55,088 bases of DNA, from contig JAIOSL010000007.1 of assembly GCA_021107635.1 (NCBI GenBank), forward strand, positions 100,188 through 155,275, written 5' to 3'. Positions 1 through 55,088 of the stretch are shown here, piece after piece. The DNA is from an archaeon (GTDB lineage Archaea > B1Sed10-29 > WALL01 > JAGHAM01). The notes beneath the pieces are model-generated. The model ran no database searches and had not been told where the DNA came from. It worked only from the letters and a program-made list of their open reading frames with translations. A program made the position numbers and the translations under genes. Numbering within the stretch: the first letter of the stretch is position 1; the number at the start of each line of letters is the position of its first letter.

Positions 1-103
1 GCTTTACACATTCCTCATTCAAAGCCCATTTCAAGCGCTCAGCATTCTCTGGATGTACTCCTGTTTCATGTTCTAAGTAACAAGGATGGAAAATAAGTTG
101 CAT
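1..103 (-). CDS. Histone deacetylase-like protein, N-terminal fragment cut by window edge
   Basis: Reading the minus strand from the ATG at 101-103 gives 34 codons open to the window edge. The peptide begins MQLIFHPCYLEHETG and continues VHPENAERL. This matches the start of the histone deacetylase / AcuC / acetylpolyamine amidohydrolase superfamily, where an H-x-x-Y-L-x-H-x-T-G segment is followed by H-P-E-x-x-x-R-L. Members are zinc-dependent hydrolases that remove acetyl groups from lysines or polyamines. The catalytic core lies outside the window, so substrate and activity cannot be judged. It diverges from csl4 across about 100 bases. Confidence 0.7.
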   Translation of the reverse strand, partial: MQLIFHPCYLEHETGVHPENAERLKWALNEECVK

Positions 104-144
104 AAACAAATAGCATCAAGAGTGTATTAAAATAACGCCGTAAC

Positions 145-155
145 CATTTATAAAC
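145..155 (+). promoter_or_regulatory. TATA-box promoter of csl4-rpoL
   Basis: The sequence CATTTATAAAC lies about 50 bases before the csl4 ATG. Archaeal transcription would start near base 178-180. That leaves a short leader holding the AAGGTG ribosome site at about 190-195. Confidence 0.5.
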
Positions 156-203
156 CAGCAAATACACAATTCAACCGCTTCTTTTTACAGAAGGTGTTTT
201 TTA

Positions 204-782
204 ATGACAGAAGATTCTAAAATATTATTTCCCGGAGATTTTATTGTTGACGAGGAATTATTCTTGCCTGGAGAAGGCACTTATGCTGAGAACGGCAAAG
301 TTCTAGCAGCAGGCTTTGGCATAGCAGTCAAAGACATGAAAAAGAGAGAAGTCAAGCTTAAAAGTTCTGTACTTATTCCCATAAACTATAAAAGAGGAGA
401 TCTTGCGATAGGCATTGTAGGAAGAGTAAGAGAAAACGTTGCTTTCATAGACCTTATTCCAACAATAGTAGGTACTCACAGAGTAACACCAACAGATGCA
501 TCTGCAGTAGTAAGAGTAAGTGACATAAAAAACAGTTTTGTTAAAAGTGTTTCAGATGAACTACAAGCAGGAGACATTGTAAGAGTAAAAATCATGGAAG
601 CAACAAAATACAATGTATCACTTACACTTAAAGGACCAGACCTCGGCGTAATCAAAGCATTTTGTTCTAAATGTAGACACCCGCTTGACAAAAAAGGTGA
701 TTGGCTAGTCTGCGAGCAATGCAACTGTAAAGAAAAAAGAAAGATGGCTAACGATTACAGGCAAGGGAGGCTGAAAGAATGA
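204..782 (+). CDS. csl4: Exosome RNA-binding cap protein Csl4
   Basis: This 192-aa protein is the archaeal exosome cap subunit Csl4, which sits on the Rrp41/Rrp42 ring and feeds RNA into the 3'-to-5' exonuclease. The N-terminal domain begins with FPGDFIVDEE and G-E-G-T-Y, as usual for the family. A central S1-type RNA-binding barrel spans about residues 62-145. A C-terminal zinc ribbon has Cys154, Cys157, Cys170 and Cys173. Length is normal. The ATG has a GGTG site eight bases upstream. Its stop overlaps the start of rpoL in an ATGA junction, so the two are co-transcribed and probably translationally coupled. Confidence 0.93.
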   Translation: MTEDSKILFPGDFIVDEELFLPGEGTYAENGKVLAAGFGIAVKDMKKREVKLKSSVLIPINYKRGDLAIGIVGRVRENVAFIDLIPTIVGTHRVTPTDASAVVRVSDIKNSFVKSVSDELQAGDIVRVKIMEATKYNVSLTLKGPDLGVIKAFCSKCRHPLDKKGDWLVCEQCNCKEKRKMANDYRQGRLKE

Positions 783-1075
783 CACTCAAAATCCTAAACG
801 AAACCACTAAATCCATGCAGTTTGAACTTGAAGGAGAACAACACACCTTTCCAGCACTGTTATGCTGGGCACTACTAAAAGATCCGCGGGTCAGCTTTGC
901 AGTATACAATGTAGACCACCCTCTAATTGGAATTCCACAAATTACACTTAGAACCGAAAGAAAAAAACCAATGAACGCACTACTAGATGCAACTAAACTT
1001 CTAGACAAAGAATTCAAAGAAATTGACAAACAACTAGGAAAAACCGCCAAGTCAACCAAAAAAAAGAAAAAATAA
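779..1075 (+). CDS. rpoL: DNA-directed RNA polymerase subunit L (Rpo11)
   Basis: This 98-aa protein is the archaeal counterpart of eukaryotic Rpb11/AC19, which pairs with subunit D to start polymerase assembly. The family segments are visible: an FELEGEQHTFPALL region, a VSFAVYNVDHPLIG strand, and a central TLRTE followed by a long helix. The C-terminus is an unusual run of lysines (KSTKKKKK), a charged extension beyond the conserved fold. The gene overlaps csl4 by four bases. The csl4-rpoL neighbourhood is common in archaea, so synteny supports the call. Confidence 0.93.
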   Translation: MTLKILNETTKSMQFELEGEQHTFPALLCWALLKDPRVSFAVYNVDHPLIGIPQITLRTERKKPMNALLDATKLLDKEFKEIDKQLGKTAKSTKKKKK

Positions 1076-1150
1076 CAAATCGAAACAATTAATAATCTCT
1101 GTCTCGAAAAATATTTTTCCCTAAAGTTCCTGGAAAATGAGGTGTAAACT

Positions 1151-1915
1151 TTGACAGATTTGCTAGGTCCAATCAAAAGTATTCGCAAATTCATCAAAAA
1201 ATTAGACCCAGCGGAACACCTAAAAACACACTTGAGCTTAACTGGCTGGCAAGCAGAACTATTTGACTTAGTGATAGGCCTGGCAATGGCTGCACTACTA
1301 TACTATCTGATTTTACCATTTATTCTTGGAGCAACCCCTCCAGCAGTAGTCGTACAATCCTGTTCAATGAAAGGTTCACTTAATGTTGGTGACGTAGTTG
1401 TACTACAAGGCGTATCTTTTGAAGATGTGAACGCACCACTAATAGAATTAGATGGACCTCTAACATTTTTACCCATACCAAACGATGCAAGACAACCAAC
1501 TAAAAGCATAATCTTTTCCAACAATCAAACCCTAAAATTAGATACTAAAGGAGATACTATAGTTTTCATTTCCAAAATCAGTGGAGACCAGATTGTACAC
1601 AGAATAATCGCAAAAGTAGTGACACCCGAAGGCAGATTTTACTTAACAAAAGGAGACGCAAACAACATTCCTGATGCTTCAAAAATTGATTGTTCTGTAT
1701 GGCAAAACAATCACTGTTCCGTACACAAATCTCAAATACAAAACACTTGCACCGAAAAAGACAAAGGTTGGTCCGGATGCATTGCCACTCCAATTCCCGA
1801 AGAAGAAATCGCAGGCAGACAATACTTTGTGATTCCATTAATAGGACACATAAAAATGCTATTCTTCCACTTGATAACACTAGGTAATGGCTATCCTGGA
1901 GACTTCTGGTGTTAA
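1151..1915 (+). CDS. Signal peptidase I, archaeal type
   Basis: This 254-aa membrane protease probably cleaves Sec signal peptides outside the membrane. A hydrophobic segment at about residues 38-60 anchors it. It is followed by VVQSCSMKGSLNVGDVVVL, which carries the S-x-S-M motif with the likely nucleophile Ser72. The second conserved block, GDQIVHRI, has His150 where bacterial enzymes use lysine, as in archaeal and ER signal peptidases. TKGDANNIPD (166-175) is the third family signature. The start is TTG, supported by GAGGTG just upstream. It likely processes secreted proteins such as those at 30.7 kb and 33.5 kb. Confidence 0.88.
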   Translation: MTDLLGPIKSIRKFIKKLDPAEHLKTHLSLTGWQAELFDLVIGLAMAALLYYLILPFILGATPPAVVVQSCSMKGSLNVGDVVVLQGVSFEDVNAPLIELDGPLTFLPIPNDARQPTKSIIFSNNQTLKLDTKGDTIVFISKISGDQIVHRIIAKVVTPEGRFYLTKGDANNIPDASKIDCSVWQNNHCSVHKSQIQNTCTEKDKGWSGCIATPIPEEEIAGRQYFVIPLIGHIKMLFFHLITLGNGYPGDFWC

Positions 1916-1961
1916 CGTTAACTTAATATACTTACAGAAACCAAAAAATCGAGGGTTTTTC

Positions 1962-2669
1962 ATGAAATTCGAAAATAAGAAAAAAATATTATTCCTTACA
2001 GCATTCACCGCACTAGCCCTGATATGCTACCAAATAAACTTTTCCTCTCTACTAGGAACTGAAAACCAAAGCTTTACACTCTTCCAGTTCATCGGTCCTA
2101 TCGGAGCAGGAATATTCTCGCCTGTATTCGGAGCAATCTCCGTCATAACAGTCGAACTAATCAACGCAGTTTCCAAAGGCTCAATAGACTTGTTTGGCAT
2201 TGCAAGGATGTTCCCAATGGTCTTCGCAGCAATCTACTTCGGCACCAAAACAAAACACAAAGCCATCGCGCTTGTACCTCTCGCATCAATGCTATTATTC
2301 TGGGCACATCCAATTGGCGCTCAAGCCTGGGCATACCCACTCTATTGGCTCATACCAATAGCCACTCTCTGGAAAAAAGACAACCTGCTGTTACGCAGTC
2401 TCGGAACAACTTTCACAGCACACGCAGTTGGCTCTGTCGCATTCCTATATGCATTTAGCACTGTACCAGCACTCTGGTGGGGACTTATACCAATAGTCTT
2501 CATAGAACGAATGCTTTTCGCACTAGGAATTAGCATATCTTTCGTTGCAGCAAACACTATAGTAAGCCATCTTGGACTACCCTTCATGAACGTAGACAAA
2601 CGCTACGTACTCCCAGAAAGATTCAAGAATCTAACTGCCGCTCCGAGCCCCGAGCTTCGCTCACAGTAA
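1962..2669 (+). CDS. Polytopic membrane protein, possibly ECF S-component-like
   Basis: I chose the ATG at 1962 (235 aa). An in-frame ATG 75 bases earlier would lie inside the signal peptidase gene. The protein is almost entirely hydrophobic, with about six predicted membrane segments. It has a short basic N-terminus (MKFENKKK) and a soluble C-terminal tail. The stretch FIGPIGAGIFSPVFGAIS followed by a VELINAV helix resembles substrate-binding S components of energy-coupling-factor transporters, but I do not recognise a substrate. Its last 47 bases overlap the end of folC on the other strand, so the C-terminal residues (LTAAPSPELRSQ) are read from DNA coding both ways. Confidence 0.6.
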   Translation: MKFENKKKILFLTAFTALALICYQINFSSLLGTENQSFTLFQFIGPIGAGIFSPVFGAISVITVELINAVSKGSIDLFGIARMFPMVFAAIYFGTKTKHKAIALVPLASMLLFWAHPIGAQAWAYPLYWLIPIATLWKKDNLLLRSLGTTFTAHAVGSVAFLYAFSTVPALWWGLIPIVFIERMLFALGISISFVAANTIVSHLGLPFMNVDKRYVLPERFKNLTAAPSPELRSQ

Positions 2670-3786
2670 AAGTAGAACCAGTAACAAGAACCAAATCCTT
2701 TTCAGACGCGAGTTTCTTGGCATAGTCAAGGGCCTCGCGCACTCTTCTTATAACACTAATCCTTGTAGCCATAACACTCTTAACCTGTCCAACCAATTCT
2801 CCACAGTCCATTGGATTAGGCGCAATCTCATATTCTGTTACAAACAATTCCTCTACTTTTGGCAAAAACTTCAACATCTCATGCGCATCCTTGTCGTTCT
2901 TCACACCTAACACCACAAAAAGCCGCTCATATTCCATGCTATCTAAAACCTCTCTCAACGCACACATGCCCGCTGGATTATGAGCAACATCCATCAACAC
3001 ATTTCCCTGCAATTCAGCCCTGCCAGAAATAATCGCATCCAAACCCTTCAAAGGTTCTTTCACGCCAAGCTCTTTTGCTGCTTCCACTGCACAAGCAGCA
3101 TTCCATTGCTGGAAAACACCCAGCATTGCCAGCTTATACATACCTTTCTCAACTTCCCTCAATCTTGCACCACGCTCTTTTGCCTCGCGCCTAATCACAG
3201 AAAGTGCCTCTGGCTTTTTCTCAGCAGTTATCACAGTCATACCAGGCTTTATCACTCCAGCTTTTTCAAAAGCAATCTTTTCCAACGAATCACCAAGCAC
3301 ATGCATATGATCAAAATCCACGTTTGTTATCACAGCTACCTCAGGAATAACCACAGAAGTCGCATCTAAACGCCCTCCAAGACCAACTTCTAGCACACAA
3401 TAATCTGTTTTTCCAACAAAATATTTCAGTGCAACAGCAGTCATAACCTCAAAAAAAGTACAATCATGACCTAAAGCCTTAACTTCACTCACAAGACGCG
3501 CAAGCTCTTCACATGGAATGTCTTTACCATTGATTTGTATGCGTTCAGTTAACCTATCCAAATGAGGAGAAACATACTTACCAACACGAAAACCATTTGT
3601 TTGAAGAATAGAAGAGAGCAAAGTAGTAACAGAGCCTTTGCCATTTGTTCCTGCTACCTGCACACAATGCAACTCTTGTTCTGGATTATCCCATTTATCA
3701 AGCAATGCTTGTATATTCTTTTGGCCGTGATGTATGCCTAAGCGTGGTAGCGCGAATAGGTAATCCTCTGTTTGTTGATAGTCCAT
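2623..3786 (-). CDS. folC: Folylpolyglutamate synthase / dihydrofolate synthase family ligase
   Basis: This 387-aa Mur-ligase-superfamily enzyme probably attaches glutamate to folate or a related pterin. The P-loop is VAGTNGKGSVTT (GTNGKGS at 46-52). The family signatures VSPHLDRLTERIQING and LEVGLGGRLDATSVV are intact, as is TNVDFDHMHVLGDS with the metal-binding His/Asp. A C-terminal Mur-ligase domain carries MDVAHNPAGM. Length is slightly short for FolC (usually 400-430). In archaea, homologues may act on methanopterin-like cofactors, so the substrate is uncertain. A TATA-like CTTTTTATT lies about 33 bases upstream of the ATG. Confidence 0.85.
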   Translation of the reverse strand: MDYQQTEDYLFALPRLGIHHGQKNIQALLDKWDNPEQELHCVQVAGTNGKGSVTTLLSSILQTNGFRVGKYVSPHLDRLTERIQINGKDIPCEELARLVSEVKALGHDCTFFEVMTAVALKYFVGKTDYCVLEVGLGGRLDATSVVIPEVAVITNVDFDHMHVLGDSLEKIAFEKAGVIKPGMTVITAEKKPEALSVIRREAKERGARLREVEKGMYKLAMLGVFQQWNAACAVEAAKELGVKEPLKGLDAIISGRAELQGNVLMDVAHNPAGMCALREVLDSMEYERLFVVLGVKNDKDAHEMLKFLPKVEELFVTEYEIAPNPMDCGELVGQVKSVMATRISVIRRVREALDYAKKLASEKDLVLVTGSTFTVSEARGSERQLDS

Positions 3787-3894
3787 GAGCTAATCTTGGA
3801 GTTACAGGAAATAAAAAGATGGTGCATACCTTTTCTGGATGGCTTTTTGAACTCTTAGATTCCCTCGACAGTAGATTTCAATGGAAACGAATCA

Positions 3895-4269
3895 TCAGGA
3901 TTTCCAAAGGCCGTGCAGGCTGCAATATTCCCTTGCTCTTAATTGCTCTGCTTTAACATAGAATAGCGCTTCTGGTTTGTCTGTTGGTTTCAAGAAGTTT
4001 CGATAAGAAACTCCGTCAGCCACTAACTCAATCCACTCGATGAAATGCTCTTCTTCCATTGGGTGTGGGATAGAACCAACTTTCACTAGGATGCCTTCTG
4101 CGGTTTTTTCAATTACTGGCACGTGCTTTTCCGAGCCAGCGTCCTGTGTTTTTTCTTCTAGGAATTGCATTGGTTGTCCACAACATACCAGTTGTCCGGC
4201 TCCGCCATGAATGACTTCCACTATGTTCCCACAAATACTGCATTTATAGACGTGTTTTTGTTCGGTCAT
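3895..4269 (-). CDS. dfx: Superoxide reductase (desulfoferrodoxin)
   Basis: This 124-aa two-domain enzyme reduces superoxide to hydrogen peroxide without making oxygen, as is typical of anaerobes. The N-terminal desulforedoxin domain binds a structural iron through Cys10, Cys13, Cys29 and Cys30. The catalytic neelaredoxin domain has the Glu47-Lys48-His49 motif (EKHVP), then His69 and His75, and the terminal CSLHGLW with Cys116 and His119 completing the His4-Cys iron site. All ligands are present. The start overlaps the stop of the upstream PAS gene by four bases. The opposite strand encodes a rubrerythrin, which could dispose of the peroxide made. Confidence 0.93.
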
Positions 4270-4679
4270 TTTTCTTTCTCCTTGTTCAAAAGCCGTTTTT
4301 CTCCTGTTAGTTTTTGGATGTCGTCAATGTCCTGGCTTGCTTCCAAACAACCAATGTATTTGCCTTCTTTATCTCTCAGAGCAAAGTATTGTATCAGGAC
4401 TTTATGTTTGTTCTCGCCGAAAGGCAAGTCAATCCAAAAACGAGCTTTGTCTCGCTCTCCTTTTTTCATTTCTTCTAAAATTTGTTCAACCTTGCTCAGA
4501 CTTTTTTCCGGATGGCAGTCACGGATGTTTCTGCCAACGACTCCCACTGGTCTTTTGAATATTCTTGTTTCGTGTTTGTTCCAGCCTAAGACCTCATCGT
4601 TTTCATCGACAACTGAAAACTCAATTGGGATGGTTTCCAACAAGGCATCTAACACATCACTGGGAATGTTTCCAATCAT
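4266..4679 (-). CDS. PAS-domain sensor protein, DUF438/PAS_10 type
   Basis: This 137-aa protein is a single PAS domain (about residues 10-120) with a charged C-terminal helix ([12 protein letters not shown]). The segments [35 protein letters not shown] and [20 protein letters not shown] match the PAS domain found at the end of bacterial DUF438 proteins, where it may sense redox state or ligands. No output domain is attached. It is the first gene of an operon with superoxide reductase (ATGA overlap), so a role tied to oxidative stress is a reasonable inference. A GGTG site precedes the ATG. Confidence 0.75.
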
Positions 4680-4697
4680 TTTAACACCTTGAATAAG

Positions 4698-4707
4698 CTT
4701 TTATAAT
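4698..4707. promoter_or_regulatory. Shared divergent promoter of the redox-stress genes
   Basis: Between the PAS/superoxide reductase operon and the rubrerythrin gene lie about 70 bases with one near-symmetric CTTTTATAAT element. It reads as a TATA box on both strands. A single element may serve both directions and couple superoxide and peroxide defence. Confidence 0.4.
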
Positions 4708-4748
4708 CTCTTGTTTTTAATCTTTCTAGAAAGTTACTGGTGACGAGT

Positions 4749-5270
4749 ATGTTAAAACTATTTATTTGTAGGATTTGCGGCGAACCACATCTCGCTGAAG
4801 AACAGCCAACCGACTGCCAATTCTGTGGAGCTCCTAAAAATTTCTTGGGCATGGCAGAAGATTACTCTGTGTTATGGGGAGTTGAACTCACTGAACAAGA
4901 AAAAACAGACATGAAAGCAACTCTCGATCTTGAAGTCAACGCAACTGCGTACTACACTGACATCTCAAAAAGCAACGAGAAGTACTCCAAATATAACAGG
5001 ATGTTCAAGCAACTGGCGCGAATAGAAAAAGAGCATGCTGAAGTCGCTGCCAAGTTCCTGGATGTTCCTCTTCCAGAGTTCATTGGCGAAAAAAGCAAGG
5101 GAAGTATCAAAGCAGATCTTGAGAAGACGAAAGAGCTGGAGACTCATGCCACTGTCCTATACAAGCAGTTTCTCGCAAATGCGACAAGCGGGAAGGTCAA
5201 GATTTTTTACACTGCACTGGTTCACGCGGAAAACGGGCACAGAGAAATCGCAGAAGCAGAATTGGAGTAA
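4749..5270 (+). CDS. Rubrerythrin-family protein with N-terminal rubredoxin-like domain
   Basis: This 173-aa protein probably reduces peroxide. A short rubredoxin-like domain has Cys7, Cys10, Cys23 and Cys26. The rest is a ferritin-like four-helix domain carrying diiron ligands in LEVNATAYY, RIEKEHAEV, LETHATVLY and HAENGHREIAEAE. The domain order is reversed compared with classical rubrerythrin, as in reverse rubrerythrins. I chose the ATG at 4749 because GGTGA at 4739-4743 sits as its ribosome site. A GTG nine bases earlier would use that site itself. It diverges from the superoxide reductase operon, so the two probably act in sequence: superoxide to peroxide to water. Confidence 0.85.
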   Translation: MLKLFICRICGEPHLAEEQPTDCQFCGAPKNFLGMAEDYSVLWGVELTEQEKTDMKATLDLEVNATAYYTDISKSNEKYSKYNRMFKQLARIEKEHAEVAAKFLDVPLPEFIGEKSKGSIKADLEKTKELETHATVLYKQFLANATSGKVKIFYTALVHAENGHREIAEAELE

Positions 5271-5279
5271 CTGCCTTTG

Positions 5280-5396
5280 TTAGAACAATTTATTGAATTT
5301 TTCCCAATCGGGTTTTTGGGTCATTGTCGCGTTGAGGACATCTTCTTTTATCCAAGGATGCCTACTCTTATATTTGATAGTTGAAACGATTTTCAA
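5280..5396 (-). CDS. Possible 38-aa small protein after mrp
   Basis: Directly after the TGA stop of the Mrp gene, in the same frame, the minus strand stays open for 38 codons from a TTG to TAA. The composition looks protein-like (KYKSRHPWIKEDVLNAT then KPDWEKFNKLF). No Shine-Dalgarno is obvious. It fills the only gap between convergent genes in the window that would otherwise be large (129 bases). It could be a small gene, a C-terminal extension of Mrp reached by stop readthrough, or chance. Confidence 0.3.
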   Translation of the reverse strand: MKIVSTIKYKSRHPWIKEDVLNATMTQKPDWEKFNKLF

Positions 5397-5399
5397 ACA

Positions 5400-6218
5400 T
5401 CAACTAAAGTGAGTGACTATCTTATCTATAATCTTCTCCAAAGCATCAACAGTTCCAGTTTCTTGTTTAAAATGAACAAACGGTTTTCCCGAATCGCCTG
5501 CCCGTACTATTCCAGGTTCTAATGGAATGCTACCTAAAAAGGGGATGTTCAAGTCCTTTGAGATTTCTTCCCCTCCATTTCCCTTGAACAAATCGACTTT
5601 CTTGTGACAGTGAGGACAAGTAAACCCACTCATATTTTCAATTATTCCTACAATTGGTACATTCAATTCCCTAGCAAAAGTAACACTTTTGCGAGCGTCA
5701 AGAACTGCTACTTCCTGTGGAGTAGTAACTATCAAAGCACCATCCAAATCTGGTATTACCTGACACGCGCTTAGTAGTTCATCACCAGTACCCGGAGGCG
5801 AGTCTAATATCAGATAGTCTAGTTTTCCCCAGTTAACCTCTCCTAATAACTGTTTTACAGCAATCGCTTTGAGTGGACCACGCCAAATAATTGGTTGGTC
5901 TGGATCTTGTGCCATTAAAGCTAAGCTCATCGCTTTCAGGTTTGGTGAAATTATCACTGGTTCTATTCCTTGGCCAAAGTCGTGTAATCCATCTGCTTTA
6001 ATTCCCAACATTTTAGCAAGGTTAGGACCATGGAAGTCTATGTCCAGTGCTCCAACATGATATCCTTTATCAGCAAGCCCGTAAGCCAAGTTAACTGCTA
6101 CCGTGGTTTTGCCTACTCCTCCTTTTCCACTGATGACGATTATCTTGTGTTTTACCTGAGATAGATTTGTCTTCAACTGTTCTTCTCTTTCCACTGACTC
6201 TTCCTTACTTTTTTCCAT
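5400..6218 (-). CDS. Mrp/NBP35-family iron-sulfur carrier ATPase
   Basis: This 272-aa deviant P-loop ATPase is thought to bind and hand over iron-sulfur clusters. The Walker A is GKGGVGKTT (31-39), with the signature lysine of the MinD/Mrp class. The switch region LDIDFHGPN and the LDSPPGTGDE block are typical of ApbC/Nbp35. A CPHC pair (Cys201, Cys204) bridges the dimer to bind the cluster. The N-terminus has a charged stretch before the fold but lacks the extra cysteines of eukaryotic Nbp35. AAGGTGAGG is a strong ribosome site nine bases before the ATG. Confidence 0.9.
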   Translation of the reverse strand: MEKSKEESVEREEQLKTNLSQVKHKIIVISGKGGVGKTTVAVNLAYGLADKGYHVGALDIDFHGPNLAKMLGIKADGLHDFGQGIEPVIISPNLKAMSLALMAQDPDQPIIWRGPLKAIAVKQLLGEVNWGKLDYLILDSPPGTGDELLSACQVIPDLDGALIVTTPQEVAVLDARKSVTFARELNVPIVGIIENMSGFTCPHCHKKVDLFKGNGGEEISKDLNIPFLGSIPLEPGIVRAGDSGKPFVHFKQETGTVDALEKIIDKIVTHFS

Positions 6219-6490
6219 ACTCGTTTCCTCACCTTACAATTACTTGTGACGTGCTGGTCTTAAAAACTTACTTCAAGAACCGACAATCATAAAAACAAAC
6301 TCTGTAATGCCATCCTCTAAAAGACATGCTTACAGCTAACGTGAGTAAAAGTATATCCTGGTAACTTGACACAATTCTAAGGCATTGCTAACTCTGAATT
6401 GAATTTTCAAGGAAGTTAAAATCTGTAATTTTTTCGCATGGAACCCTTAAATAAAATCACTGATAAAAAGAAAAGAACGGGGGAAATAAA
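6219..6490. other. 272-base intergenic region between mrp and argF
   Basis: This region holds divergent promoters: a GTTTTTAAG-like element for mrp and CTTAAATAA (6446-6454) for the carbamoyltransferase. The middle, about 6290-6440, shows no open reading frame of note, tRNA, hairpin terminator or box C/D pair that I can support. It is one of the few gene-free stretches of this size in the window. Confidence 0.5.
6446..6454 (+). promoter_or_regulatory. TATA box of argF
   Basis: CTTAAATAA lies about 40 bases before the ATG. The predicted start of transcription near 6478 leaves a short leader with the purine-rich GGGGGAAA ribosome site. Confidence 0.45.
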
Positions 6491-7366
6491 ATGAAAGACT
6501 TAATCGACCTTAATGATTACTCTAGAAACCAAATAGAAACCATTTTTGACCGAACAGAAGAACTCAAAGCCAATCCATACCAAAACCGTTTATCCAACAA
6601 AACACTAGCCATGATATTCGCTAAACCCTCCACTCGCACACGCGTTTCATTCGAAACCGGAATGACTCAACTAGGCGGGCATGCACAATACTTAGGACCA
6701 AATGATCTCCAGCTCAACAGAGGAGAAACAATAGCAGACACAGCACACGTACTCTCGCGCTTTGTAAACATTATAATGGCCCGGCTCTTCAAACACCAAG
6801 ACGCACTCGACCTAGCAAGGCATGCTAAAATACCCGTAATTAACGGTCTCACAGATTTTTTGCATCCCTGCCAAGCACTAGCTGACTTGTACACGCTGAA
6901 AGAACACAAAGGACTAGACATAGAAATTGCATGGGTAGGCGGACGCGGAAACGTCCTGAATTCACTAATGCAAATCACAAACAAATTTGATATTCCAATA
7001 AGGTTTGCAGGACCAAAAGAACGAGAACCAGAAGAAGATATGCTCTCACGAGTCAAAAACACTACAATAGTTGGTTCAGCCGAAGAAGCCGTGAAAGGCG
7101 CAGACGCAGTGTTCACAGACACTTGGATTTCAATGGGCGAAGAAAAAGACGCAGCACAGTTGTTCAAAACATTAAAACCATACCAAGTCAATGCTGAACT
7201 CATGAGCAAGGCTCCAGACGCAATATTCATGCATTGTTTGCCAGCCCATAGAGGACAAGAAGTGACAAACGAAGTCATTGACAGTGCACAGAGTGTGGTC
7301 TTCGATGAAGCAGAAAACAGATTACATACTCAAAAAGCAGTAATTTGTACGCTGCTCAATGTCTAG
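6491..7366 (+). CDS. argF: Ornithine carbamoyltransferase family enzyme
   Basis: This 291-aa transferase joins carbamoyl phosphate and ornithine, or runs in reverse during arginine breakdown. The carbamoyl-phosphate site is intact: STRTR (47-51) and HPCQ (125-128). The amino-acid side has SMG (214-216) in DTWISMGEE, and HCLPAHRG (248-255) with the catalytic cysteine, all ornithine-type. One loop deviates: where ornithine enzymes have GDGNN, this protein has GGRGN (150-154). That could alter specificity. No other arginine gene is nearby, so direction and pathway are open. It has its own promoter. Confidence 0.85.
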   Translation: MKDLIDLNDYSRNQIETIFDRTEELKANPYQNRLSNKTLAMIFAKPSTRTRVSFETGMTQLGGHAQYLGPNDLQLNRGETIADTAHVLSRFVNIIMARLFKHQDALDLARHAKIPVINGLTDFLHPCQALADLYTLKEHKGLDIEIAWVGGRGNVLNSLMQITNKFDIPIRFAGPKEREPEEDMLSRVKNTTIVGSAEEAVKGADAVFTDTWISMGEEKDAAQLFKTLKPYQVNAELMSKAPDAIFMHCLPAHRGQEVTNEVIDSAQSVVFDEAENRLHTQKAVICTLLNV

Positions 7367-7415
7367 AAAGAATTAAATAAAACGCAAACCAAAATTATGA
7401 AAGAGGTGTACTCCC

Positions 7416-8162
7416 ATGTTTGAAGTAACATTCACAGACGCTACTGTTTTTAAAAAATGCATAGACGCAATAAGCACACTAATTGATGAAGGAGAGTTCG
7501 TAGCCAATGATCAAGGACTCTCACTAAGAGCAATGGACCCATCACAAATAGCAATGGTAGACTTTCAACTACCAAAAACTGCATTCGAAAGTTACAGTTC
7601 AAATACCACAAAACTAGGGGTAAACATGGAAGACTTTGCCACAGTCATGTCAAGAGTCCGAGCAGGCGAAAGAATGGAAATGAAACTTGACGAAAGCAAA
7701 TCCAGATTAATCCTAACATTCAGAGGACACTCAAGAAGACGATTTGTTGTGCCATTACTAGACCTGGAATCAAACACCCCAAAAGAACCTCAAATTGAAT
7801 TCGAAAGCATAGCCAAACTAAACGGCACATTCCTAAAAGAATCACTAAAAGACACACAACTAGTCAGCTCACATGTTATCCTAAACGCTCAGCCAGACGC
7901 ATTCATAGTACAAGCACAAGGAGACAAAGGCGGGGTCAACATTAAAACAGAAAAAGGAAGCAAACAAATCATCGAATACACTGTCAACAAAGAAGCCAGA
8001 GCGATGTTCCCGCTCGACTACCTCAACGACCTACTAAAAAACGTAGACTCTACCACAAACGTACTACTTTCTCTATGCATGAACGCACCACTCCAACTCA
8101 AATACGACATAGGAGACGCACACATAACCTACTATCTTGCTCCGCGCATAGAAGAAGAATAA
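7416..8162 (+). CDS. pcn: DNA polymerase sliding clamp PCNA
   Basis: This 248-aa protein is the archaeal sliding clamp, a ring that holds polymerase, ligase and repair enzymes on DNA. It has the usual two-domain layout. The N-terminal part has SLRAMDPSQIAMVDFQLP, the inter-domain connector that receives PIP motifs is around residues 118-130, and the C-terminus ends LQLKYDIGDAHITYYLAPRIEEE-like. Length is normal. An AGAGGTG ribosome site precedes the ATG. EndoQ at 26.9 kb ends in a PIP-like motif and is a likely client. Confidence 0.96.
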   Translation: MFEVTFTDATVFKKCIDAISTLIDEGEFVANDQGLSLRAMDPSQIAMVDFQLPKTAFESYSSNTTKLGVNMEDFATVMSRVRAGERMEMKLDESKSRLILTFRGHSRRRFVVPLLDLESNTPKEPQIEFESIAKLNGTFLKESLKDTQLVSSHVILNAQPDAFIVQAQGDKGGVNIKTEKGSKQIIEYTVNKEARAMFPLDYLNDLLKNVDSTTNVLLSLCMNAPLQLKYDIGDAHITYYLAPRIEEE

Positions 8163-8175
8163 AGGGGAGATTTTT

Positions 8176-9132
8176 ATGAAAAAAATACTTGTCATTGGGG
8201 CTGTAGGACAAATCGGCTCCGAGTTAGTGCCACTTCTACGAACAAAATACGGCAACGAAAATGTTGTCGCAGCAGGACACAGCAAAAAACCTACAGACGA
8301 CCTAGCAAATGCAGGGCCATTCGAATTCGTAAACGTGCTAGATAAAGAATCAGTCGAAACCGTTGTAAAAGACCACGGCATAGACACCATCTACAATTTA
8401 GCAGCCATTCTATCTGCAACAGGCGAACAGAAGCCACAATTAGCATACAACGTCAACAACAACGGATACTTCAACATCCTAGAAATTGGACGAGAACAAG
8501 AACTAGAGCGTATAATGACACCCAGTTCAATAGCTGCATTCGGGCCGGAAACACCAAGAGACAACACTCCCAACGAAACAATCCTCAAACCTACAACCAT
8601 GTATGGTATCACTAAAGTCACAGGAGAACTTTTAGGCAACTACTACTTCCAGAAATACGGTTTAGACGTGAGAGGCCTACGCTATCCAGGCATCATAAGC
8701 AGCGAAACACCACCAGGAGGCGGAACCACAGACTATTCAATAGAAATGTACTATGCTGCAGTAAAAGGTGAGCACTACACATCTTTCCTTGGAGAAGGCT
8801 CTGCTCTTCCAATGATGTACATGCCAGACGCGCTTAAGGCTATTGTTGACCTAGCAGAAGCAGACATTAGCAAGCTAACTCACCACAGCGATTTCAACGT
8901 CAACGCAATGAGCTTCGCGCCAGAAGAGCTTGCCACATCAATCCAAAAAGAGTGTCCAGAATTCACTGTGGACTACAAACCAGATTTCCGCCAAGCAATA
9001 GCAGACTCATGGCCAAAAAGCCTTGATGATAGTGCTGCACGCCAAGAATGGAATTGGAAACCAGGATATGACCTAAAAGCAATGACAAAAGACATGATTG
9101 AAAAACTTACGCCAAAACTAACGGGGGAATAA
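8176..9132 (+). CDS. L-threonine 3-dehydrogenase, SDR (epimerase-like) type
   Basis: This 318-aa NAD-dependent extended short-chain dehydrogenase oxidises threonine to 2-amino-3-ketobutyrate. GAVGQIGSE (8-16) is the NAD-binding turn. The catalytic set is the SS pair near 117-118 and Y143-x3-K147 in MYGITKVTGE. Segments specific to this threonine dehydrogenase subgroup are TPSSIAAFGPETPRDNTP, RYPGIIS, PPGGGTTDY and LPMMYMPDA. It is followed three bases later by kbl, which uses its unstable product. It has a GGGGA ribosome site. Confidence 0.9.
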   Translation: MKKILVIGAVGQIGSELVPLLRTKYGNENVVAAGHSKKPTDDLANAGPFEFVNVLDKESVETVVKDHGIDTIYNLAAILSATGEQKPQLAYNVNNNGYFNILEIGREQELERIMTPSSIAAFGPETPRDNTPNETILKPTTMYGITKVTGELLGNYYFQKYGLDVRGLRYPGIISSETPPGGGTTDYSIEMYYAAVKGEHYTSFLGEGSALPMMYMPDALKAIVDLAEADISKLTHHSDFNVNAMSFAPEELATSIQKECPEFTVDYKPDFRQAIADSWPKSLDDSAARQEWNWKPGYDLKAMTKDMIEKLTPKLTGE

Positions 9133-9135
9133 AAA

Positions 9136-10314
9136 ATGACAAACCATTTAGCATTCTTACAAAACAAAGTTCAAGAACTGAAAGACCAGAGCCTCTACGG
9201 TGCGCTTCCAGTCTTCAGCAGCGAACAAAAAAATAGAGTAGTAATGAACGGTCAAGAGATAGTTACTTTATCCACTAACAACTATCTAGGCTTTGCAAAT
9301 CACCCAAGACTACGCACAGCAGCAAAAGCAGCTATTGACGAATGGGGATGGGGAACCGGAGCCGTCCGACAAATCGCAGGCACAATGGACATCCACATGC
9401 AACTAGAACAAAAGCTAGCAGAATACAAAAAAACCAAAGAATCTCTGCTTTTCGTAGCAGGAATTGCTGCTAACCGAGGAACAATCCAATGCCTGATGGA
9501 AAAAGACGATGTTATCATCAGTGACCAGTTGAACCATGGCAGTATCATCGATGGAGTACGCCTGACCAAATCAGACAGAAAAATCTTTGCCCATAGAGAT
9601 ATGACTGAGTTCCGCAAAGCACTTCAAGAATCAAAAGACTACGCACATCGCTTAGTCGTAACAGATGGAGTCTTCAGCATGGATGGAGACACAGCAAAAT
9701 TAGATGAAATGGCCGAACTGTGCGAAGAATTTGATGCAATACTTATGGTAGATGATGCACATGGAGATGGAGTTATGGGTAAAGATGGACGGGGCACACC
9801 CAATCATTATGGTGTAGCAGACAAGATAGACATAGACATGGGAACCTTATCCAAAGCCTTTGGCTGTCTAGGAGGATACATAGCAGGAGTCCCAGAACTA
9901 AAAGACTGGTTAACAAACAGAGCACGCTCGTTCCTCTTCACCACCGCACATCCACCAGCGAATGTAGCTGCATGCATGGAAGCAATAGACATGGTTCAAG
10001 ACGAACCACAACACCTCAAAAACCTTTGGGACAACACAAAATACTTCAAAAAAGGACTGGAAGACCTAGGCTTCGACACAGGACACAGTGAAACCCCTAT
10101 CACACCCGTGATAGTCGGAGAAAGCAGCAATGCTAACAAACTCAGCGTCGAAATGCTCAAAGAAGGAGTCTTCGTAAAACCAATAATATACCCACTAGTC
10201 GCAAAAGACAAAGCGCGTGTCAGAACCATCGTAACAGCACAACACACAAAAGAAGATCTTAATTTCTGCCTAGGCAAATTTGAAGACGTCGGCAAAAGAA
10301 TGAACCTAATCTAA
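9136..10314 (+). CDS. kbl: Glycine C-acetyltransferase (2-amino-3-ketobutyrate CoA ligase)
   Basis: This 392-aa PLP enzyme cleaves 2-amino-3-ketobutyrate with CoA into glycine and acetyl-CoA. The PLP lysine is Lys240 in MGTLSKAFGCLGGYI. VDDAHGDGVMG holds the conserved Asp and His that contact the cofactor, and TNNYLGFANHP begins the fold. Length matches the alpha-oxoamine synthase family. With the preceding threonine dehydrogenase it makes a complete two-step threonine breakdown operon. Related family members make 8-amino-7-oxononanoate, but context argues for Kbl. The operon ends at a hairpin at 10322-10338. Confidence 0.92.
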   Translation: MTNHLAFLQNKVQELKDQSLYGALPVFSSEQKNRVVMNGQEIVTLSTNNYLGFANHPRLRTAAKAAIDEWGWGTGAVRQIAGTMDIHMQLEQKLAEYKKTKESLLFVAGIAANRGTIQCLMEKDDVIISDQLNHGSIIDGVRLTKSDRKIFAHRDMTEFRKALQESKDYAHRLVVTDGVFSMDGDTAKLDEMAELCEEFDAILMVDDAHGDGVMGKDGRGTPNHYGVADKIDIDMGTLSKAFGCLGGYIAGVPELKDWLTNRARSFLFTTAHPPANVAACMEAIDMVQDEPQHLKNLWDNTKYFKKGLEDLGFDTGHSETPITPVIVGESSNANKLSVEMLKEGVFVKPIIYPLVAKDKARVRTIVTAQHTKEDLNFCLGKFEDVGKRMNLI

Positions 10315-10321
10315 GCATCAC

Positions 10322-10338
10322 AGGCCCCTTTTGGGCCT
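10322..10338 (+). terminator. Hairpin after kbl
   Basis: A perfect six-base stem (AGGCCC/GGGCCT) with a CTTTT loop starts eight bases after the kbl stop. The downstream tract is only weakly T-rich, so it may act as a 3' end or a pause rather than a classic terminator. Confidence 0.5.
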
Positions 10339-10445
10339 ATTATCTAAAGCATTCTAGTGCAACCCAAAACCCAGAAAAAAGTATTTTTCAGTATTTTCTT
10401 TGGAAAACCGAAAATGTTATTAATAAGTCTTTGTTTATTATAGTT

Positions 10446-10967
10446 GTGCCTCCCATTAACGAGGTGTGGTTCGCACGGGAACCCAGCACACAACCCGGCA
10501 AGCCGATAAAACTCGATAAAAAGGACAAAGAAGTAATACGCATCCTATGCAAAGACGCGAGGACACCACTTACAAAGATTGCTAAAAAGGTCGCATTGAC
10601 TCCAGATGGAGTCAAATATAAAATCAATCGCCTCATCACTCAAGGTGTTTTGCAGGGATTCACAGCGATAGTAAATCCTGAGAAAATCGGCTTGCCTTTA
10701 ACATCACTTGTTTTGATTTCGTTTTGGGATTTCCCCCCCGAAATCCAAAATACTCTTAGAGAGTACATACGAAAAAACGAGCAAGTCATGTGGGGGGCAC
10801 AATCATTGGGTGAGTGGGATTTCTCGCTTGAAATAATCGCGAAAACTCCTGCTCAATTAGAATCAATCATAAGCGCGCTAAGAAAAAAGTTTAAGATAAA
10901 GAAAATTAGAGTGCATACTTTAGTAAAAGAATACAAATGGACTTCTTGGCCCGGAGAATCATATTAA
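10446..10967 (+). CDS. Lrp/AsnC-family transcriptional regulator
   Basis: This protein is about 173 aa. An N-terminal helix-turn-helix spans roughly residues 22-75 (LDKKDKEVIRILCKDARTPL, then KIAKKVALTPDGVKYKINRL). The C-terminal half is the RAM-like ligand and oligomer domain. Lrp proteins often sense amino acids. It sits directly after the threonine-degradation genes, so control of them is plausible. The start is uncertain: a TTG at 10431, a GTG at 10446 and a GTG at 10464 are all in frame. I chose 10446 because it lies about 25 bases after the TATA-like TTATTAATAAG, fitting a leaderless message. Confidence 0.82.
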   Translation: MPPINEVWFAREPSTQPGKPIKLDKKDKEVIRILCKDARTPLTKIAKKVALTPDGVKYKINRLITQGVLQGFTAIVNPEKIGLPLTSLVLISFWDFPPEIQNTLREYIRKNEQVMWGAQSLGEWDFSLEIIAKTPAQLESIISALRKKFKIKKIRVHTLVKEYKWTSWPGESY

Positions 10968-10998
10968 GCATTTAAACAAGAAACGCACTTAACTCATT

Positions 10999-11205
10999 AT
11001 GAACGGAAAGGAAGCTTTTGGGGTTGGCCTTCTGATTCTTGGACTTATCCTTTTAGTAGTATCTCCAATATACTTTGCTTTAGGCGAACCAGATGTTCCC
11101 TTAGTATTCAAAGTAGGGTTTCCTTTGTTTGGAATAGGATTTATAGTATTATTAGTTTCTGTTTTCTTGGACAGACTTAAAGAAAAAGAGGTTGAAAGAG
11201 CATGA
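10999..11205 (+). CDS. Small two-helix membrane protein
   Basis: This 68-aa protein has two hydrophobic segments (about 8-27 and 38-58) joined by a short loop. It ends in a charged cytoplasmic tail (DRLKEKEVERA). I recognise no family. It overlaps the start of the YbjQ-like gene by four bases (ATGA), so the two are translated together. It may anchor or partner that protein at the membrane. CATTTAAAC about 22 bases upstream of the ATG looks like the promoter of a leaderless message. Confidence 0.7.
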   Translation: MNGKEAFGVGLLILGLILLVVSPIYFALGEPDVPLVFKVGFPLFGIGFIVLLVSVFLDRLKEKEVERA

Positions 11206-11525
11206 GCATATTATTAGTTAACACTCCAACTATTGAAGGAAAACCAATAAGTGAAGTACTTGGTCTGGTACGTGGAAGCACCATAAGAGCAAGACATCTG
11301 GGTAAAGACATAATAGCAGGATTGCGCAACGTTGTAGGCGGAGAAATCAAAGAATACAGTGAAATGCTTGAAGAAGCTAGAGAACAAGCACTAGGACGAA
11401 TGAAAAAAGAAGCAGAAGATCTTGGTGCGGATGCAGTTGTAAATATCCGGCTCACAACCTCTCAAATAGCCGCAGGATCAGCTGAAATCGTTGCGTATGG
11501 GACAGCAGTTAAACTAAAGAAATAA
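11202..11525 (+). CDS. YbjQ/UPF0145 family protein
   Basis: This 107-aa protein belongs to the UPF0145 (YbjQ) family, sometimes called a heavy-metal-binding domain, which forms pentamers of unknown function. The diagnostic features are VNTPTIEGKPISEVLGLVRG at the start, and later GGEIKEYSEMLEEAREQALGR and LGADAVVNIR. Length is normal. No clear metal ligands are visible. It is coupled by ATGA overlap to a small two-helix membrane protein. Confidence 0.88.
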   Translation: MSILLVNTPTIEGKPISEVLGLVRGSTIRARHLGKDIIAGLRNVVGGEIKEYSEMLEEAREQALGRMKKEAEDLGADAVVNIRLTTSQIAAGSAEIVAYGTAVKLKK

Positions 11526-11576
11526 ATATGCTTTTTCATATAATTAGGCTACTCATTTTATTGAGCGTGATTTAAC

Positions 11577-12164
11577 ATGACTGAAAATTCTTCAGTAGCA
11601 GAGCCAGCAGCATTTGGTTTACTTGGACTTGCAATAATAACATTGTTAGTAGGAATATACCAAATAGGTTTGATGGCTAATTGTGTCTTAATTCTCCCAT
11701 GGGCACTTGTGCTTGGAGGCGGCGCTCAGTTATTCGCAGGATTTATGGACTTCAAAAGAAAAAATATTTTTGGCGCTACTGCGTTCAGTGCTTATGGTGT
11801 TTTTTGGATTGCCATAGCTATAACATGGACCATTGAAATTTTAGCAACAAACGCTACGTTTGTGGAAGGACTTGCTTTCGATGGCACGACTATCGGTTGG
11901 GTCGCGCTTGGCTGGCTTATTTTTACATTGTACATGACTTACGGATCCATGTTCATAACAAAAGTTCTCGCAATCATTTTTGTGTTGATTGATTTAGTGT
12001 TTATTGCATTGTTTGTCCATGTCTTTGCGGGAGTGCCTTTGGTTGTTCCAGGAATAGCTCACTTACTGTTATCTGCAGTAGCTTTTTACGGTTCAGCGGC
12101 AGTAGTACTTAATAATCAGTTAGGCAAGACAGTGCTTCCTGTAGGAAAACCTTTTCTTAAGTAA
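11577..12164 (+). CDS. GPR1/FUN34/YaaH (SatP) acetate-succinate transporter family protein
   Basis: This 195-aa membrane protein has six predicted helices. The N-terminal EPAAFGLLGLAI corresponds to the family's N-P-x-P-L-G-L motif, which lines the anion pathway, here with A-A-F in place of A-P-L. LPWALVLGGGAQLFAGFMDF and FGATAFSAYGVFWI are the other conserved stretches. Relatives move acetate, succinate or ammonium-linked substrates. Because Kbl yields acetyl-CoA nearby, acetate movement is attractive but unproven. Confidence 0.85.
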   Translation: MTENSSVAEPAAFGLLGLAIITLLVGIYQIGLMANCVLILPWALVLGGGAQLFAGFMDFKRKNIFGATAFSAYGVFWIAIAITWTIEILATNATFVEGLAFDGTTIGWVALGWLIFTLYMTYGSMFITKVLAIIFVLIDLVFIALFVHVFAGVPLVVPGIAHLLLSAVAFYGSAAVVLNNQLGKTVLPVGKPFLK

Positions 12165-12186
12165 TGACAAGAACCCTTCCCATTTT

Positions 12187-12200
12187 TGTTAACCCTAACA
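12187..12200 (+). promoter_or_regulatory. Palindrome at riboflavin operon promoter, candidate operator
   Basis: TGTTA-ACCC-TAACA is a palindrome with five-base arms. It ends immediately before the TATA-like CTTTTTATG at 12201-12209. Its position is right for a regulator that blocks or aids TATA-binding protein. The first gene of the operon encodes a DNA-binding riboflavin kinase that could bind here. Confidence 0.4.
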
Positions 12201-12233
12201 CTTTTTATGTATGTTTTTTTATAATTAGTTTGT

Positions 12234-12902
12234 ATGCAGAAGCAATATCCTCAATTAAAATTTTTGAAGTATTTGCTTTATTTGTCTAGTTTGCCTTCAG
12301 ACAAGATAAGTTCTACAGCAACACTATCAAAAGAATTTGATGTTTCTCAACAGACAATTTCACGGGTTTTAAGAGAGATGGAAGATCTTTCTTTAATTAC
12401 TAGGACATTATCTTCTAGCGGGCAATCTTTGGTTTTAACTCAAAAGGGAAGAGATGTTCTTTTGGAGACTAAATCTTTGATTGATTCTGCTTTAGAAGAA
12501 AAGTTTGAAAAGGTTTCTATTAATGGCATAGTTTGTTCTGGTAGTGGAGAGGGTGCATATTATATGAGCCAGCGTGGCTACATGGATCAGTTTAAGAATA
12601 TTCTGAATTGTGTTCCGTTCCCTGGGACTCTTAATGTACTGCTTTCTCCTAGTGATGTCAAGAAAAAAGTGATAATCAGTGGGTTTGATCCTGTTTTCAT
12701 TAGCGGTTTTAGGACGCGTGAACGTGAGTTTGGTGTTTTGTTGTGCTATCCATGTCTTATTGGTGGGTCAGTGGATGGTTTTGTTATATTTCCTGAACGG
12801 GTTCATCATGAACCAAATATACTGGAAGTTATTTCAGATGCGAATTTGAAAGATACTCTTGCTCTTAAAGATGGAGATAAACTGAGGGTTGTCGTATGGT
12901 AA
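12234..12902 (+). CDS. rbkR: HTH regulator fused to CTP-dependent riboflavin kinase (RbkR type)
   Basis: This 222-aa protein has a winged helix-turn-helix at about residues 20-80 (TLSKEFDVSQQTISRVLREM) followed by an archaeal riboflavin kinase domain from about 95. The kinase has GSGEGAYYMSQRGY, the PFPGTLNVLL turn and GVLLCYPCLI. The kinase makes FMN from riboflavin using CTP. Fusion to an HTH defines the bifunctional archaeal regulator RbkR, known to control riboflavin genes in other archaea. Here it heads a transporter operon, overlapping the next gene by seven bases. Codons are strongly T-ending, unlike the genes before 11 kb. Confidence 0.9.
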   Translation: MQKQYPQLKFLKYLLYLSSLPSDKISSTATLSKEFDVSQQTISRVLREMEDLSLITRTLSSSGQSLVLTQKGRDVLLETKSLIDSALEEKFEKVSINGIVCSGSGEGAYYMSQRGYMDQFKNILNCVPFPGTLNVLLSPSDVKKKVIISGFDPVFISGFRTREREFGVLLCYPCLIGGSVDGFVIFPERVHHEPNILEVISDANLKDTLALKDGDKLRVVVW

Positions 12903-13549
12903 AAATAAATTTTAAACCAAATACTGATGAAATCGTGGTTGCTAGTTTGTTGAGTTCGATTTCTGCAGTTTTACAGATTGTTCATGTTGGTATTCCAACG
13001 CCAATAGGGATGTGGATTGATTTGGTTGCTGTTCCTTGGCTCATAGCATACTTTTTGAAGGGTTTTAAAACAGCGTTATTTACTGCGATTCTTTCTGCTG
13101 TTGTTATCGCTGTTGTAGCACCAACAGCATTCATTGGGTCTTTGATGAAATTTGCTGCTTCTTTACCTATGTTTCTTGTTCCTGCTTTAGTGCTTTTGTT
13201 TTACAAGAAAGATTTGAAAGACTTCCGTTTTGCTTCTTTGTTGTTAGTTCCTTCTCTTTTAGTTAGAATTGTTGTAGCTTTGGCATTGAATGTGTATGTG
13301 GCATTTCCTATGTGGACTGGAATGTCTTTTTCTGCTGCTGCTCCAATTCTACTCGTAAAAGTAGGCGAGTTTTTCGGTCTTTTAGGTTTGTCTTCGTTAG
13401 CTGCATCTTTTTATGGTTTGTCTTCTTGGGATGCTGTATTGATTTTGTTAGCCATTCTTACTTTTTTGAATATTATCCAAGGAATAGCAGAGTATTTCAT
13501 TGCTTGGAAGTTGTCTTTTAATAGTCAGTTGAGTAAAATCAAGTGGTAG
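12896..13549 (+). CDS. ribU: ECF transporter S component, probable riboflavin transporter
   Basis: This 217-aa protein has six predicted membrane helices with the S-component pattern: PTPIGMWIDLVAVPWLIAY after helix 1, and a small-residue-rich first helix (ASLLSSISAVLQ) of the kind that docks onto EcfT. The substrate is inferred from gene order, since it sits between a riboflavin kinase-regulator and a dedicated ATPase/T-component pair. It overlaps the kinase by seven bases and the ATPase start region lies at its stop. Codon use is T-rich like its neighbours. Confidence 0.8.
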   Translation: MVKINFKPNTDEIVVASLLSSISAVLQIVHVGIPTPIGMWIDLVAVPWLIAYFLKGFKTALFTAILSAVVIAVVAPTAFIGSLMKFAASLPMFLVPALVLLFYKKDLKDFRFASLLLVPSLLVRIVVALALNVYVAFPMWTGMSFSAAAPILLVKVGEFFGLLGLSSLAASFYGLSSWDAVLILLAILTFLNIIQGIAEYFIAWKLSFNSQLSKIKW

Positions 13550-13551
13550 TG

Positions 13552-14385
13552 ATGTTATCTCTCAAGGATGTTTCCTTTGTTTATACTGATTCTAATGTTA
13601 ATGCGTTGGAGGATGTTTCGTTAGATTTTTCTAAGGGTGAATTTATTGGTTTGATTGGTGGAACTGGACATGGTAAAACAACTCTTTTACTCTGTTTGAA
13701 TGGCTTGATTCCTCATTTTGTTAAGGGTACTTTTAGTGGTAGTGTTTTGGTTGATGGAGTAAATACTAGAGGTTCTTCTGTTTCTAGTCTTGCTCCTAAG
13801 GTTGGATTGGTTTTTCAGAATCCTGATGATCAGATTTTTTCTTTAGAGGTAAGAGATGAAGTAGGGTTTGGTCCAAGAAACTTGGGTTTTTCTGATAAAG
13901 AAGTAAGTGAGAAAGTTGAAGAAGCGTTATCTTTGGTTGGTATAACTCATTTAGCTGATTCTGATACAAGCAACTTATCTGCTGGTCAAAAACAGTTGGT
14001 GTGTATTGCTAGTGTTTTAGCTATGGAACCTGCTGTACTGGTTTTAGATGAGCCTACTGCAGAACTTGATTTTAAAAGTAGTGAAAAGGTTTATCATGTT
14101 TTGAATTCTTTGAGAGATCAGGGTACAACTGTTATTGTTGTAGAACACAAAATGAATTTTCTTTCTGAGTATGCTGATAGGATTATTGTTTTGAATAATG
14201 GTAGAGTGTTCATGGATGATACTCCTGATAAAGTCTTTTCTAGTGTAGATAAACTTTCTGAGCTTGGGATTTCTCCTCCGTCTGTTTATAAACTTAGGGA
14301 TGGTTTAAAAAAAGAAGGTGTTGTTTTTTCTTTTTCGAGTGTTGATGAAGCGATTAAACAACTCAGTGCGAGGCTCAATAAATGA
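13552..14385 (+). CDS. ecfA: ECF transporter ATP-binding subunit
   Basis: This 277-aa ABC ATPase powers vitamin uptake with EcfT and the S component. Walker A is GGTGHGKT (36-43, with His instead of the usual Ser), the Q-loop follows in VFQNPDDQIF, the signature is LSAGQKQ, and Walker B is VLVLDEPTAELD. The D-loop and H-loop (VVEHKM) are intact. I chose the ATG at 13552; an in-frame GTG three codons earlier overlaps the previous gene. Only one ATPase is present, so it probably works as a homodimer rather than as an EcfA1/A2 pair. Confidence 0.9.
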   Translation: MLSLKDVSFVYTDSNVNALEDVSLDFSKGEFIGLIGGTGHGKTTLLLCLNGLIPHFVKGTFSGSVLVDGVNTRGSSVSSLAPKVGLVFQNPDDQIFSLEVRDEVGFGPRNLGFSDKEVSEKVEEALSLVGITHLADSDTSNLSAGQKQLVCIASVLAMEPAVLVLDEPTAELDFKSSEKVYHVLNSLRDQGTTVIVVEHKMNFLSEYADRIIVLNNGRVFMDDTPDKVFSSVDKLSELGISPPSVYKLRDGLKKEGVVFSFSSVDEAIKQLSARLNK

Positions 14386-15011
14386 TTCGTTATTGTCCTA
14401 GAAATTCTTTTGTTCATAGGGTGTCTCCTACTCTCAAGCTCTTTTTTTTGGTTGTTGTACTCTTACTTTCTGTTCTGTTTGTTAATTTATATCTACAAAT
14501 AGCACTGTTTTTAGTTGTTTTACTTGCTATTTTTGTTGCTCGTCTCCCTTTAAGAGAAGTAATCCGTTTTGCTTGGATTTTCTTTTTGTTGGCTCCAGTA
14601 ATGCTTTTGCTTCAAGGTTTGATTCATCCTGTTTATGATTATGTTGTTTTTGAGTTCATGGGAGTGAAAGCTTATCATGCTGGACTAATTTTTGGTTTGA
14701 GCATAGCTTTTCGGCTTTATACCCTTGGTTTTTTGACTCCGCTTATTGTTATGACTACACGGGTTTCTGATTTGGTTCATTCTTCAGGAAAGTTTTTACC
14801 TCACTTTTTTGTGTTTGGGCTTGCGATAACTTTCAGGTTTATCCCGATTTTTGAGGAAGAATTGGTTCGCATTCAAATGTCTAAAGAGGCTAGGGCAACT
14901 AAGAAAAGTGTTTCTTCTATTTTTTCTCTTTTAGTTCCTTTGTTTTGTAATGCGTTGAAAAAATCTAGGACTATGTCTTATAGCATTGAAAGCAGAGGGT
15001 TTAAGGCGTGA
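14382..15011 (+). CDS. ecfT: ECF transporter T component (CbiQ family)
   Basis: This 209-aa membrane protein couples the ATPases to the S component. It starts MIRYCPRNSFVHRVSPTLKL, with the P-T-x-K-L block typical of EcfT. It has about five membrane helices and two cytoplasmic coupling helices: one includes MSKEARATK (normally an A-R-G motif, here A-R-A), the other SIESRGF. It overlaps ecfA by four bases. Its last 11 bases overlap the NUDIX gene on the other strand. With ecfA and ribU it gives a self-contained, single-vitamin transporter. Confidence 0.88.
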   Translation: MIRYCPRNSFVHRVSPTLKLFFLVVVLLLSVLFVNLYLQIALFLVVLLAIFVARLPLREVIRFAWIFFLLAPVMLLLQGLIHPVYDYVVFEFMGVKAYHAGLIFGLSIAFRLYTLGFLTPLIVMTTRVSDLVHSSGKFLPHFFVFGLAITFRFIPIFEEELVRIQMSKEARATKKSVSSIFSLLVPLFCNALKKSRTMSYSIESRGFKA

Positions 15012-15402
15012 GATAACGTTCTGCGTTTCTTAGAATCTCTGCATCATTTTTGAATGTTAACTGTTTTTTCGCGTTGTTGTATTCTAACCATCTACATCCA
15101 ATATGTTCAAAGGAAAGTTCTACTTGATCACTTTTTGCTTTTGCTAGAAAGAATTCCACTTTTTTGTTTACTGTTTCTTTTCTTCTGTGAAAACAGTAAT
15201 TTATTTCATGTTTGAATTCTGGCATGAATTCGACATGTAGTCCTGTTTCTTCAAGTATTTCTCTTCGAGCAGTTTCTTGAAGGTTTTCACCTGGTTCTAT
15301 TTTGCCTTTCGGAAAACTCCAGTGCCCTCCTTCATATTGTAAAATAAGGTACTTGCGAGGGTTCTCTATGAAAACTACAGCGCCTGCTGAGTGTTCTTTC
15401 AT
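15001..15402 (-). CDS. NUDIX hydrolase, Ap4A-hydrolase-like
   Basis: This 133-aa enzyme carries a complete Nudix box at residues 33-55, with the G-x5-E-x7-R-E-x2-E-E-x-G pattern (GKIEPGENL then REILEETGL). The preceding WSFPKGKIEPGE and later EFFLAKA and CRWLEYNNA resemble bis(5'-nucleosyl)-tetraphosphatases, which remove stress nucleotides such as Ap4A. Substrate cannot be proved from sequence. It lies downstream of, and probably co-transcribed with, the KaiC-like ATPase five bases away. Confidence 0.85.
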   Translation of the reverse strand: MKEHSAGAVVFIENPRKYLILQYEGGHWSFPKGKIEPGENLQETARREILEETGLHVEFMPEFKHEINYCFHRRKETVNKKVEFFLAKAKSDQVELSFEHIGCRWLEYNNAKKQLTFKNDAEILRNAERYLTP

Positions 15403-15407
15403 TTGGA

Positions 15408-16163
15408 TTACCTTTTTGTATCGCTGAATCCAAACACTTGTTGTTCTGGGTAGACTACAACACCTTTGTCTGTTATTTGCATGGCAGCAATCTTTTTCTG
15501 ATGTTTTGTGCCTCTTAGTTTGAGTACTTCTATTGCACTTTCTCTGACATCTCCTTTTCTAATGTTATATAGGACAAACACTCCATCTGCCATGAATTCT
15601 TCGAAGGTGGTTTTGCTTTCTATGAGTGGGTCTTTTTCTACTATTAGTAGACTCAATGCTTCAGATTTTTCGAGTAATCTGAATATTTCTTCTAGATAAA
15701 CTCTATATTCTGAGAGGTTGTTTGAGAAGAAAGAGGACACTGCAGTAAGAGAATCCATTATTATTATGTCTGGATTAAGGTCTTTTGGAATAAAATCTCC
15801 TTCTTTTATGAGTGCATCTGGAGAGGAAATTACTTCAACACCTTTTCTTTTTCCAACAGAATATTTTAATGATTGCCAGACGGTTGTAATATCCATTCTT
15901 TTGATGAATATGTTAGGCTTTAGTTCGTCTGTTCCGCCGCACATTTTCATGTGTTCTAATAGTTTTTTTTCTGATTCTTCAAAACTAAGATACAAACATT
16001 TTTTGCCTTCTCGAGCAAAATTTGCACAGGTTTGCAGGCAAAAGAGTGTTTTGCCGCTTCCTGGCCCTCCTTTGACTACGACCGCAGAACCTTTTGGGAT
16101 TCCTTTTTCTATCAATCCATCAAAGCCAGGTATGCCTGTTTTTACTCTTTCAACGTCATCCAT
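15408..16163 (-). CDS. KaiC-like RecA-superfamily ATPase
   Basis: This 251-aa protein is a single KaiC domain. It opens with VKTGIPGFDGLIEKGIPKGS, then Walker A GGPGSGKT (32-39) and Walker B PDIIIMDSLTAV. Archaeal homologues are common and mostly uncharacterised; some act in motility, signalling or recombination. I chose the ATG at 16163 because GGTGAA precedes it by a few bases; the open frame extends eight codons further upstream. It diverges from the radical SAM gene across 85 bases and runs on into the NUDIX gene. Confidence 0.85.
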   Translation of the reverse strand: MDDVERVKTGIPGFDGLIEKGIPKGSAVVVKGGPGSGKTLFCLQTCANFAREGKKCLYLSFEESEKKLLEHMKMCGGTDELKPNIFIKRMDITTVWQSLKYSVGKRKGVEVISSPDALIKEGDFIPKDLNPDIIIMDSLTAVSSFFSNNLSEYRVYLEEIFRLLEKSEALSLLIVEKDPLIESKTTFEEFMADGVFVLYNIRKGDVRESAIEVLKLRGTKHQKKIAAMQITDKGVVVYPEQQVFGFSDTKR

Positions 16164-16217
16164 GAATTCACCGTTTAGACTTATCAATGTATCTTATATA
16201 ATGCTTTCTTCGGAAAA

Positions 16218-16227
16218 GCATTTAAAC
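16218..16227 (+). promoter_or_regulatory. TATA box of radical SAM gene
   Basis: GCATTTAAAC lies about 25-30 bases before the ATG at 16249, with no ribosome site between. This predicts a leaderless message. Confidence 0.45.
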
Positions 16228-16248
16228 TTTGTATTCGTTTTAATATTC

Positions 16249-16995
16249 ATGTATATCCTACTTGGAGGGATAAAACCTTTGGTTGGAGAGGTGCTAGGCA
16301 AGAAAGCAACTCGATTGTATCTAGGTGGATGTAACTGGAAGTGTGGTTATTGTTATGTTCCAGAAGTGCTAGATGAAAAGAAATGCCAGCGAGTTAATTT
16401 GAACGAGTGTGTATATCTGCTTCAACAGATAAAGAGCATGGAGGCAGTTGAAATTACTGGAGGCGAACCAACCAAACAAGCAAGAGAGCTTGAAACTCTT
16501 TGTAGAGCATGTAAACAAGAAGGATGGTTAGTGAAAGTCCATTCTAATGGTTCAAACCCCGGAGTAATAGCTAATCTTGTCACAGAAAATTTAGTGGACG
16601 TGCTTGCTCTTGACGTAAAGGCTCCATTAAAAGACGAAAAAATGTATTCTCATATCACTGGATGTAAACCAGATCCTCAAAAAGTCAGAGAATCTCTTGG
16701 ACTTGCTCATTTAAGTTCTTTCAATGGTTTGTTTGAAGTAATTGTGCCGGTTTTGCCTGGGATTACTGATAATGAAGAAACCATACGGAAAATCTGTAAG
16801 GATGTGTCCTATTGTGATTCACTTGTGCTAAGAGGTTTTGATCCTGCACACGACTTGCTTAATGAAAAATTAAAAGAAGAGGAAGCACCTTCTCATGATA
16901 CCCTGCTTAAGCTTGCGAAAGTAGCTAGGGATGCACTTTATAATGTTAATACTATAATGGTTGAGAGTGCTGAGAAAGGTATAGAAACAATTTAA
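16249..16995 (+). CDS. Radical SAM protein, NrdG/activating-enzyme-like
   Basis: This 248-aa protein binds a 4Fe-4S cluster through Cys28, Cys32 and Cys35 (GGCNWKCGYC) and has the SAM-contacting ITGGEPT block. The opening YILLGGIKPLVGEVLGKKATRLYL resembles activating proteins for anaerobic ribonucleotide reductase and related glycyl-radical enzymes. No glycyl-radical partner gene is nearby, so the target is unknown. The frame stays open far upstream (to 15718) over the KaiC-like gene, but the promoter and family N-terminus point to 16249. Its stop interlocks with that of mscS in a shared TTAA. Confidence 0.8.
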   Translation: MYILLGGIKPLVGEVLGKKATRLYLGGCNWKCGYCYVPEVLDEKKCQRVNLNECVYLLQQIKSMEAVEITGGEPTKQARELETLCRACKQEGWLVKVHSNGSNPGVIANLVTENLVDVLALDVKAPLKDEKMYSHITGCKPDPQKVRESLGLAHLSSFNGLFEVIVPVLPGITDNEETIRKICKDVSYCDSLVLRGFDPAHDLLNEKLKEEEAPSHDTLLKLAKVARDALYNVNTIMVESAEKGIETI

Positions 16996-18128
16996 TCTTT
17001 TTTCATGTGTATGTCTCTTTGTGGATACGGAATCTCAATACCTTCTTTATCATACGCTTTTTTCAAGCTTTTTATGAATTCATGTGTCATTGGGAATTTG
17101 TTTTTTCTTTCCATGCATGCTAAGCCAACACTGAAGTTGATTGATGAATCTCCAAATTCTTTATAACGAAGGTATGGTTCGCTTTTAGAGCTGCCTCCTT
17201 CAACTTTCTTTTGGACTTCTTTAGCAATTTTAATTGTCAACTTTTCAACTTTGTCCAAATCGCTGTCATAGCTTACGCCAACAGGAATCCAAAAAGAGAT
17301 GTCCGGTTTTGGTTTTTCATAGTTTATTATAATGCTATCTGCAAGAGTACTGTTCGGAATAATCATCAAGTTATTATCTATCGTGCGAATCTTAGTGTTT
17401 CTCCATCCGATTTCTTCCACGTAGCCTCGTTGTTCTTTAGAAAGTTTGATGTAATCTCCTACTCGCACTGGTTGGTCAGAAGCCAGATAGAATCCAGCGA
17501 AAAAGTTTGATAGCGTGTCTTGTGCAGCAAAAGCAATCGCAATACCTCCAATTCCAAGTCCTGCAATCATCGGAGTAATATCTATTTTCAAGTAGCTGAG
17601 TATGATTAAACCTGCTACCAAGTAAAGAACAAAAATAATGATATTTTTAGAAAATTTGAAAATGGTCTGCCTGCGCTTTTTAGACCCTTTCAATATATCA
17701 CTCAAGTACCACTCAAAAATCGCGCTTATTACTTTATTTACTGAATAAGCAGTAATGAGTATACCAATAATCACAAAAAAGGTGTTAGTTATTTCACTTA
17801 AAGTGATAGCGGTTGAAATCTCTTTAACAACCTCAACTCCATTTTCTACAGTTGTTATCTGTTGAACTGTTTCATAGATTATTCTATTCCCAATATCTGG
17901 ATTCAAATCAATGTACAAGTATTGAATTGCCAAGTAAAGTCCAATAAACACAAAAATTATTCTAATAGGTCTGCTAAGATTGTTTATTACTCTATCATCT
18001 AAGGTGCTTTTAGTCTTATGCGTGAGCTTTTTTAGAGTTTGCAAGAGCCATATTGCTACGTAAGAAAGCGCATAAGCGATTACAATAAACAAAGGAAGTA
18101 TAAGGTATTCCCATAATTCAACTGCCAT
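16992..18128 (-). CDS. Small-conductance mechanosensitive channel (MscS family)
   Basis: This 378-aa channel protects against osmotic downshock. It has several N-terminal helices, then the pore helix with the alternating Gly/Ala pattern (PMIAGLGIGGIAIAFAAQDT, then LSNFFAGF). The beta domain follows with VGDYIKLSKEQRGYVEEIGWRNT-like and MIIPNSTLADS segments, and a C-terminal alpha/beta vestibule ends it. The TM1-TM2 linker (about residues 80-115) is longer than in E. coli MscS. A TATA-like CTTTTTAAATG about 25 bases upstream suggests a leaderless message diverging from archease. Confidence 0.92.
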   Translation of the reverse strand: MAVELWEYLILPLFIVIAYALSYVAIWLLQTLKKLTHKTKSTLDDRVINNLSRPIRIIFVFIGLYLAIQYLYIDLNPDIGNRIIYETVQQITTVENGVEVVKEISTAITLSEITNTFFVIIGILITAYSVNKVISAIFEWYLSDILKGSKKRRQTIFKFSKNIIIFVLYLVAGLIILSYLKIDITPMIAGLGIGGIAIAFAAQDTLSNFFAGFYLASDQPVRVGDYIKLSKEQRGYVEEIGWRNTKIRTIDNNLMIIPNSTLADSIIINYEKPKPDISFWIPVGVSYDSDLDKVEKLTIKIAKEVQKKVEGGSSKSEPYLRYKEFGDSSINFSVGLACMERKNKFPMTHEFIKSLKKAYDKEGIEIPYPQRDIHMKKD

Positions 18129-18204
18129 GGCTATTTTTCTTCGTGCTTCATTTAAAAAGCTTTTGATAGCTATTTAAAAGCTTGAACATCAAAACTTTAA
18201 CCTA

Positions 18205-18624
18205 ATGGACTATGAATTCTTTGAGCATGAAGCAGATCAAGGAATACGTTGTTATGGCGAGACTACAGAAAAAGCATTTGAGAATGGCGCGAAAGCTCTT
18301 TTCGAAATAATGTGCGATACTACTAAAGTAGAGCCCATCACTCAATTAGCCCTATCTGCTAAAGCAAAAGATTTGGATTTACTGTTTATAGAATGGCTTA
18401 ATGAGCTGCTTTCCCAAAAAGATATTGAAATGATGTTCTTCTCAGAATTTAAGGTAACCATATCAAAAAATGAAGAATATCTTCTTGAAGCTATTGTATC
18501 TGGCGAACCAATGGACGTTGAAAAGCATGGTGCAAAACTTGAAGCAAAAGCTGCAACTTATACTGCATTGAAAAGCGGAGAAAAAGATGGAAAAAAGTTT
18601 TTTCAGTGCATAGTGGATGTTTAA
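18205..18624 (+). CDS. Archease, RtcB cofactor
   Basis: This 139-aa protein activates RtcB by helping it form the RNA-ligase-GMP intermediate. It begins with YEFFEHEADQGIRCYGETTEKAFE, has the ALFEIMCD strand, and ends with LEAKAATYTALK and a C-terminal VDV. The acidic residues Asp20-region and the terminal Asp that bind metal are present. It is immediately followed by rtcB, with the two genes nearly touching. A TATTTAAAAG promoter lies about 27 bases before the ATG, again leaderless. Confidence 0.93.
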   Translation: MDYEFFEHEADQGIRCYGETTEKAFENGAKALFEIMCDTTKVEPITQLALSAKAKDLDLLFIEWLNELLSQKDIEMMFFSEFKVTISKNEEYLLEAIVSGEPMDVEKHGAKLEAKAATYTALKSGEKDGKKFFQCIVDV

Positions 18625-18634
18625 AGGTGTTAAA

Positions 18635-20065
18635 ATGGAAATGAAAGAGACTAGACAGCATGTCTGGGAAATAACAATGAAAGAACCAATGCGAGTTCCA
18701 GGAAGAATTTATGCAGATGAACCCATAATGAACCACTTGAAATCAGAGCTTGCAACAGAATGGAGTGCTTTGAGACAAATTGTTAATGTTGCTGCACTTC
18801 CAGGCATACAAGATGCATCCATTGCAATGAGCGATGTGCATCCTGGCTATGGTTTTCCCATAGGTGGAGTAGGTGCATTTGATGCAGAAGAAGGAGTCAT
18901 AACAATGGCTGGCATAGGTTTTGATATTAACTGTGGAGTGCGCAACCTGAAAACATCTCTCACTAAAGATGAATTAGAGCCAAAGAAAGAAGAGTTGGCC
19001 AATGAACTCTTCAAATCGATTCCCGCTGGCCTTGGAGTGACAGGCGAACTCAGGCTAGACGAAAAGAAAATAGATGAAGTGCTTGTCAAGGGCTCGGAGT
19101 ACGTTATCGATGAAGGCTATGGCATTCAAGAAGACCTTGAATATACTGAGGAAAACGGGAGGGTAGAAGGAGCAGATCCCTCAAAAGTTTCACACAAAGC
19201 CAAGCAGAGACAATATAAGCAAGTAGGCACGCTCGGCTCAGGCAACCATTACCTTGAAGTCCAGTATGTAGATGAGATATTCAACGAAAAAGCTGCCAAA
19301 GCGTACGGCTTGTTCCAAGACCAAATCATAGTCTCTATTCACTGTGGTTCGCGTGCACTTGGCCATCAGATTGGAACAGACTACCTAAAATTCTTGGAAG
19401 AAGCAACCAAGAAATATGGAATTCAAATAGCTGATCGAGAACTAGTCTGCGCGCCTTTCCAGTCTCCTGAAGGACAGCAGTACTTCTCAGCGGTGAAAGC
19501 TGGAATGAACTGTGCGTTTGCGAATAGGCAGGTGCTTGCTCACCTTACCCGTAACGTGTTTTCCACGGTACTTGGCTTGAAGTACAGTGAAATTCCAATG
19601 TTCTATGACATTGCTCACAACACATGCAAGCTGGAAGAGCATAAAGGTAAAAAGCTAGTCGTGCACCGCAAAGGTTCAACAAGAGCGTTTGGACCTGGCC
19701 GAAAAGAAATTCCCAAAGCTTATCGGCAAGTTGGCCAACCTGTTCTTGTGGGCGGTACCATGGGTACATCATCATACATTTTGCATGGTACAAAAGCTGG
19801 AATGGAAGAGACTTTCGGTAGTGCATGTCATGGTGCAGGAAGAGCAATGTCTCGTACCAAAGCCAAAAAAAAGTGGTGTGGCGAAAGCATTCTTCAGCAG
19901 TTATCAAAAAAAGGAATCATAATCAAAGGCCATTCAAGAGCTGGCTTAGCAGAAGAAGCTCCTGGTGCATACAAAGATGTGGATGAAGTAATAAACATAA
20001 TGCATTTAACTGGGATTGCAGAGAAAGTAGTTAAAGTTAAACCGTTAGTTTGTATTAAAGGGTGA
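18635..20065 (+). CDS. rtcB: RNA-splicing ligase RtcB
   Basis: This ligase (476 aa from the chosen ATG) joins 2',3'-cyclic phosphate and 5'-OH RNA ends, the final step of archaeal tRNA splicing. All metal and guanylate motifs are visible: DVHPGYGFPIGG, GFDINCGVR with the metal-binding Cys, GSGNHYLEVQ, HCGSRALGHQIG, HNTCKLEEH, and VHRKGSTRAF with the histidine that takes GMP. No intein is present although this gene often has one. The ATG at 18635 has a GGTG site; an upstream in-frame ATG at 18617 overlaps archease. Confidence 0.95.
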   Translation: MEMKETRQHVWEITMKEPMRVPGRIYADEPIMNHLKSELATEWSALRQIVNVAALPGIQDASIAMSDVHPGYGFPIGGVGAFDAEEGVITMAGIGFDINCGVRNLKTSLTKDELEPKKEELANELFKSIPAGLGVTGELRLDEKKIDEVLVKGSEYVIDEGYGIQEDLEYTEENGRVEGADPSKVSHKAKQRQYKQVGTLGSGNHYLEVQYVDEIFNEKAAKAYGLFQDQIIVSIHCGSRALGHQIGTDYLKFLEEATKKYGIQIADRELVCAPFQSPEGQQYFSAVKAGMNCAFANRQVLAHLTRNVFSTVLGLKYSEIPMFYDIAHNTCKLEEHKGKKLVVHRKGSTRAFGPGRKEIPKAYRQVGQPVLVGGTMGTSSYILHGTKAGMEETFGSACHGAGRAMSRTKAKKKWCGESILQQLSKKGIIIKGHSRAGLAEEAPGAYKDVDEVINIMHLTGIAEKVVKVKPLVCIKG

Positions 20066-20070
20066 TTTAA

Positions 20071-20976
20071 ATGAAAAAAGGAGAAAAAAAGTTTTTTTTA
20101 GGTTTAGTAGTAGTTGCACTCTTATTCCTTTTCTTGTTGGTTCTAGTGCTAGTCTTCTCTCTTGAAATTCCTATTCTTGGAGGAGCAGTAGGTGTTGTTC
20201 CAGTAAAAGGAGAGATGTACACGGAATCTACTAGTTCTATAGTAGGAAGTTCTTTTGGAGTAAGAGAAACAATCAAACAATTAAAAAACGCAGATGAAAA
20301 TCCATCTGTTTCAGCAATCCTTTTAGATATTAATTCTCCTGGCGGTTCAGTAGTAGCAGGACAAGAACTTGCACGCGCAATAAAAAAGACTAAAAAGCCA
20401 GTGGTTGCATACATTGGTGAACTTGGTGCATCTTCTGCATACCTTACTGCTTCTGCAGCTGATGAGATTGTTGCAGATCCTCATTCTTTGACTGGAAGTA
20501 TTGGATCAGTAATAATGATTACTAACTATGCAGAACTTCTTGAAAAGATTGGAGTTAACATTACAACCATAAGTGGAGGGGACAACAAAGCAATGCTCAG
20601 TCCTTATGAAGAAATTGATCCAGCACATAAAGCAATGATGCAAGAGATAATAGATGATGCTTACTTAGATTTTAAAAGTCAAGTTCTAGACAATAGAAGA
20701 GGCAAGACATCAGAAGAACAGCTTGATTTAGTAGCAGATGGAAGAATTCTAAGTGGAAACCAAGCGTTAGAGGCTGGATTGATTGATCATGTCGGTTCAC
20801 GAGATTTGGCTTTAGAGAGAGTAGCAGCGCTTGGAGGTATTGAAGGAGAACCAGTAGAAATTCTTTATACTCCATCCAGAAGCCCGTTTGCAGGTATTTT
20901 CAGTGAAATAGGTTTTCAGTTGGGAAGCGGGTTTTTATCCGGTCTTAAATCAGATGGGGTGGAGTTGAAGTCTTAA
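20071..20976 (+). CDS. sppA: Signal peptide peptidase SppA
   Basis: This 301-aa membrane serine protease clears spent signal peptides. One N-terminal helix (about 9-31) anchors it. The Clp-like fold shows ILLDINSPGGSVVAG, the nucleophile Ser121 in ELGASSAYLTASAAD, TGSIGSV, and the likely base Lys173 in GGDNKAMLSP. It is the short, half-length form with one protease domain, expected to assemble as an octamer. It follows rtcB by five bases and overlaps the next small membrane gene in a TAATG junction. Confidence 0.92.
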   Translation: MKKGEKKFFLGLVVVALLFLFLLVLVLVFSLEIPILGGAVGVVPVKGEMYTESTSSIVGSSFGVRETIKQLKNADENPSVSAILLDINSPGGSVVAGQELARAIKKTKKPVVAYIGELGASSAYLTASAADEIVADPHSLTGSIGSVIMITNYAELLEKIGVNITTISGGDNKAMLSPYEEIDPAHKAMMQEIIDDAYLDFKSQVLDNRRGKTSEEQLDLVADGRILSGNQALEAGLIDHVGSRDLALERVAALGGIEGEPVEILYTPSRSPFAGIFSEIGFQLGSGFLSGLKSDGVELKS

Positions 20977-21221
20977 TGGACGATAAACAAAAAAAGAAAG
21001 TGTTAACAGGCTTCCTTTTGGGTTTCTGTTCAACCATCGGTTTGATGGTTCTGTTCATGTTATTCGCTAGCATTTCTGGTTTGGCTTTCTCAATGGGTTT
21101 TCCAGCAATGCTAATAGAAGCAGAACAGTCATCGAACGGCACGATGGTTCACCTGTCTTGGCTTCTTCCTTTTTTCATTGGAGTGTTGTTTTCTGTTGGA
21201 GAACTCTTAAGAATGATTTAA
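20976..21221 (+). CDS. Small membrane protein after sppA
   Basis: This 81-aa protein has two hydrophobic segments (about 10-37 and 60-80) and a lysine-rich start (MDDKQKKKVL), predicting cytoplasmic ends. No family recognised. Its ATG shares a base with the sppA stop (TAATG), so translation is coupled and a role alongside SppA is possible. Its TAA interlocks with the TAA of the TPR gene on the other strand through the four bases TTAA. Confidence 0.65.
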   Translation: MDDKQKKKVLTGFLLGFCSTIGLMVLFMLFASISGLAFSMGFPAMLIEAEQSSNGTMVHLSWLLPFFIGVLFSVGELLRMI

Positions 21222-22081
21222 ACATTTTTTGTTCTCTTTTTAGCTATTCTGTTTGCTTCGTTATAGCATTGGCTTACTTCATGTAAACGTTTTGGAATAT
21301 GAACTAAAGCCATAATCTTGTTTGAAATCACTTCCAAGTTTTTCGGGTTCTGTTCCAATGCTTTATCATAATATTCAATTGCTTTTTCCATTTCTTCTTG
21401 TACTAAAAGTGCATGATACAAATCATCTTTTTCTTGCTTGTGCCACTTTTGCATGCTCAGATTGTATATCGCAAGACCTTTTCTGCTAAGAAGCTCTGGA
21501 TTATCTGGCTGAAGACGTAATGCTTTGTCATACTCAGTTAATGCTTCCTTGTAATTTCTTAGTCCTGCAAGAGAATTACCTTTGTTTTCAAGTGCTTCCA
21601 CATTGTCAGGTTCAATCTTAAGAATTTCATCAAATAGTTCTATAGCATCCTTAAAATCTTCTTCAGGACCCTCAAACTTTCCAAGTTCATGTAACGCAAG
21701 ACCTTTATCATTCAATGCTTCTATGTTCTTGTTGTCCTTTTTCAGTTTTTTATCACAATACTTTATGGCATCTTTATAGTATTCTATAGCTTCATCAAAT
21801 CTTCCGAGCCTGTGTAACGCATTTCCTTTATTGTTCAATAAAGAAGAATTCCCTGGATTTTGTTCCAACGCTTTATCCAAAGCAGTAAGAGCATTATCAA
21901 AATCACCTATTTTGTTAAGAGCATGTCCTTTCATATTCAAAACAAGAATGTTTCCAGGTTCTTTAGCTAAAACTTTATCATATTCTGCTAAAGCTTCATC
22001 ATATCTGCCTTCATTGTACAACTCATTACCTTTCTCAAATTTCATTCCTGCTTTACCATTAAGCGCGTTTTTTGATGCCAT
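21218..22081 (-). CDS. Tetratricopeptide repeat protein
   Basis: This 287-aa soluble protein is built almost wholly of about seven TPR units of the 34-residue type (GNELYNEGRYDEALAEYDKV, then LNMKGHALNKIGDFDNALTA, then LLNNKGNALHRLGRFDEAIE). The units have the usual G-x-A/Y-L and D-x-A-I spacing and a PGN/PDN turn. Two units carry inserts (DKKLKKDNKN and LSMQKWHKQEKDD). Such proteins are scaffolds for protein partners; none can be named. The promoter GATTTTTATAC lies just before a leaderless-looking ATG. Confidence 0.88.
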   Translation of the reverse strand: MASKNALNGKAGMKFEKGNELYNEGRYDEALAEYDKVLAKEPGNILVLNMKGHALNKIGDFDNALTALDKALEQNPGNSSLLNNKGNALHRLGRFDEAIEYYKDAIKYCDKKLKKDNKNIEALNDKGLALHELGKFEGPEEDFKDAIELFDEILKIEPDNVEALENKGNSLAGLRNYKEALTEYDKALRLQPDNPELLSRKGLAIYNLSMQKWHKQEKDDLYHALLVQEEMEKAIEYYDKALEQNPKNLEVISNKIMALVHIPKRLHEVSQCYNEANRIAKKRTKNV

Positions 22082-22114
22082 GTTATTCTCAACAATACAC
22101 GAGTATAAAAATCT

Positions 22115-22133
22115 AATTGTATGTCTAACAATT
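22115..22133. promoter_or_regulatory. Inverted repeat between the TPR and priL genes
   Basis: AATTGT and ACAATT are six-base arms separated by seven bases, located between two divergent TATA elements. This is a possible operator or binding site, but the evidence is position and symmetry alone. Confidence 0.25.
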
Positions 22134-22167
22134 GTTCTTTTATGCCTGGTTTTTCATAAACTAGTCA

Positions 22168-23127
22168 ATGGACCGTGAGGAATTAGAGTACGCTATAAGC
22201 TATCCTTTCACTTCAAAAGCCAAAAAAGTTGTTGAACAGACCGGCTTCAATCTAGATGATCCTCCACTAGAGGTTTTAGACAGAGCAAAACAAAGAATTG
22301 AAGAAAACATACGAGGTTCTTTTGAACCAGTAAAATCAAGTTCAGAGAAAATACTATTAACAGAGCTTTTCTCATATCCTGTAGCAAAAATTCTTGCCTC
22401 TCTCACAACAGATTATTCTCTAATTCAACGCTTTTCTCGTGGAGAAGCAGCAAGACTGTCACGACACCTTTTGAATGATCCACATAGGTTAAGCGAGATT
22501 GCAAAAGAACTAGGAATAAACATTTCTGAAAACCAAATAAGTTTCGCTGACTACGTAAAAGCAGCTCCTGAGAAGTATCCTCTAGTCAATGCTCCTTTAA
22601 AACAAGGAGTTATCCAAATAGACGATCGAATACTACCAGAAATAATCGCAAATACCCTCAGAAGTAAACTTTCTCAAGAACTATCAAAAAAAATTAATGT
22701 TCCTCAAGTATACTCAAAACAAGCAAGTGCATTCAAAAAAGAGCTACTCTCTTTTACTACTGAAGATTTAGGACCACTAAAAATAGAAGCCTTCCCACCA
22801 TGCATCAACACACTAATAAACCAAGCTAAACTAGGTAGTCCAATGCCACACCAACCACGATTTGTGTTGTCCTCCTTCCTGGTTAACACAGGAATGCCAA
22901 CAGAAAACATTGTTAGATTATTTGCCAACACCCCCAACTTTAATGAAAACAAAACCCGTTACTATGTAGAATATTCTGCAGGCAAACGCGGTTCTGGCAT
23001 CAAATATACCCCACCATCCTGTAAAAAAATGGATTTTTATTCGCTCTGCAGAAACAAAGATGCCTTATGCAATTCAATCCACCATCCTTTAAGCTATTAC
23101 TCAAGAAAAAAGAGGGATAAGAAGTGA
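22168..23127 (+). CDS. priL: DNA primase large subunit PriL
   Basis: This 319-aa partner of the catalytic primase subunit helps to start synthesis and measure primers. Four conserved cysteines, one in PPCINTL and three in the C-terminal block (SCKKMDF, YSLC, ALC), are placed to hold the 4Fe-4S cluster of the family. HQPRFVLSSFLVNTGM and the terminal HHPLSYY motif support the call. The gene starts a long operon. The next gene, priS, starts with GTG inside its stop codon. Confidence 0.9.
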   Translation: MDREELEYAISYPFTSKAKKVVEQTGFNLDDPPLEVLDRAKQRIEENIRGSFEPVKSSSEKILLTELFSYPVAKILASLTTDYSLIQRFSRGEAARLSRHLLNDPHRLSEIAKELGINISENQISFADYVKAAPEKYPLVNAPLKQGVIQIDDRILPEIIANTLRSKLSQELSKKINVPQVYSKQASAFKKELLSFTTEDLGPLKIEAFPPCINTLINQAKLGSPMPHQPRFVLSSFLVNTGMPTENIVRLFANTPNFNENKTRYYVEYSAGKRGSGIKYTPPSCKKMDFYSLCRNKDALCNSIHHPLSYYSRKKRDKK

Positions 23128-24233
23128 ACAGAGGATTTATTCTCAGAAAATTCAGAGAATACTACTCAAAAAATGAAGTAAAAGCGCCTCCACAGATAGA
23201 ACAAAGAGAATTTGGCATAGGTCTAGAAAAAAAGATAGACTCACGACACATGCAGTTCCAAAATGCTGACAAACTAAACTTCTATCTGCGTTCAGCAGTT
23301 CCACTATACATATCTTATTCAGCAGCGTTCTATGAATTCCCAGAAGCCAGGCCAATGCCTAACAAAAACAGGACTGGAGCAGACTTGATATTTGATTTAG
23401 ATGCAGACGAATGTGATGTCTCATGCACACATCCTCATGATGAAGTCTGTTCTGACTGCATGCGACAAGTAAAACTAGAAACAGAACGGTTAGTTAACGG
23501 CTTTCTCAAACCAGACTTTGGATTCAAAAATGACGACCTGACAATAGTCTTTTCTGGAAACAGAGGATTTCACATTCACGTGCGCTCAGACATAGTACAC
23601 GATTTTGACCAGAACGCAAGAAAAGAAATCGTAGAATACATAGGTGCAGAAAAAATAAAGCTAGTACATCCCGGCGAAAACAGGCAGCTTTATGGCCCAA
23701 CCATACAAAGCGCCGGTTGGGGTGGTAAAATAGCTCTCACGCTCTATGAAACAATACGAAGCTCTGAGAATACTAAAGAGTTCAAGAAAAAAACAGGGTT
23801 ATTAACACCAGCAATCAACAACATATTCCGCAACAAAACAGCAGCACTAGAAGCAATGCGAACAGGAATCTGGAGTAAAGTACCAGTAAGCGCGAATGCT
23901 TGGGATGACCTAGTAAAAGATCTAGCAGGAAAACTCAGAGTCAACCTAGACAAAAACGTTACAATGGACATGGCTAGATTGCTTAGGCTTCCCGGCTCGC
24001 TGCATGGTGGCACAGGGCTCGTAGCATGTGAGATAACAGACTTACATAAATTTGATGCTTTTAGTGATCCAATAGTGTTTGGAGACACACCCTGCAAAGT
24101 CACACCAAAACAGAATAAAACATTCCTACTAAACAAAAAAGAATACTCACTAGAAAAAGAAAAATCAATAGAACTTCCTGAATACGCAGCAATATATGCC
24201 ATATGCAAAAACTGGGTGAACATACATGACTGA
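23124..24233 (+). CDS. priS: DNA primase small (catalytic) subunit PriS
   Basis: This 369-aa AEP-family primase makes RNA or DNA primers. The catalytic acids are in IFDLDAD (Asp91, Asp93), and SGNRGFHIHV (about 144-153) is the nucleotide-binding histidine block. RLLRLPGSLHGGTGL is the third motif. A small zinc site is suggested by Cys97, Cys101, Cys109 and Cys112. It starts with GTG, overlapping the priL stop in a GTGA junction, so the subunits are translationally coupled. Confidence 0.95.
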   Translation: MNRGFILRKFREYYSKNEVKAPPQIEQREFGIGLEKKIDSRHMQFQNADKLNFYLRSAVPLYISYSAAFYEFPEARPMPNKNRTGADLIFDLDADECDVSCTHPHDEVCSDCMRQVKLETERLVNGFLKPDFGFKNDDLTIVFSGNRGFHIHVRSDIVHDFDQNARKEIVEYIGAEKIKLVHPGENRQLYGPTIQSAGWGGKIALTLYETIRSSENTKEFKKKTGLLTPAINNIFRNKTAALEAMRTGIWSKVPVSANAWDDLVKDLAGKLRVNLDKNVTMDMARLLRLPGSLHGGTGLVACEITDLHKFDAFSDPIVFGDTPCKVTPKQNKTFLLNKKEYSLEKEKSIELPEYAAIYAICKNWVNIHD

Positions 24234-24789
24234 ACTTTCCTATGAAAAAATAAGAGACATCCAAAGAAGAGAACGAAAAGAAGCATCACTAGCCGCAATA
24301 AACTCTGATTTTTACCCAAGCCTAGCAGCACTAGTGAAAACAATGGAAAAACAATACACCGAAAATCCAGACACAGAAAAACTAAGAGAAAAAGAAAACA
24401 TGCTTAAACTAGCCAAACAACTATTCGATCAACGAGAACAAAAAATTCTGCTAAAAGCAATGAGAGCAATACGCGCAGGAAGGAAACTCGATGAGAATCT
24501 AACACCAGAAGAAAAAAAATTCTATGACACTCTTACCAAAGCATTAGAAAACAATCGTGATATGTTTGAAAAAACAATACATGGACAACAAATAACCAAA
24601 AAAATGCCCAAAACCCTTTTAAATGAAACTGCGCATAAAGTAGTCCTCGTCAGGGTGCTAAAAGAAATACCCTGTTTTGTAGGTTCTGATTCTACAGAAT
24701 ACGGACCATACAAACAAAACAGCATGGTCAAGCTCCCTGAAAAAGAAGCAGAACTCATGCTTAAACGTAACCTAGTAGAAAAAATGTGA
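24226..24789 (+). CDS. gins15: GINS complex subunit, Gins51 (Gins15) type
   Basis: This 187-aa protein is a subunit of GINS, which binds Cdc45/RecJ-like protein and MCM in the replicative helicase. The helical A domain starts LSYEKIRDIQRRERKEA, and the small B domain is C-terminal (VRVLKEIPCFVGSD, YGPYKQNSMVKLPEKEAELML). The A-before-B order marks the Gins51 branch. No second GINS gene is in the window, so a homotetramer is possible. It overlaps priS by eight bases. The primase-GINS order is a known archaeal arrangement. Confidence 0.88.
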   Translation: MTELSYEKIRDIQRRERKEASLAAINSDFYPSLAALVKTMEKQYTENPDTEKLREKENMLKLAKQLFDQREQKILLKAMRAIRAGRKLDENLTPEEKKFYDTLTKALENNRDMFEKTIHGQQITKKMPKTLLNETAHKVVLVRVLKEIPCFVGSDSTEYGPYKQNSMVKLPEKEAELMLKRNLVEKM

Positions 24790-24799
24790 GTGGATACAC

Positions 24800-25084
24800 A
24801 TGAAAATGCCAGACAAGATTAGAACCTATTGCCCACACTGTAGAAAACATACAGAACATAAAGTCAAACTCTACAAAAAAGGCAGAACTCGACCCACAGC
24901 TCAAGGCCAGAAACGTCACGATTTGAAAACCCACGGTTATACCAGTAAAATTGCTGGAAAAGTAACCGTCTACAAACAAGCCAAAACTCCTACTTTCGTG
25001 CTTACCTGTAGCCAATGCAGCAAAAAACATCCAAAAAGCTTCAAATCAAGAACCAAAAAAATAACCGAACTAGTCAAAAAGTGA
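24800..25084 (+). CDS. rpl44e: Ribosomal protein eL42 (L44e)
   Basis: This 94-aa large-subunit protein near the E site binds zinc through Cys11, Cys14, Cys70 and Cys73. TYCPHCRKHTEHKVKLYKKG and GQKRHDLKTHGYTSK are the familiar segments, and the basic C-terminus is conserved. An ATG two codons later is an alternative start. It is co-transcribed with eS27 five bases downstream. Confidence 0.95.
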   Translation: MKMPDKIRTYCPHCRKHTEHKVKLYKKGRTRPTAQGQKRHDLKTHGYTSKIAGKVTVYKQAKTPTFVLTCSQCSKKHPKSFKSRTKKITELVKK

Positions 25085-25089
25085 TAACC

Positions 25090-25254
25090 ATGTCCAAATT
25101 TTTGATAATAACCTGCCCAGAATGTGGCAACAAACAAAGAATATTCGCCAGAACGAGCACTGAAATAAAATGCCAAAAATGCGAGAAACTTCTAGCTAAA
25201 CCAACAGGCGGAAAAGCTGAAATATTCGGCAAAATCACAAAGGTGCTCGAATAA
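25090..25254 (+). CDS. rps27e: Ribosomal protein eS27
   Basis: This 54-aa zinc-ribbon protein of the small subunit has Cys9, Cys12, Cys28 and Cys31 and the typical VxCPxC and CxxC-x-LxxPTGGKA pattern. I chose the ATG at 25090, which directly follows the eL42 stop; the frame is open further upstream but runs over eL42. Its stop overlaps the aIF2-alpha start by one base (TAATG). Confidence 0.95.
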   Translation: MSKFLIITCPECGNKQRIFARTSTEIKCQKCEKLLAKPTGGKAEIFGKITKVLE

Positions 25255-26009
25255 TGGAAGAATACCCAGAAGAAGGAGATCACGTAATCGTCAAAGTCAA
25301 GAACATAGAAAGGTATGGCGTTTTCGTAGACTTAGTTGAATACAAAAAAGAAGGCTTTGTTCACGTCTCGAAAATTACTTCAGGTTGGGTAAAAAACATT
25401 AGAAGTCACGTCAGCGAAGGCCAGTTGCGTGTTGCATCAGTACTAAAAGTAGACAGAGAAAAACAACTGATTGACCTTTCAATGCGTAAAGTTTCTCCAA
25501 CACAAGAAAAAAGAACAATGGACGATTGGAAACGACAAAAACACGCAATGAAAGTATTCAATCATGCATGCACAACACTAGGAGAAAACTTTGAAGAATC
25601 CAAAAAACTATTACCCCCAATAGAAGAAAAATATGGAGACCTTTATACTGCCCTAGAAACAGCAACCCTAGACGGAACAAATACATTCAAAGACGTACAG
25701 ATTTCAGAAAATTGGAAAAAAGTATTAGTCGAAGAAGCCCAAAAAAGCATTAGCAAACCATCAGTAGAAATACGTGGCACTCTCACACTCCAATTTTATA
25801 CTTCGAACGGCGCAGAAAAAATACGTGAACTAGGAGACACCGTAACAACAGAAAACGTTTCAGTCAAATATATCAGCGCTCCTGACTATCTTCTTACAGT
25901 AACAGCACGCGATTACATCACAGCAGAAAAATTCCTAAGCAAAGCAATGAAACAAATAGAAGAAACAACCAAAAAGAATAAAGGCGAATACAAGTTCAAG
26001 AGGGAATAA
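25254..26009 (+). CDS. Translation initiation factor aIF2 subunit alpha
   Basis: This 251-aa subunit of the factor brings initiator tRNA to the ribosome. An N-terminal S1 domain (YPEEGDHVIVKVKNIERYG, FVHVSKITSGWVKNIRSHV) is followed by a helical domain and a C-terminal alpha-beta domain that binds the gamma subunit. The loop carries no serine clearly matching the eukaryotic eIF2-alpha Ser51 regulatory site in sequence context; S and R residues are nearby (SGWVKNIRSH). It lies in the usual eL42-eS27-aIF2a-nop10 archaeal cluster. Confidence 0.95.
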   Translation: MEEYPEEGDHVIVKVKNIERYGVFVDLVEYKKEGFVHVSKITSGWVKNIRSHVSEGQLRVASVLKVDREKQLIDLSMRKVSPTQEKRTMDDWKRQKHAMKVFNHACTTLGENFEESKKLLPPIEEKYGDLYTALETATLDGTNTFKDVQISENWKKVLVEEAQKSISKPSVEIRGTLTLQFYTSNGAEKIRELGDTVTTENVSVKYISAPDYLLTVTARDYITAEKFLSKAMKQIEETTKKNKGEYKFKRE

Positions 26010-26174
26010 ATGCACAAACTTCGCAAATGTAGTACCTGCAACGCATACACGCTTGAAGAGCAACACTGTGGGAAAGAAACAATTGCCGCACATCCACCTA
26101 AATATTCGCCAAAAGACCCATACGGTAAATATCGTCTTAAAGCGAGGGAAAAACAATGGACGAATTTGAAATAA
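26010..26174 (+). CDS. nop10: H/ACA ribonucleoprotein protein Nop10
   Basis: This 54-aa protein is part of the H/ACA pseudouridylation complex with Cbf5. MHKLRKCSTCNAYTLEEQHCG gives the small zinc-type fold with Cys7, Cys10 and Cys20 (a fourth Cys is not seen), followed by HPPKYSPKDPYGKYR, the conserved tail that packs on Cbf5. The ATG follows the aIF2-alpha stop directly. Its last 19 bases overlap the PAC2 gene in another frame. Confidence 0.92.
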   Translation: MHKLRKCSTCNAYTLEEQHCGKETIAAHPPKYSPKDPYGKYRLKAREKQWTNLK

Positions 26175-26926
26175 CAATAGAAAAAGAAATTAAACTCACT
26201 AAACCACTACTAGTAGAAGGACTTCCAGGACTAGGACTAGTAGGTAAAATTGCAGCAGAGCATCTAGTAGATGAACTACACGCAGACAAAATAGCAACAA
26301 TGCGCTCAACCATATTTCCCCCACAAGTAATGATAACTGAAGACGGAACCGTCGATTTAATGGAAAACCAGTTCTACGCATGGAAAGCAGAAAAAAAAGA
26401 CCAACACGACCTCCTGTTCATAGTAGGCGACCATCAAGGAACAAGTTCAACAAGCCACTACAAACTCAGCGAGAAAATTCTAGACATAGCAGAAATGTAC
26501 AAAACCACACAAATTTATACACTAGGAGGTTATGGCACAGGAAACATGTCCAGAAAACCAAAAGTCTTCGGAGCAGTCACAGACAAAAAAATGATCAAGC
26601 CACTCAAACAAATCGGTGTATCCTTCGAAAAAACCGGTGGAATAGTCGGCGCAGCAGGACTCATGATTGGCCTAGGAAAACTTCGAGGAATGCCCGGCGC
26701 ATGCTTTATGGGAGAAACACACGGACAAATAATTGATCCCCGTTCAGCAAAATCCGTTCTAGAAATACTAACAAAACTTCTCAAAGTCGACATCAACCTA
26801 AACGAACTCGACAAAAAAGCCAAAGAAACAGAAAAAGCCATAGAACGAGCACGCAAACTAGAACAACAAAGAGTGCAAATGGAATCATTCCCACCAGAAC
26901 AAGAAGGACAAAACTACTTCAGGTGA
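26156..26926 (+). CDS. PAC2-family proteasome assembly chaperone-like protein
   Basis: This 256-aa protein belongs to the PAC2/DUF75 family. It has LLVEGLPGLGLVGKIAAEHLV at the start, the LFIVGDHQG strand, YTLGGYGTGNM and GAAGLMIGLGKLRG. Relatives (PbaA, PbaB) bind proteasome subunits or hold assembly intermediates. The C-terminal third is a charged coiled coil (KAKETEKAIERARKLEQQRV). Position after nop10 is conserved in many archaea. No proteasome gene is in the window. Confidence 0.88.
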   Translation: MDEFEITIEKEIKLTKPLLVEGLPGLGLVGKIAAEHLVDELHADKIATMRSTIFPPQVMITEDGTVDLMENQFYAWKAEKKDQHDLLFIVGDHQGTSSTSHYKLSEKILDIAEMYKTTQIYTLGGYGTGNMSRKPKVFGAVTDKKMIKPLKQIGVSFEKTGGIVGAAGLMIGLGKLRGMPGACFMGETHGQIIDPRSAKSVLEILTKLLKVDINLNELDKKAKETEKAIERARKLEQQRVQMESFPPEQEGQNYFR

Positions 26927-26930
26927 TACT

Positions 26931-28151
26931 GTGCTAATAGACCTGCACATACATGGTCCACACTCACGCGGCACATCCAAACAATTAAGCATCACAAACC
27001 TAGAAAAATATGCTCGGATCAAAGGTATTGATTTACTTGGCACAGGCGACTTCACTCACCCAGTATGGTTAGCTCATCTAAGAGAACACCTGGAAGAGCG
27101 TGGCGGTCTGCTCTACACGAAGACAGGTTTCCCTTTCATGCTCTCTACTGAAATCTCAAGCATCTACTCTCAAGACGGAAAGACCCGGAAAATTCATCAG
27201 GTACTGCTTGCTCCGAACTTTGATATCGTCGAACAGATTCGAGAAGCTCTGCTCAAGCACGGAAGACTCGATTATGATGGTCGGCCTATTTTTGGTCTGC
27301 CTGCACCAGAGATTGTCGAGCTTGCAATGGAAGCGAGCAAAGATTGTTTCGTCTTTCCAGCGCACATCTGGACACCATGGTTCAGTCTCTTCGGAAGCAA
27401 CTCTGGCTTTGACAGCATGAAAGATTGCTACCAGGACATGCTCAAGCATGTGCATGCTATTGAAACAGGCATGTCCAGCGACCCAGCAATGAACTGGAGA
27501 CTCTCACAACTAGACGACAAAGCAATCCTTTCATTCTCTGACGCACACTCTCACTGGCCTTGGAGAATAGGCAGAGAAGCAACATCCATCAACACAAAAC
27601 CCTCTTATACCTCTATCATTCAAGCATTCAAATACAAAAACATTGAATATACTGTAGAAACAAATCCATCATACGGAAAATACCATTTTGACGGCCACCG
27701 CAACTGTGGAATAAGTTTTTCACCCAGAGAAGCGCTTGCACACAACAACACATGCCCTGTCTGCAAACGTCCTTTAACCATTGGCGTAATGCATCGAGTA
27801 GAAGTATTAGCAGACAGAGAAGAAGAATACCAACCAAAGAACGCAACACCATTCAAAACACTTATTCCACTCTCAGAGATCATTTCAGCAGTCACAGGCA
27901 AAGGCATTGCCACAGCTTTTGTTTGGAAAGAATATAACGAATTGGTTCAAGGCTCAAGCGAACTACAAGTAATGCTAAAAATGAATGAACTAGAACTCAG
28001 AAAACGCTCTCGACCAGCAATCGCAGAAGCAATCCTAAAAAACAGAGAAGGAAAGATCCAAATTGAACCCGGCTTTGACGGAGTTTATGGCAAACCAATC
28101 ATAGAAACAAAAATAATCAAAAAAGGACAGAAAACACTAAGCGACTTCTAA
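26931..28151 (+). CDS. Endonuclease Q (PHP-domain DNA repair nuclease)
   Basis: This 406-aa protein matches archaeal EndoQ, which cuts 5' of deaminated bases (uracil, hypoxanthine) and abasic sites. The PHP metal motif is DLHIHGPHSRG (Asp4, His6, His8), with further ligands in GTGDFTHP, FPAHIWTPWFS and SFSDAHSHWP. A zinc-finger-like block has Cys259, Cys275 and Cys278. The last residues QKTLSDF fit a PCNA-interaction (PIP) motif, as expected for EndoQ. Start is GTG. The 3' end overlaps hisS by 15 bases. Confidence 0.88.
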   Translation: MLIDLHIHGPHSRGTSKQLSITNLEKYARIKGIDLLGTGDFTHPVWLAHLREHLEERGGLLYTKTGFPFMLSTEISSIYSQDGKTRKIHQVLLAPNFDIVEQIREALLKHGRLDYDGRPIFGLPAPEIVELAMEASKDCFVFPAHIWTPWFSLFGSNSGFDSMKDCYQDMLKHVHAIETGMSSDPAMNWRLSQLDDKAILSFSDAHSHWPWRIGREATSINTKPSYTSIIQAFKYKNIEYTVETNPSYGKYHFDGHRNCGISFSPREALAHNNTCPVCKRPLTIGVMHRVEVLADREEEYQPKNATPFKTLIPLSEIISAVTGKGIATAFVWKEYNELVQGSSELQVMLKMNELELRKRSRPAIAEAILKNREGKIQIEPGFDGVYGKPIIETKIIKKGQKTLSDF

Positions 28152-29414
28152 TTTTTTAGCAAGCTTTTCCAGCTTAACCTGTTCTTCTTTACCAGTTTCC
28201 ATATCCCTAAGCGTTACCTCACCCTTCTCCAAGTCTTTCGGACCAACAACAACCACTTTGCTCGCGCCAACAGAATCAGCATACGCAAACTGTTTACCTA
28301 GCTTACGATCCATCAAATCAATCTCCACTATCAAGCCATCAGCTCTGAGCTTCTGTACTATCTCTAAAGCCTTACTTCTAGCATCACTATTCACAGGAGC
28401 AACGTAGATTAACCCTCTGCACGTCTTTGAAAACATATTTTGTTCTTCCATTAACTGGATAATTCTCTCAATTCCAATAGAAATGCCAACCGCAGGCAAT
28501 GCCGGACCACCATAATTTTTAACTAACTGATCATAACGTCCTCCACCAGAAACACTTAGTTTGCCTCCGCTCACAGCAATCTCAAACACATTACCCGTAT
28601 AATAATCCAATCCGCGCGCCAGACTTGCTTGAAACTCTACTTTATCCTTGAAACCAAGCAAAGCCATGTACTCCAAGAAGCTTTTTACTTCTTCAACCCC
28701 TTCCTTTCCCGTGTCTTTGACCTTTGATTCAATCTTTGAGAGCGACTCCTCACTAATCAGCTTAAGCAACGTCTTTGCAGACTTATCATAAATACCTTTA
28801 CTTTCCAGTTCTTCAGCAATACCCTCTTTGCCAATCTTATCCATTTTGTCAATACTTCTGAAAACACTGGATACGTCCTCATTCTTTATTCCACAGCTTA
28901 ACGCAAGACCCTCAAGCAATTTACGATTGTTAACAAAAACCTTGTAATCCTTAAAACCCAGCGCGTCCAGTGTTTCACAAACAACAGCTACACACTCAGC
29001 ATCAGCAAGCACACTCTTACTTCCAAAAACATCAACGTCCGCCTGCCAAAACTCTCTATATCTGCCTGCTCCTGGCCGGTCATAACGCCAGACCCTGCCA
29101 ACCATAAAACGCTTGAACGGCTTTGGTAAATCAGGTTTGCCAGCCACCACACGTGCAGTCGGCACAGTCAAATCAAAACGCAATCCCAGTTCGCGCCCGC
29201 CCTGATCTTTGAAACAGTAAACTTCCTTCTTTATCTCCTCTCCTCCCCCACCTTTAGACGAAAGCAGCTTCATCGATTCAACAGCAGGAGTCCCCATCTC
29301 CCGAAAACCATACTTTTGAAATACTGTTTTCACTACAGAAATTACGTACGTCCTTTTCTCCATTTCCTCTGGGAGAAAGTCGCGCATTCCTCTGACTGTC
29401 TGATAGTCACTCAT
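28137..29414 (-). CDS. hisS: Histidine-tRNA ligase
   Basis: This 425-aa class II synthetase charges tRNA-His. Motif 2 is MVGRVWRYDRPGAGRYREFWQ-like, the HisA signature ARGLDYYTGNVFE is intact, and motif 3 is in PAVGISIGIERI. A C-terminal anticodon-binding domain ends the protein. I chose the ATG at 29414 (MSDYQTVRGMRDFLP), which lies about 25 bases after AATAAAAAG on the minus strand and so looks leaderless; the frame is open 15 codons further upstream. Confidence 0.94.
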   Translation of the reverse strand: MSDYQTVRGMRDFLPEEMEKRTYVISVVKTVFQKYGFREMGTPAVESMKLLSSKGGGGEEIKKEVYCFKDQGGRELGLRFDLTVPTARVVAGKPDLPKPFKRFMVGRVWRYDRPGAGRYREFWQADVDVFGSKSVLADAECVAVVCETLDALGFKDYKVFVNNRKLLEGLALSCGIKNEDVSSVFRSIDKMDKIGKEGIAEELESKGIYDKSAKTLLKLISEESLSKIESKVKDTGKEGVEEVKSFLEYMALLGFKDKVEFQASLARGLDYYTGNVFEIAVSGGKLSVSGGGRYDQLVKNYGGPALPAVGISIGIERIIQLMEEQNMFSKTCRGLIYVAPVNSDARSKALEIVQKLRADGLIVEIDLMDRKLGKQFAYADSVGASKVVVVGPKDLEKGEVTLRDMETGKEEQVKLEKLAKKLEVA

Positions 29415-29467
29415 AGCATAATTTTTGACAAGCCTGCTTTTTATTCCTTGCATGCGCAAGCTTAAAC

Positions 29468-30466
29468 ATGAAAGAAGCTTTACTCTGGGAACCGCACGAC
29501 AATGTAATCCACTGTAAACTATGCAGGCATGGTTGCATGATAAGCGAAGGCAAGCGCGGACTCTGTAGGGTCAGGGAAAACCATGATGGCAAGCTTTACG
29601 CGCTCACCTATGGCAAGCCTTGTTCTGCTAATCCAGATCCAGTAGAAAAAAAACCTTTATTTCATTTTTTGCCAGGCAGCCAAACCTTTTCAATAGCCAC
29701 TCCCGGCTGCAACTTTAGATGCTTACACTGTCAAAACTCTTCGATTTCTCAAGTAGGACCCGAGCAAGTTCCAGCAATAGCTTTGCCACCAGAAAGCGTT
29801 ATAGACCAAGCCAAGCGCACTCACTGCGAAAGCATCGCATACACTTATACCGAACCCACTGTTTTCTTTGAATACGCAAAAGACATTAGCGAGCTCGCGC
29901 ACAAACAATGCCTGAAGAACATTTTTGTCAGCAATGGCTATATGTCCCCTGAAATGATAAAATCTTATGGCACGCTGGACGCAGCTAACATTGACATCAA
30001 AGGCAATGAACGCTTCTACAAAGAAGTTTGTGGCGCAAAACTAGAAGGCGTCCTAGACTCAATAAAACGCTTACATAAACAGAATGTACACCTAGAACTA
30101 ACCAACCTGCTCATACCCAGCTACAACGATGACACTGACTCAATAAAACAAATCGTCGAGTTTATAGCAAGTCTTGACACAAGCATACCCTTGCATTTCT
30201 CAGCATTTTATCCAGCCTACAAACTCCTAGACGCAAAACCAACTCCACGCAACACACTAGTAAAAGCCAGAGAAAACGCGCTTGAGAACGGGCTCAAATA
30301 TGTATATTGTGGCAATACATACGCAGGAGACCCATACGAAAACACCTACTGCCCTAACTGTAAAGAACTTCTAATAGAACGCCACGGCTATAACATAATA
30401 AAAAACACTCTTTCTGATGCCAAATGTCCAAACTGCAGAACAAGCATTAACGTGCATCTAGACTAG
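29468..30466 (+). CDS. amrS: AmmeMemoRadiSam-system radical SAM enzyme AmrS
   Basis: This 332-aa radical SAM protein of the AmrS/PflA-like family has cluster cysteines in TPGCNFRCLHCQN (Cys81, Cys85, Cys88). The N-terminal cysteine block (HCKLCRHGCMISEGKRGLC) and C-terminal CPNC-type pairs (CPNCKELLI, CPNCRTS) are characteristic. YTYTEPTVFFEYAKDI is a family hallmark. It normally associates with an AMMECR1 and a Memo protein, neither of which is in this window. The chemical reaction is not established. It diverges from hisS across about 50 bases. Confidence 0.88.
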   Translation: MKEALLWEPHDNVIHCKLCRHGCMISEGKRGLCRVRENHDGKLYALTYGKPCSANPDPVEKKPLFHFLPGSQTFSIATPGCNFRCLHCQNSSISQVGPEQVPAIALPPESVIDQAKRTHCESIAYTYTEPTVFFEYAKDISELAHKQCLKNIFVSNGYMSPEMIKSYGTLDAANIDIKGNERFYKEVCGAKLEGVLDSIKRLHKQNVHLELTNLLIPSYNDDTDSIKQIVEFIASLDTSIPLHFSAFYPAYKLLDAKPTPRNTLVKARENALENGLKYVYCGNTYAGDPYENTYCPNCKELLIERHGYNIIKNTLSDAKCPNCRTSINVHLD

Positions 30467-30479
30467 CTCTTAAGCTAGT
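30462..30479 (+). terminator. Hairpin over the amrS stop codon
   Basis: ACTAGC and GCTAGT form a perfect six-base stem with a six-base loop. It includes the amrS TAG stop and is followed by a weakly T-rich tract. Possible 3'-end processing or termination signal. Confidence 0.4.
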
Positions 30480-30503
30480 TACTATCTTCCAGTGGTGTCA
30501 AAC

Positions 30504-30520
30504 CTATAAGGTTTATATTC
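30504..30520 (+). promoter_or_regulatory. TATA elements before the 165-aa secreted protein
   Basis: CTATAAGG and GTTTATATTC lie next to each other about 165 bases upstream of the secreted protein. Transcription from here would give a leader of about 140 bases, long for this window, which holds the small reading frame at 30571. Confidence 0.4.
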
Positions 30521-30570
30521 TATCTCTGCCAAAATGTTACCACGGCCCAGTAGTTTGGTGGGGGGTTAGC

Positions 30571-30657
30571 TTGAAAGACTTTAGGACTACCTCATGCGAT
30601 AGGAATTCTTCTAGAACAACATCAAGCAAAACTCTTTCTAACTCATATGGGTTTTAA
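30571..30657 (+). CDS. Possible 28-aa leader peptide with strong ribosome site
   Basis: A TTG start at 30571 follows GGTGGGGGG (30557-30565) by five bases, one of the best Shine-Dalgarno matches in the window. The 28 codons encode a Ser/Thr-rich peptide (LKDFRTTSCDRNSSRTTSSK, then TLSNSYGF) with no membrane segment. It ends 25 bases before the secreted protein. It could be a real microprotein, a leader peptide, or a chance frame inside a regulatory RNA leader. Nothing recognisable. Confidence 0.35.
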   Translation: MKDFRTTSCDRNSSRTTSSKTLSNSYGF

Positions 30658-30682
30658 ACGCGTTAAATAAAAGGTGAAAAAA

Positions 30683-31180
30683 ATGAATAAAAAACTAGCA
30701 ATGTTACCAGCATTAATCCTGCTGGCTGGAATGGCAATGGCTGCACCTGGATTCCAAGCACACAAAGATGTTTGGGTTACAGGAGACTGGGCATGGGATG
30801 GAGCATCTTGGCAAAACGGAAACTACCTAACCGCATCCTACAACTATGATGTAGTAAGTCCAAAAGCAACAAGCGCATACTACATTGAAACAGAAAAATC
30901 TGTTGGAACACCCTGGAAATACGGATTGAAGATGTCAACTGGAGCAAATGCACCAGGAAGAACTCATAGCGTCATGCACGTAACAACCGTAAACGATCCA
31001 GAGACCACACCAGCAACAGGCGGATATACTCAATACAAGTTCGCATCAAACAGCTTTGGTGACTTTACCAACTCACACCTATCAGTAAGCGGAGAAGGAT
31101 GGGCACACGTAGACACAACAACCGTCTTCGACAGTGGATTTACCCAAAACAACTTTGTGAACATCAACCACGGATGGTAA
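30683..31180 (+). CDS. Secreted protein of unknown function, 165 aa
   Basis: A clear Sec signal peptide (MNKKLAMLPALILLAGMAMA, cleaved near AMA-APG) is followed by about 144 residues rich in Tyr, Trp, Thr, Ser, Gly and Asn with few charges. Segments are TGDWAWDGASWQNGNYLTAS, YYIETEKS and the terminal FVNINHGW. The composition suggests an all-beta extracellular domain. There is no membrane anchor after the signal. No family recognised. The ATG at 30683 has a GGTG site seven bases upstream. Preferred A/C-ending codons like those of the S-layer gene suggest good expression. Confidence 0.75.
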   Translation: MNKKLAMLPALILLAGMAMAAPGFQAHKDVWVTGDWAWDGASWQNGNYLTASYNYDVVSPKATSAYYIETEKSVGTPWKYGLKMSTGANAPGRTHSVMHVTTVNDPETTPATGGYTQYKFASNSFGDFTNSHLSVSGEGWAHVDTTTVFDSGFTQNNFVNINHGW

Positions 31181-31252
31181 AACCAATGAAATACCTGGGA
31201 GAATTAATGGGCAGTGAACCCCCATCTCCCAAAAAGGTTAAAAAGAAGTAAA

Positions 31253-31267
31253 TGCAAAATATTTGCA
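31253..31267. promoter_or_regulatory. Palindrome upstream of the coiled-coil membrane protein gene
   Basis: TGCAAA-ATA-TTTGCA is a perfect palindrome with six-base arms, 42 bases before the next ATG. It could be an operator or a short 3' hairpin of the preceding message. Confidence 0.3.
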
Positions 31268-31308
31268 CTTTAGGTAATACAAAACTGTTTTAATATGGTG
31301 GGATTAAA

Positions 31309-32301
31309 ATGAAAAAAATCACTTTAATTATGTCTTTGCTTGGGTTAGTGCTGCTTTTTTCCTTCTGTCTGGCTGACACGAGCATACAAATGTCTGTGGA
31401 CACTACCGGAGATGTTATGTCCTATCAAGAGATTAATTCTAATGGTACTGTACTTCACGGTCAATTGATTAATTCTAATGGTGATGTTGGTTCATACCAT
31501 GAGATTGATGCAGACGGTGACGTTGAAGTATGGATTGATGGAGTCAATTGGACTAACGTACCTGAACACATAACTGAAAACGAAGACTCTTGGAATAGAG
31601 ACCCTGGAATAACTAGAAAACATGTATCTGGAATGATGCGCGAGTGTTACGAATTCAGATTTGAAGGTAAGAGAGCATCATCAACAACACAGGAATTTTG
31701 TTTTTACTTAGAATTGTATGTTGCAGGTTTGTATGGTTCTCACATGTATCCTGAATTGCACTCAGAAATAGAAGCAGTAGCAGCAGAAACAGAAGAAAAC
31801 CTAACGGGCATGAAAGAAGAGCTTGATGAAGGCATGGATGAACTGGAAGAAAAAACAGAAGAACTTGATTTCAAGAGCAGTTCTAGTCACAAAGACTCAG
31901 TCAAATGGATGAGAGAAAACAAAGAATCACTGCAAGCAATGGCAACAGACCTCAAACAAGAAATGAACGAAAGCCGTGCATCCGTAGAAAACATCAGAGA
32001 AGATTTAGACGAAGTTAACTCAACACTCTCTGAAGAAGGTCTTCAAATGCGCGGAGGTACTGTGGGTCTTGTTGCAGGAGCAGACAAGATTGTGCTTGGA
32101 GGATTAACTGTTTTAGCATTACTCCTAGCTTACTTTTCTTACCTAAGCACTAGGACATATTCTACAGCAATCTCAGGCATCAAACGCAAAGCAGCAGTTC
32201 TTACAGAATCTTCAGAAGATGGAGAGATTGGATTCAAAGTCTTATCTGCTTTAATGGTAATAGCAATACTTGCCTTTCTCATTGCTGGGTTAATAATCTA
32301 A
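31309..32301 (+). CDS. Exported coiled-coil membrane protein
   Basis: This 330-aa protein has an N-terminal signal (MKKITLIMSLLGLVLLFSFCLA), then a beta-rich Asn/Asp/Gly region with repeated phrases (SNGTVLHGQLI, SNGDVGSYHEI, ADGDVEVWIDG). A long acidic coiled coil follows at about residues 150-250. Two C-terminal membrane helices (KIVLGGLTVLALLLAYFSY and a final FKVLSALMVIAILAFLIAGL stretch) close it. It looks like a stalk-like surface protein anchored at its C-terminus. Many N-x-T/S sites could be glycosylated. No family recognised. GGTGGG precedes the ATG. Confidence 0.7.
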   Translation: MKKITLIMSLLGLVLLFSFCLADTSIQMSVDTTGDVMSYQEINSNGTVLHGQLINSNGDVGSYHEIDADGDVEVWIDGVNWTNVPEHITENEDSWNRDPGITRKHVSGMMRECYEFRFEGKRASSTTQEFCFYLELYVAGLYGSHMYPELHSEIEAVAAETEENLTGMKEELDEGMDELEEKTEELDFKSSSSHKDSVKWMRENKESLQAMATDLKQEMNESRASVENIREDLDEVNSTLSEEGLQMRGGTVGLVAGADKIVLGGLTVLALLLAYFSYLSTRTYSTAISGIKRKAAVLTESSEDGEIGFKVLSALMVIAILAFLIAGLII

Positions 32302-32615
32302 CTTATTCCAAACAAAGTAAGAATAAGTACTATTACCAGACCAGGAAGTCCTGCAACCAAAGAAATGACTATGTTAAGTAAACTCATTTCAATATTCACA
32401 TCAAAAAAATGAGGTATCACAAAATGCAAGACGATCAAACCCACCCCGCCAATAACAGCATTAGCAATAAGATTCTTCAAAACCTTATATACAATATATA
32501 CTGCTACAACAAGCAGGACCAAACCGATGACTAGTGTTATGATTCCAGTGGTTGAAGTAATGTCTATTGGAGGAACACTAATGTTTGGAGTTGGTAGCAG
32601 GGACTCGTTTGACAT
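32298..32615 (-). CDS. BofA-like membrane protein
   Basis: This 105-aa protein has three hydrophobic segments. The pattern VYKVLKNLIANAVIGGVGLI, then LNIVISLVAGLPGLVIVLIL with the N-x-V and G-x-P-G-L core, matches the BofA family, known in Bacillus as an inhibitor of the SpoIVFB membrane protease. Archaea carry homologues of unknown role and do not sporulate; control of a membrane-embedded protease is only a guess. Its stop interlocks with that of the coiled-coil protein through CTAA. Confidence 0.7.
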   Translation of the reverse strand: MSNESLLPTPNISVPPIDITSTTGIITLVIGLVLLVVAVYIVYKVLKNLIANAVIGGVGLIVLHFVIPHFFDVNIEMSLLNIVISLVAGLPGLVIVLILTLFGIS

Positions 32616-32655
32616 ACTATGTATTATAAGAACATATTATAAAAGCGTGGGGGTA

Positions 32656-32665
32656 GACTTAAATA
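32656..32665 (+). promoter_or_regulatory. TATA box of HTH gene
   Basis: GACTTAAATA lies about 27-30 bases before the ATG at 32690 with no ribosome site, a leaderless arrangement. Confidence 0.45.
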
Positions 32666-32689
32666 GCCCCTAATTCCAAAAACAACGCC

Positions 32690-33289
32690 ATGCAGTATAC
32701 TGATGAAGAAGCAAAAATCTCATCTGCTCTAGTCAAAGAATCCAAGAAACTTAGTGCGCTCTGTGCAGAACTCAACATGAAAGAAGAGCAAGTAAAGAAA
32801 GCATTGGACACACTCAAAGAAAAAGGACTAGTAAGAGAACGAGAAGGGGTATACTTTCTTCACGGTAACGTGAGAAGCGGAATCCTAGGGAAAGAAGAAA
32901 CACCCGATTGGCCGTTCAAAGTGCATGCCATAATCGAAGGACAAAGCAAAGACAAACAAGTACTAGAAAAAGCAAACAATGTCCTGATAATAAACCTAAA
33001 GAAAGAAAAAATGATAAAAGCATGTGACTTCGTAGAAGAAGACATACTCAAAGAAGGGCGCCTTTACTACGTCATGTTTGAATGTGATGTCTACGCAAAA
33101 CACTTTGAAGATCTAGTTTATTTTGTAATCAAGTATGGTCCAGCATCAATAGAGTTTGAAGACCCCGGTAAATTCACCATGAACCGGAATGAAGCACAAG
33201 GAATCCTAATGGACATATCCACAACACTGCACAGCTACATGCAAACAATCCATCAATTACGCCAAGACCAAGAAATAATCATCAAATGA
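32690..33289 (+). CDS. Winged-helix DNA-binding protein of unknown role
   Basis: This 199-aa protein starts with a winged helix at about residues 4-60 (KISSALVKESKKLSALCAEL, QVKKALDTLKEKGLVREREG). It continues into an alpha/beta domain with FKVHAIIEGQSKDKQ, RLYYVMFECDVYAKHFEDLV and IKYGPASIEFEDPGKF, which I do not recognise. Its location immediately upstream of the S-layer gene, on the same strand, makes a regulator of surface-layer expression a possible role. Confidence 0.7.
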   Translation: MQYTDEEAKISSALVKESKKLSALCAELNMKEEQVKKALDTLKEKGLVREREGVYFLHGNVRSGILGKEETPDWPFKVHAIIEGQSKDKQVLEKANNVLIINLKKEKMIKACDFVEEDILKEGRLYYVMFECDVYAKHFEDLVYFVIKYGPASIEFEDPGKFTMNRNEAQGILMDISTTLHSYMQTIHQLRQDQEIIIK

Positions 33290-33326
33290 TGAAGCCCCCA
33301 AAATCCTCATACCTTTTCATACAAAT

Positions 33327-33478
33327 CTTTATAAAGGGCTTCGATTACAAGACTTGAGTCTTAGGTAAAAAATCGTTAAACATCGTAAATACCGAAAACT
33401 TTATAAATCATTTAATCATTTATGTTCATGCGGCCTGAAGTAGAGATATTTAGGTTGCGTGTAAATCTTTTTAAAGAT
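33327..33478 (+). promoter_or_regulatory. Multi-element promoter and leader of S-layer gene
   Basis: The 216 bases before the S-layer gene hold three TATA-like elements: the palindrome CTTTATAAAG (33327-33336), CTTTATAAATC (33399-33409), and ATCTTT-TT-AAAGAT (33465-33478), which could also fold as a hairpin. A GAGGTGA ribosome site follows. Use of the middle element would give a leader of about 75 bases. Confidence 0.5.
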
Positions 33479-33505
33479 ACATCTTAAATATGAGGTGAAA
33501 AAAGA

Positions 33506-35935
33506 ATGAAGTCAATAAACATAAAAAAAGTAGCAACCATCGCTGCCGGTGCAGTGATGTTAGCAGGCGCTGCATTCGCAGCAGTCAATGTGCCTACTGA
33601 AGCTGCTGACCCTGGCTTTTATTGGGATGACAACGGAAACGTTATCTCTCAAGTAGTCTTGGGTTCGCAAGCACAGGCTGTTGACGGTGTGCAAGCAGCC
33701 AAATTCGCTGCTTTCCTCGGAAGCAAAGCTTACGTCACAGGTGACGCAGGCGGAGAAGGAACTGTCCTAGGTGAAGACGTTGATCTGACTTGTGCAGTCA
33801 CTGTCGAAACTGAAGGCGGTCAAATCGAATTGCCCGAAGAAAGTGTAAAAACTGACATAGCTTATACCGGAGGACTAACCTCCGCTAACAGGCTTACTCT
33901 CCAAACTTCAGAGGGTATGCAAAAAGGCTATGTAAAGTACAAGAGCACAGAGTATGACTACGAAGAAAAAGTAGTCGCTGGTGACAATACTATTGGATTA
34001 GGATACGTTGAAGGAAACGACTATCATGGCGTTCACTTCTCTAATCTACGTGGTACTGGAGCAAGCGGAAAGTACTACTACAGATTCGACTTCCTAGACA
34101 ATTTCCCAATCGAGTCATTAACTGACACAGTCACAATACCTTTCCTTGGAGAGGACTATGTGATTAACAAAGTCAAAACAAACGAAATTGAACTCGTTAA
34201 GGGAACCAAAATCGACCTAGGTGTCGGACAACAACAAGACGTTACTGTTGGTAACACTACCTACACTGTAACTCTGAAAGACGTTGGTTTCGATGAAGGA
34301 ACCTCTACAGGATACGCATTCGTTGAAGTAGTAAAAGGCAGTGACTCCAGTACAATCAAACTAGACAAAGGAGACAGTGCTGCAGTGCTCGGCCTAACTG
34401 TTTACGTCCAAGCAGCAGCCAAATCTTACGCAACAGGTACACAAGGTACCGCAACACTAAGAGTTGGTGGAGAAGCACTCAAACTAAAGAGCGGATACGC
34501 CTATCCAAATGACGCAGACTGGGAAGTCAAAATAACTACATCTACCACAGGACAATGTTACACCACCGGTTCATGCAGTACATACATTGACTACATCAGC
34601 CTTTACTACGACAAAAATGTCAAAGCTAAAGATGGCGTCATCTCAGTAGCTGGACCAGAAGATTACTTCTGGCTAGAATACATGGGAACTCAAGTTGACC
34701 AAGGATGGAACACTTGGGAATATGAGGACCTTTGGGTTGGAGCAGGTATAGAATCTAGTGACGCATATCCAGATTATATCAGATATACCGACTACAGCAA
34801 CAACAGAGACTTTGCTGTGAACCTGAACGACGGAACTGATCAGCTAGCCTTCCTAGCTTCAACAGCAGCAGGTTTCATCGGAAACTGGACCAACGCTACA
34901 GTTAACACGCCTCTAGCTCTAACTGAAGGAGACTTGTTCTTCGTCAACAACGCTCCAGTATACGTTAGTGCAATTAACATGGCTAGTACCCTAGCTGATG
35001 CACAAATGACTCTGGAAGAGAACTATGGTATCGTAGACAGCACAGCAACGTCTAGAGATGTCAAAGCTAACGGTGGAACAAACTATGCAGCAACTGGTTG
35101 GTATCTATCCTCACCAACACTGGTTGGGTCAACCGTCGAGCTAAACTGGACTTACAACGGTTCAATCCACTCAACTCCATACGTGAGAGTTCTTAGTGGA
35201 GCAAGCAATACAATCCGAACTAAGTACGGTTATATCGACTGGACACACATGGACAATGCATCAACAGAAATCCTAGGACCAACCAACGTTCTCGTAACCA
35301 CACCAGCTAGTAGTACCCTAACCTTTGGCTACGACAATGCATCAACCAACGAAGGTTATTGGCTATCTGATGGCTCCACTAACGTATCTAAGCAAAACAC
35401 AGCAAACACTGACTACGAGTCATACCTCTACCACAAAGCCGCTGACTATTCAGCAGAAGCTGATGAAGACGAAACTACCACACGAGTCAAAATTACTCTA
35501 CCAGAACAACAACCACTAAAACACAGAGTAACCTTGACAAGAACTGGAATCGCAGCAACAGAAGCAGGACAATCCACATACACCTATCCAGATTTCAGCG
35601 GAGCTGTCGTAGACATGACTTGTGAAGCAGCAGACGTAGTTTATGACCTACCTCCAACTGGAGTTAGCTTCGGAACCGTCGGAATGGATATCGTTATCCT
35701 AGACACAGATCAACCAAGAGGAAACGCACTCATTCTAGGTGGACACGCAGTCAACGCAAAAGCAGTTGGCGCAACTGAAGAAGCTTTAACCGCAGCTGGA
35801 TCAACACACGTCTCAAAAGAAGGAACAAACGTCTTTGTTGCCGGTTGGGCAGGTACAGACACCAAGAGCGCAATTGACGCTTTGATTGACGCAATCAAAG
35901 TAGCAATGGTCGCAGAACCAGTAGAAGAAGCCTAA
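33506..35935 (+). CDS. S-layer protein, methanogen-type
   Basis: This 809-aa protein has a Sec signal (MKSINIKKVATIAAGAVMLA, cleaved near AFA). The mature N-terminus has VVLGSQAQAVDGVQAAKFAA with FLGSKAYV, and the C-terminus has DIVILDTDQPRGNALILGGH and VFVAGWAGTDTKSAIDALID. These bracketing modules are the paired S-layer domains of Methanococcus-type S-layer proteins. The middle is Tyr/Thr/Asn-rich beta material. No C-terminal membrane anchor is seen. Many N-x-S/T sites are present. Consistent codons, a strong ribosome site and a strong terminator suggest very high expression. Confidence 0.85.
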   Translation: MKSINIKKVATIAAGAVMLAGAAFAAVNVPTEAADPGFYWDDNGNVISQVVLGSQAQAVDGVQAAKFAAFLGSKAYVTGDAGGEGTVLGEDVDLTCAVTVETEGGQIELPEESVKTDIAYTGGLTSANRLTLQTSEGMQKGYVKYKSTEYDYEEKVVAGDNTIGLGYVEGNDYHGVHFSNLRGTGASGKYYYRFDFLDNFPIESLTDTVTIPFLGEDYVINKVKTNEIELVKGTKIDLGVGQQQDVTVGNTTYTVTLKDVGFDEGTSTGYAFVEVVKGSDSSTIKLDKGDSAAVLGLTVYVQAAAKSYATGTQGTATLRVGGEALKLKSGYAYPNDADWEVKITTSTTGQCYTTGSCSTYIDYISLYYDKNVKAKDGVISVAGPEDYFWLEYMGTQVDQGWNTWEYEDLWVGAGIESSDAYPDYIRYTDYSNNRDFAVNLNDGTDQLAFLASTAAGFIGNWTNATVNTPLALTEGDLFFVNNAPVYVSAINMASTLADAQMTLEENYGIVDSTATSRDVKANGGTNYAATGWYLSSPTLVGSTVELNWTYNGSIHSTPYVRVLSGASNTIRTKYGYIDWTHMDNASTEILGPTNVLVTTPASSTLTFGYDNASTNEGYWLSDGSTNVSKQNTANTDYESYLYHKAADYSAEADEDETTTRVKITLPEQQPLKHRVTLTRTGIAATEAGQSTYTYPDFSGAVVDMTCEAADVVYDLPPTGVSFGTVGMDIVILDTDQPRGNALILGGHAVNAKAVGATEEALTAAGSTHVSKEGTNVFVAGWAGTDTKSAIDALIDAIKVAMVAEPVEEA

Positions 35936-35948
35936 AAACATAAAAACC

Positions 35949-35973
35949 TGAAAGGGGTCAAAAACCCCTTTCA
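35949..35973 (+). terminator. Strong terminator after S-layer gene
   Basis: A perfect ten-base stem (TGAAAGGGGT/ACCCCTTTCA) with a five-base loop is followed by a T-rich tract containing seven consecutive Ts. It is the clearest terminator in the window and isolates the S-layer transcript. Confidence 0.8.
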
Positions 35974-36026
35974 CCATTCTATTTTTTTATACTTAAATGA
36001 GTAATAACTAACGTGCGGTGTTTACC

Positions 36027-36851
36027 TTGAAAAAAATTATTTTACTAATTCCTTTATTGCTTTTAATTGGTTGTTTTGGTCCTTCTGGGGATCAACTGTC
36101 TGTTTCAGTTAATGATCCTGTTAGAATTGGTTATGTTGATATTCTGGTTGAGTCTTCTGGTGATTTAGAGAACCTTGCTGTTTCTGTTGGAGGTCTTCCA
36201 GCAGAGCATGTTTCTACAGAGGGAAGCATGCACAAGTTCAAGTATTTTGTTTCTCCGTATTCCACAAGAGATCCATTAGGCGTGCAAAAAGTGGAAGCTG
36301 TTGCTAGTGCTTCAAATGGTCAGCCAGTTAAGGCTTCTGCAGAATTAAATATTTCTTATTTTGCTATTGGAGAAAAGTTTGATGGAGTCACATACTATTA
36401 TTTTGCTGAACCTCCTTCTCCAACAAATCTTAATCCTGAATATGCTTTCCCTGATGATGTTTTGAGGAAAATTGTTTTTGAAGGAGAAAATGTCAATTTT
36501 TTCTTTGAATTGGATGAAGGTGAATCCGACAGAAACGCTGAAATAATCAATACTTTTCAGTCACTTATCGTTGCTGTTACTTCTAAAGGTCAAGACATAA
36601 CTTCTTATGGTGTGGAAGTCAAAGATGGTCAATGGGTTAATTGTATTGATACTGAAATGGAACATGTAGATTTATCTGATTGTGAAAGAATTGCAAACAA
36701 TGAGCATAGCATAGTTCTAAAACTTCCTGATTATCCTACAACTCAAATTTACATTCATGGTAATGCTGTTGAGTTACAGCCAACTGATGGTCAGGTAGTT
36801 CTAGTTATCGGTTCTTTTGTTAAGACAATAACTCAGACCTCTTCTTTCTAA
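36027..36851 (+). CDS. Lipoprotein-like exported protein
   Basis: This protein has 274 aa from TTG at 36027, chosen because GGTG at 36017-36020 is spaced as its ribosome site. The N-terminus KKIILLIPLLLLIGCFGPSG has a signal peptide with a lipobox-like LIGC, so the cysteine may be lipid-modified. The rest is beta-rich and acidic, with two blocks around LSVSVNDPVRIGYVDILVES and NAEIINTFQSLIVAVTSKGQ. No family recognised. Codons are strongly T-ending, in contrast to the S-layer gene before it. Its 3' end overlaps truD by 32 bases. Confidence 0.68.
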   Translation: MKKIILLIPLLLLIGCFGPSGDQLSVSVNDPVRIGYVDILVESSGDLENLAVSVGGLPAEHVSTEGSMHKFKYFVSPYSTRDPLGVQKVEAVASASNGQPVKASAELNISYFAIGEKFDGVTYYYFAEPPSPTNLNPEYAFPDDVLRKIVFEGENVNFFFELDEGESDRNAEIINTFQSLIVAVTSKGQDITSYGVEVKDGQWVNCIDTEMEHVDLSDCERIANNEHSIVLKLPDYPTTQIYIHGNAVELQPTDGQVVLVIGSFVKTITQTSSF

Positions 36852-37944
36852 ATAAAAATTCAAGAACTGTAGTAGCATAAACTCCTTTAGACAAAGAGAA
36901 TCTTACTCTAACCCAATCACTTCCTTTTTCAAGAACTTTAAAATCTTCTAATTCGATATACAATGGCCTTCTTAAACCGCGCGTTGATAGGTAGGGCATA
37001 CCATGAAGTTGAAAATCTTTAAGTTCCAGCCATTCGCTTGAGAGAGTTTCTTGTTCAATTTCTCCTTGTTTGCCTTCAGCAAGTTTTGATTCAAATCCGT
37101 AGAGTGGCCCAGTTGGTACGTTCCCGTCCAGAATGTCTCCTTCCATTGGATCAAATCCCAGCTCTAGTCTTTTTTGTAAGACTTTGTTGAATAGGTATGA
37201 CTGGTAGGCATGCACAAACATTAGTACTAATTTGCGTGGAAGGGTGTTTAGTGCGCCTACAAAATTTTCCGGACTTTTTGCCAGTTGGCCTAGCAAAGTG
37301 CGTTCATATTTTAAGTGTTTAGGATAGTATTTGAGTGCTTGCTCATAATCTTTTTCTTTTGCTAGACGTTTTCTTGCTTCTTGTTCTTCTGGACTTTCAG
37401 TGTTAAAATTTTCCCACAAGTAAATTTCTACCGCAAGCTTGTATTGTTCATTTACTAATGCTTTTCCAACTAAGTGCGTTATTGGTCTTCTTTCTCCAAA
37501 ACGTTGAACTCCAAAAAAGTTAGGAATTTTTTCTTTTGGACTTTTCATTTTGTCAATGTCTTTCACAAGAAGTGTGAATCTGTTTCCGCTTAGATTGCCT
37601 AGATTAACCGGTTTGTCTGAATACATTAATGGAGTGAGTTTAATATCTTTGATTTTAATGCGCTCTAAGTGTTCTTTCTTAAGGTTCCGTGCGCTTGCGC
37701 GTTGTATTGTAATTGCTCTTCTGTCTTTAGTCCCAGCGAATTCAAAGCGTTTTTTTGAGACGTGTGCTCTTAACGCTATTTCATTTATGGCACTCATGGT
37801 GTTCCAATTTTTTTTCTGTAACGCAAAAACAAGGTATTCTCCTTTACTATTGACCCATTTCAGTTCTTTATCTACTTCAAGTATGTGTCCTTTTGGTGTG
37901 ATTTCTTCGACTATGAAGTCTTCTGGTTGTTCTTTGATTCTCAT
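36820..37944 (-). CDS. truD: tRNA pseudouridine synthase D
   Basis: This 374-aa enzyme makes pseudouridine 13 in tRNAs. The catalytic Asp lies in EFAGTKDRRAITIQRAS. RFTLLVKDIDKM, NFFGVQRFGERRPITH and the SYLFNKVLQKRLELG block are typical of TruD, with the inserted TRUD domain between. It begins with MRIKEQPEDFIVEEI, as usual. The stop overlaps the lipoprotein gene on the other strand. It follows aRF1 by four bases and is likely in the same operon. Confidence 0.93.
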   Translation of the reverse strand: MRIKEQPEDFIVEEITPKGHILEVDKELKWVNSKGEYLVFALQKKNWNTMSAINEIALRAHVSKKRFEFAGTKDRRAITIQRASARNLKKEHLERIKIKDIKLTPLMYSDKPVNLGNLSGNRFTLLVKDIDKMKSPKEKIPNFFGVQRFGERRPITHLVGKALVNEQYKLAVEIYLWENFNTESPEEQEARKRLAKEKDYEQALKYYPKHLKYERTLLGQLAKSPENFVGALNTLPRKLVLMFVHAYQSYLFNKVLQKRLELGFDPMEGDILDGNVPTGPLYGFESKLAEGKQGEIEQETLSSEWLELKDFQLHGMPYLSTRGLRRPLYIELEDFKVLEKGSDWVRVRFSLSKGVYATTVLEFLFRKKRSELLS

Positions 37945-37948
37945 GTTC

Positions 37949-39148
37949 TCACTTGAATCTGAGCAAAGCTCCTATCCCACCAAAACTTTTTAGAAATTGT
38001 TCTCCTTCTTGTGTTTCAGTAGATATCAGTTCGACTTCTGATCCTGTGCCTTCAGCGAGTTCCATTAAGTATTCTACAAGGTCTTCTTCTTCATCCTCTA
38101 TTAATGGAGCACCACATGACGCACATTTTCCTATGTTTGAAGGAGAGTGCTCAACTATTTTTTCTTGTTTTTTTCCGCATTGTGGACATTCAAGAGTGAG
38201 CTTTTTCTTTTCTAGGTCTTCTGATAACAAGAGTATTTTGACTTTGCCAAAAGTAATAGCTTGCATCACTTCTTTCAATCCATAAGTTGCAAGGCCACCA
38301 ACACTAGCTTCTTTGAAAAAATTGTTTATCAGTTCTTTTTCTTTTACAACTTCCAAGCCTTCAATCAACTGGCCGGATTTTTCTGAGAGTTCTTTAATTC
38401 CGAACTCGTCTGTATAACCTGTGTCAATCGTTCCTAAAACTTTTCTTTTGGTTACCGCGCTGAGATAATCTTCATTGAGAAAAAATTCTTTCGTTGGTCC
38501 AGGCCCTCCAAGAATTACTCCAACGACTCTACTTTCATCGAATGTTTTACTTGCTATCTCGCCTATTTTTTTGAACCATTCATGTGCAGCAATTTCGATT
38601 AGTCTTTCAAAACGAACAGAGCTTTGGCCCCCCGCACGGTGCTTTCCAGGCACTTGTGAATTCAAAGTTTTGACTATATCTATGCGTTTGCCTTTGAGCA
38701 AAGCGATTGCTGCTTCTCTCCTATCAAGTGTCATTAATCCATACACTTTTTTTGGTTCAAGCATTCTTTCAAGAGGATCCAAAAAAAACGAGGAATCACA
38801 ACGATATGCTTGAATAGGCACGGGCTGAGGTGGATCAATTGAAAACAGTTCTATTTTACCGCTAGGGTTTCCACTAACATTACCTGCGAATAAAGCTATT
38901 CCATTTGAAGGCGTTTTTTTGATTCCTTTCAGCGCGTGTAACAAGCGGTCAATTGCTCCTGTCACGTTTTTTTTGGTTTGTTTGCTTTTGATGTTCATTG
39001 CTTGTCCGGATTCATCGCGCAGTTTGCCAACCACTTCATGAATGTTGTAGTCTGGTGGTATGTAAATTGTGATTAGCTCAGTTCCTTGTCCTTTCATCTT
39101 TTTCATTTCATCTAGCTTTCTTTTGAACTTATAGTCCTGTTTTTCCAT
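37949..39148 (-). CDS. prf1: Peptide chain release factor aRF1
   Basis: This 399-aa factor reads all three stop codons and releases the nascent peptide. The stop-recognition motif is NIKSKQTKKNV in domain 1, and the peptidyl-transferase motif is AGGQSS in HRAGGQSSVRFERL. Domain 3 binds Pelota/ABCE1 and here includes a zinc-ribbon-like CPQC and CASC pair. I chose the ATG at 39148 (MEKQDYKFKRKLDEM), which matches the family start; 14 more codons are open upstream. It diverges from pyrH over about 60 bases. Confidence 0.94.
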   Translation of the reverse strand: MEKQDYKFKRKLDEMKKMKGQGTELITIYIPPDYNIHEVVGKLRDESGQAMNIKSKQTKKNVTGAIDRLLHALKGIKKTPSNGIALFAGNVSGNPSGKIELFSIDPPQPVPIQAYRCDSSFFLDPLERMLEPKKVYGLMTLDRREAAIALLKGKRIDIVKTLNSQVPGKHRAGGQSSVRFERLIEIAAHEWFKKIGEIASKTFDESRVVGVILGGPGPTKEFFLNEDYLSAVTKRKVLGTIDTGYTDEFGIKELSEKSGQLIEGLEVVKEKELINNFFKEASVGGLATYGLKEVMQAITFGKVKILLLSEDLEKKKLTLECPQCGKKQEKIVEHSPSNIGKCASCGAPLIEDEEEDLVEYLMELAEGTGSEVELISTETQEGEQFLKSFGGIGALLRFK

Positions 39149-39207
39149 TAGTATCGACTTTAGTTTTGCACTTAGCTTTTTATAATACAATCGCGTATTT
39201 TAAGTCT

Positions 39208-39879
39208 ATGCCAGCGGTCATTCTAAAAATCGGAGGATCTTCCTTGGGTACTGAAGGTATCGATGCTGAGAGTGTTAACGCTACTTGTTCTATTATCAAA
39301 AAACTAAAAAAGAATGTTTCTCTTGGTGTTGTCGTTGGTGCAGGTAAAGTTGGTGGAAGTTATGTCAATGCTGCAAGGCAATTGAATGTCAATGAATTTC
39401 AGCTTGATTCTATTGCCATAGATGTGTCTCGTTTAAACGCCAAGCTTTTAGCTCGAGGAGCCGGAATTAAAACAGAAGTTCCTACTACTGTAGAAGAAGC
39501 TTCAAAAATGTTGAAAGCGAACGGTATTGTTGTAATGGGCGGAACAACTCCTGGCCATACAACTAACACTGTTGCAGCATTACTCGCTGAAGATAATGAA
39601 GCCAAACTAATCAATGTTACTCGTGTAGGCGGAATATTTGATAAAGACCCTGGAAAGAACAAAGACGCCAAAAAACTATCCTCGATTACTCCGGAAGAGC
39701 TTATTGCTATGGCAACTAAGTTTGATGACAGGAAAGCAAGAACTCATTTTGTTTTTGATTTACTAGCTTCAAAAATAATCGCTCGTTCGAAAATTCCGAC
39801 TTGCATAATCAACTCTAATCCAGTAGAAATAGAAAATGCTTGCATGGGTAAAGCTCATTCAGGTACAATAGTCGAATAA
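39208..39879 (+). CDS. pyrH: Uridylate kinase, archaeal type
   Basis: This 223-aa amino-acid-kinase-family enzyme makes UDP from UMP. It has VILKIGGSSL for phosphate binding, VVVGAGKVGGSYVNAAR, VMGGTTPGHTTNTVAALLAE (nearly identical to archaeal UMP kinases) and LLASKIIARSKIP. It resembles isopentenyl phosphate kinase in fold but lacks that enzyme's histidine context. I chose the ATG at 39208, since the frame upstream overlaps the promoter. It heads pyrH-coaD-gatD-kinase-gatE. Confidence 0.88.
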   Translation: MPAVILKIGGSSLGTEGIDAESVNATCSIIKKLKKNVSLGVVVGAGKVGGSYVNAARQLNVNEFQLDSIAIDVSRLNAKLLARGAGIKTEVPTTVEEASKMLKANGIVVMGGTTPGHTTNTVAALLAEDNEAKLINVTRVGGIFDKDPGKNKDAKKLSSITPEELIAMATKFDDRKARTHFVFDLLASKIIARSKIPTCIINSNPVEIENACMGKAHSGTIVE

Positions 39880-39892
39880 AAAAGGTGGTTCT

Positions 39893-40318
39893 TTGGAAGT
39901 CAATGCATGCCTGGGCGGAACTTTTAACAATCTTCATGAAGGGCATAAAAAGCTGATAGAAACAGCGTTCAAATTTGCTGATAGTGTTCTTATCGGATTA
40001 TCCTCTGATGAATTTGCGAAAAAACGCGGGAAAAAAGCAGTTTCTTACGAGCAAAGAAAACAGCAGCTTGAGCAATTTCTTTCACAAAATCACTGGCAAG
40101 CAGAGATAATAGAATTGAATGATCCTATCGGTCCGGCTTTAGAACCTCGCTTTAATGCAATAATCGTAAGTGAAGAAACTCGAGGACAAGCAGAAAAGAT
40201 AAATCAAGAACGTATCAACAGACAGTTACATTCTCTCACAATACTCACAATCCCAATGTACATTGATGATAATGGAGACAAACTCTCCTCAAGTCTTTTA
40301 AACAATACTGGAGAATGA
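39893..40318 (+). CDS. coaD: Phosphopantetheine adenylyltransferase, archaeal type
   Basis: This 141-aa nucleotidyltransferase makes dephospho-CoA. The HxGH-type site is GGTFNNLHEGHKKLI. SDEFAKKRGKKAVSYEQR and SEETRGQAEKINQ are typical of the archaeal/eukaryotic branch, and the terminal KLSSSLL mirrors the ISSS motif. The start is TTG, 13 bases after pyrH, with GGTGG before it. The nearby frameshifted kinase-like gene belongs to a family related to dephospho-CoA kinase, which may or may not be a functional link. Confidence 0.9.
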   Translation: MEVNACLGGTFNNLHEGHKKLIETAFKFADSVLIGLSSDEFAKKRGKKAVSYEQRKQQLEQFLSQNHWQAEIIELNDPIGPALEPRFNAIIVSEETRGQAEKINQERINRQLHSLTILTIPMYIDDNGDKLSSSLLNNTGE

Positions 40319-40324
40319 AAACAT

Positions 40325-41674
40325 ATGACCTATTCTAAAAAAATTACTGCCACTCTCAAACAAAAAGGACTGAAAGAAGGCCAAAGAATCAAGATAGGCG
40401 TTTATGAAGGTTTGTTAATGCCTTCGCCAGAAATAACCGGGTCACCAGACTATCTAATAATCAAACTAGATAACGGATACAACATTGGAATAAAATACAC
40501 TAGCAAAACTAAACTAGAAAAATCAAACACACCTGAACCAGAAGCAATCAAACAAGAATACCTTTATGAAACAATGGATCAACACGTAGAAAAAATAGAA
40601 CAAGCACATTCAAAACCACCCATAGCCATACTGGCTGTAGGTGGAACAATTGCATCCAAAGTTGATTATAAAACAGGAGCAGTAAATGCTAAACTGACTG
40701 CAAGAGACCTAGTAAGAATGGTTCCTGAGTTAAGACGTATAGCAACCATTAAAATGGATACACTATCCGAAGTCATGAGCGAAGACATGAATCATGTGCA
40801 CTGGCAAACACTTGCAAAAGAAACAGCCAAACAATTAAACCAAGGCGCTGAAGGTGTAGTAATAACTCATGGCACAGACGCTATGCACTTCTCTTCTGCC
40901 GCGCTTTCCTTTATGCTACCAAAACTGCCAAAGCCTGTAGTGTTTACTGGTTCACAGCGTTCACCTGACAGAGGCTCCGCAGACTCCTCAATGAACTTAA
41001 TCTGTTCTGTACACGCAGCAAAAAATGATGTTGCTGAAGTCGGCATTTGCATGCACGCTGAACTGGACGACAACTATTGCATTTATAGCAGAGGAACAAA
41101 AGTCAGGAAAATGCATTCAACGCTACGCAAAGCATTCAGGCCAATAAACGATTATCCACTAGCAAAAGTTTGGCCTTCTGGACGCTTTCAGATGACTAAC
41201 CGAAGAGTCAAATTCAGAAGCACTGAAAAAGCCAAGACGGACACTAAGTTTGAACCAAAAGTTGCCCTCATAAAAGCATATCCTGGTTCGGAACCTAAAC
41301 TTATCGACTATCTAATAAAACAAGGCTACAAAGGCATTATCATAGAAGGAATGGCATTAGGGCATGTGCCCACACAAGCCAAAAAGTCTTGGATACCACA
41401 CGTCAAAAAAGCAATCCAAAGTGGAGTCCCTGTGATAGTAACAACACAATGCTATTACGGCAGAGTAAATCCAGATGTATACACAAATCTAAGAATCCTC
41501 TACTACGAAGCAGAAGCAATTCCTGGTGCAGACATGCTCTCAGAAACAGCATATGTCAAACTTGGATGGGTTTTAGGACATGTCAAATCCATGAAAAAAG
41601 TTAGAGAAATGATGCTTACCAATTATGCTGGTGAACTGAATGCCAGACTAGAACCAAGAATGTTCCTCTATTAA
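40325..41674 (+). CDS. gatD: Glutamyl-tRNA(Gln) amidotransferase subunit D
   Basis: This 449-aa asparaginase-like subunit frees ammonia from glutamine for the archaeal GatDE enzyme. An N-terminal beta domain (TLKQKGLKEGQRIKIGVYEG) precedes the asparaginase module: ILAVGGTIASKVDY with the catalytic Thr, THGTDAMHFSSAALS with Thr-Asp, and TGSQRSPDRGSADSSMNL with the Lys-free catalytic region. RGTKVRKMHSTL is also typical. GatE follows after one small gene, so the complex is encoded together. Confidence 0.95.
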   Translation: MTYSKKITATLKQKGLKEGQRIKIGVYEGLLMPSPEITGSPDYLIIKLDNGYNIGIKYTSKTKLEKSNTPEPEAIKQEYLYETMDQHVEKIEQAHSKPPIAILAVGGTIASKVDYKTGAVNAKLTARDLVRMVPELRRIATIKMDTLSEVMSEDMNHVHWQTLAKETAKQLNQGAEGVVITHGTDAMHFSSAALSFMLPKLPKPVVFTGSQRSPDRGSADSSMNLICSVHAAKNDVAEVGICMHAELDDNYCIYSRGTKVRKMHSTLRKAFRPINDYPLAKVWPSGRFQMTNRRVKFRSTEKAKTDTKFEPKVALIKAYPGSEPKLIDYLIKQGYKGIIIEGMALGHVPTQAKKSWIPHVKKAIQSGVPVIVTTQCYYGRVNPDVYTNLRILYYEAEAIPGADMLSETAYVKLGWVLGHVKSMKKVREMMLTNYAGELNARLEPRMFLY

Positions 41675-41684
41675 AGGTGATCAA

Positions 41685-42229
41685 ATGATAATAGGCTTAA
41701 CCGGACCAGCTCAAAGCGGAAAAAGCACCGCCGCACAATACCTAGTTGAAAAATATGAATTCAAAGAACTTTCATTATCCGAACATGTGCTTGACCCAAT
41801 ACTGAAAAAAAGAGGAATAGAAATACTAAAATGAATCGCAGTAAACTAGGCGACGAACTAAGAAAAAAAGACGGAATGGATGTGCTTGCAAAACGCCTAC
41901 TCAAAAAAGTAGACCATTCAAGAATAGTAATAAGTAATTTTCGCAGTCCAGAAGAAGTACAATTCTTCATTGATCGAACACCAAAATTCAGCTTAATCAA
42001 AATTGATGCTGAACCAAGCACACGATTTAAACGCAGGGGCACGCTTGATCCAAATACAACAAAAGAATTTTTTGAACGCGATAAACGAGATATAAACAAC
42101 AAAGGAATGGGCCGAGTCTTTGAACTAGCAGATTATCATATAGACAATAACGGTTCGCTTGAACAACTTTATGAGCAACTAGACGTAATCATAACAAAAA
42201 TAGGCCTAGACTCAGAGAGTGAAAACTAA
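41685..42229 (+). pseudogene. UPF0200-like P-loop kinase split by a -1 frame change
   Basis: Two frames share one gene. The first (41685-41834, 49 aa) has Walker A GLTGPAQSGKST and ends LKKRGIEILK. The second (41831-42229, 132 aa) starts MNRSKLGDELRKKDGMDVLA and ends in a normal C-terminus (ADYHIDNNGSLEQLYEQL). Joined, they give an unbroken UPF0200/dephospho-CoA-kinase-like protein of about 181 aa with no residues lost. The join lies at CTAAAATGA: one extra A in the four-A run restores the frame. It may be a sequencing error, a recent mutation, or true -1 frameshifting. The second start (ATGA overlap) could also allow two chains. Upstream GGTGA is intact. Confidence 0.8.
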
Positions 42230-44115
42230 TGGCATATGACTACAAAAAACTAGGATTTAAAGCAGGCTTAGAAATACACTGCCAACTTGACACTAAACAC
42301 AAGCTTTTCTGTGACTGCCCAACCACAAAAAGCAATGACTTTCCAATTGAAATAAAAAGAAAACTAAGAGCAGTCTCTGGAGAACTAGGTAAAACAGATG
42401 TAGCAGCCCTCCATGAAACCAAAAAAAATATGATCTACACATACAAAGCTAACCCAGACACAAGCTGTTTAGTTGAATTTGATTCAGAACCTCCACATGC
42501 ACTCAACCAAGAAGCCATAGATGTAACCCTCCAACTATGTAAAATTCTAGGCTCGAAAATAATAAACGAAATCCACGTTATGCGAAAGACAGTCATAGAC
42601 GGAAGCAACACCAGTGGTTTCCAACGTACTGTATTAATTGGCACTGGAGGACTAGTTGACACAAGCAAAGGCAAAGTCAGAATAACCAACATTCAACTTG
42701 AAGAAGACTCTGCCACACCATTAGAAAGAACACCCACAGAAATAACCTACCGACTTGACCGACTAGGCATCCCACTAATTGAACTAGGAACAGAACCAGA
42801 CATACAAAACCCAGAACACCTAAAAGAAACTGCTCTTTCCATCGGCGCGCTACTCATAGTAACAGGGAAGACAAAACGTGAAATTGGAAGCATACGACAA
42901 GACTTAAACATTTCCATTGCTGGTGGAACACGTGTTGAAATCAAAGGAGCACAAGAACCATCCATGTTTCCTTTAATTGCAGAAAGAGAAGTACAACGTC
43001 AAGTCAATCTCATTGCAACAAAAACTGAATTAGAAAACAGGCAAGCTAAAATAGGACAAATCATTGAAATCACCGAGTTGTTCATAGACTCTCCATGCAA
43101 CTTCATCCGCAACGCAAAGTGTGTCATGGCATTATCTCTTGAAAACTTTGCAGACATGATTGGAAAAGAAATTCAACCAGGCAGAAGAGTCGGAACAGAA
43201 ATCTCTGACTATGCTAAAATAGCAGGTGTAGGAGGAATTATCCACTCAGACGAAGATTTACACAAATATAACCTGGAAGAAGAACCTAAAATACGTCAAA
43301 AACTAGGCATTCAGGCAAAAGATGCATTCATTCTAATAGCTTCTGACCCAAAACTTGCCAGGAGAGCGATTGAGTTTGCCAGAGAAAGAACCAGCCAACT
43401 TTTTAAGGGAGTGCCCAATGAAGTAAGGAAGGCATTGAAGGACGGAAACACCTCTTTTATGAGACCCATGCCCGGAGCAGCACGTTTATACCCAGAAACA
43501 GACTGTACGTCCATACTCTTAACTCCTGCAAAATTAAGAAAAATAAAAAAGCTAGAAAAACCAGAAAAAACTCGTCAAAAGCTTTTAAAAACCGGATTAA
43601 GCAAAGATTTAACTGAAAAACTAATGAACTCACCATACTTGCCAGTATTCAACAAAATAAAGTCAAAACATTCTTCTCTTGTTGCAGCAACACTTACGGA
43701 CACCATAATCATGCTAAGACGCGATGAATATCAAACAGATCAAATCAACGAAAAACATTTAATTGACTTGTTCAAACTATATGACAAAAATAAGTTCGCA
43801 AAAGAAAGTATCCCATCAATCCTAGAAGCAATAACACTAAATCAAGACAAAAAAGTAGAAGACTTAATAGATGCACTAAGCTTTACACAAATGGATAAAA
43901 AGCAACTAAAGCTAATAATTCTTGACATCATCGATGCCAACCAAAACGCCATAGGTAGCCCTAAAGCATTTACCATAATCATGGGCGAAGTCATGAAAAA
44001 ATTACGAGGTAAAGCAGACGGTGCCTTAATCGCAAAAATTCTGAAAGAAGAACTAGCAGATCCACCAAAACCAAAGCATGAACACCCAACAATACCACAA
44101 GCCAAAGAACTCTAA
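42229..44115 (+). CDS. gatE: Glutamyl-tRNA(Gln) amidotransferase subunit E
   Basis: This 628-aa subunit activates and amidates Glu-tRNA(Gln) using ammonia from GatD. It opens with KLGFKAGLEIHCQLDTKHKL, and has TVIDGSNTSGFQRTVLIGTG, LEEDSATPLER and GSIRQDLNISI, the GatB/E core. A GAD insert domain follows, and a C-terminal YqeY-like helical tail (about 500-628) binds tRNA. The ATG shares a base with the preceding stop (TAATG). Presence of GatDE implies no dedicated glutaminyl-tRNA synthetase is needed. Confidence 0.95.
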   Translation: MAYDYKKLGFKAGLEIHCQLDTKHKLFCDCPTTKSNDFPIEIKRKLRAVSGELGKTDVAALHETKKNMIYTYKANPDTSCLVEFDSEPPHALNQEAIDVTLQLCKILGSKIINEIHVMRKTVIDGSNTSGFQRTVLIGTGGLVDTSKGKVRITNIQLEEDSATPLERTPTEITYRLDRLGIPLIELGTEPDIQNPEHLKETALSIGALLIVTGKTKREIGSIRQDLNISIAGGTRVEIKGAQEPSMFPLIAEREVQRQVNLIATKTELENRQAKIGQIIEITELFIDSPCNFIRNAKCVMALSLENFADMIGKEIQPGRRVGTEISDYAKIAGVGGIIHSDEDLHKYNLEEEPKIRQKLGIQAKDAFILIASDPKLARRAIEFARERTSQLFKGVPNEVRKALKDGNTSFMRPMPGAARLYPETDCTSILLTPAKLRKIKKLEKPEKTRQKLLKTGLSKDLTEKLMNSPYLPVFNKIKSKHSSLVAATLTDTIIMLRRDEYQTDQINEKHLIDLFKLYDKNKFAKESIPSILEAITLNQDKKVEDLIDALSFTQMDKKQLKLIILDIIDANQNAIGSPKAFTIIMGEVMKKLRGKADGALIAKILKEELADPPKPKHEHPTIPQAKEL

Positions 44116-44119
44116 CACT

Positions 44120-44160
44120 TAAATATTTAGAGTGAGTAAACTCTCTCATTCCGGGGGGAA
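44120..44160 (+). promoter_or_regulatory. Promoter and leader of membrane pyrophosphatase gene
   Basis: ACTTAAATATTTAG at about 44118-44131 is the TATA region. The short leader contains GAGTGAGTAAACTC, a small inverted repeat, and a strong GGGGGG ribosome site six to seven bases before the ATG. Confidence 0.45.
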
Positions 44161-44165
44161 AAACA

Positions 44166-46193
44166 ATGTTCGAAACTGATCTAGATCTTCTAATCGCTTC
44201 TTTAGGCATTGGAGCAGGCCTGCTTGCCTTGCTATTTGCAGGAGTACTAGCATACCAAATCAAAAACACCAAACTAAAACAAGAAAAAACCGCTGAAATC
44301 TCACGAGCAATCCACAAAGGATCAAAAGCATTCCTAAAACGAGAATACTCCACACTCTCCATTTTTGTACTAATAGTTACTCTAGTGCTCGGAATTTTCC
44401 TTGATGAATACACAGCAGGCGCTTTTCTTCTAGGAGCAATACTCTCTGCTTCAGCAGGATACATTGGAATGACCATCGCAACAAACGCCAACGCAAAAAC
44501 TACAGAAGCAGCATCAAAAAGCATCAACAGCGCGCTTCGAATGGCATTTTCAGCAGGAACAGTAATGGGAATGACAGTAGTAGGACTTTCACTCCTAGGA
44601 ATAAGCATTGCATTCCTAGTCATACTCAGTGCCAAAGGAAACATTCAAGAAGCAACAAACATCATAGTCGGTTTCGGCTTTGGAGCATCCTCTATCGCAC
44701 TCTTCGCTAGAGTCGGAGGAGGCATCTACACAAAAGCCGCAGACCTAGGCGCAGATATGGTCGGTAAAATTGAAGCAGGTATTCCCGAAGATGATCCTCG
44801 TAATCCAGCAGTAATAGCTGACCTAGTTGGTGATAATGTTGGAGACGTAGCAGGAATGGGAGCAGACCTATTCGAATCATACGGAGGCGCAATAATCGCA
44901 GCAATGAGTCTAGGCCTAGCAACATACCAAGCAATGGGTCTGACAATCGCATTATTTCCAATTGCACTAGCAAGCATAGGCATAATCGCATCCATACTAG
45001 GAACATTTTTAGTACGGACAGGAAACGATACCGACATGGGCAAACTCTTAGCAGCTCTACGAAAAGGAACCATTGGATCAGCACTACTTTTTCTCATATT
45101 TTCTCTTCCACTAGTATACTTCATCTTTCCAACAAACTGGCCAAACATCTTCATAGCAATACTCACAGGCCTAGTAGCAGGCGTTATAATCGGCCTTTCC
45201 ACAGAACACTATACTTCTGATAAATACACAAGAACCCGTCAAATAGCAGAATCCTCACAAAAAGGACCAGCCAGCACAATAATAACAGGATACGCAATCG
45301 GACTCCGCAGCACTGCTATCCCTATCCTAATCATTGCAGCAGCAATACTAATCGCAAACCAAACAGCAGGACTTTACGGTGTATCCATCGCAGCAGTTGG
45401 AATGCTAGCAACTCTTGGCATTACTCTAGCCACTGACGCATACGGGCCAGTAGCAGATAATGCTGGAGGAATCGCAGAAATGGCAAAGCTACCAAAAAAA
45501 GTCAGAGAACGCACAGACGCACTCGACTCACTAGGTAACACTACCGCTGCAACCGGCAAAGGCTTTGCCATAGGCAGTGCAGCCTTGACTTCACTAGCCT
45601 TAATAGCAGCATACACTACAGCAGCAAAACTTGAACCAGCACAAATGGCAATCACCAACCCAGTCATACTAGTCGGCCTGTTCATTGGAGGAATGCTTCC
45701 ATTCCTGTTTTCATCCATTACCATTATCGGCGTCAGCAATGCATCCAATAAAATCATAGACGAAGTACGCAAACAATTCAAAAACAACGACATAATGACA
45801 GGCAAAAAACAACCAGACTACATCAAGTGCATAGACATAAGCACACAAGGAGCACTCAAAGAAATGATCATACCCGGAATGCTTGCAGTACTAGTACCTA
45901 TCGTTTTCGGTTTTATATTCGGAGCAGCTGCTCTTGCAGGACTGTTAATCGGAGCTTTAGTTTCCGGATTCCTACTAGCAGTTAAAATGGCCAATGCTGG
46001 AGGAGCATGGGACAATGCAAAAAAATACATTGAAAAAGGAGCTCATGGAGGCAAAGGCTCAGATGCTCATAAAGCAGCAGTAGTAGGAGATTTGCTTGGA
46101 GACCCATTCAAAGATACTGCAGGACCAGCACTAAACATCCTAATCAAACTAATGAGCGTTATCTCCCTAATCTTCGCACCATTCTTTCCTTGA
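44166..46193 (+). CDS. hppA: Membrane-bound ion-pumping pyrophosphatase, K+-dependent signature
   Basis: This 675-aa protein with about 16 helices pumps H+ or Na+ using pyrophosphate. The substrate site is in [20 protein letters not shown] and [17 protein letters not shown], with further acids in [16 protein letters not shown] and [18 protein letters not shown]. The region [15 protein letters not shown] (near residue 460) has Ala where K+-independent enzymes have Lys, which marks the K+-dependent class. That class includes both Na+ and H+ pumps, so the ion is undecided. It has its own promoter. The 3' end overlaps the next minus-strand gene by 27 bases. Confidence 0.94.
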
Positions 46194-46691
46194 ATTGACA
46201 ATAGCATACTTGATGCCAGGATGTTTTTCTTCAATACTTTCTAGGCACTCTAACAAAACACTATCAAAATCATTCAATTCTGGCCAATTCCCAATAATGC
46301 TATTCATGCCAGCATAACACTCAATTTCCTTTCTAGAACAACGCTTTAGAGGAGCTATTCCATTTTGCTGAACAGTTTTACCCATACTTTCTTTTAACAC
46401 ATTCAAGACGCTATCCTCTAAACAAGTCCCAACAATCAAAACATCAACTTTCTCGCTCGGATTTTTAACACACTCATTTCTAGCATTCAAAGCAAAAGGT
46501 TGGATAACCTCAAAAGCAACTTTTCCTCCTAAACTAACAGTATCAAATCCTACCATGCTTTTACTAGGCAAATGTCCTCTGAGACTATTCAACACTTTCC
46601 TCTCAAAATAACTCTTAAAACATCTACTACAAAACTTCTTGTTTTCACAAGAAAGTTCAATAATGCTCTTCTTTCCACAAGAACAAGCCAT
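46167..46691 (-). CDS. TtuA/Ncs6-like protein lacking the PP-loop ATPase
   Basis: This 174-aa protein keeps the two ends of the TtuA/Ncs6 tRNA 2-thiolation family. The N-terminal zinc finger is [20 protein letters not shown] then [11 protein letters not shown]. The C-terminal part has [20 protein letters not shown] and [20 protein letters not shown]. The SGGKDS PP-loop that binds ATP is absent. The usual G-H-N-x-D-D-E segment appears as VGTCLEDSV, with its key residues changed. Family length is about 300. It looks like an internally deleted paralogue without adenylation activity; an RNA- or partner-binding role is possible. Confidence 0.6.
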
Positions 46692-46745
46692 AGACCATTT
46701 TTGGAAAGAGCATCTTTAAAAATACTCTTGCTTTAACCATCCTCC

Positions 46746-49319
46746 ATGAAAAAAGGTTTAACTCCTGTCGTTTCAACCGTGTTACTAATAGGACTTGCTT
46801 TCATGCTAGGATTAGGCCTCTACTTTTGGGCAGCATCTCCTACTCCAGGACCAGAACCAACAAAACCAGCAATCATCACAGTACGACCTGTCTCAGTCTC
46901 AGACGGAAAATTTCTTATAACAAATACAGGCATGCAAGAAATCACCTTGTCTCAACTTCAAACAAGCCACCCAAGCCTAACCTGCACTTTCGATGAGAAC
47001 GTAACAATCACACCCGGAAAAAGCGCTGCCTGCAACATGATGCCTATTGCAAGCAAAGGAATAACTTTTTTCGGAAATGACAATAACGGCATAGCCATAA
47101 CTCCATTTTTGCTTAAACTAACACACACTGAAGTAAAAGACGTATCCTACTTTCCAGTCTCCGCAAGCACTCCTAATTGGTGGAATACCTCCTGGTCAAA
47201 AAGAAAGCCACTTACCATCCAAAACAGTCTATCCGACTCAGAAAACTGGTGGAACAACAGCTGGCAAAGAAGACTGCCTATAACACTGGATAACACGGGA
47301 GCTCAGCTCTCAAACTTTACAATCAAAGTTCAATTCGCTTACGACAATGACATGAAAACGAACTTCAATGATCTGCGTTTCATAGATAGTGACAACAGCA
47401 CTGAACTAGACCATTGGCTAGAAGACTATAACAGCACCAATGCTACTTTTTGGGTTGAAGTGCCAACACTCTCAGCTAATGTTAGCACTATCTGGGCATA
47501 CTATGGTAATTCTGGCGCAGACTCAGAAAGTAATGGAACAGAAACGTTCCTGTTCTTTGATGATTTCTCTTCTGATTCTCTGACAGTAACTGCAGGAGAT
47601 CCAATAACCGCGGCTAAAAATTTCACAGAGATTCCCAACATAGGATTCGAATTATACTCAAAAATGGAAGCGCTTGAAGGACACACAGCAAGCACTTTCT
47701 GGTCATGGGTTGTCCCGTTCTACTTAATCGATTTAAGTGAAGATGATTACGCTCGCGGATGTTTTTACAGTAGGAGTGGCTCTTACTACAAGCAACTTCA
47801 TGTATACAATAATAGTGTCAGCGAAGGCGGTGAAAGCGGATACAGGTACAGCGATGGATACAATTACACTATTCTACTAAGACATATTCCAGGAGAACGA
47901 TTTAGATATCAGCTATTCAATTATAGTTCTGATAGCTCTCTAAATGATTGTACGGTTGCAACAAGCATGACGTTCTATCCAGATCAATACCAACTACGGG
48001 CACGCTGTTCCGGTGCTTGTGATGATGGTTACATCACCTACAACGCTACAGGCGATTTTTATGAAGTTTCAGGAGATTACGACTCTGATGAAGTGAAAGA
48101 ACGATTTTATTGGGTTTTCATAACAAAATTTGATCCTGATTCCGTTTCAGTCTCTCCAGGCTCAGAAGAACAATACACAAATGCAAATTTAACTGATTAT
48201 CCTCTTTTGGTCAACGTTTCTTATGACACTGATATGAACAGCAACTTCAGTGATTTACGTTTCATAGATACTGACAACAGCACTGAACTAGACTATTGGA
48301 TAGAAAATTATTCTGATTCTTCCTACGCAGAAACATGGGTAAAAATAAACAGTTCAACCGGAAACAAAACAATCTGGCTTTACTATACCAACAGTGAAGC
48401 AAACAACGAAAGCAATGGAACAGCAGTTTTTTCCTATTATGACCATTGGATTTCAGATAATACTGGAGACTGGCTTTATGGCGTGCCTGCAGCCAACAGC
48501 CCTTATCGCTGGCAAAACACTCTTTCATTTAATGCTTCAAGACAATTACGCGCAAAGTCCACGCTTGAAAACTGGTGGAGTGGTGCATGGGATTACACTG
48601 ATTTTGGATGGACCTCAGACAAGTCAACAAAACTCAGCTTAACAAATCATGTCACCCTACAATGGCATCAAAGAACCGATCAAGGAGCTAATAGTACTAA
48701 TATTCCAGTTAGACTTCTAGTTAGAGCAAACTCTGAGAACGTCTACACAGACTTTATTAACGTGACCAAGCCAAGTTCAAGCGATGAACTCTACTTAACT
48801 CTAGAATACTCTCAAGACAATGTAAGCTATACTTGGGAATACGTTAATAATGGCACAATCCTAGCAAGCGATTACATAGACAACGCATCCCAAATACCCT
48901 CTTTGAGCAATGTAACCTACCTAGTAATCGGCCAATTATCATGTTGTCCAGATGACTATTTTAATCAAGTAAGCTCTGATTACCTACAATGGGGCAATCC
49001 CTCACTTAATGGTGGAATGGAATGGAAGACAGACTACTGGTTTATTCGAACATACAGTACTGATCCGCAGATATCTACGGGTAACGAAGTAACCTATTCA
49101 GCAGGAGACGGAAGTACAGAATTAACCTATGCAGTCAACGATCCAGACGGACTCCAATGGGTCAACCTTACAGAAGGAGGCTCAAGCGTCTCATCAACAG
49201 CAATAACTGGATGTAATTCATTTTATACCAACACTTACTCTAGCTATAACTCAGATGAAACCTACCTAGTATGGTACAAAGACTGTGAAGGAATCATAGA
49301 ATCTCTCACAATAGAATGA
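46746..49319 (+). CDS. Pilin-like surface protein with two DUF2341-type domains
   Basis: This 857-aa protein starts with an archaeal prepilin-type peptide (MKKGLTPVVSTVLLIGLAFM), with expected cleavage after KKG leaving a hydrophobic helix, then a small beta domain to about residue 140. Two copies of a DUF2341-like domain lie near 167-272 and 479-568. Both contain D-x-x-F-x-D-L-R-F-I-D and a Trp/Tyr-rich end (IWAYYGNSGAD and IWLYYTNSEAN). The last 60 residues match the end of the next protein. Asn-x-Ser/Thr sites are dense, so heavy glycosylation is likely. A leaderless promoter CTTTAAAAATAC lies upstream. Confidence 0.78.
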   Translation: MKKGLTPVVSTVLLIGLAFMLGLGLYFWAASPTPGPEPTKPAIITVRPVSVSDGKFLITNTGMQEITLSQLQTSHPSLTCTFDENVTITPGKSAACNMMPIASKGITFFGNDNNGIAITPFLLKLTHTEVKDVSYFPVSASTPNWWNTSWSKRKPLTIQNSLSDSENWWNNSWQRRLPITLDNTGAQLSNFTIKVQFAYDNDMKTNFNDLRFIDSDNSTELDHWLEDYNSTNATFWVEVPTLSANVSTIWAYYGNSGADSESNGTETFLFFDDFSSDSLTVTAGDPITAAKNFTEIPNIGFELYSKMEALEGHTASTFWSWVVPFYLIDLSEDDYARGCFYSRSGSYYKQLHVYNNSVSEGGESGYRYSDGYNYTILLRHIPGERFRYQLFNYSSDSSLNDCTVATSMTFYPDQYQLRARCSGACDDGYITYNATGDFYEVSGDYDSDEVKERFYWVFITKFDPDSVSVSPGSEEQYTNANLTDYPLLVNVSYDTDMNSNFSDLRFIDTDNSTELDYWIENYSDSSYAETWVKINSSTGNKTIWLYYTNSEANNESNGTAVFSYYDHWISDNTGDWLYGVPAANSPYRWQNTLSFNASRQLRAKSTLENWWSGAWDYTDFGWTSDKSTKLSLTNHVTLQWHQRTDQGANSTNIPVRLLVRANSENVYTDFINVTKPSSSDELYLTLEYSQDNVSYTWEYVNNGTILASDYIDNASQIPSLSNVTYLVIGQLSCCPDDYFNQVSSDYLQWGNPSLNGGMEWKTDYWFIRTYSTDPQISTGNEVTYSAGDGSTELTYAVNDPDGLQWVNLTEGGSSVSSTAITGCNSFYTNTYSSYNSDETYLVWYKDCEGIIESLTIE

Positions 49320-49355
49320 CACATCTTTAAAAACCCTAGATGATTAAACTCAATT

Positions 49356-52300
49356 ATGGACAAAGGAATTTCTGCAATAGTATCTACTGTACTCTTAATG
49401 GCTCTTGCAGTATCAGTAACACTTGGACTATTCTACTGGGCTAACTCTTTGGCGGCTCCAGGCCCTGAATCTTCCAAACCAGCCACTATTGCATTCAAGG
49501 CTATATCGCCAGAGGACGGGCGTTTTCTTGTCACGAATACTGGCCTCCAGTCAATAACGTTGTCCGAGCTGAATACCAGCGAGACAGGCGTGACTTGCGA
49601 CTTTAACGGTACTGTCACCATAACAGCTGGCGACAGCAAGGTCTGCTATATGGCTCCAAAATCAGGAGAATTTGTTTCTATCTTTGGAACTGATGACAAT
49701 GGCCAAGGAATAACTCCTTTCACAATCACGCTAGGCCACGGTGAAGTCCCAGAAGCATCATTTTTCATAACGTTTTCAGTCGAAGGCTCTGATTCCTGGA
49801 CCACGGAAACCGTGGACAGCACAGGCAATGTTGGGGAGTACACTTCAATCGCAACGAACAGCAGTGGCGACTTACACATAAGCTATTATGACAGCACCGC
49901 CGGCGACTTGAAACATGCTGAGTACAGTGGTTCAAGCTGGTCTACAGAGGCAGTGGACAGCACAGGCGTTGTCGGGTTGTACACTTCAATCACAACGAAC
50001 AGCAGCGATGACTTACACATAAGCTATTATGACAGTACCAACGGCGACTTGAAACATGCAGAATACAACCCAAGCTGGGACATGGAGACTCTAGACAGCG
50101 TGGGAATGGTCGGTTCTTACACATCAATTGCCAGGGATAGTAATGGCTATGTCCACATAAGCTACGATGACGCCAGCAACTACGACTTGAAGCATGCATG
50201 GTATGATGGCTCTTGGCACACAGAAACAGTAGACAGTGAAGGAGAAGTCGGGATATACACATCGATAACAATCGGTAGTAATGATAATATACACATAAGC
50301 TACGAAGACTACGACAATGACGACCTAAAATATGCTGAATACAACGGTACAGCATGGACTACGGAAATTGTGGACAGCACTGGAACAGTCGGATGTTACT
50401 CATCAATCACAACAAACAGTAGTGGCAATCCCCACATAAGCTATTACGATACTTCTTCTGGAGACCTCAAACATGCATGGAACGATGGCTCATGGCACAC
50501 GGAAGCCATAGACACAGAAAACGTCGGGAGATTCACATCAATCACAACAGACAATAATGATCACCTCCACATAAGCTACTACAGCGGAGCCAATCACGAC
50601 CTAAAACATGCATGGTACGACACCTCCTGGCACACGGAAACCATAGACAGCACAGGAGACGTCGGGCTATTCACATCCATCACAACACTAAACGATGAAA
50701 TACACATAAGCTATGTAGATGACACCAATAGATACCTGAAACACGCATGGTATGATGGGTCTTGGCACACGGAAACAGTAGACAGCACAGGAGACATTAG
50801 ATGGTACACTTCAATCACAACACTAAACGATGAAATACACATAAGCTACTCAGATGACACTAATGACGACCTCAAGCACGCGGAATACAACGGAACAGAC
50901 TGGACAATAGAAACAGTTGACAGCACAGGTGATGTCGGGATGTACTCGTCAATCACTACGGACAGCGAGGGCAACATCCAAATAAGCTATCATGACGGGA
51001 CAAACTACGACCTGAGATACGCAGAATACACAACATGGTCAACAGAAACCATTGACAGCACTGGCGATGTTGGGTTACATACCTCAATAGCAACGGACAG
51101 TGATAATCGCCTCCACATAAGCTACCAAGATTCCACCAACGCGAACCTAAAACATGCTGAATACACTAGTATAAACGGAGATTGGACTAACGAAGTCGTC
51201 GATGCTGCCGGTGACGTAGGAAAATACTCATCCGTGTTCATTGACGGTGACACTATCCACATAAGCTATTTCGATGACACTAACAATGACCTAAAATACT
51301 CTAAATATGATGGTTCCTGGTACAATGAAACAGTTGATAGCACGGGCACAGTTGGAGAGGGGTCATCTATAACAGTTGACAACGACAGTCACGTTCACAT
51401 AAGCTATTACGACAACACCAATGCCGACCTCAAGCACGCTGAGTACAGCCCAAGCTGGTTAACAGAAACCATTGACAGCAATGGCAATATTGGTCGGTAC
51501 GCCTCAATTGCGCTTGACGGCAGCAACAATCCCCACATAAGCTACTACAACAATACTGACTCTACCCTCAAGCATGCTTGGTATAACGGTTCCTGGCACA
51601 CAGAAACTGTCGACAGCGCGGGCCTTGTCGGAGACTCATCATCTATTGCGGTGGATGATAATGATCACCTCCACGTAAGCTATCGCGATCTCAGTAACAA
51701 CGACCTTAAGTATGCCAAGTACAATGGTTCTTGGCACACAGAAACTGTCGATAGTGCGGACGCTGTTGGACTTCACACATCTATAGCAATAGATGGTGAC
51801 AACTACACGCACATAAGCTATTATGACAGCACTAACGGTGACCTTAAGCATGCTTGGTATAATGGTTCTTGGCACACAGAAACTGTCGACAGCGCGGGCG
51901 TTGTCGGAGAGTACACATCTATTGCGGTGGATGATAGTGACCACCTCCACATAAGCTATTACAACAGAACTAACACTGCCCTCAAACATGCTTGGTATAA
52001 TGGTTCTTGGCACACGGAGACTGTGGATAGTGTGGGCATCATCGGAAATTATGGTTCATCTATTGCGGTGGACGATAGCGGTCACCTCCACATAAGCTAC
52101 CTCAACGACATTGATGATGACCTTAAGCATGCTTGGTATAATGGTTCTTGGCACACGGAGACTGTGGATAGTGCGGACAACGTTGGAGCGTACTCGTCTA
52201 TTGTTGTGGATGGCAGCAACAACCTTCACATAAGTTACTATGACAGCACTAACGGTGACCTTAAGCATGCTTGGTATAATGGTTCTTGGCACACGGAGAC

Positions 52301-53897
52301 TGTGGGTGGTGTGGGCAAGGTTGGATTGTACTCGTCTATTGCTGTGGATGATAGCAATAACCTTCACATAAGTTACTACGACGACACTAACGAAGACCTC
52401 AAGTATGCTAAATCTCCAGGGTGGTACACAGAGACCATTGATAGCACTGGTGATGTTGGAAAATTCACGTCTATAGCAATGGATACCAACAACTACACGC
52501 ACATAAGCTACTTCGACGAAACTAACGACGACTTGAAGCATGCTTGGTATAATGGTTCTTGGCACACGGAGACTGTGGACAGTGCGGGCGTTGTCGGGTG
52601 GTATCCTTCTATTGCTTTGAATGGTAGTGATGTTCACATAAGCTATGTTAACTATGGTGGAGGTCAGCTTAAGTATGCTTTGTATAATGGTTCTTGGTAT
52701 ACTGAGACCATTGGTAGTATAGGTCCATTCGGGGGAGCGGATTGTTCTATTGCTTTGAATGGTAGTGATATTCATATACTCTACTATTTTTCAGAACCAG
52801 GTGTTACCGAGCTCAAGCACGCTGTGTATAACGGTTCTTGGTTTACGGGGGTTGCTGTTAGCGAGAATATTTCTGGGGGGCAACTATCTCTTGTGGTGAA
52901 TAATGGTACTCTTCATACAGGATTCTATGACGGCGTTAACGGAGATCTCAAGCACGCTTGGTATAACAATTCTTGGTTTACGGAGACTGTGGATGATACA
53001 AATGATGTTGGGAGATACTCATCAATAGCGGTTGACAGCGGCGGCAACTTCCACATAATCTACTATGATAACACCAATGACGACCTGAAGCACGCTGAAT
53101 ACACTCCTGGAAGTCAAGGATGGGTCTTGACAACAGTAGACAGCACTGGCAATGTGGGGTCTTACTCGTCCATAGCAATTGATGGCAGTGACCATCCCCA
53201 CATAAGCTACCGTGATGTCAGTAACACCGCCCTGAAGTATGTATGGTACAATGGCACTGCCTGGACAGCTGAGACTGTGGACAACACAGGAAACACCGGA
53301 GCATTTTCTTCGATTGCAATAGATAGCAATGATGATATCCACATAATCTACCAGAGCGATACAGATGACCTAAAGTACGCTGAATATAATGGTTCTGCTT
53401 GGTCTACAGAACTAGTGACCACTGCACCTTGGGGTCTCTGGCACAACTCACTCACAATCGACAACAATGATAACCCCCAAATAATCTACTATGCCACCAT
53501 CAATGGCTCGTACGTAGTGCTCAGGCACGCTGAACACGACGGTTCATGGAACATGGAAAACGTCGACCTCAGCACGAGTGACATCGGAAAATACAACTCA
53601 ATAACAGTAGACAACAATCACCTACACGTAAGCTACTATGACAATACCAACGATGACTTGAAACACGCAGAGTACACCCCTCAAACAGAGACTACTACCC
53701 TAACCTACACAGTTAATAATGCGAACGGCCTGGAGTGGATGGCTTTGAAAGAGGATAGTGTGACTGTCGCTAACAGCAGCGTGTCAGGCTGCGATACTTT
53801 CTATACCAGTCGGTACTCTGACTACAATGCATCCAAAACCTATGCTGTCTGGTATAAAGACTGTGAAAATAACATTGATAGCAAAATCTATTCATAA
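49356..53897 (+). CDS. Giant pilin-like surface protein with 28 propeller-type repeats
   Basis: This 1513-aa protein shares the prepilin-like start (MDKGISAIVSTVLLMALAVS), the N-terminal beta domain and the C-terminal cap with the preceding protein. Between lie 28 units of about 46 residues built on the phrases TETVDSTGDVG, YTSI, HISYYDSTNGDLKHAWYNGS and W. Each unit fits one four-strand beta-propeller blade. The cap has two cysteines (VSGCDTFY and WYKDCENN), which could form a disulfide. It is probably a cell-surface adhesin or sheath component. It is leaderless behind CTTTAAAAACC. Confidence 0.8.
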   Translation: MDKGISAIVSTVLLMALAVSVTLGLFYWANSLAAPGPESSKPATIAFKAISPEDGRFLVTNTGLQSITLSELNTSETGVTCDFNGTVTITAGDSKVCYMAPKSGEFVSIFGTDDNGQGITPFTITLGHGEVPEASFFITFSVEGSDSWTTETVDSTGNVGEYTSIATNSSGDLHISYYDSTAGDLKHAEYSGSSWSTEAVDSTGVVGLYTSITTNSSDDLHISYYDSTNGDLKHAEYNPSWDMETLDSVGMVGSYTSIARDSNGYVHISYDDASNYDLKHAWYDGSWHTETVDSEGEVGIYTSITIGSNDNIHISYEDYDNDDLKYAEYNGTAWTTEIVDSTGTVGCYSSITTNSSGNPHISYYDTSSGDLKHAWNDGSWHTEAIDTENVGRFTSITTDNNDHLHISYYSGANHDLKHAWYDTSWHTETIDSTGDVGLFTSITTLNDEIHISYVDDTNRYLKHAWYDGSWHTETVDSTGDIRWYTSITTLNDEIHISYSDDTNDDLKHAEYNGTDWTIETVDSTGDVGMYSSITTDSEGNIQISYHDGTNYDLRYAEYTTWSTETIDSTGDVGLHTSIATDSDNRLHISYQDSTNANLKHAEYTSINGDWTNEVVDAAGDVGKYSSVFIDGDTIHISYFDDTNNDLKYSKYDGSWYNETVDSTGTVGEGSSITVDNDSHVHISYYDNTNADLKHAEYSPSWLTETIDSNGNIGRYASIALDGSNNPHISYYNNTDSTLKHAWYNGSWHTETVDSAGLVGDSSSIAVDDNDHLHVSYRDLSNNDLKYAKYNGSWHTETVDSADAVGLHTSIAIDGDNYTHISYYDSTNGDLKHAWYNGSWHTETVDSAGVVGEYTSIAVDDSDHLHISYYNRTNTALKHAWYNGSWHTETVDSVGIIGNYGSSIAVDDSGHLHISYLNDIDDDLKHAWYNGSWHTETVDSADNVGAYSSIVVDGSNNLHISYYDSTNGDLKHAWYNGSWHTETVGGVGKVGLYSSIAVDDSNNLHISYYDDTNEDLKYAKSPGWYTETIDSTGDVGKFTSIAMDTNNYTHISYFDETNDDLKHAWYNGSWHTETVDSAGVVGWYPSIALNGSDVHISYVNYGGGQLKYALYNGSWYTETIGSIGPFGGADCSIALNGSDIHILYYFSEPGVTELKHAVYNGSWFTGVAVSENISGGQLSLVVNNGTLHTGFYDGVNGDLKHAWYNNSWFTETVDDTNDVGRYSSIAVDSGGNFHIIYYDNTNDDLKHAEYTPGSQGWVLTTVDSTGNVGSYSSIAIDGSDHPHISYRDVSNTALKYVWYNGTAWTAETVDNTGNTGAFSSIAIDSNDDIHIIYQSDTDDLKYAEYNGSAWSTELVTTAPWGLWHNSLTIDNNDNPQIIYYATINGSYVVLRHAEHDGSWNMENVDLSTSDIGKYNSITVDNNHLHVSYYDNTNDDLKHAEYTPQTETTTLTYTVNNANGLEWMALKEDSVTVANSSVSGCDTFYTSRYSDYNASKTYAVWYKDCENNIDSKIYS
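49791..53680 (+). repeat. 28-unit tandem repeat of about 139 bases inside the giant gene
   Basis: The DNA repeats track the protein units. Units around 51830-52600 are nearly identical at DNA level (for example the shared CTTAAGCATGCTTGGTATAA and GGTTCTTGGCACAC), while the 5' units have drifted and use different codons (GACTTGAAACATGC). This gradient suggests recent duplication or gene conversion in the 3' centre. Confidence 0.9.
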
Positions 53898-53910
53898 ACA
53901 CTAGAAAGCT

Positions 53911-53918
53911 ATTTATAA
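53911..53918 (+). promoter_or_regulatory. TATA box of ftsZ
   Basis: ATTTATAA lies about 55 bases before the TTG start. The predicted leader of about 28 bases carries GGGGTGA as ribosome site. Confidence 0.5.
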
Positions 53919-53968
53919 CCCATTAGTTACAATAACTGCCGTCCTACCATATTCTGGGGTGATTTTTC

Positions 53969-55087
53969 TTGAAAAAATTGGTTAAAAAAGCCGCTAAAAG
54001 AGCACGCGAAAAAACAGATAACAAGCCATCAAAATCAAAAATGACAGACAAAGAACTAGAAGAAATTCTAGTCGAAACTAGAGCAAAAATCCGAGTAATC
54101 GGAACAGGAGGCTCAGGCAATAACACGATGGTCAGACTAAACGAAATCGGCGTGCAAGGTGCAGAAATACTTGCAATGAATACAGATGCACAACACCTAT
54201 TAGTCACACCAGCAGACAAGAAACTATTACTAGGAAGAGACGTAACCAAAGGACTAGGAGCAGGATCAGACCCTGCGCTAGGAGAAGCAGCAACCAAAGA
54301 AAGCGCAAAAGACATTGCCAAAATGATAGAAGGTAGTGACCTAATTTTTGTTACTTGTGGTCTAGGAGGAGGAACTGGAACCGGTTCGTCACCTGTTCTA
54401 GCACAACAAGCCAGAGACCTAGGAGCACTCACAGTAGCGATAGTAACCCTTCCATTCAGCGTTGAAGGACACCGAAGAATGGAAAATGCTCTGGATGGAC
54501 TCAAAAAACTCAGAAAAGAAGCGGACACCGTAATAGTCGTACCAAACGACAAACTACTTGAGATTGTCCCGGATTTACCTATTAACGCAGCATTCAAAGT
54601 AGCAGATGAAATACTAGTCAATGCAGTCAAAGGCATCACAGAACTAATCACAAAACCCGGACTAGTCAACCTAGACTTTGCCGATGTTAGAGCAGTACTC
54701 TCAAACGGAGGCGCAGCAATGATCGGCCTAGGTGAATCAGAACTTGAAGGCGATTCAGAAGGAAGAGCTTTAGAAGCAGTAGAAGACGCATTGAATTCCC
54801 CTCTACTAGACATTGATGTTTCAGAAGCCACTCGCGCGTTAGTGAACGTTTCAGGTGGCTCAGACATGACACTCAGAGAAGCAGAAATGATTGTCGAAGC
54901 AGTAACAAGCAAAATACACTCCAACGCAAACGTAATCTGGGGAGCAGTAATCGATGAAGAAATGAAACGCAACAAACTTCAAGCAATGATAGTCATCGCA
55001 GGCGGAAGATTCCCATACCTTGATGGAAGCCAAAGAAACGAAGAAGATGGACTTGAAGTGGATTTAGGTGTCGACTACGTTGAGTGA
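53969..55087 (+). CDS. ftsZ: Cell division protein FtsZ
   Basis: This 372-aa tubulin-like GTPase forms the division ring. The glycine-rich GTP loop is CGLGGGTGTGSSP. VIGTGGSGNNTMVRLNEIGV opens the fold, NTDAQHL and LPFSVEGHRRMENA follow, and the T7 synergy loop is in NLDFADVRAVLSNGGAAMIG. A lysine-rich N-terminal extension of about 40 residues precedes the fold. The tail after the fold is short and acidic. Start is TTG, preceded by GGGGTGA. The gene is complete, ending one base before the window edge. Confidence 0.95.
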   Translation: MKKLVKKAAKRAREKTDNKPSKSKMTDKELEEILVETRAKIRVIGTGGSGNNTMVRLNEIGVQGAEILAMNTDAQHLLVTPADKKLLLGRDVTKGLGAGSDPALGEAATKESAKDIAKMIEGSDLIFVTCGLGGGTGTGSSPVLAQQARDLGALTVAIVTLPFSVEGHRRMENALDGLKKLRKEADTVIVVPNDKLLEIVPDLPINAAFKVADEILVNAVKGITELITKPGLVNLDFADVRAVLSNGGAAMIGLGESELEGDSEGRALEAVEDALNSPLLDIDVSEATRALVNVSGGSDMTLREAEMIVEAVTSKIHSNANVIWGAVIDEEMKRNKLQAMIVIAGGRFPYLDGSQRNEEDGLEVDLGVDYVE

Positions 55088-55088
55088 A

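Follow-up and report, generated by a model that had tools for sequence, protein, structure and literature searches.

Results

A locus encoding a 28-unit repeat protein

All positions refer to the window, the whole 55,088-nucleotide stretch of archaeal DNA that was analysed. Two related genes lie near its right end, between a membrane pyrophosphatase-like gene and ftsZ. The genes and features are listed below; G001 is a genome of the same family and G004:C2 is a frame with a homologous N-terminal module.

44166–46193, + strand: membrane pyrophosphatase-like gene, left locus marker (named from sequence inspection; 71% identity in G001)
46746–49319, + strand: upstream paralogue, 857 aa, with two DUF2341 stretches enclosed by the same N-module and cap (sequence comparison)
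49356–53897, + strand: coding sequence, 1513-aa protein, putative modular pilin with 28 predicted propeller blades (intact ORF; pN/pS 0.37 between units)
49356–49793, + strand: N-terminal pilin-like module, aa 1–146 (TIGR02537 17.4 bits, cut-off 20; 41% identity to G004:C2 over aa 1–134; AF2 helix and strands)
49794–50756, + strand: units 1–7, aa 147–467, proposed propeller 1 (unit table; AF2 and Foldseek, seven-bladed PLL ring against the N-half model, TM 0.81, rmsd 2.8)
50757–51725, + strand: units 8–14, aa 468–790, proposed propeller 2 (unit table; AF2 N-half model)
51726–52688, + strand: units 15–21, aa 791–1111, proposed propeller 3 (unit table; AF2 C-half model, seven-bladed PLL matches, TM 0.74)
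52689–53678, + strand: units 22–28, aa 1112–1441, proposed propeller 4 (unit table and identity matrix; AF2 C-half model)
53679–53894, + strand: C-terminal cap, aa 1442–1513, small beta domain with two conserved cysteines (46% identity to the neighbour's cap, 60% to that of G001; six-cap alignment)
53969–55087, + strand: ftsZ, right locus marker (83% identity in G001; annotated ftsZ homologues)

The 1513-residue reading frame starts with ATG and is intact. Its array, flanked by the pilin-like N-module and the C-terminal cap, spans residues 147–1441. A sequence-only reading of this DNA had counted 28 units of about 46 residues with HISYYD-like and LKHAWY-like phrases, and an HMM of the A-B-C core returned the same number, exactly 28 copies at spacings of 44–50 aa. 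There are 28 evenly spaced LK[HY]A-type anchors between residues 185 and 1435, while a simple pattern finds 27 HISY-type anchors, the remaining one being a degenerate copy, TGFYDG, in unit 23. The array runs in the order D0-A1B1C1-...-D27-A28B28C28, from a first strand SWTTETVDS to the end LKHAEYT. Because the longest exact DNA repeat within it is only 56 nt, a short-read assembly error is an unlikely source of the count. Median identity between units is 53%, far beyond chance, with units 22, 23 and 27 the most diverged in the identity matrix. In every one of the 378 unit pairs pN is smaller than pS (mean pN 0.30, mean pS 0.79), which indicates that the units are selected as protein.

The array is an exchangeable cassette between a pilin-like module and a cap

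The N-module begins with a class III signal-like start, MDKG/IS..., in which a short charged leader ending in K/R-G is followed by a long hydrophobic helix (MDKG-ISAIVSTVLLMALAVSVTLGLFYW; residues 7–32 in the AF2 model). A beta-rich head (residues 45–126) and a linker to about residue 146 complete the module. Its TIGR02537 score lies just under the cut-off, and the 1513-aa protein itself has no match to Pfam Pilin_N. The G004:C2 frame matches Pilin_N (PF07790) at 41.1 bits (cut-off 25.2), and a homologous N-module elsewhere in the same order (L031) does so at 30.8 bits, also above the cut-off. Genome-wide, we found two matches to PF01478 (prepilin peptidase), five to PF00437 (T4P ATPase) and seven to PF00482 (TadC-like), together with small conventional pilins. 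The prepilin-like anchor suggested earlier is thus corroborated by homology to relatives that pass the Pilin_N cut-off and by the T4P machinery in the genome.

The N-terminal domain and the C-terminal cap recur in the neighbouring gene, at 49% and 46% identity respectively. In relatives and in this neighbour the same N-module and cap enclose other middles, namely DUF2341/LamG, FG-GAP with dockerin, or a divergent seven-unit propeller, and the pilin module is retained in a whole set of proteins of the order. The cassette between pilin module and cap, which the sequence-only reading took to be replaceable, has been exchanged in evolution, and related proteins carry other binding domains on the same carrier. 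G001 has the gene order membrane pyrophosphatase, pilin-like gene, ftsZ. When the same locus was sought upstream of ftsZ in 12 further genomes, where some contigs end too soon, it was visibly retained only in same-family G001.

With pilin-like residues 1–146 fused to a 1295-aa array of predicted propeller fold, the protein has the make-up of a modular pilin. We consider this giant archaeal protein a probable modular pilin that acts as a multivalent adhesin, either displayed by type IV pilus machinery or retained in the membrane. A less likely alternative, which nevertheless deserves weight, is that a protein of this same architecture never becomes part of a filament: its pilin-like helix would be a mere membrane anchor and the propellers a lectin or receptor on the cell surface or associated with the S-layer. 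The gene indeed lies outside T4P loci, adjoining the pyrophosphatase-like gene and ftsZ; homologous seven-unit arrays elsewhere have no pilin part and rely instead on lipoprotein signals, Sec signals or C-terminal TM helices; and the bulk of 28 blades would permit only a tip or very sparse position in a filament. Conservation of the pilin module across this set of proteins in the order argues against a mere anchor, as does the presence of T4P machinery and small conventional pilins in the genome.

The repeat is predicted to form seven-bladed propellers

In AlphaFold2 models of the two halves, the array is entirely beta: it contains no helix, and each unit contributes four strands. The best single-ring PDB matches in Foldseek were to the seven-bladed PLL/PHL lectins, with TMt 0.81 and an rmsd of 2.8 over the whole 336-aa ring for the N-half model, and TMt 0.72–0.74 for the C-half model. 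By these matches, the predicted fold has the four-stranded antiparallel blades and the closed ring of seven that define a seven-bladed propeller, at a pTM of only ~0.5 and with low confidence in the relative placement of the rings. A profile search at E ≤ 1 returned neither PLL nor PHL chains, and the likeness to this family is structural only. Pfam and NCBIfam searches of the 1513-aa protein gave no propeller family for the repeat. A motif scan found no Asp-box, VCBS/FG-GAP, WD40, YVTN or PQQ propellers, and there was no significant Pfam match to the protein.

The only natural PDB propeller found with a profile of seven-unit arrays was the fucose lectin AAL (E 2.5e-5). Strands C and D are alike in the two proteins (LSEFVYDGSKW in AAL, LKHAWYDGSW in the array). 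AAL is a six-bladed propeller, however, and fits the AF2 models worse (TMt 0.58–0.60 in Foldseek). Its fucose site uses Arg and Glu, on strands B and C. In the aligned strands of the array the Arg is replaced by His in 26 of the 28 units and by Gln in the others, and the Glu by His or Tyr (20 and 8 units). The protein thus lacks the site residues of the AAL fucose-lectin family, and the sugar specificity of AAL cannot be carried over.

Arrays occur almost always in multiples of seven but grow by single blades

The genome also contains a stand-alone array of seven units of this repeat. At about 40 other bacterial and archaeal loci the arrays have 7, 14 or 21 units, save three with 6 (L057), 12 (L053) and 13 (L072), so that 3 of ~41 countable arrays are not multiples of seven. 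The units of L053 are near-identical, and L072 has a frame break at the array start. Apparent off-size arrays were checked by eye. L104 ends at a contig end and overlaps L103, and the pair was counted as 21 units; frameshifts interrupt arrays of seven in L067 and L099; contig ends truncate L062 and L069, and L066 is masked. Several mixed alignments of fragments were discarded, as MAFFT had shifted the repeats. No relative was found among 2.9 million viral contigs, which were searched for a viral source.

Similarity at a lag of seven units is absent from the 28-unit array (z –0.7) and from ten other long arrays (z between –1.6 and 1.5). We therefore rejected duplication of whole propellers in favour of growth blade by blade. 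Arrays would lengthen by blade duplication, and the preference for multiples of seven, itself an observed pattern, could result from selection for closed rings. The steps of 7, 14, 21 and 28 provide a clear test case in nature for the growth of tandem propellers, because blade-wise duplication should pass through incomplete rings, which are almost never seen.

The 28 units very probably form four consecutive seven-bladed propellers, as the AF2 and Foldseek results, the stand-alone seven-unit array in the genome and the census sizes of 7, 14, 21 and 28 all support. Four such rings had been suggested from the sequence, with structure prediction as the check; the models are all-beta and ring-matching, and no non-propeller solenoid appeared. 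A grouping other than four separate rings, for example eight- plus six-bladed rings, rings strand-swapped between molecules, or one open superhelix, is improbable. It could draw on the low AF2 pTM, on the lack of linkers at the 7/8, 14/15 and 21/22 borders (spacings of 45–48 aa) and on the 7+8 arrangement predicted for tandem blades of another family (PMC9218822). Against it, seven is the usual size of a stand-alone array, each half matches a complete seven-bladed ring, and total lengths step by seven across unrelated hosts. We hold it very unlikely that the propellers are enzymatic, cleaving glycosides as some propeller glycosidases do. The Bacteroides propeller-fold glycoside hydrolases 5muk and 5mul are among the structural matches, but they superpose poorly (rmsd about 13), no Pfam hydrolase matches, and the near-equivalent units share the same conserved residues with no single specialised catalytic blade visible. 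An alpha/beta, TIM-barrel-like repeat is extremely unlikely: the seven-unit-array profile matched the de novo sTIM11-group TIM barrels at E 2.5e-11, but these artificial, repetitive sequences match by way of a chance phrase, DLKEAWKKGADILIVDAT. The hit is a repeat-composition artefact, contradicted by the helix-free four-stranded models.

Discussion

In the proposed working of the putative giant pilin, the class III signal and hydrophobic helix would enter the membrane, where prepilin peptidase probably cuts. The helix may then either join a type IV filament, most likely at the tip because the cargo is bulky, or remain in the membrane. The small beta-rich head would carry the four predicted propellers in series, closed by the C-terminal cap. 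By analogy with PLL and AAL lectins, the seven near-equivalent inter-blade clefts of each ring may be ligand sites. Up to 28 equivalent weak sites per chain could give strong binding through avidity, and glycans of another cell, an S-layer or a matrix are the most plausible targets.

The PLL/PHL lectins of Photorhabdus, the closest solved fold, also have seven four-stranded blades with multivalent inter-blade sites, but they are single rings rather than four rings on a pilin module, at about 15% identity and with no sequence-profile match. AAL differs in its six blades and in the binding Arg and Glu, which the array protein does not keep. Highly repetitive beta-propellers are likewise long runs of similar blades amplified from single blades, with up to 47 blades known, and their blade numbers peak at a family's ring size and its double, 7 and 14 for WD40 (PMC9218822). 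The present repeat differs in having no Pfam model, in occurring almost exclusively as 7n up to 28, and, in one archaeal order, in being borne by a pilin module.

Many bacteria encode modular pilins that bear lectin modules, and for one modular pilin a role as adhesin has been proven (PMC8179133). In Streptococcus sanguinis, PilB and PilC consist, as here, of a small pilin module onto which a binding module (vWA, lectin) is grafted; the cassettes vary widely, PilB has been shown to act directly in adhesion, and a tip position is argued from bulk (PMC8179133). The putative adhesin described here differs in its archaeal pilin type, its conserved C-terminal cap and its 28 tandem blades in 1513 aa, whereas the most extreme modular pilin cited in that survey has 860 aa and 12 motif copies (PMC8179133). 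PilY1/PilC pilus-tip adhesins also use a beta-propeller in type IV pilus adhesion, but that propeller is unlike this repeat, and PilY1, itself no pilin, docks on minor pilins (PMC8179133), whereas in the present protein the pilin module and the predicted propellers form a single chain. DUF2341 is a proposed adhesin domain of archaeal pilus tips, and large DUF2341 proteins occur in archaeal T4P loci (PMC4858521). The neighbour at 46746–49319 resembles these pilin-system surface proteins and combines DUF2341 with the same N-module and cap; the array protein, in contrast, lacks DUF2341, has a predicted propeller array as its cassette and is encoded outside the T4P loci.

Many archaea with small genomes are believed to rely on other cells. 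The host is a small-genome archaeon, and a multivalent pilus lectin is therefore a candidate for partner recognition. More broadly, and only tentatively, we propose that a propeller family spread over bacteria and archaea, not previously described, is held to whole seven-blade rings though growing by single blades, and that in one archaeal order it sits on pilin carriers, so that the pilus would display equivalent binding sites in adjustable number (7 or 28), drawn from exchangeable cassettes recognising partner or host cells. A partial literature search found no publication describing this architecture; modular pilins and multi-propeller arrays are each known, and their combination and size here are new. 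The modular-pilin idea, documented in bacteria, is extended to an archaeal order that reuses one carrier, pilin module plus cap, with many binding cassettes. The 28 blades on one chain are the largest such cargo found in this analysis.

An intact gene with 28 repeat units

The repeat array lies within a single reading frame:
49356-53897, + strand: array protein ORF, intact, 1513 residues
Residues 147-1441 of the product: repeat array, 28 repeats of about 46 residues each

The sequence-only reading had counted 28 units of about 46 residues with HISYYD-like and LKHAWY-like phrases, and this count holds: LK[HY]A-type and HISY-type anchors each occur 28 times (one degenerate copy counted in for the latter), and an HMM built on the repeat core recovers 28 copies at even spacing. 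The units share about 53% identity, and three positions never vary among the 28: the Trp opening strand D, one Ser of strand A and one Leu of strand C. In every one of the 378 unit pairs pN is lower than pS, so selection acts on the array at the protein level; exact DNA repeats within it reach 56 nt at most, which makes an assembly artefact an unlikely source of its length. Its first element is a single strand, SWTTETVDS, and its last is LKHAEYT, an arrangement in which a ring's final blade is completed by the opening strand.

Predicted fold

No model in Pfam or NCBIfam covers the repeat. A sequence profile of seven-unit arrays reaches the fucose lectin AAL, a propeller, with an E-value of 2.5e-5; the same profile also matches designed TIM barrels, an artefact. 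We obtained two AlphaFold2 models, of residues 1–801 (pLDDT 79, pTM 0.49) and 785–1513 (pLDDT 80, pTM 0.50), with input sequences from the window and the fetched loci only. Both have four strands per unit, the sole helix being the N-terminal one at 7–32. In Foldseek searches of the PDB, the best single-ring match of the N-terminal half is PLL4 (8q82), a seven-bladed Photorhabdus lectin, with a TM-score of 0.81 (target length) and 2.8 Å across the whole ring, and those of the C-terminal half are the seven-bladed PLL5 and PLL4 (0.74). Six-bladed AAL fits clearly less well (0.58–0.60). Judged from the superpositions on seven-bladed lectins, the 28 units are predicted to form four seven-bladed rings, as the sequence-only reading had proposed; the predominance of multiples of seven among relatives agrees.

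Array sizes in relatives

Elsewhere in the source genome, on a separate contig, a lipoprotein-like protein has seven units of this repeat, up to 73% identical to those of the array and with the same start and end strands. A scan of GTDB genome contigs gives 31 loci with the repeat in bacteria and archaea, those from one genus (G206, G307, G324) not being independent of one another, and 13 of 394 archaeal genomes searched are positive, the source genome among them. Strict-spacing automatic counting of 24 arrays yields 7 (n=14), 14 (n=4), 28 (n=1), 6 (n=1), 12 (n=1) and 5 units (n=3), with multiples of seven in 19 of the 24. Among the five-unit arrays, L099 continues in another frame, L032 has seven units by eye, and L077 is too divergent for counting. 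Counting by eye, with less even arrays included, gives 27 arrays of 7 (two frameshifted), 8 of 14, 2 of 21 (L105; L103+L104) and the window's 28, the exceptions being three arrays of 6, 12 and 13 units. Read by eye, the divergent propellers in relatives' pilin-like proteins (L032, L034) have seven blades as well.

L103 (2000-3390) and L104 lie on contigs C37 and C20 of G324, whose ends carry the same sequence; joined over the break they give the 21 units, with a frameshift in the third. The bacterial arrays L050, L053, L054 and L072 open with a short special blade in common (HIVYGGDYLYHAYFDG-like), which may serve to close a ring or to start the array.

Similarity at lag seven is not raised in any long array examined, and lag-one similarity is raised in several. 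Together with the multiples of seven, this suggests that arrays lengthen blade by blade and are selected to form closed rings, rather than arising by copying of finished propellers.

A pilin-like carrier with an exchangeable middle

The N-terminal module (about 146 residues) opens MDKG-ISAIVSTVLLMALAVSVTLGLFYW and is modeled as a single long helix with a beta-rich head. Its score against the archaellin/pilin N-terminal model falls slightly under the cut-off, and homologues of the module in the same taxonomic order pass the Pilin_N cut-off, in keeping with the prepilin-like anchor first proposed. The view that this module and the cap (72 residues) enclose a replaceable middle is borne out by the neighboring gene and relatives. 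The two enclose DUF2341 in the next gene upstream (46746-49319), DUF2341 with LamG and, in a second gene, FG-GAP with dockerin in G001 (same family), and seven-unit propellers in G008 and G002, the G002 gene start being lost at a contig end. G004 has the carrier module in front of a PQQ-type propeller, and G003 has it in front of DUF2341 with LamG, the cap being weak or unchecked in these two. The FG-GAP/dockerin-type protein of G001 (L029, 2676-5378, - strand) could offer a cohesin/dockerin-like contact from its archaeal pilin carrier. Pilin_N frames in 19 genomes of the phylum form a small class, mostly of about 90–200 residues, and a large class of up to about 1130. Prepilin peptidases, pilus-type ATPases and TadC-like proteins are encoded in the source genome, whose contig C29 also carries two small pilins.

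Proposed display and relation to known systems

To the observed repeat, its count, the shared modules and the machinery we add a proposal for display and binding, by analogy with bacterial modular pilins, DUF2341 proteins and PLL lectins. The leader would be cleaved, the protein would be displayed at a type IV filament tip or at the membrane, and clefts between blades might bind multivalently. Cassettes of bacterial modular pilins include lectin domains, with adhesion demonstrated in one case (PMC8179133); DUF2341 proteins are suggested to be archaeal pilus-tip adhesins (PMC4858521); and a PLL ring may have two kinds of site, with as many as seven of each (PMC5584973, PMC6943638). As a PHL ring is 45 Å wide and 30 Å high (PMC5584973), four rings in series, if extended, would by arithmetic span roughly 12–18 nm. 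The array units do not retain the site residues of AAL, and AAL is therefore no guide to their ligand.

Three kinds of protein met here are already known, namely modular pilins, seven-bladed lectins and long blade arrays; up to 47 blades are reported for propeller arrays, and WD40 numbers peak at 7 and 14 (PMC9218822). The array protein extends these kinds by a new combination. As far as our tools reach, three things are new: the repeat family itself, for which Pfam has no model; how strongly its unit numbers keep to multiples of seven; and the predicted four-ring cargo that it forms on an archaeal pilin.

Gene neighborhood

G001 retains the gene order mPPase (membrane pyrophosphatase-like gene), pilin-like gene, ftsZ, with one pilin-like gene there versus two in the source genome. 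Neighbors in the window are:
46746-49319, + strand: upstream paralogue, large pilin-like protein with DUF2341, directly 5' of the array gene
46167-46691, - strand: 174-aa gene, no Pfam match; same place in G001, 41% identity
33506-35935, + strand: 809-aa protein, Pfam S_layer_C at 27.5 bits (cut-off 23.9)

The DUF2341 middle of the paralogue resembles that of the single G001 copy. In N-module and cap, the paralogue is 46% and 51% identical to that copy; the array gene comes slightly closer, at 47% and 60%, which hints weakly at cassette exchange. The 33506-35935 product probably belongs to this cell's own S-layer, and is a possible surface neighbor of the array protein.
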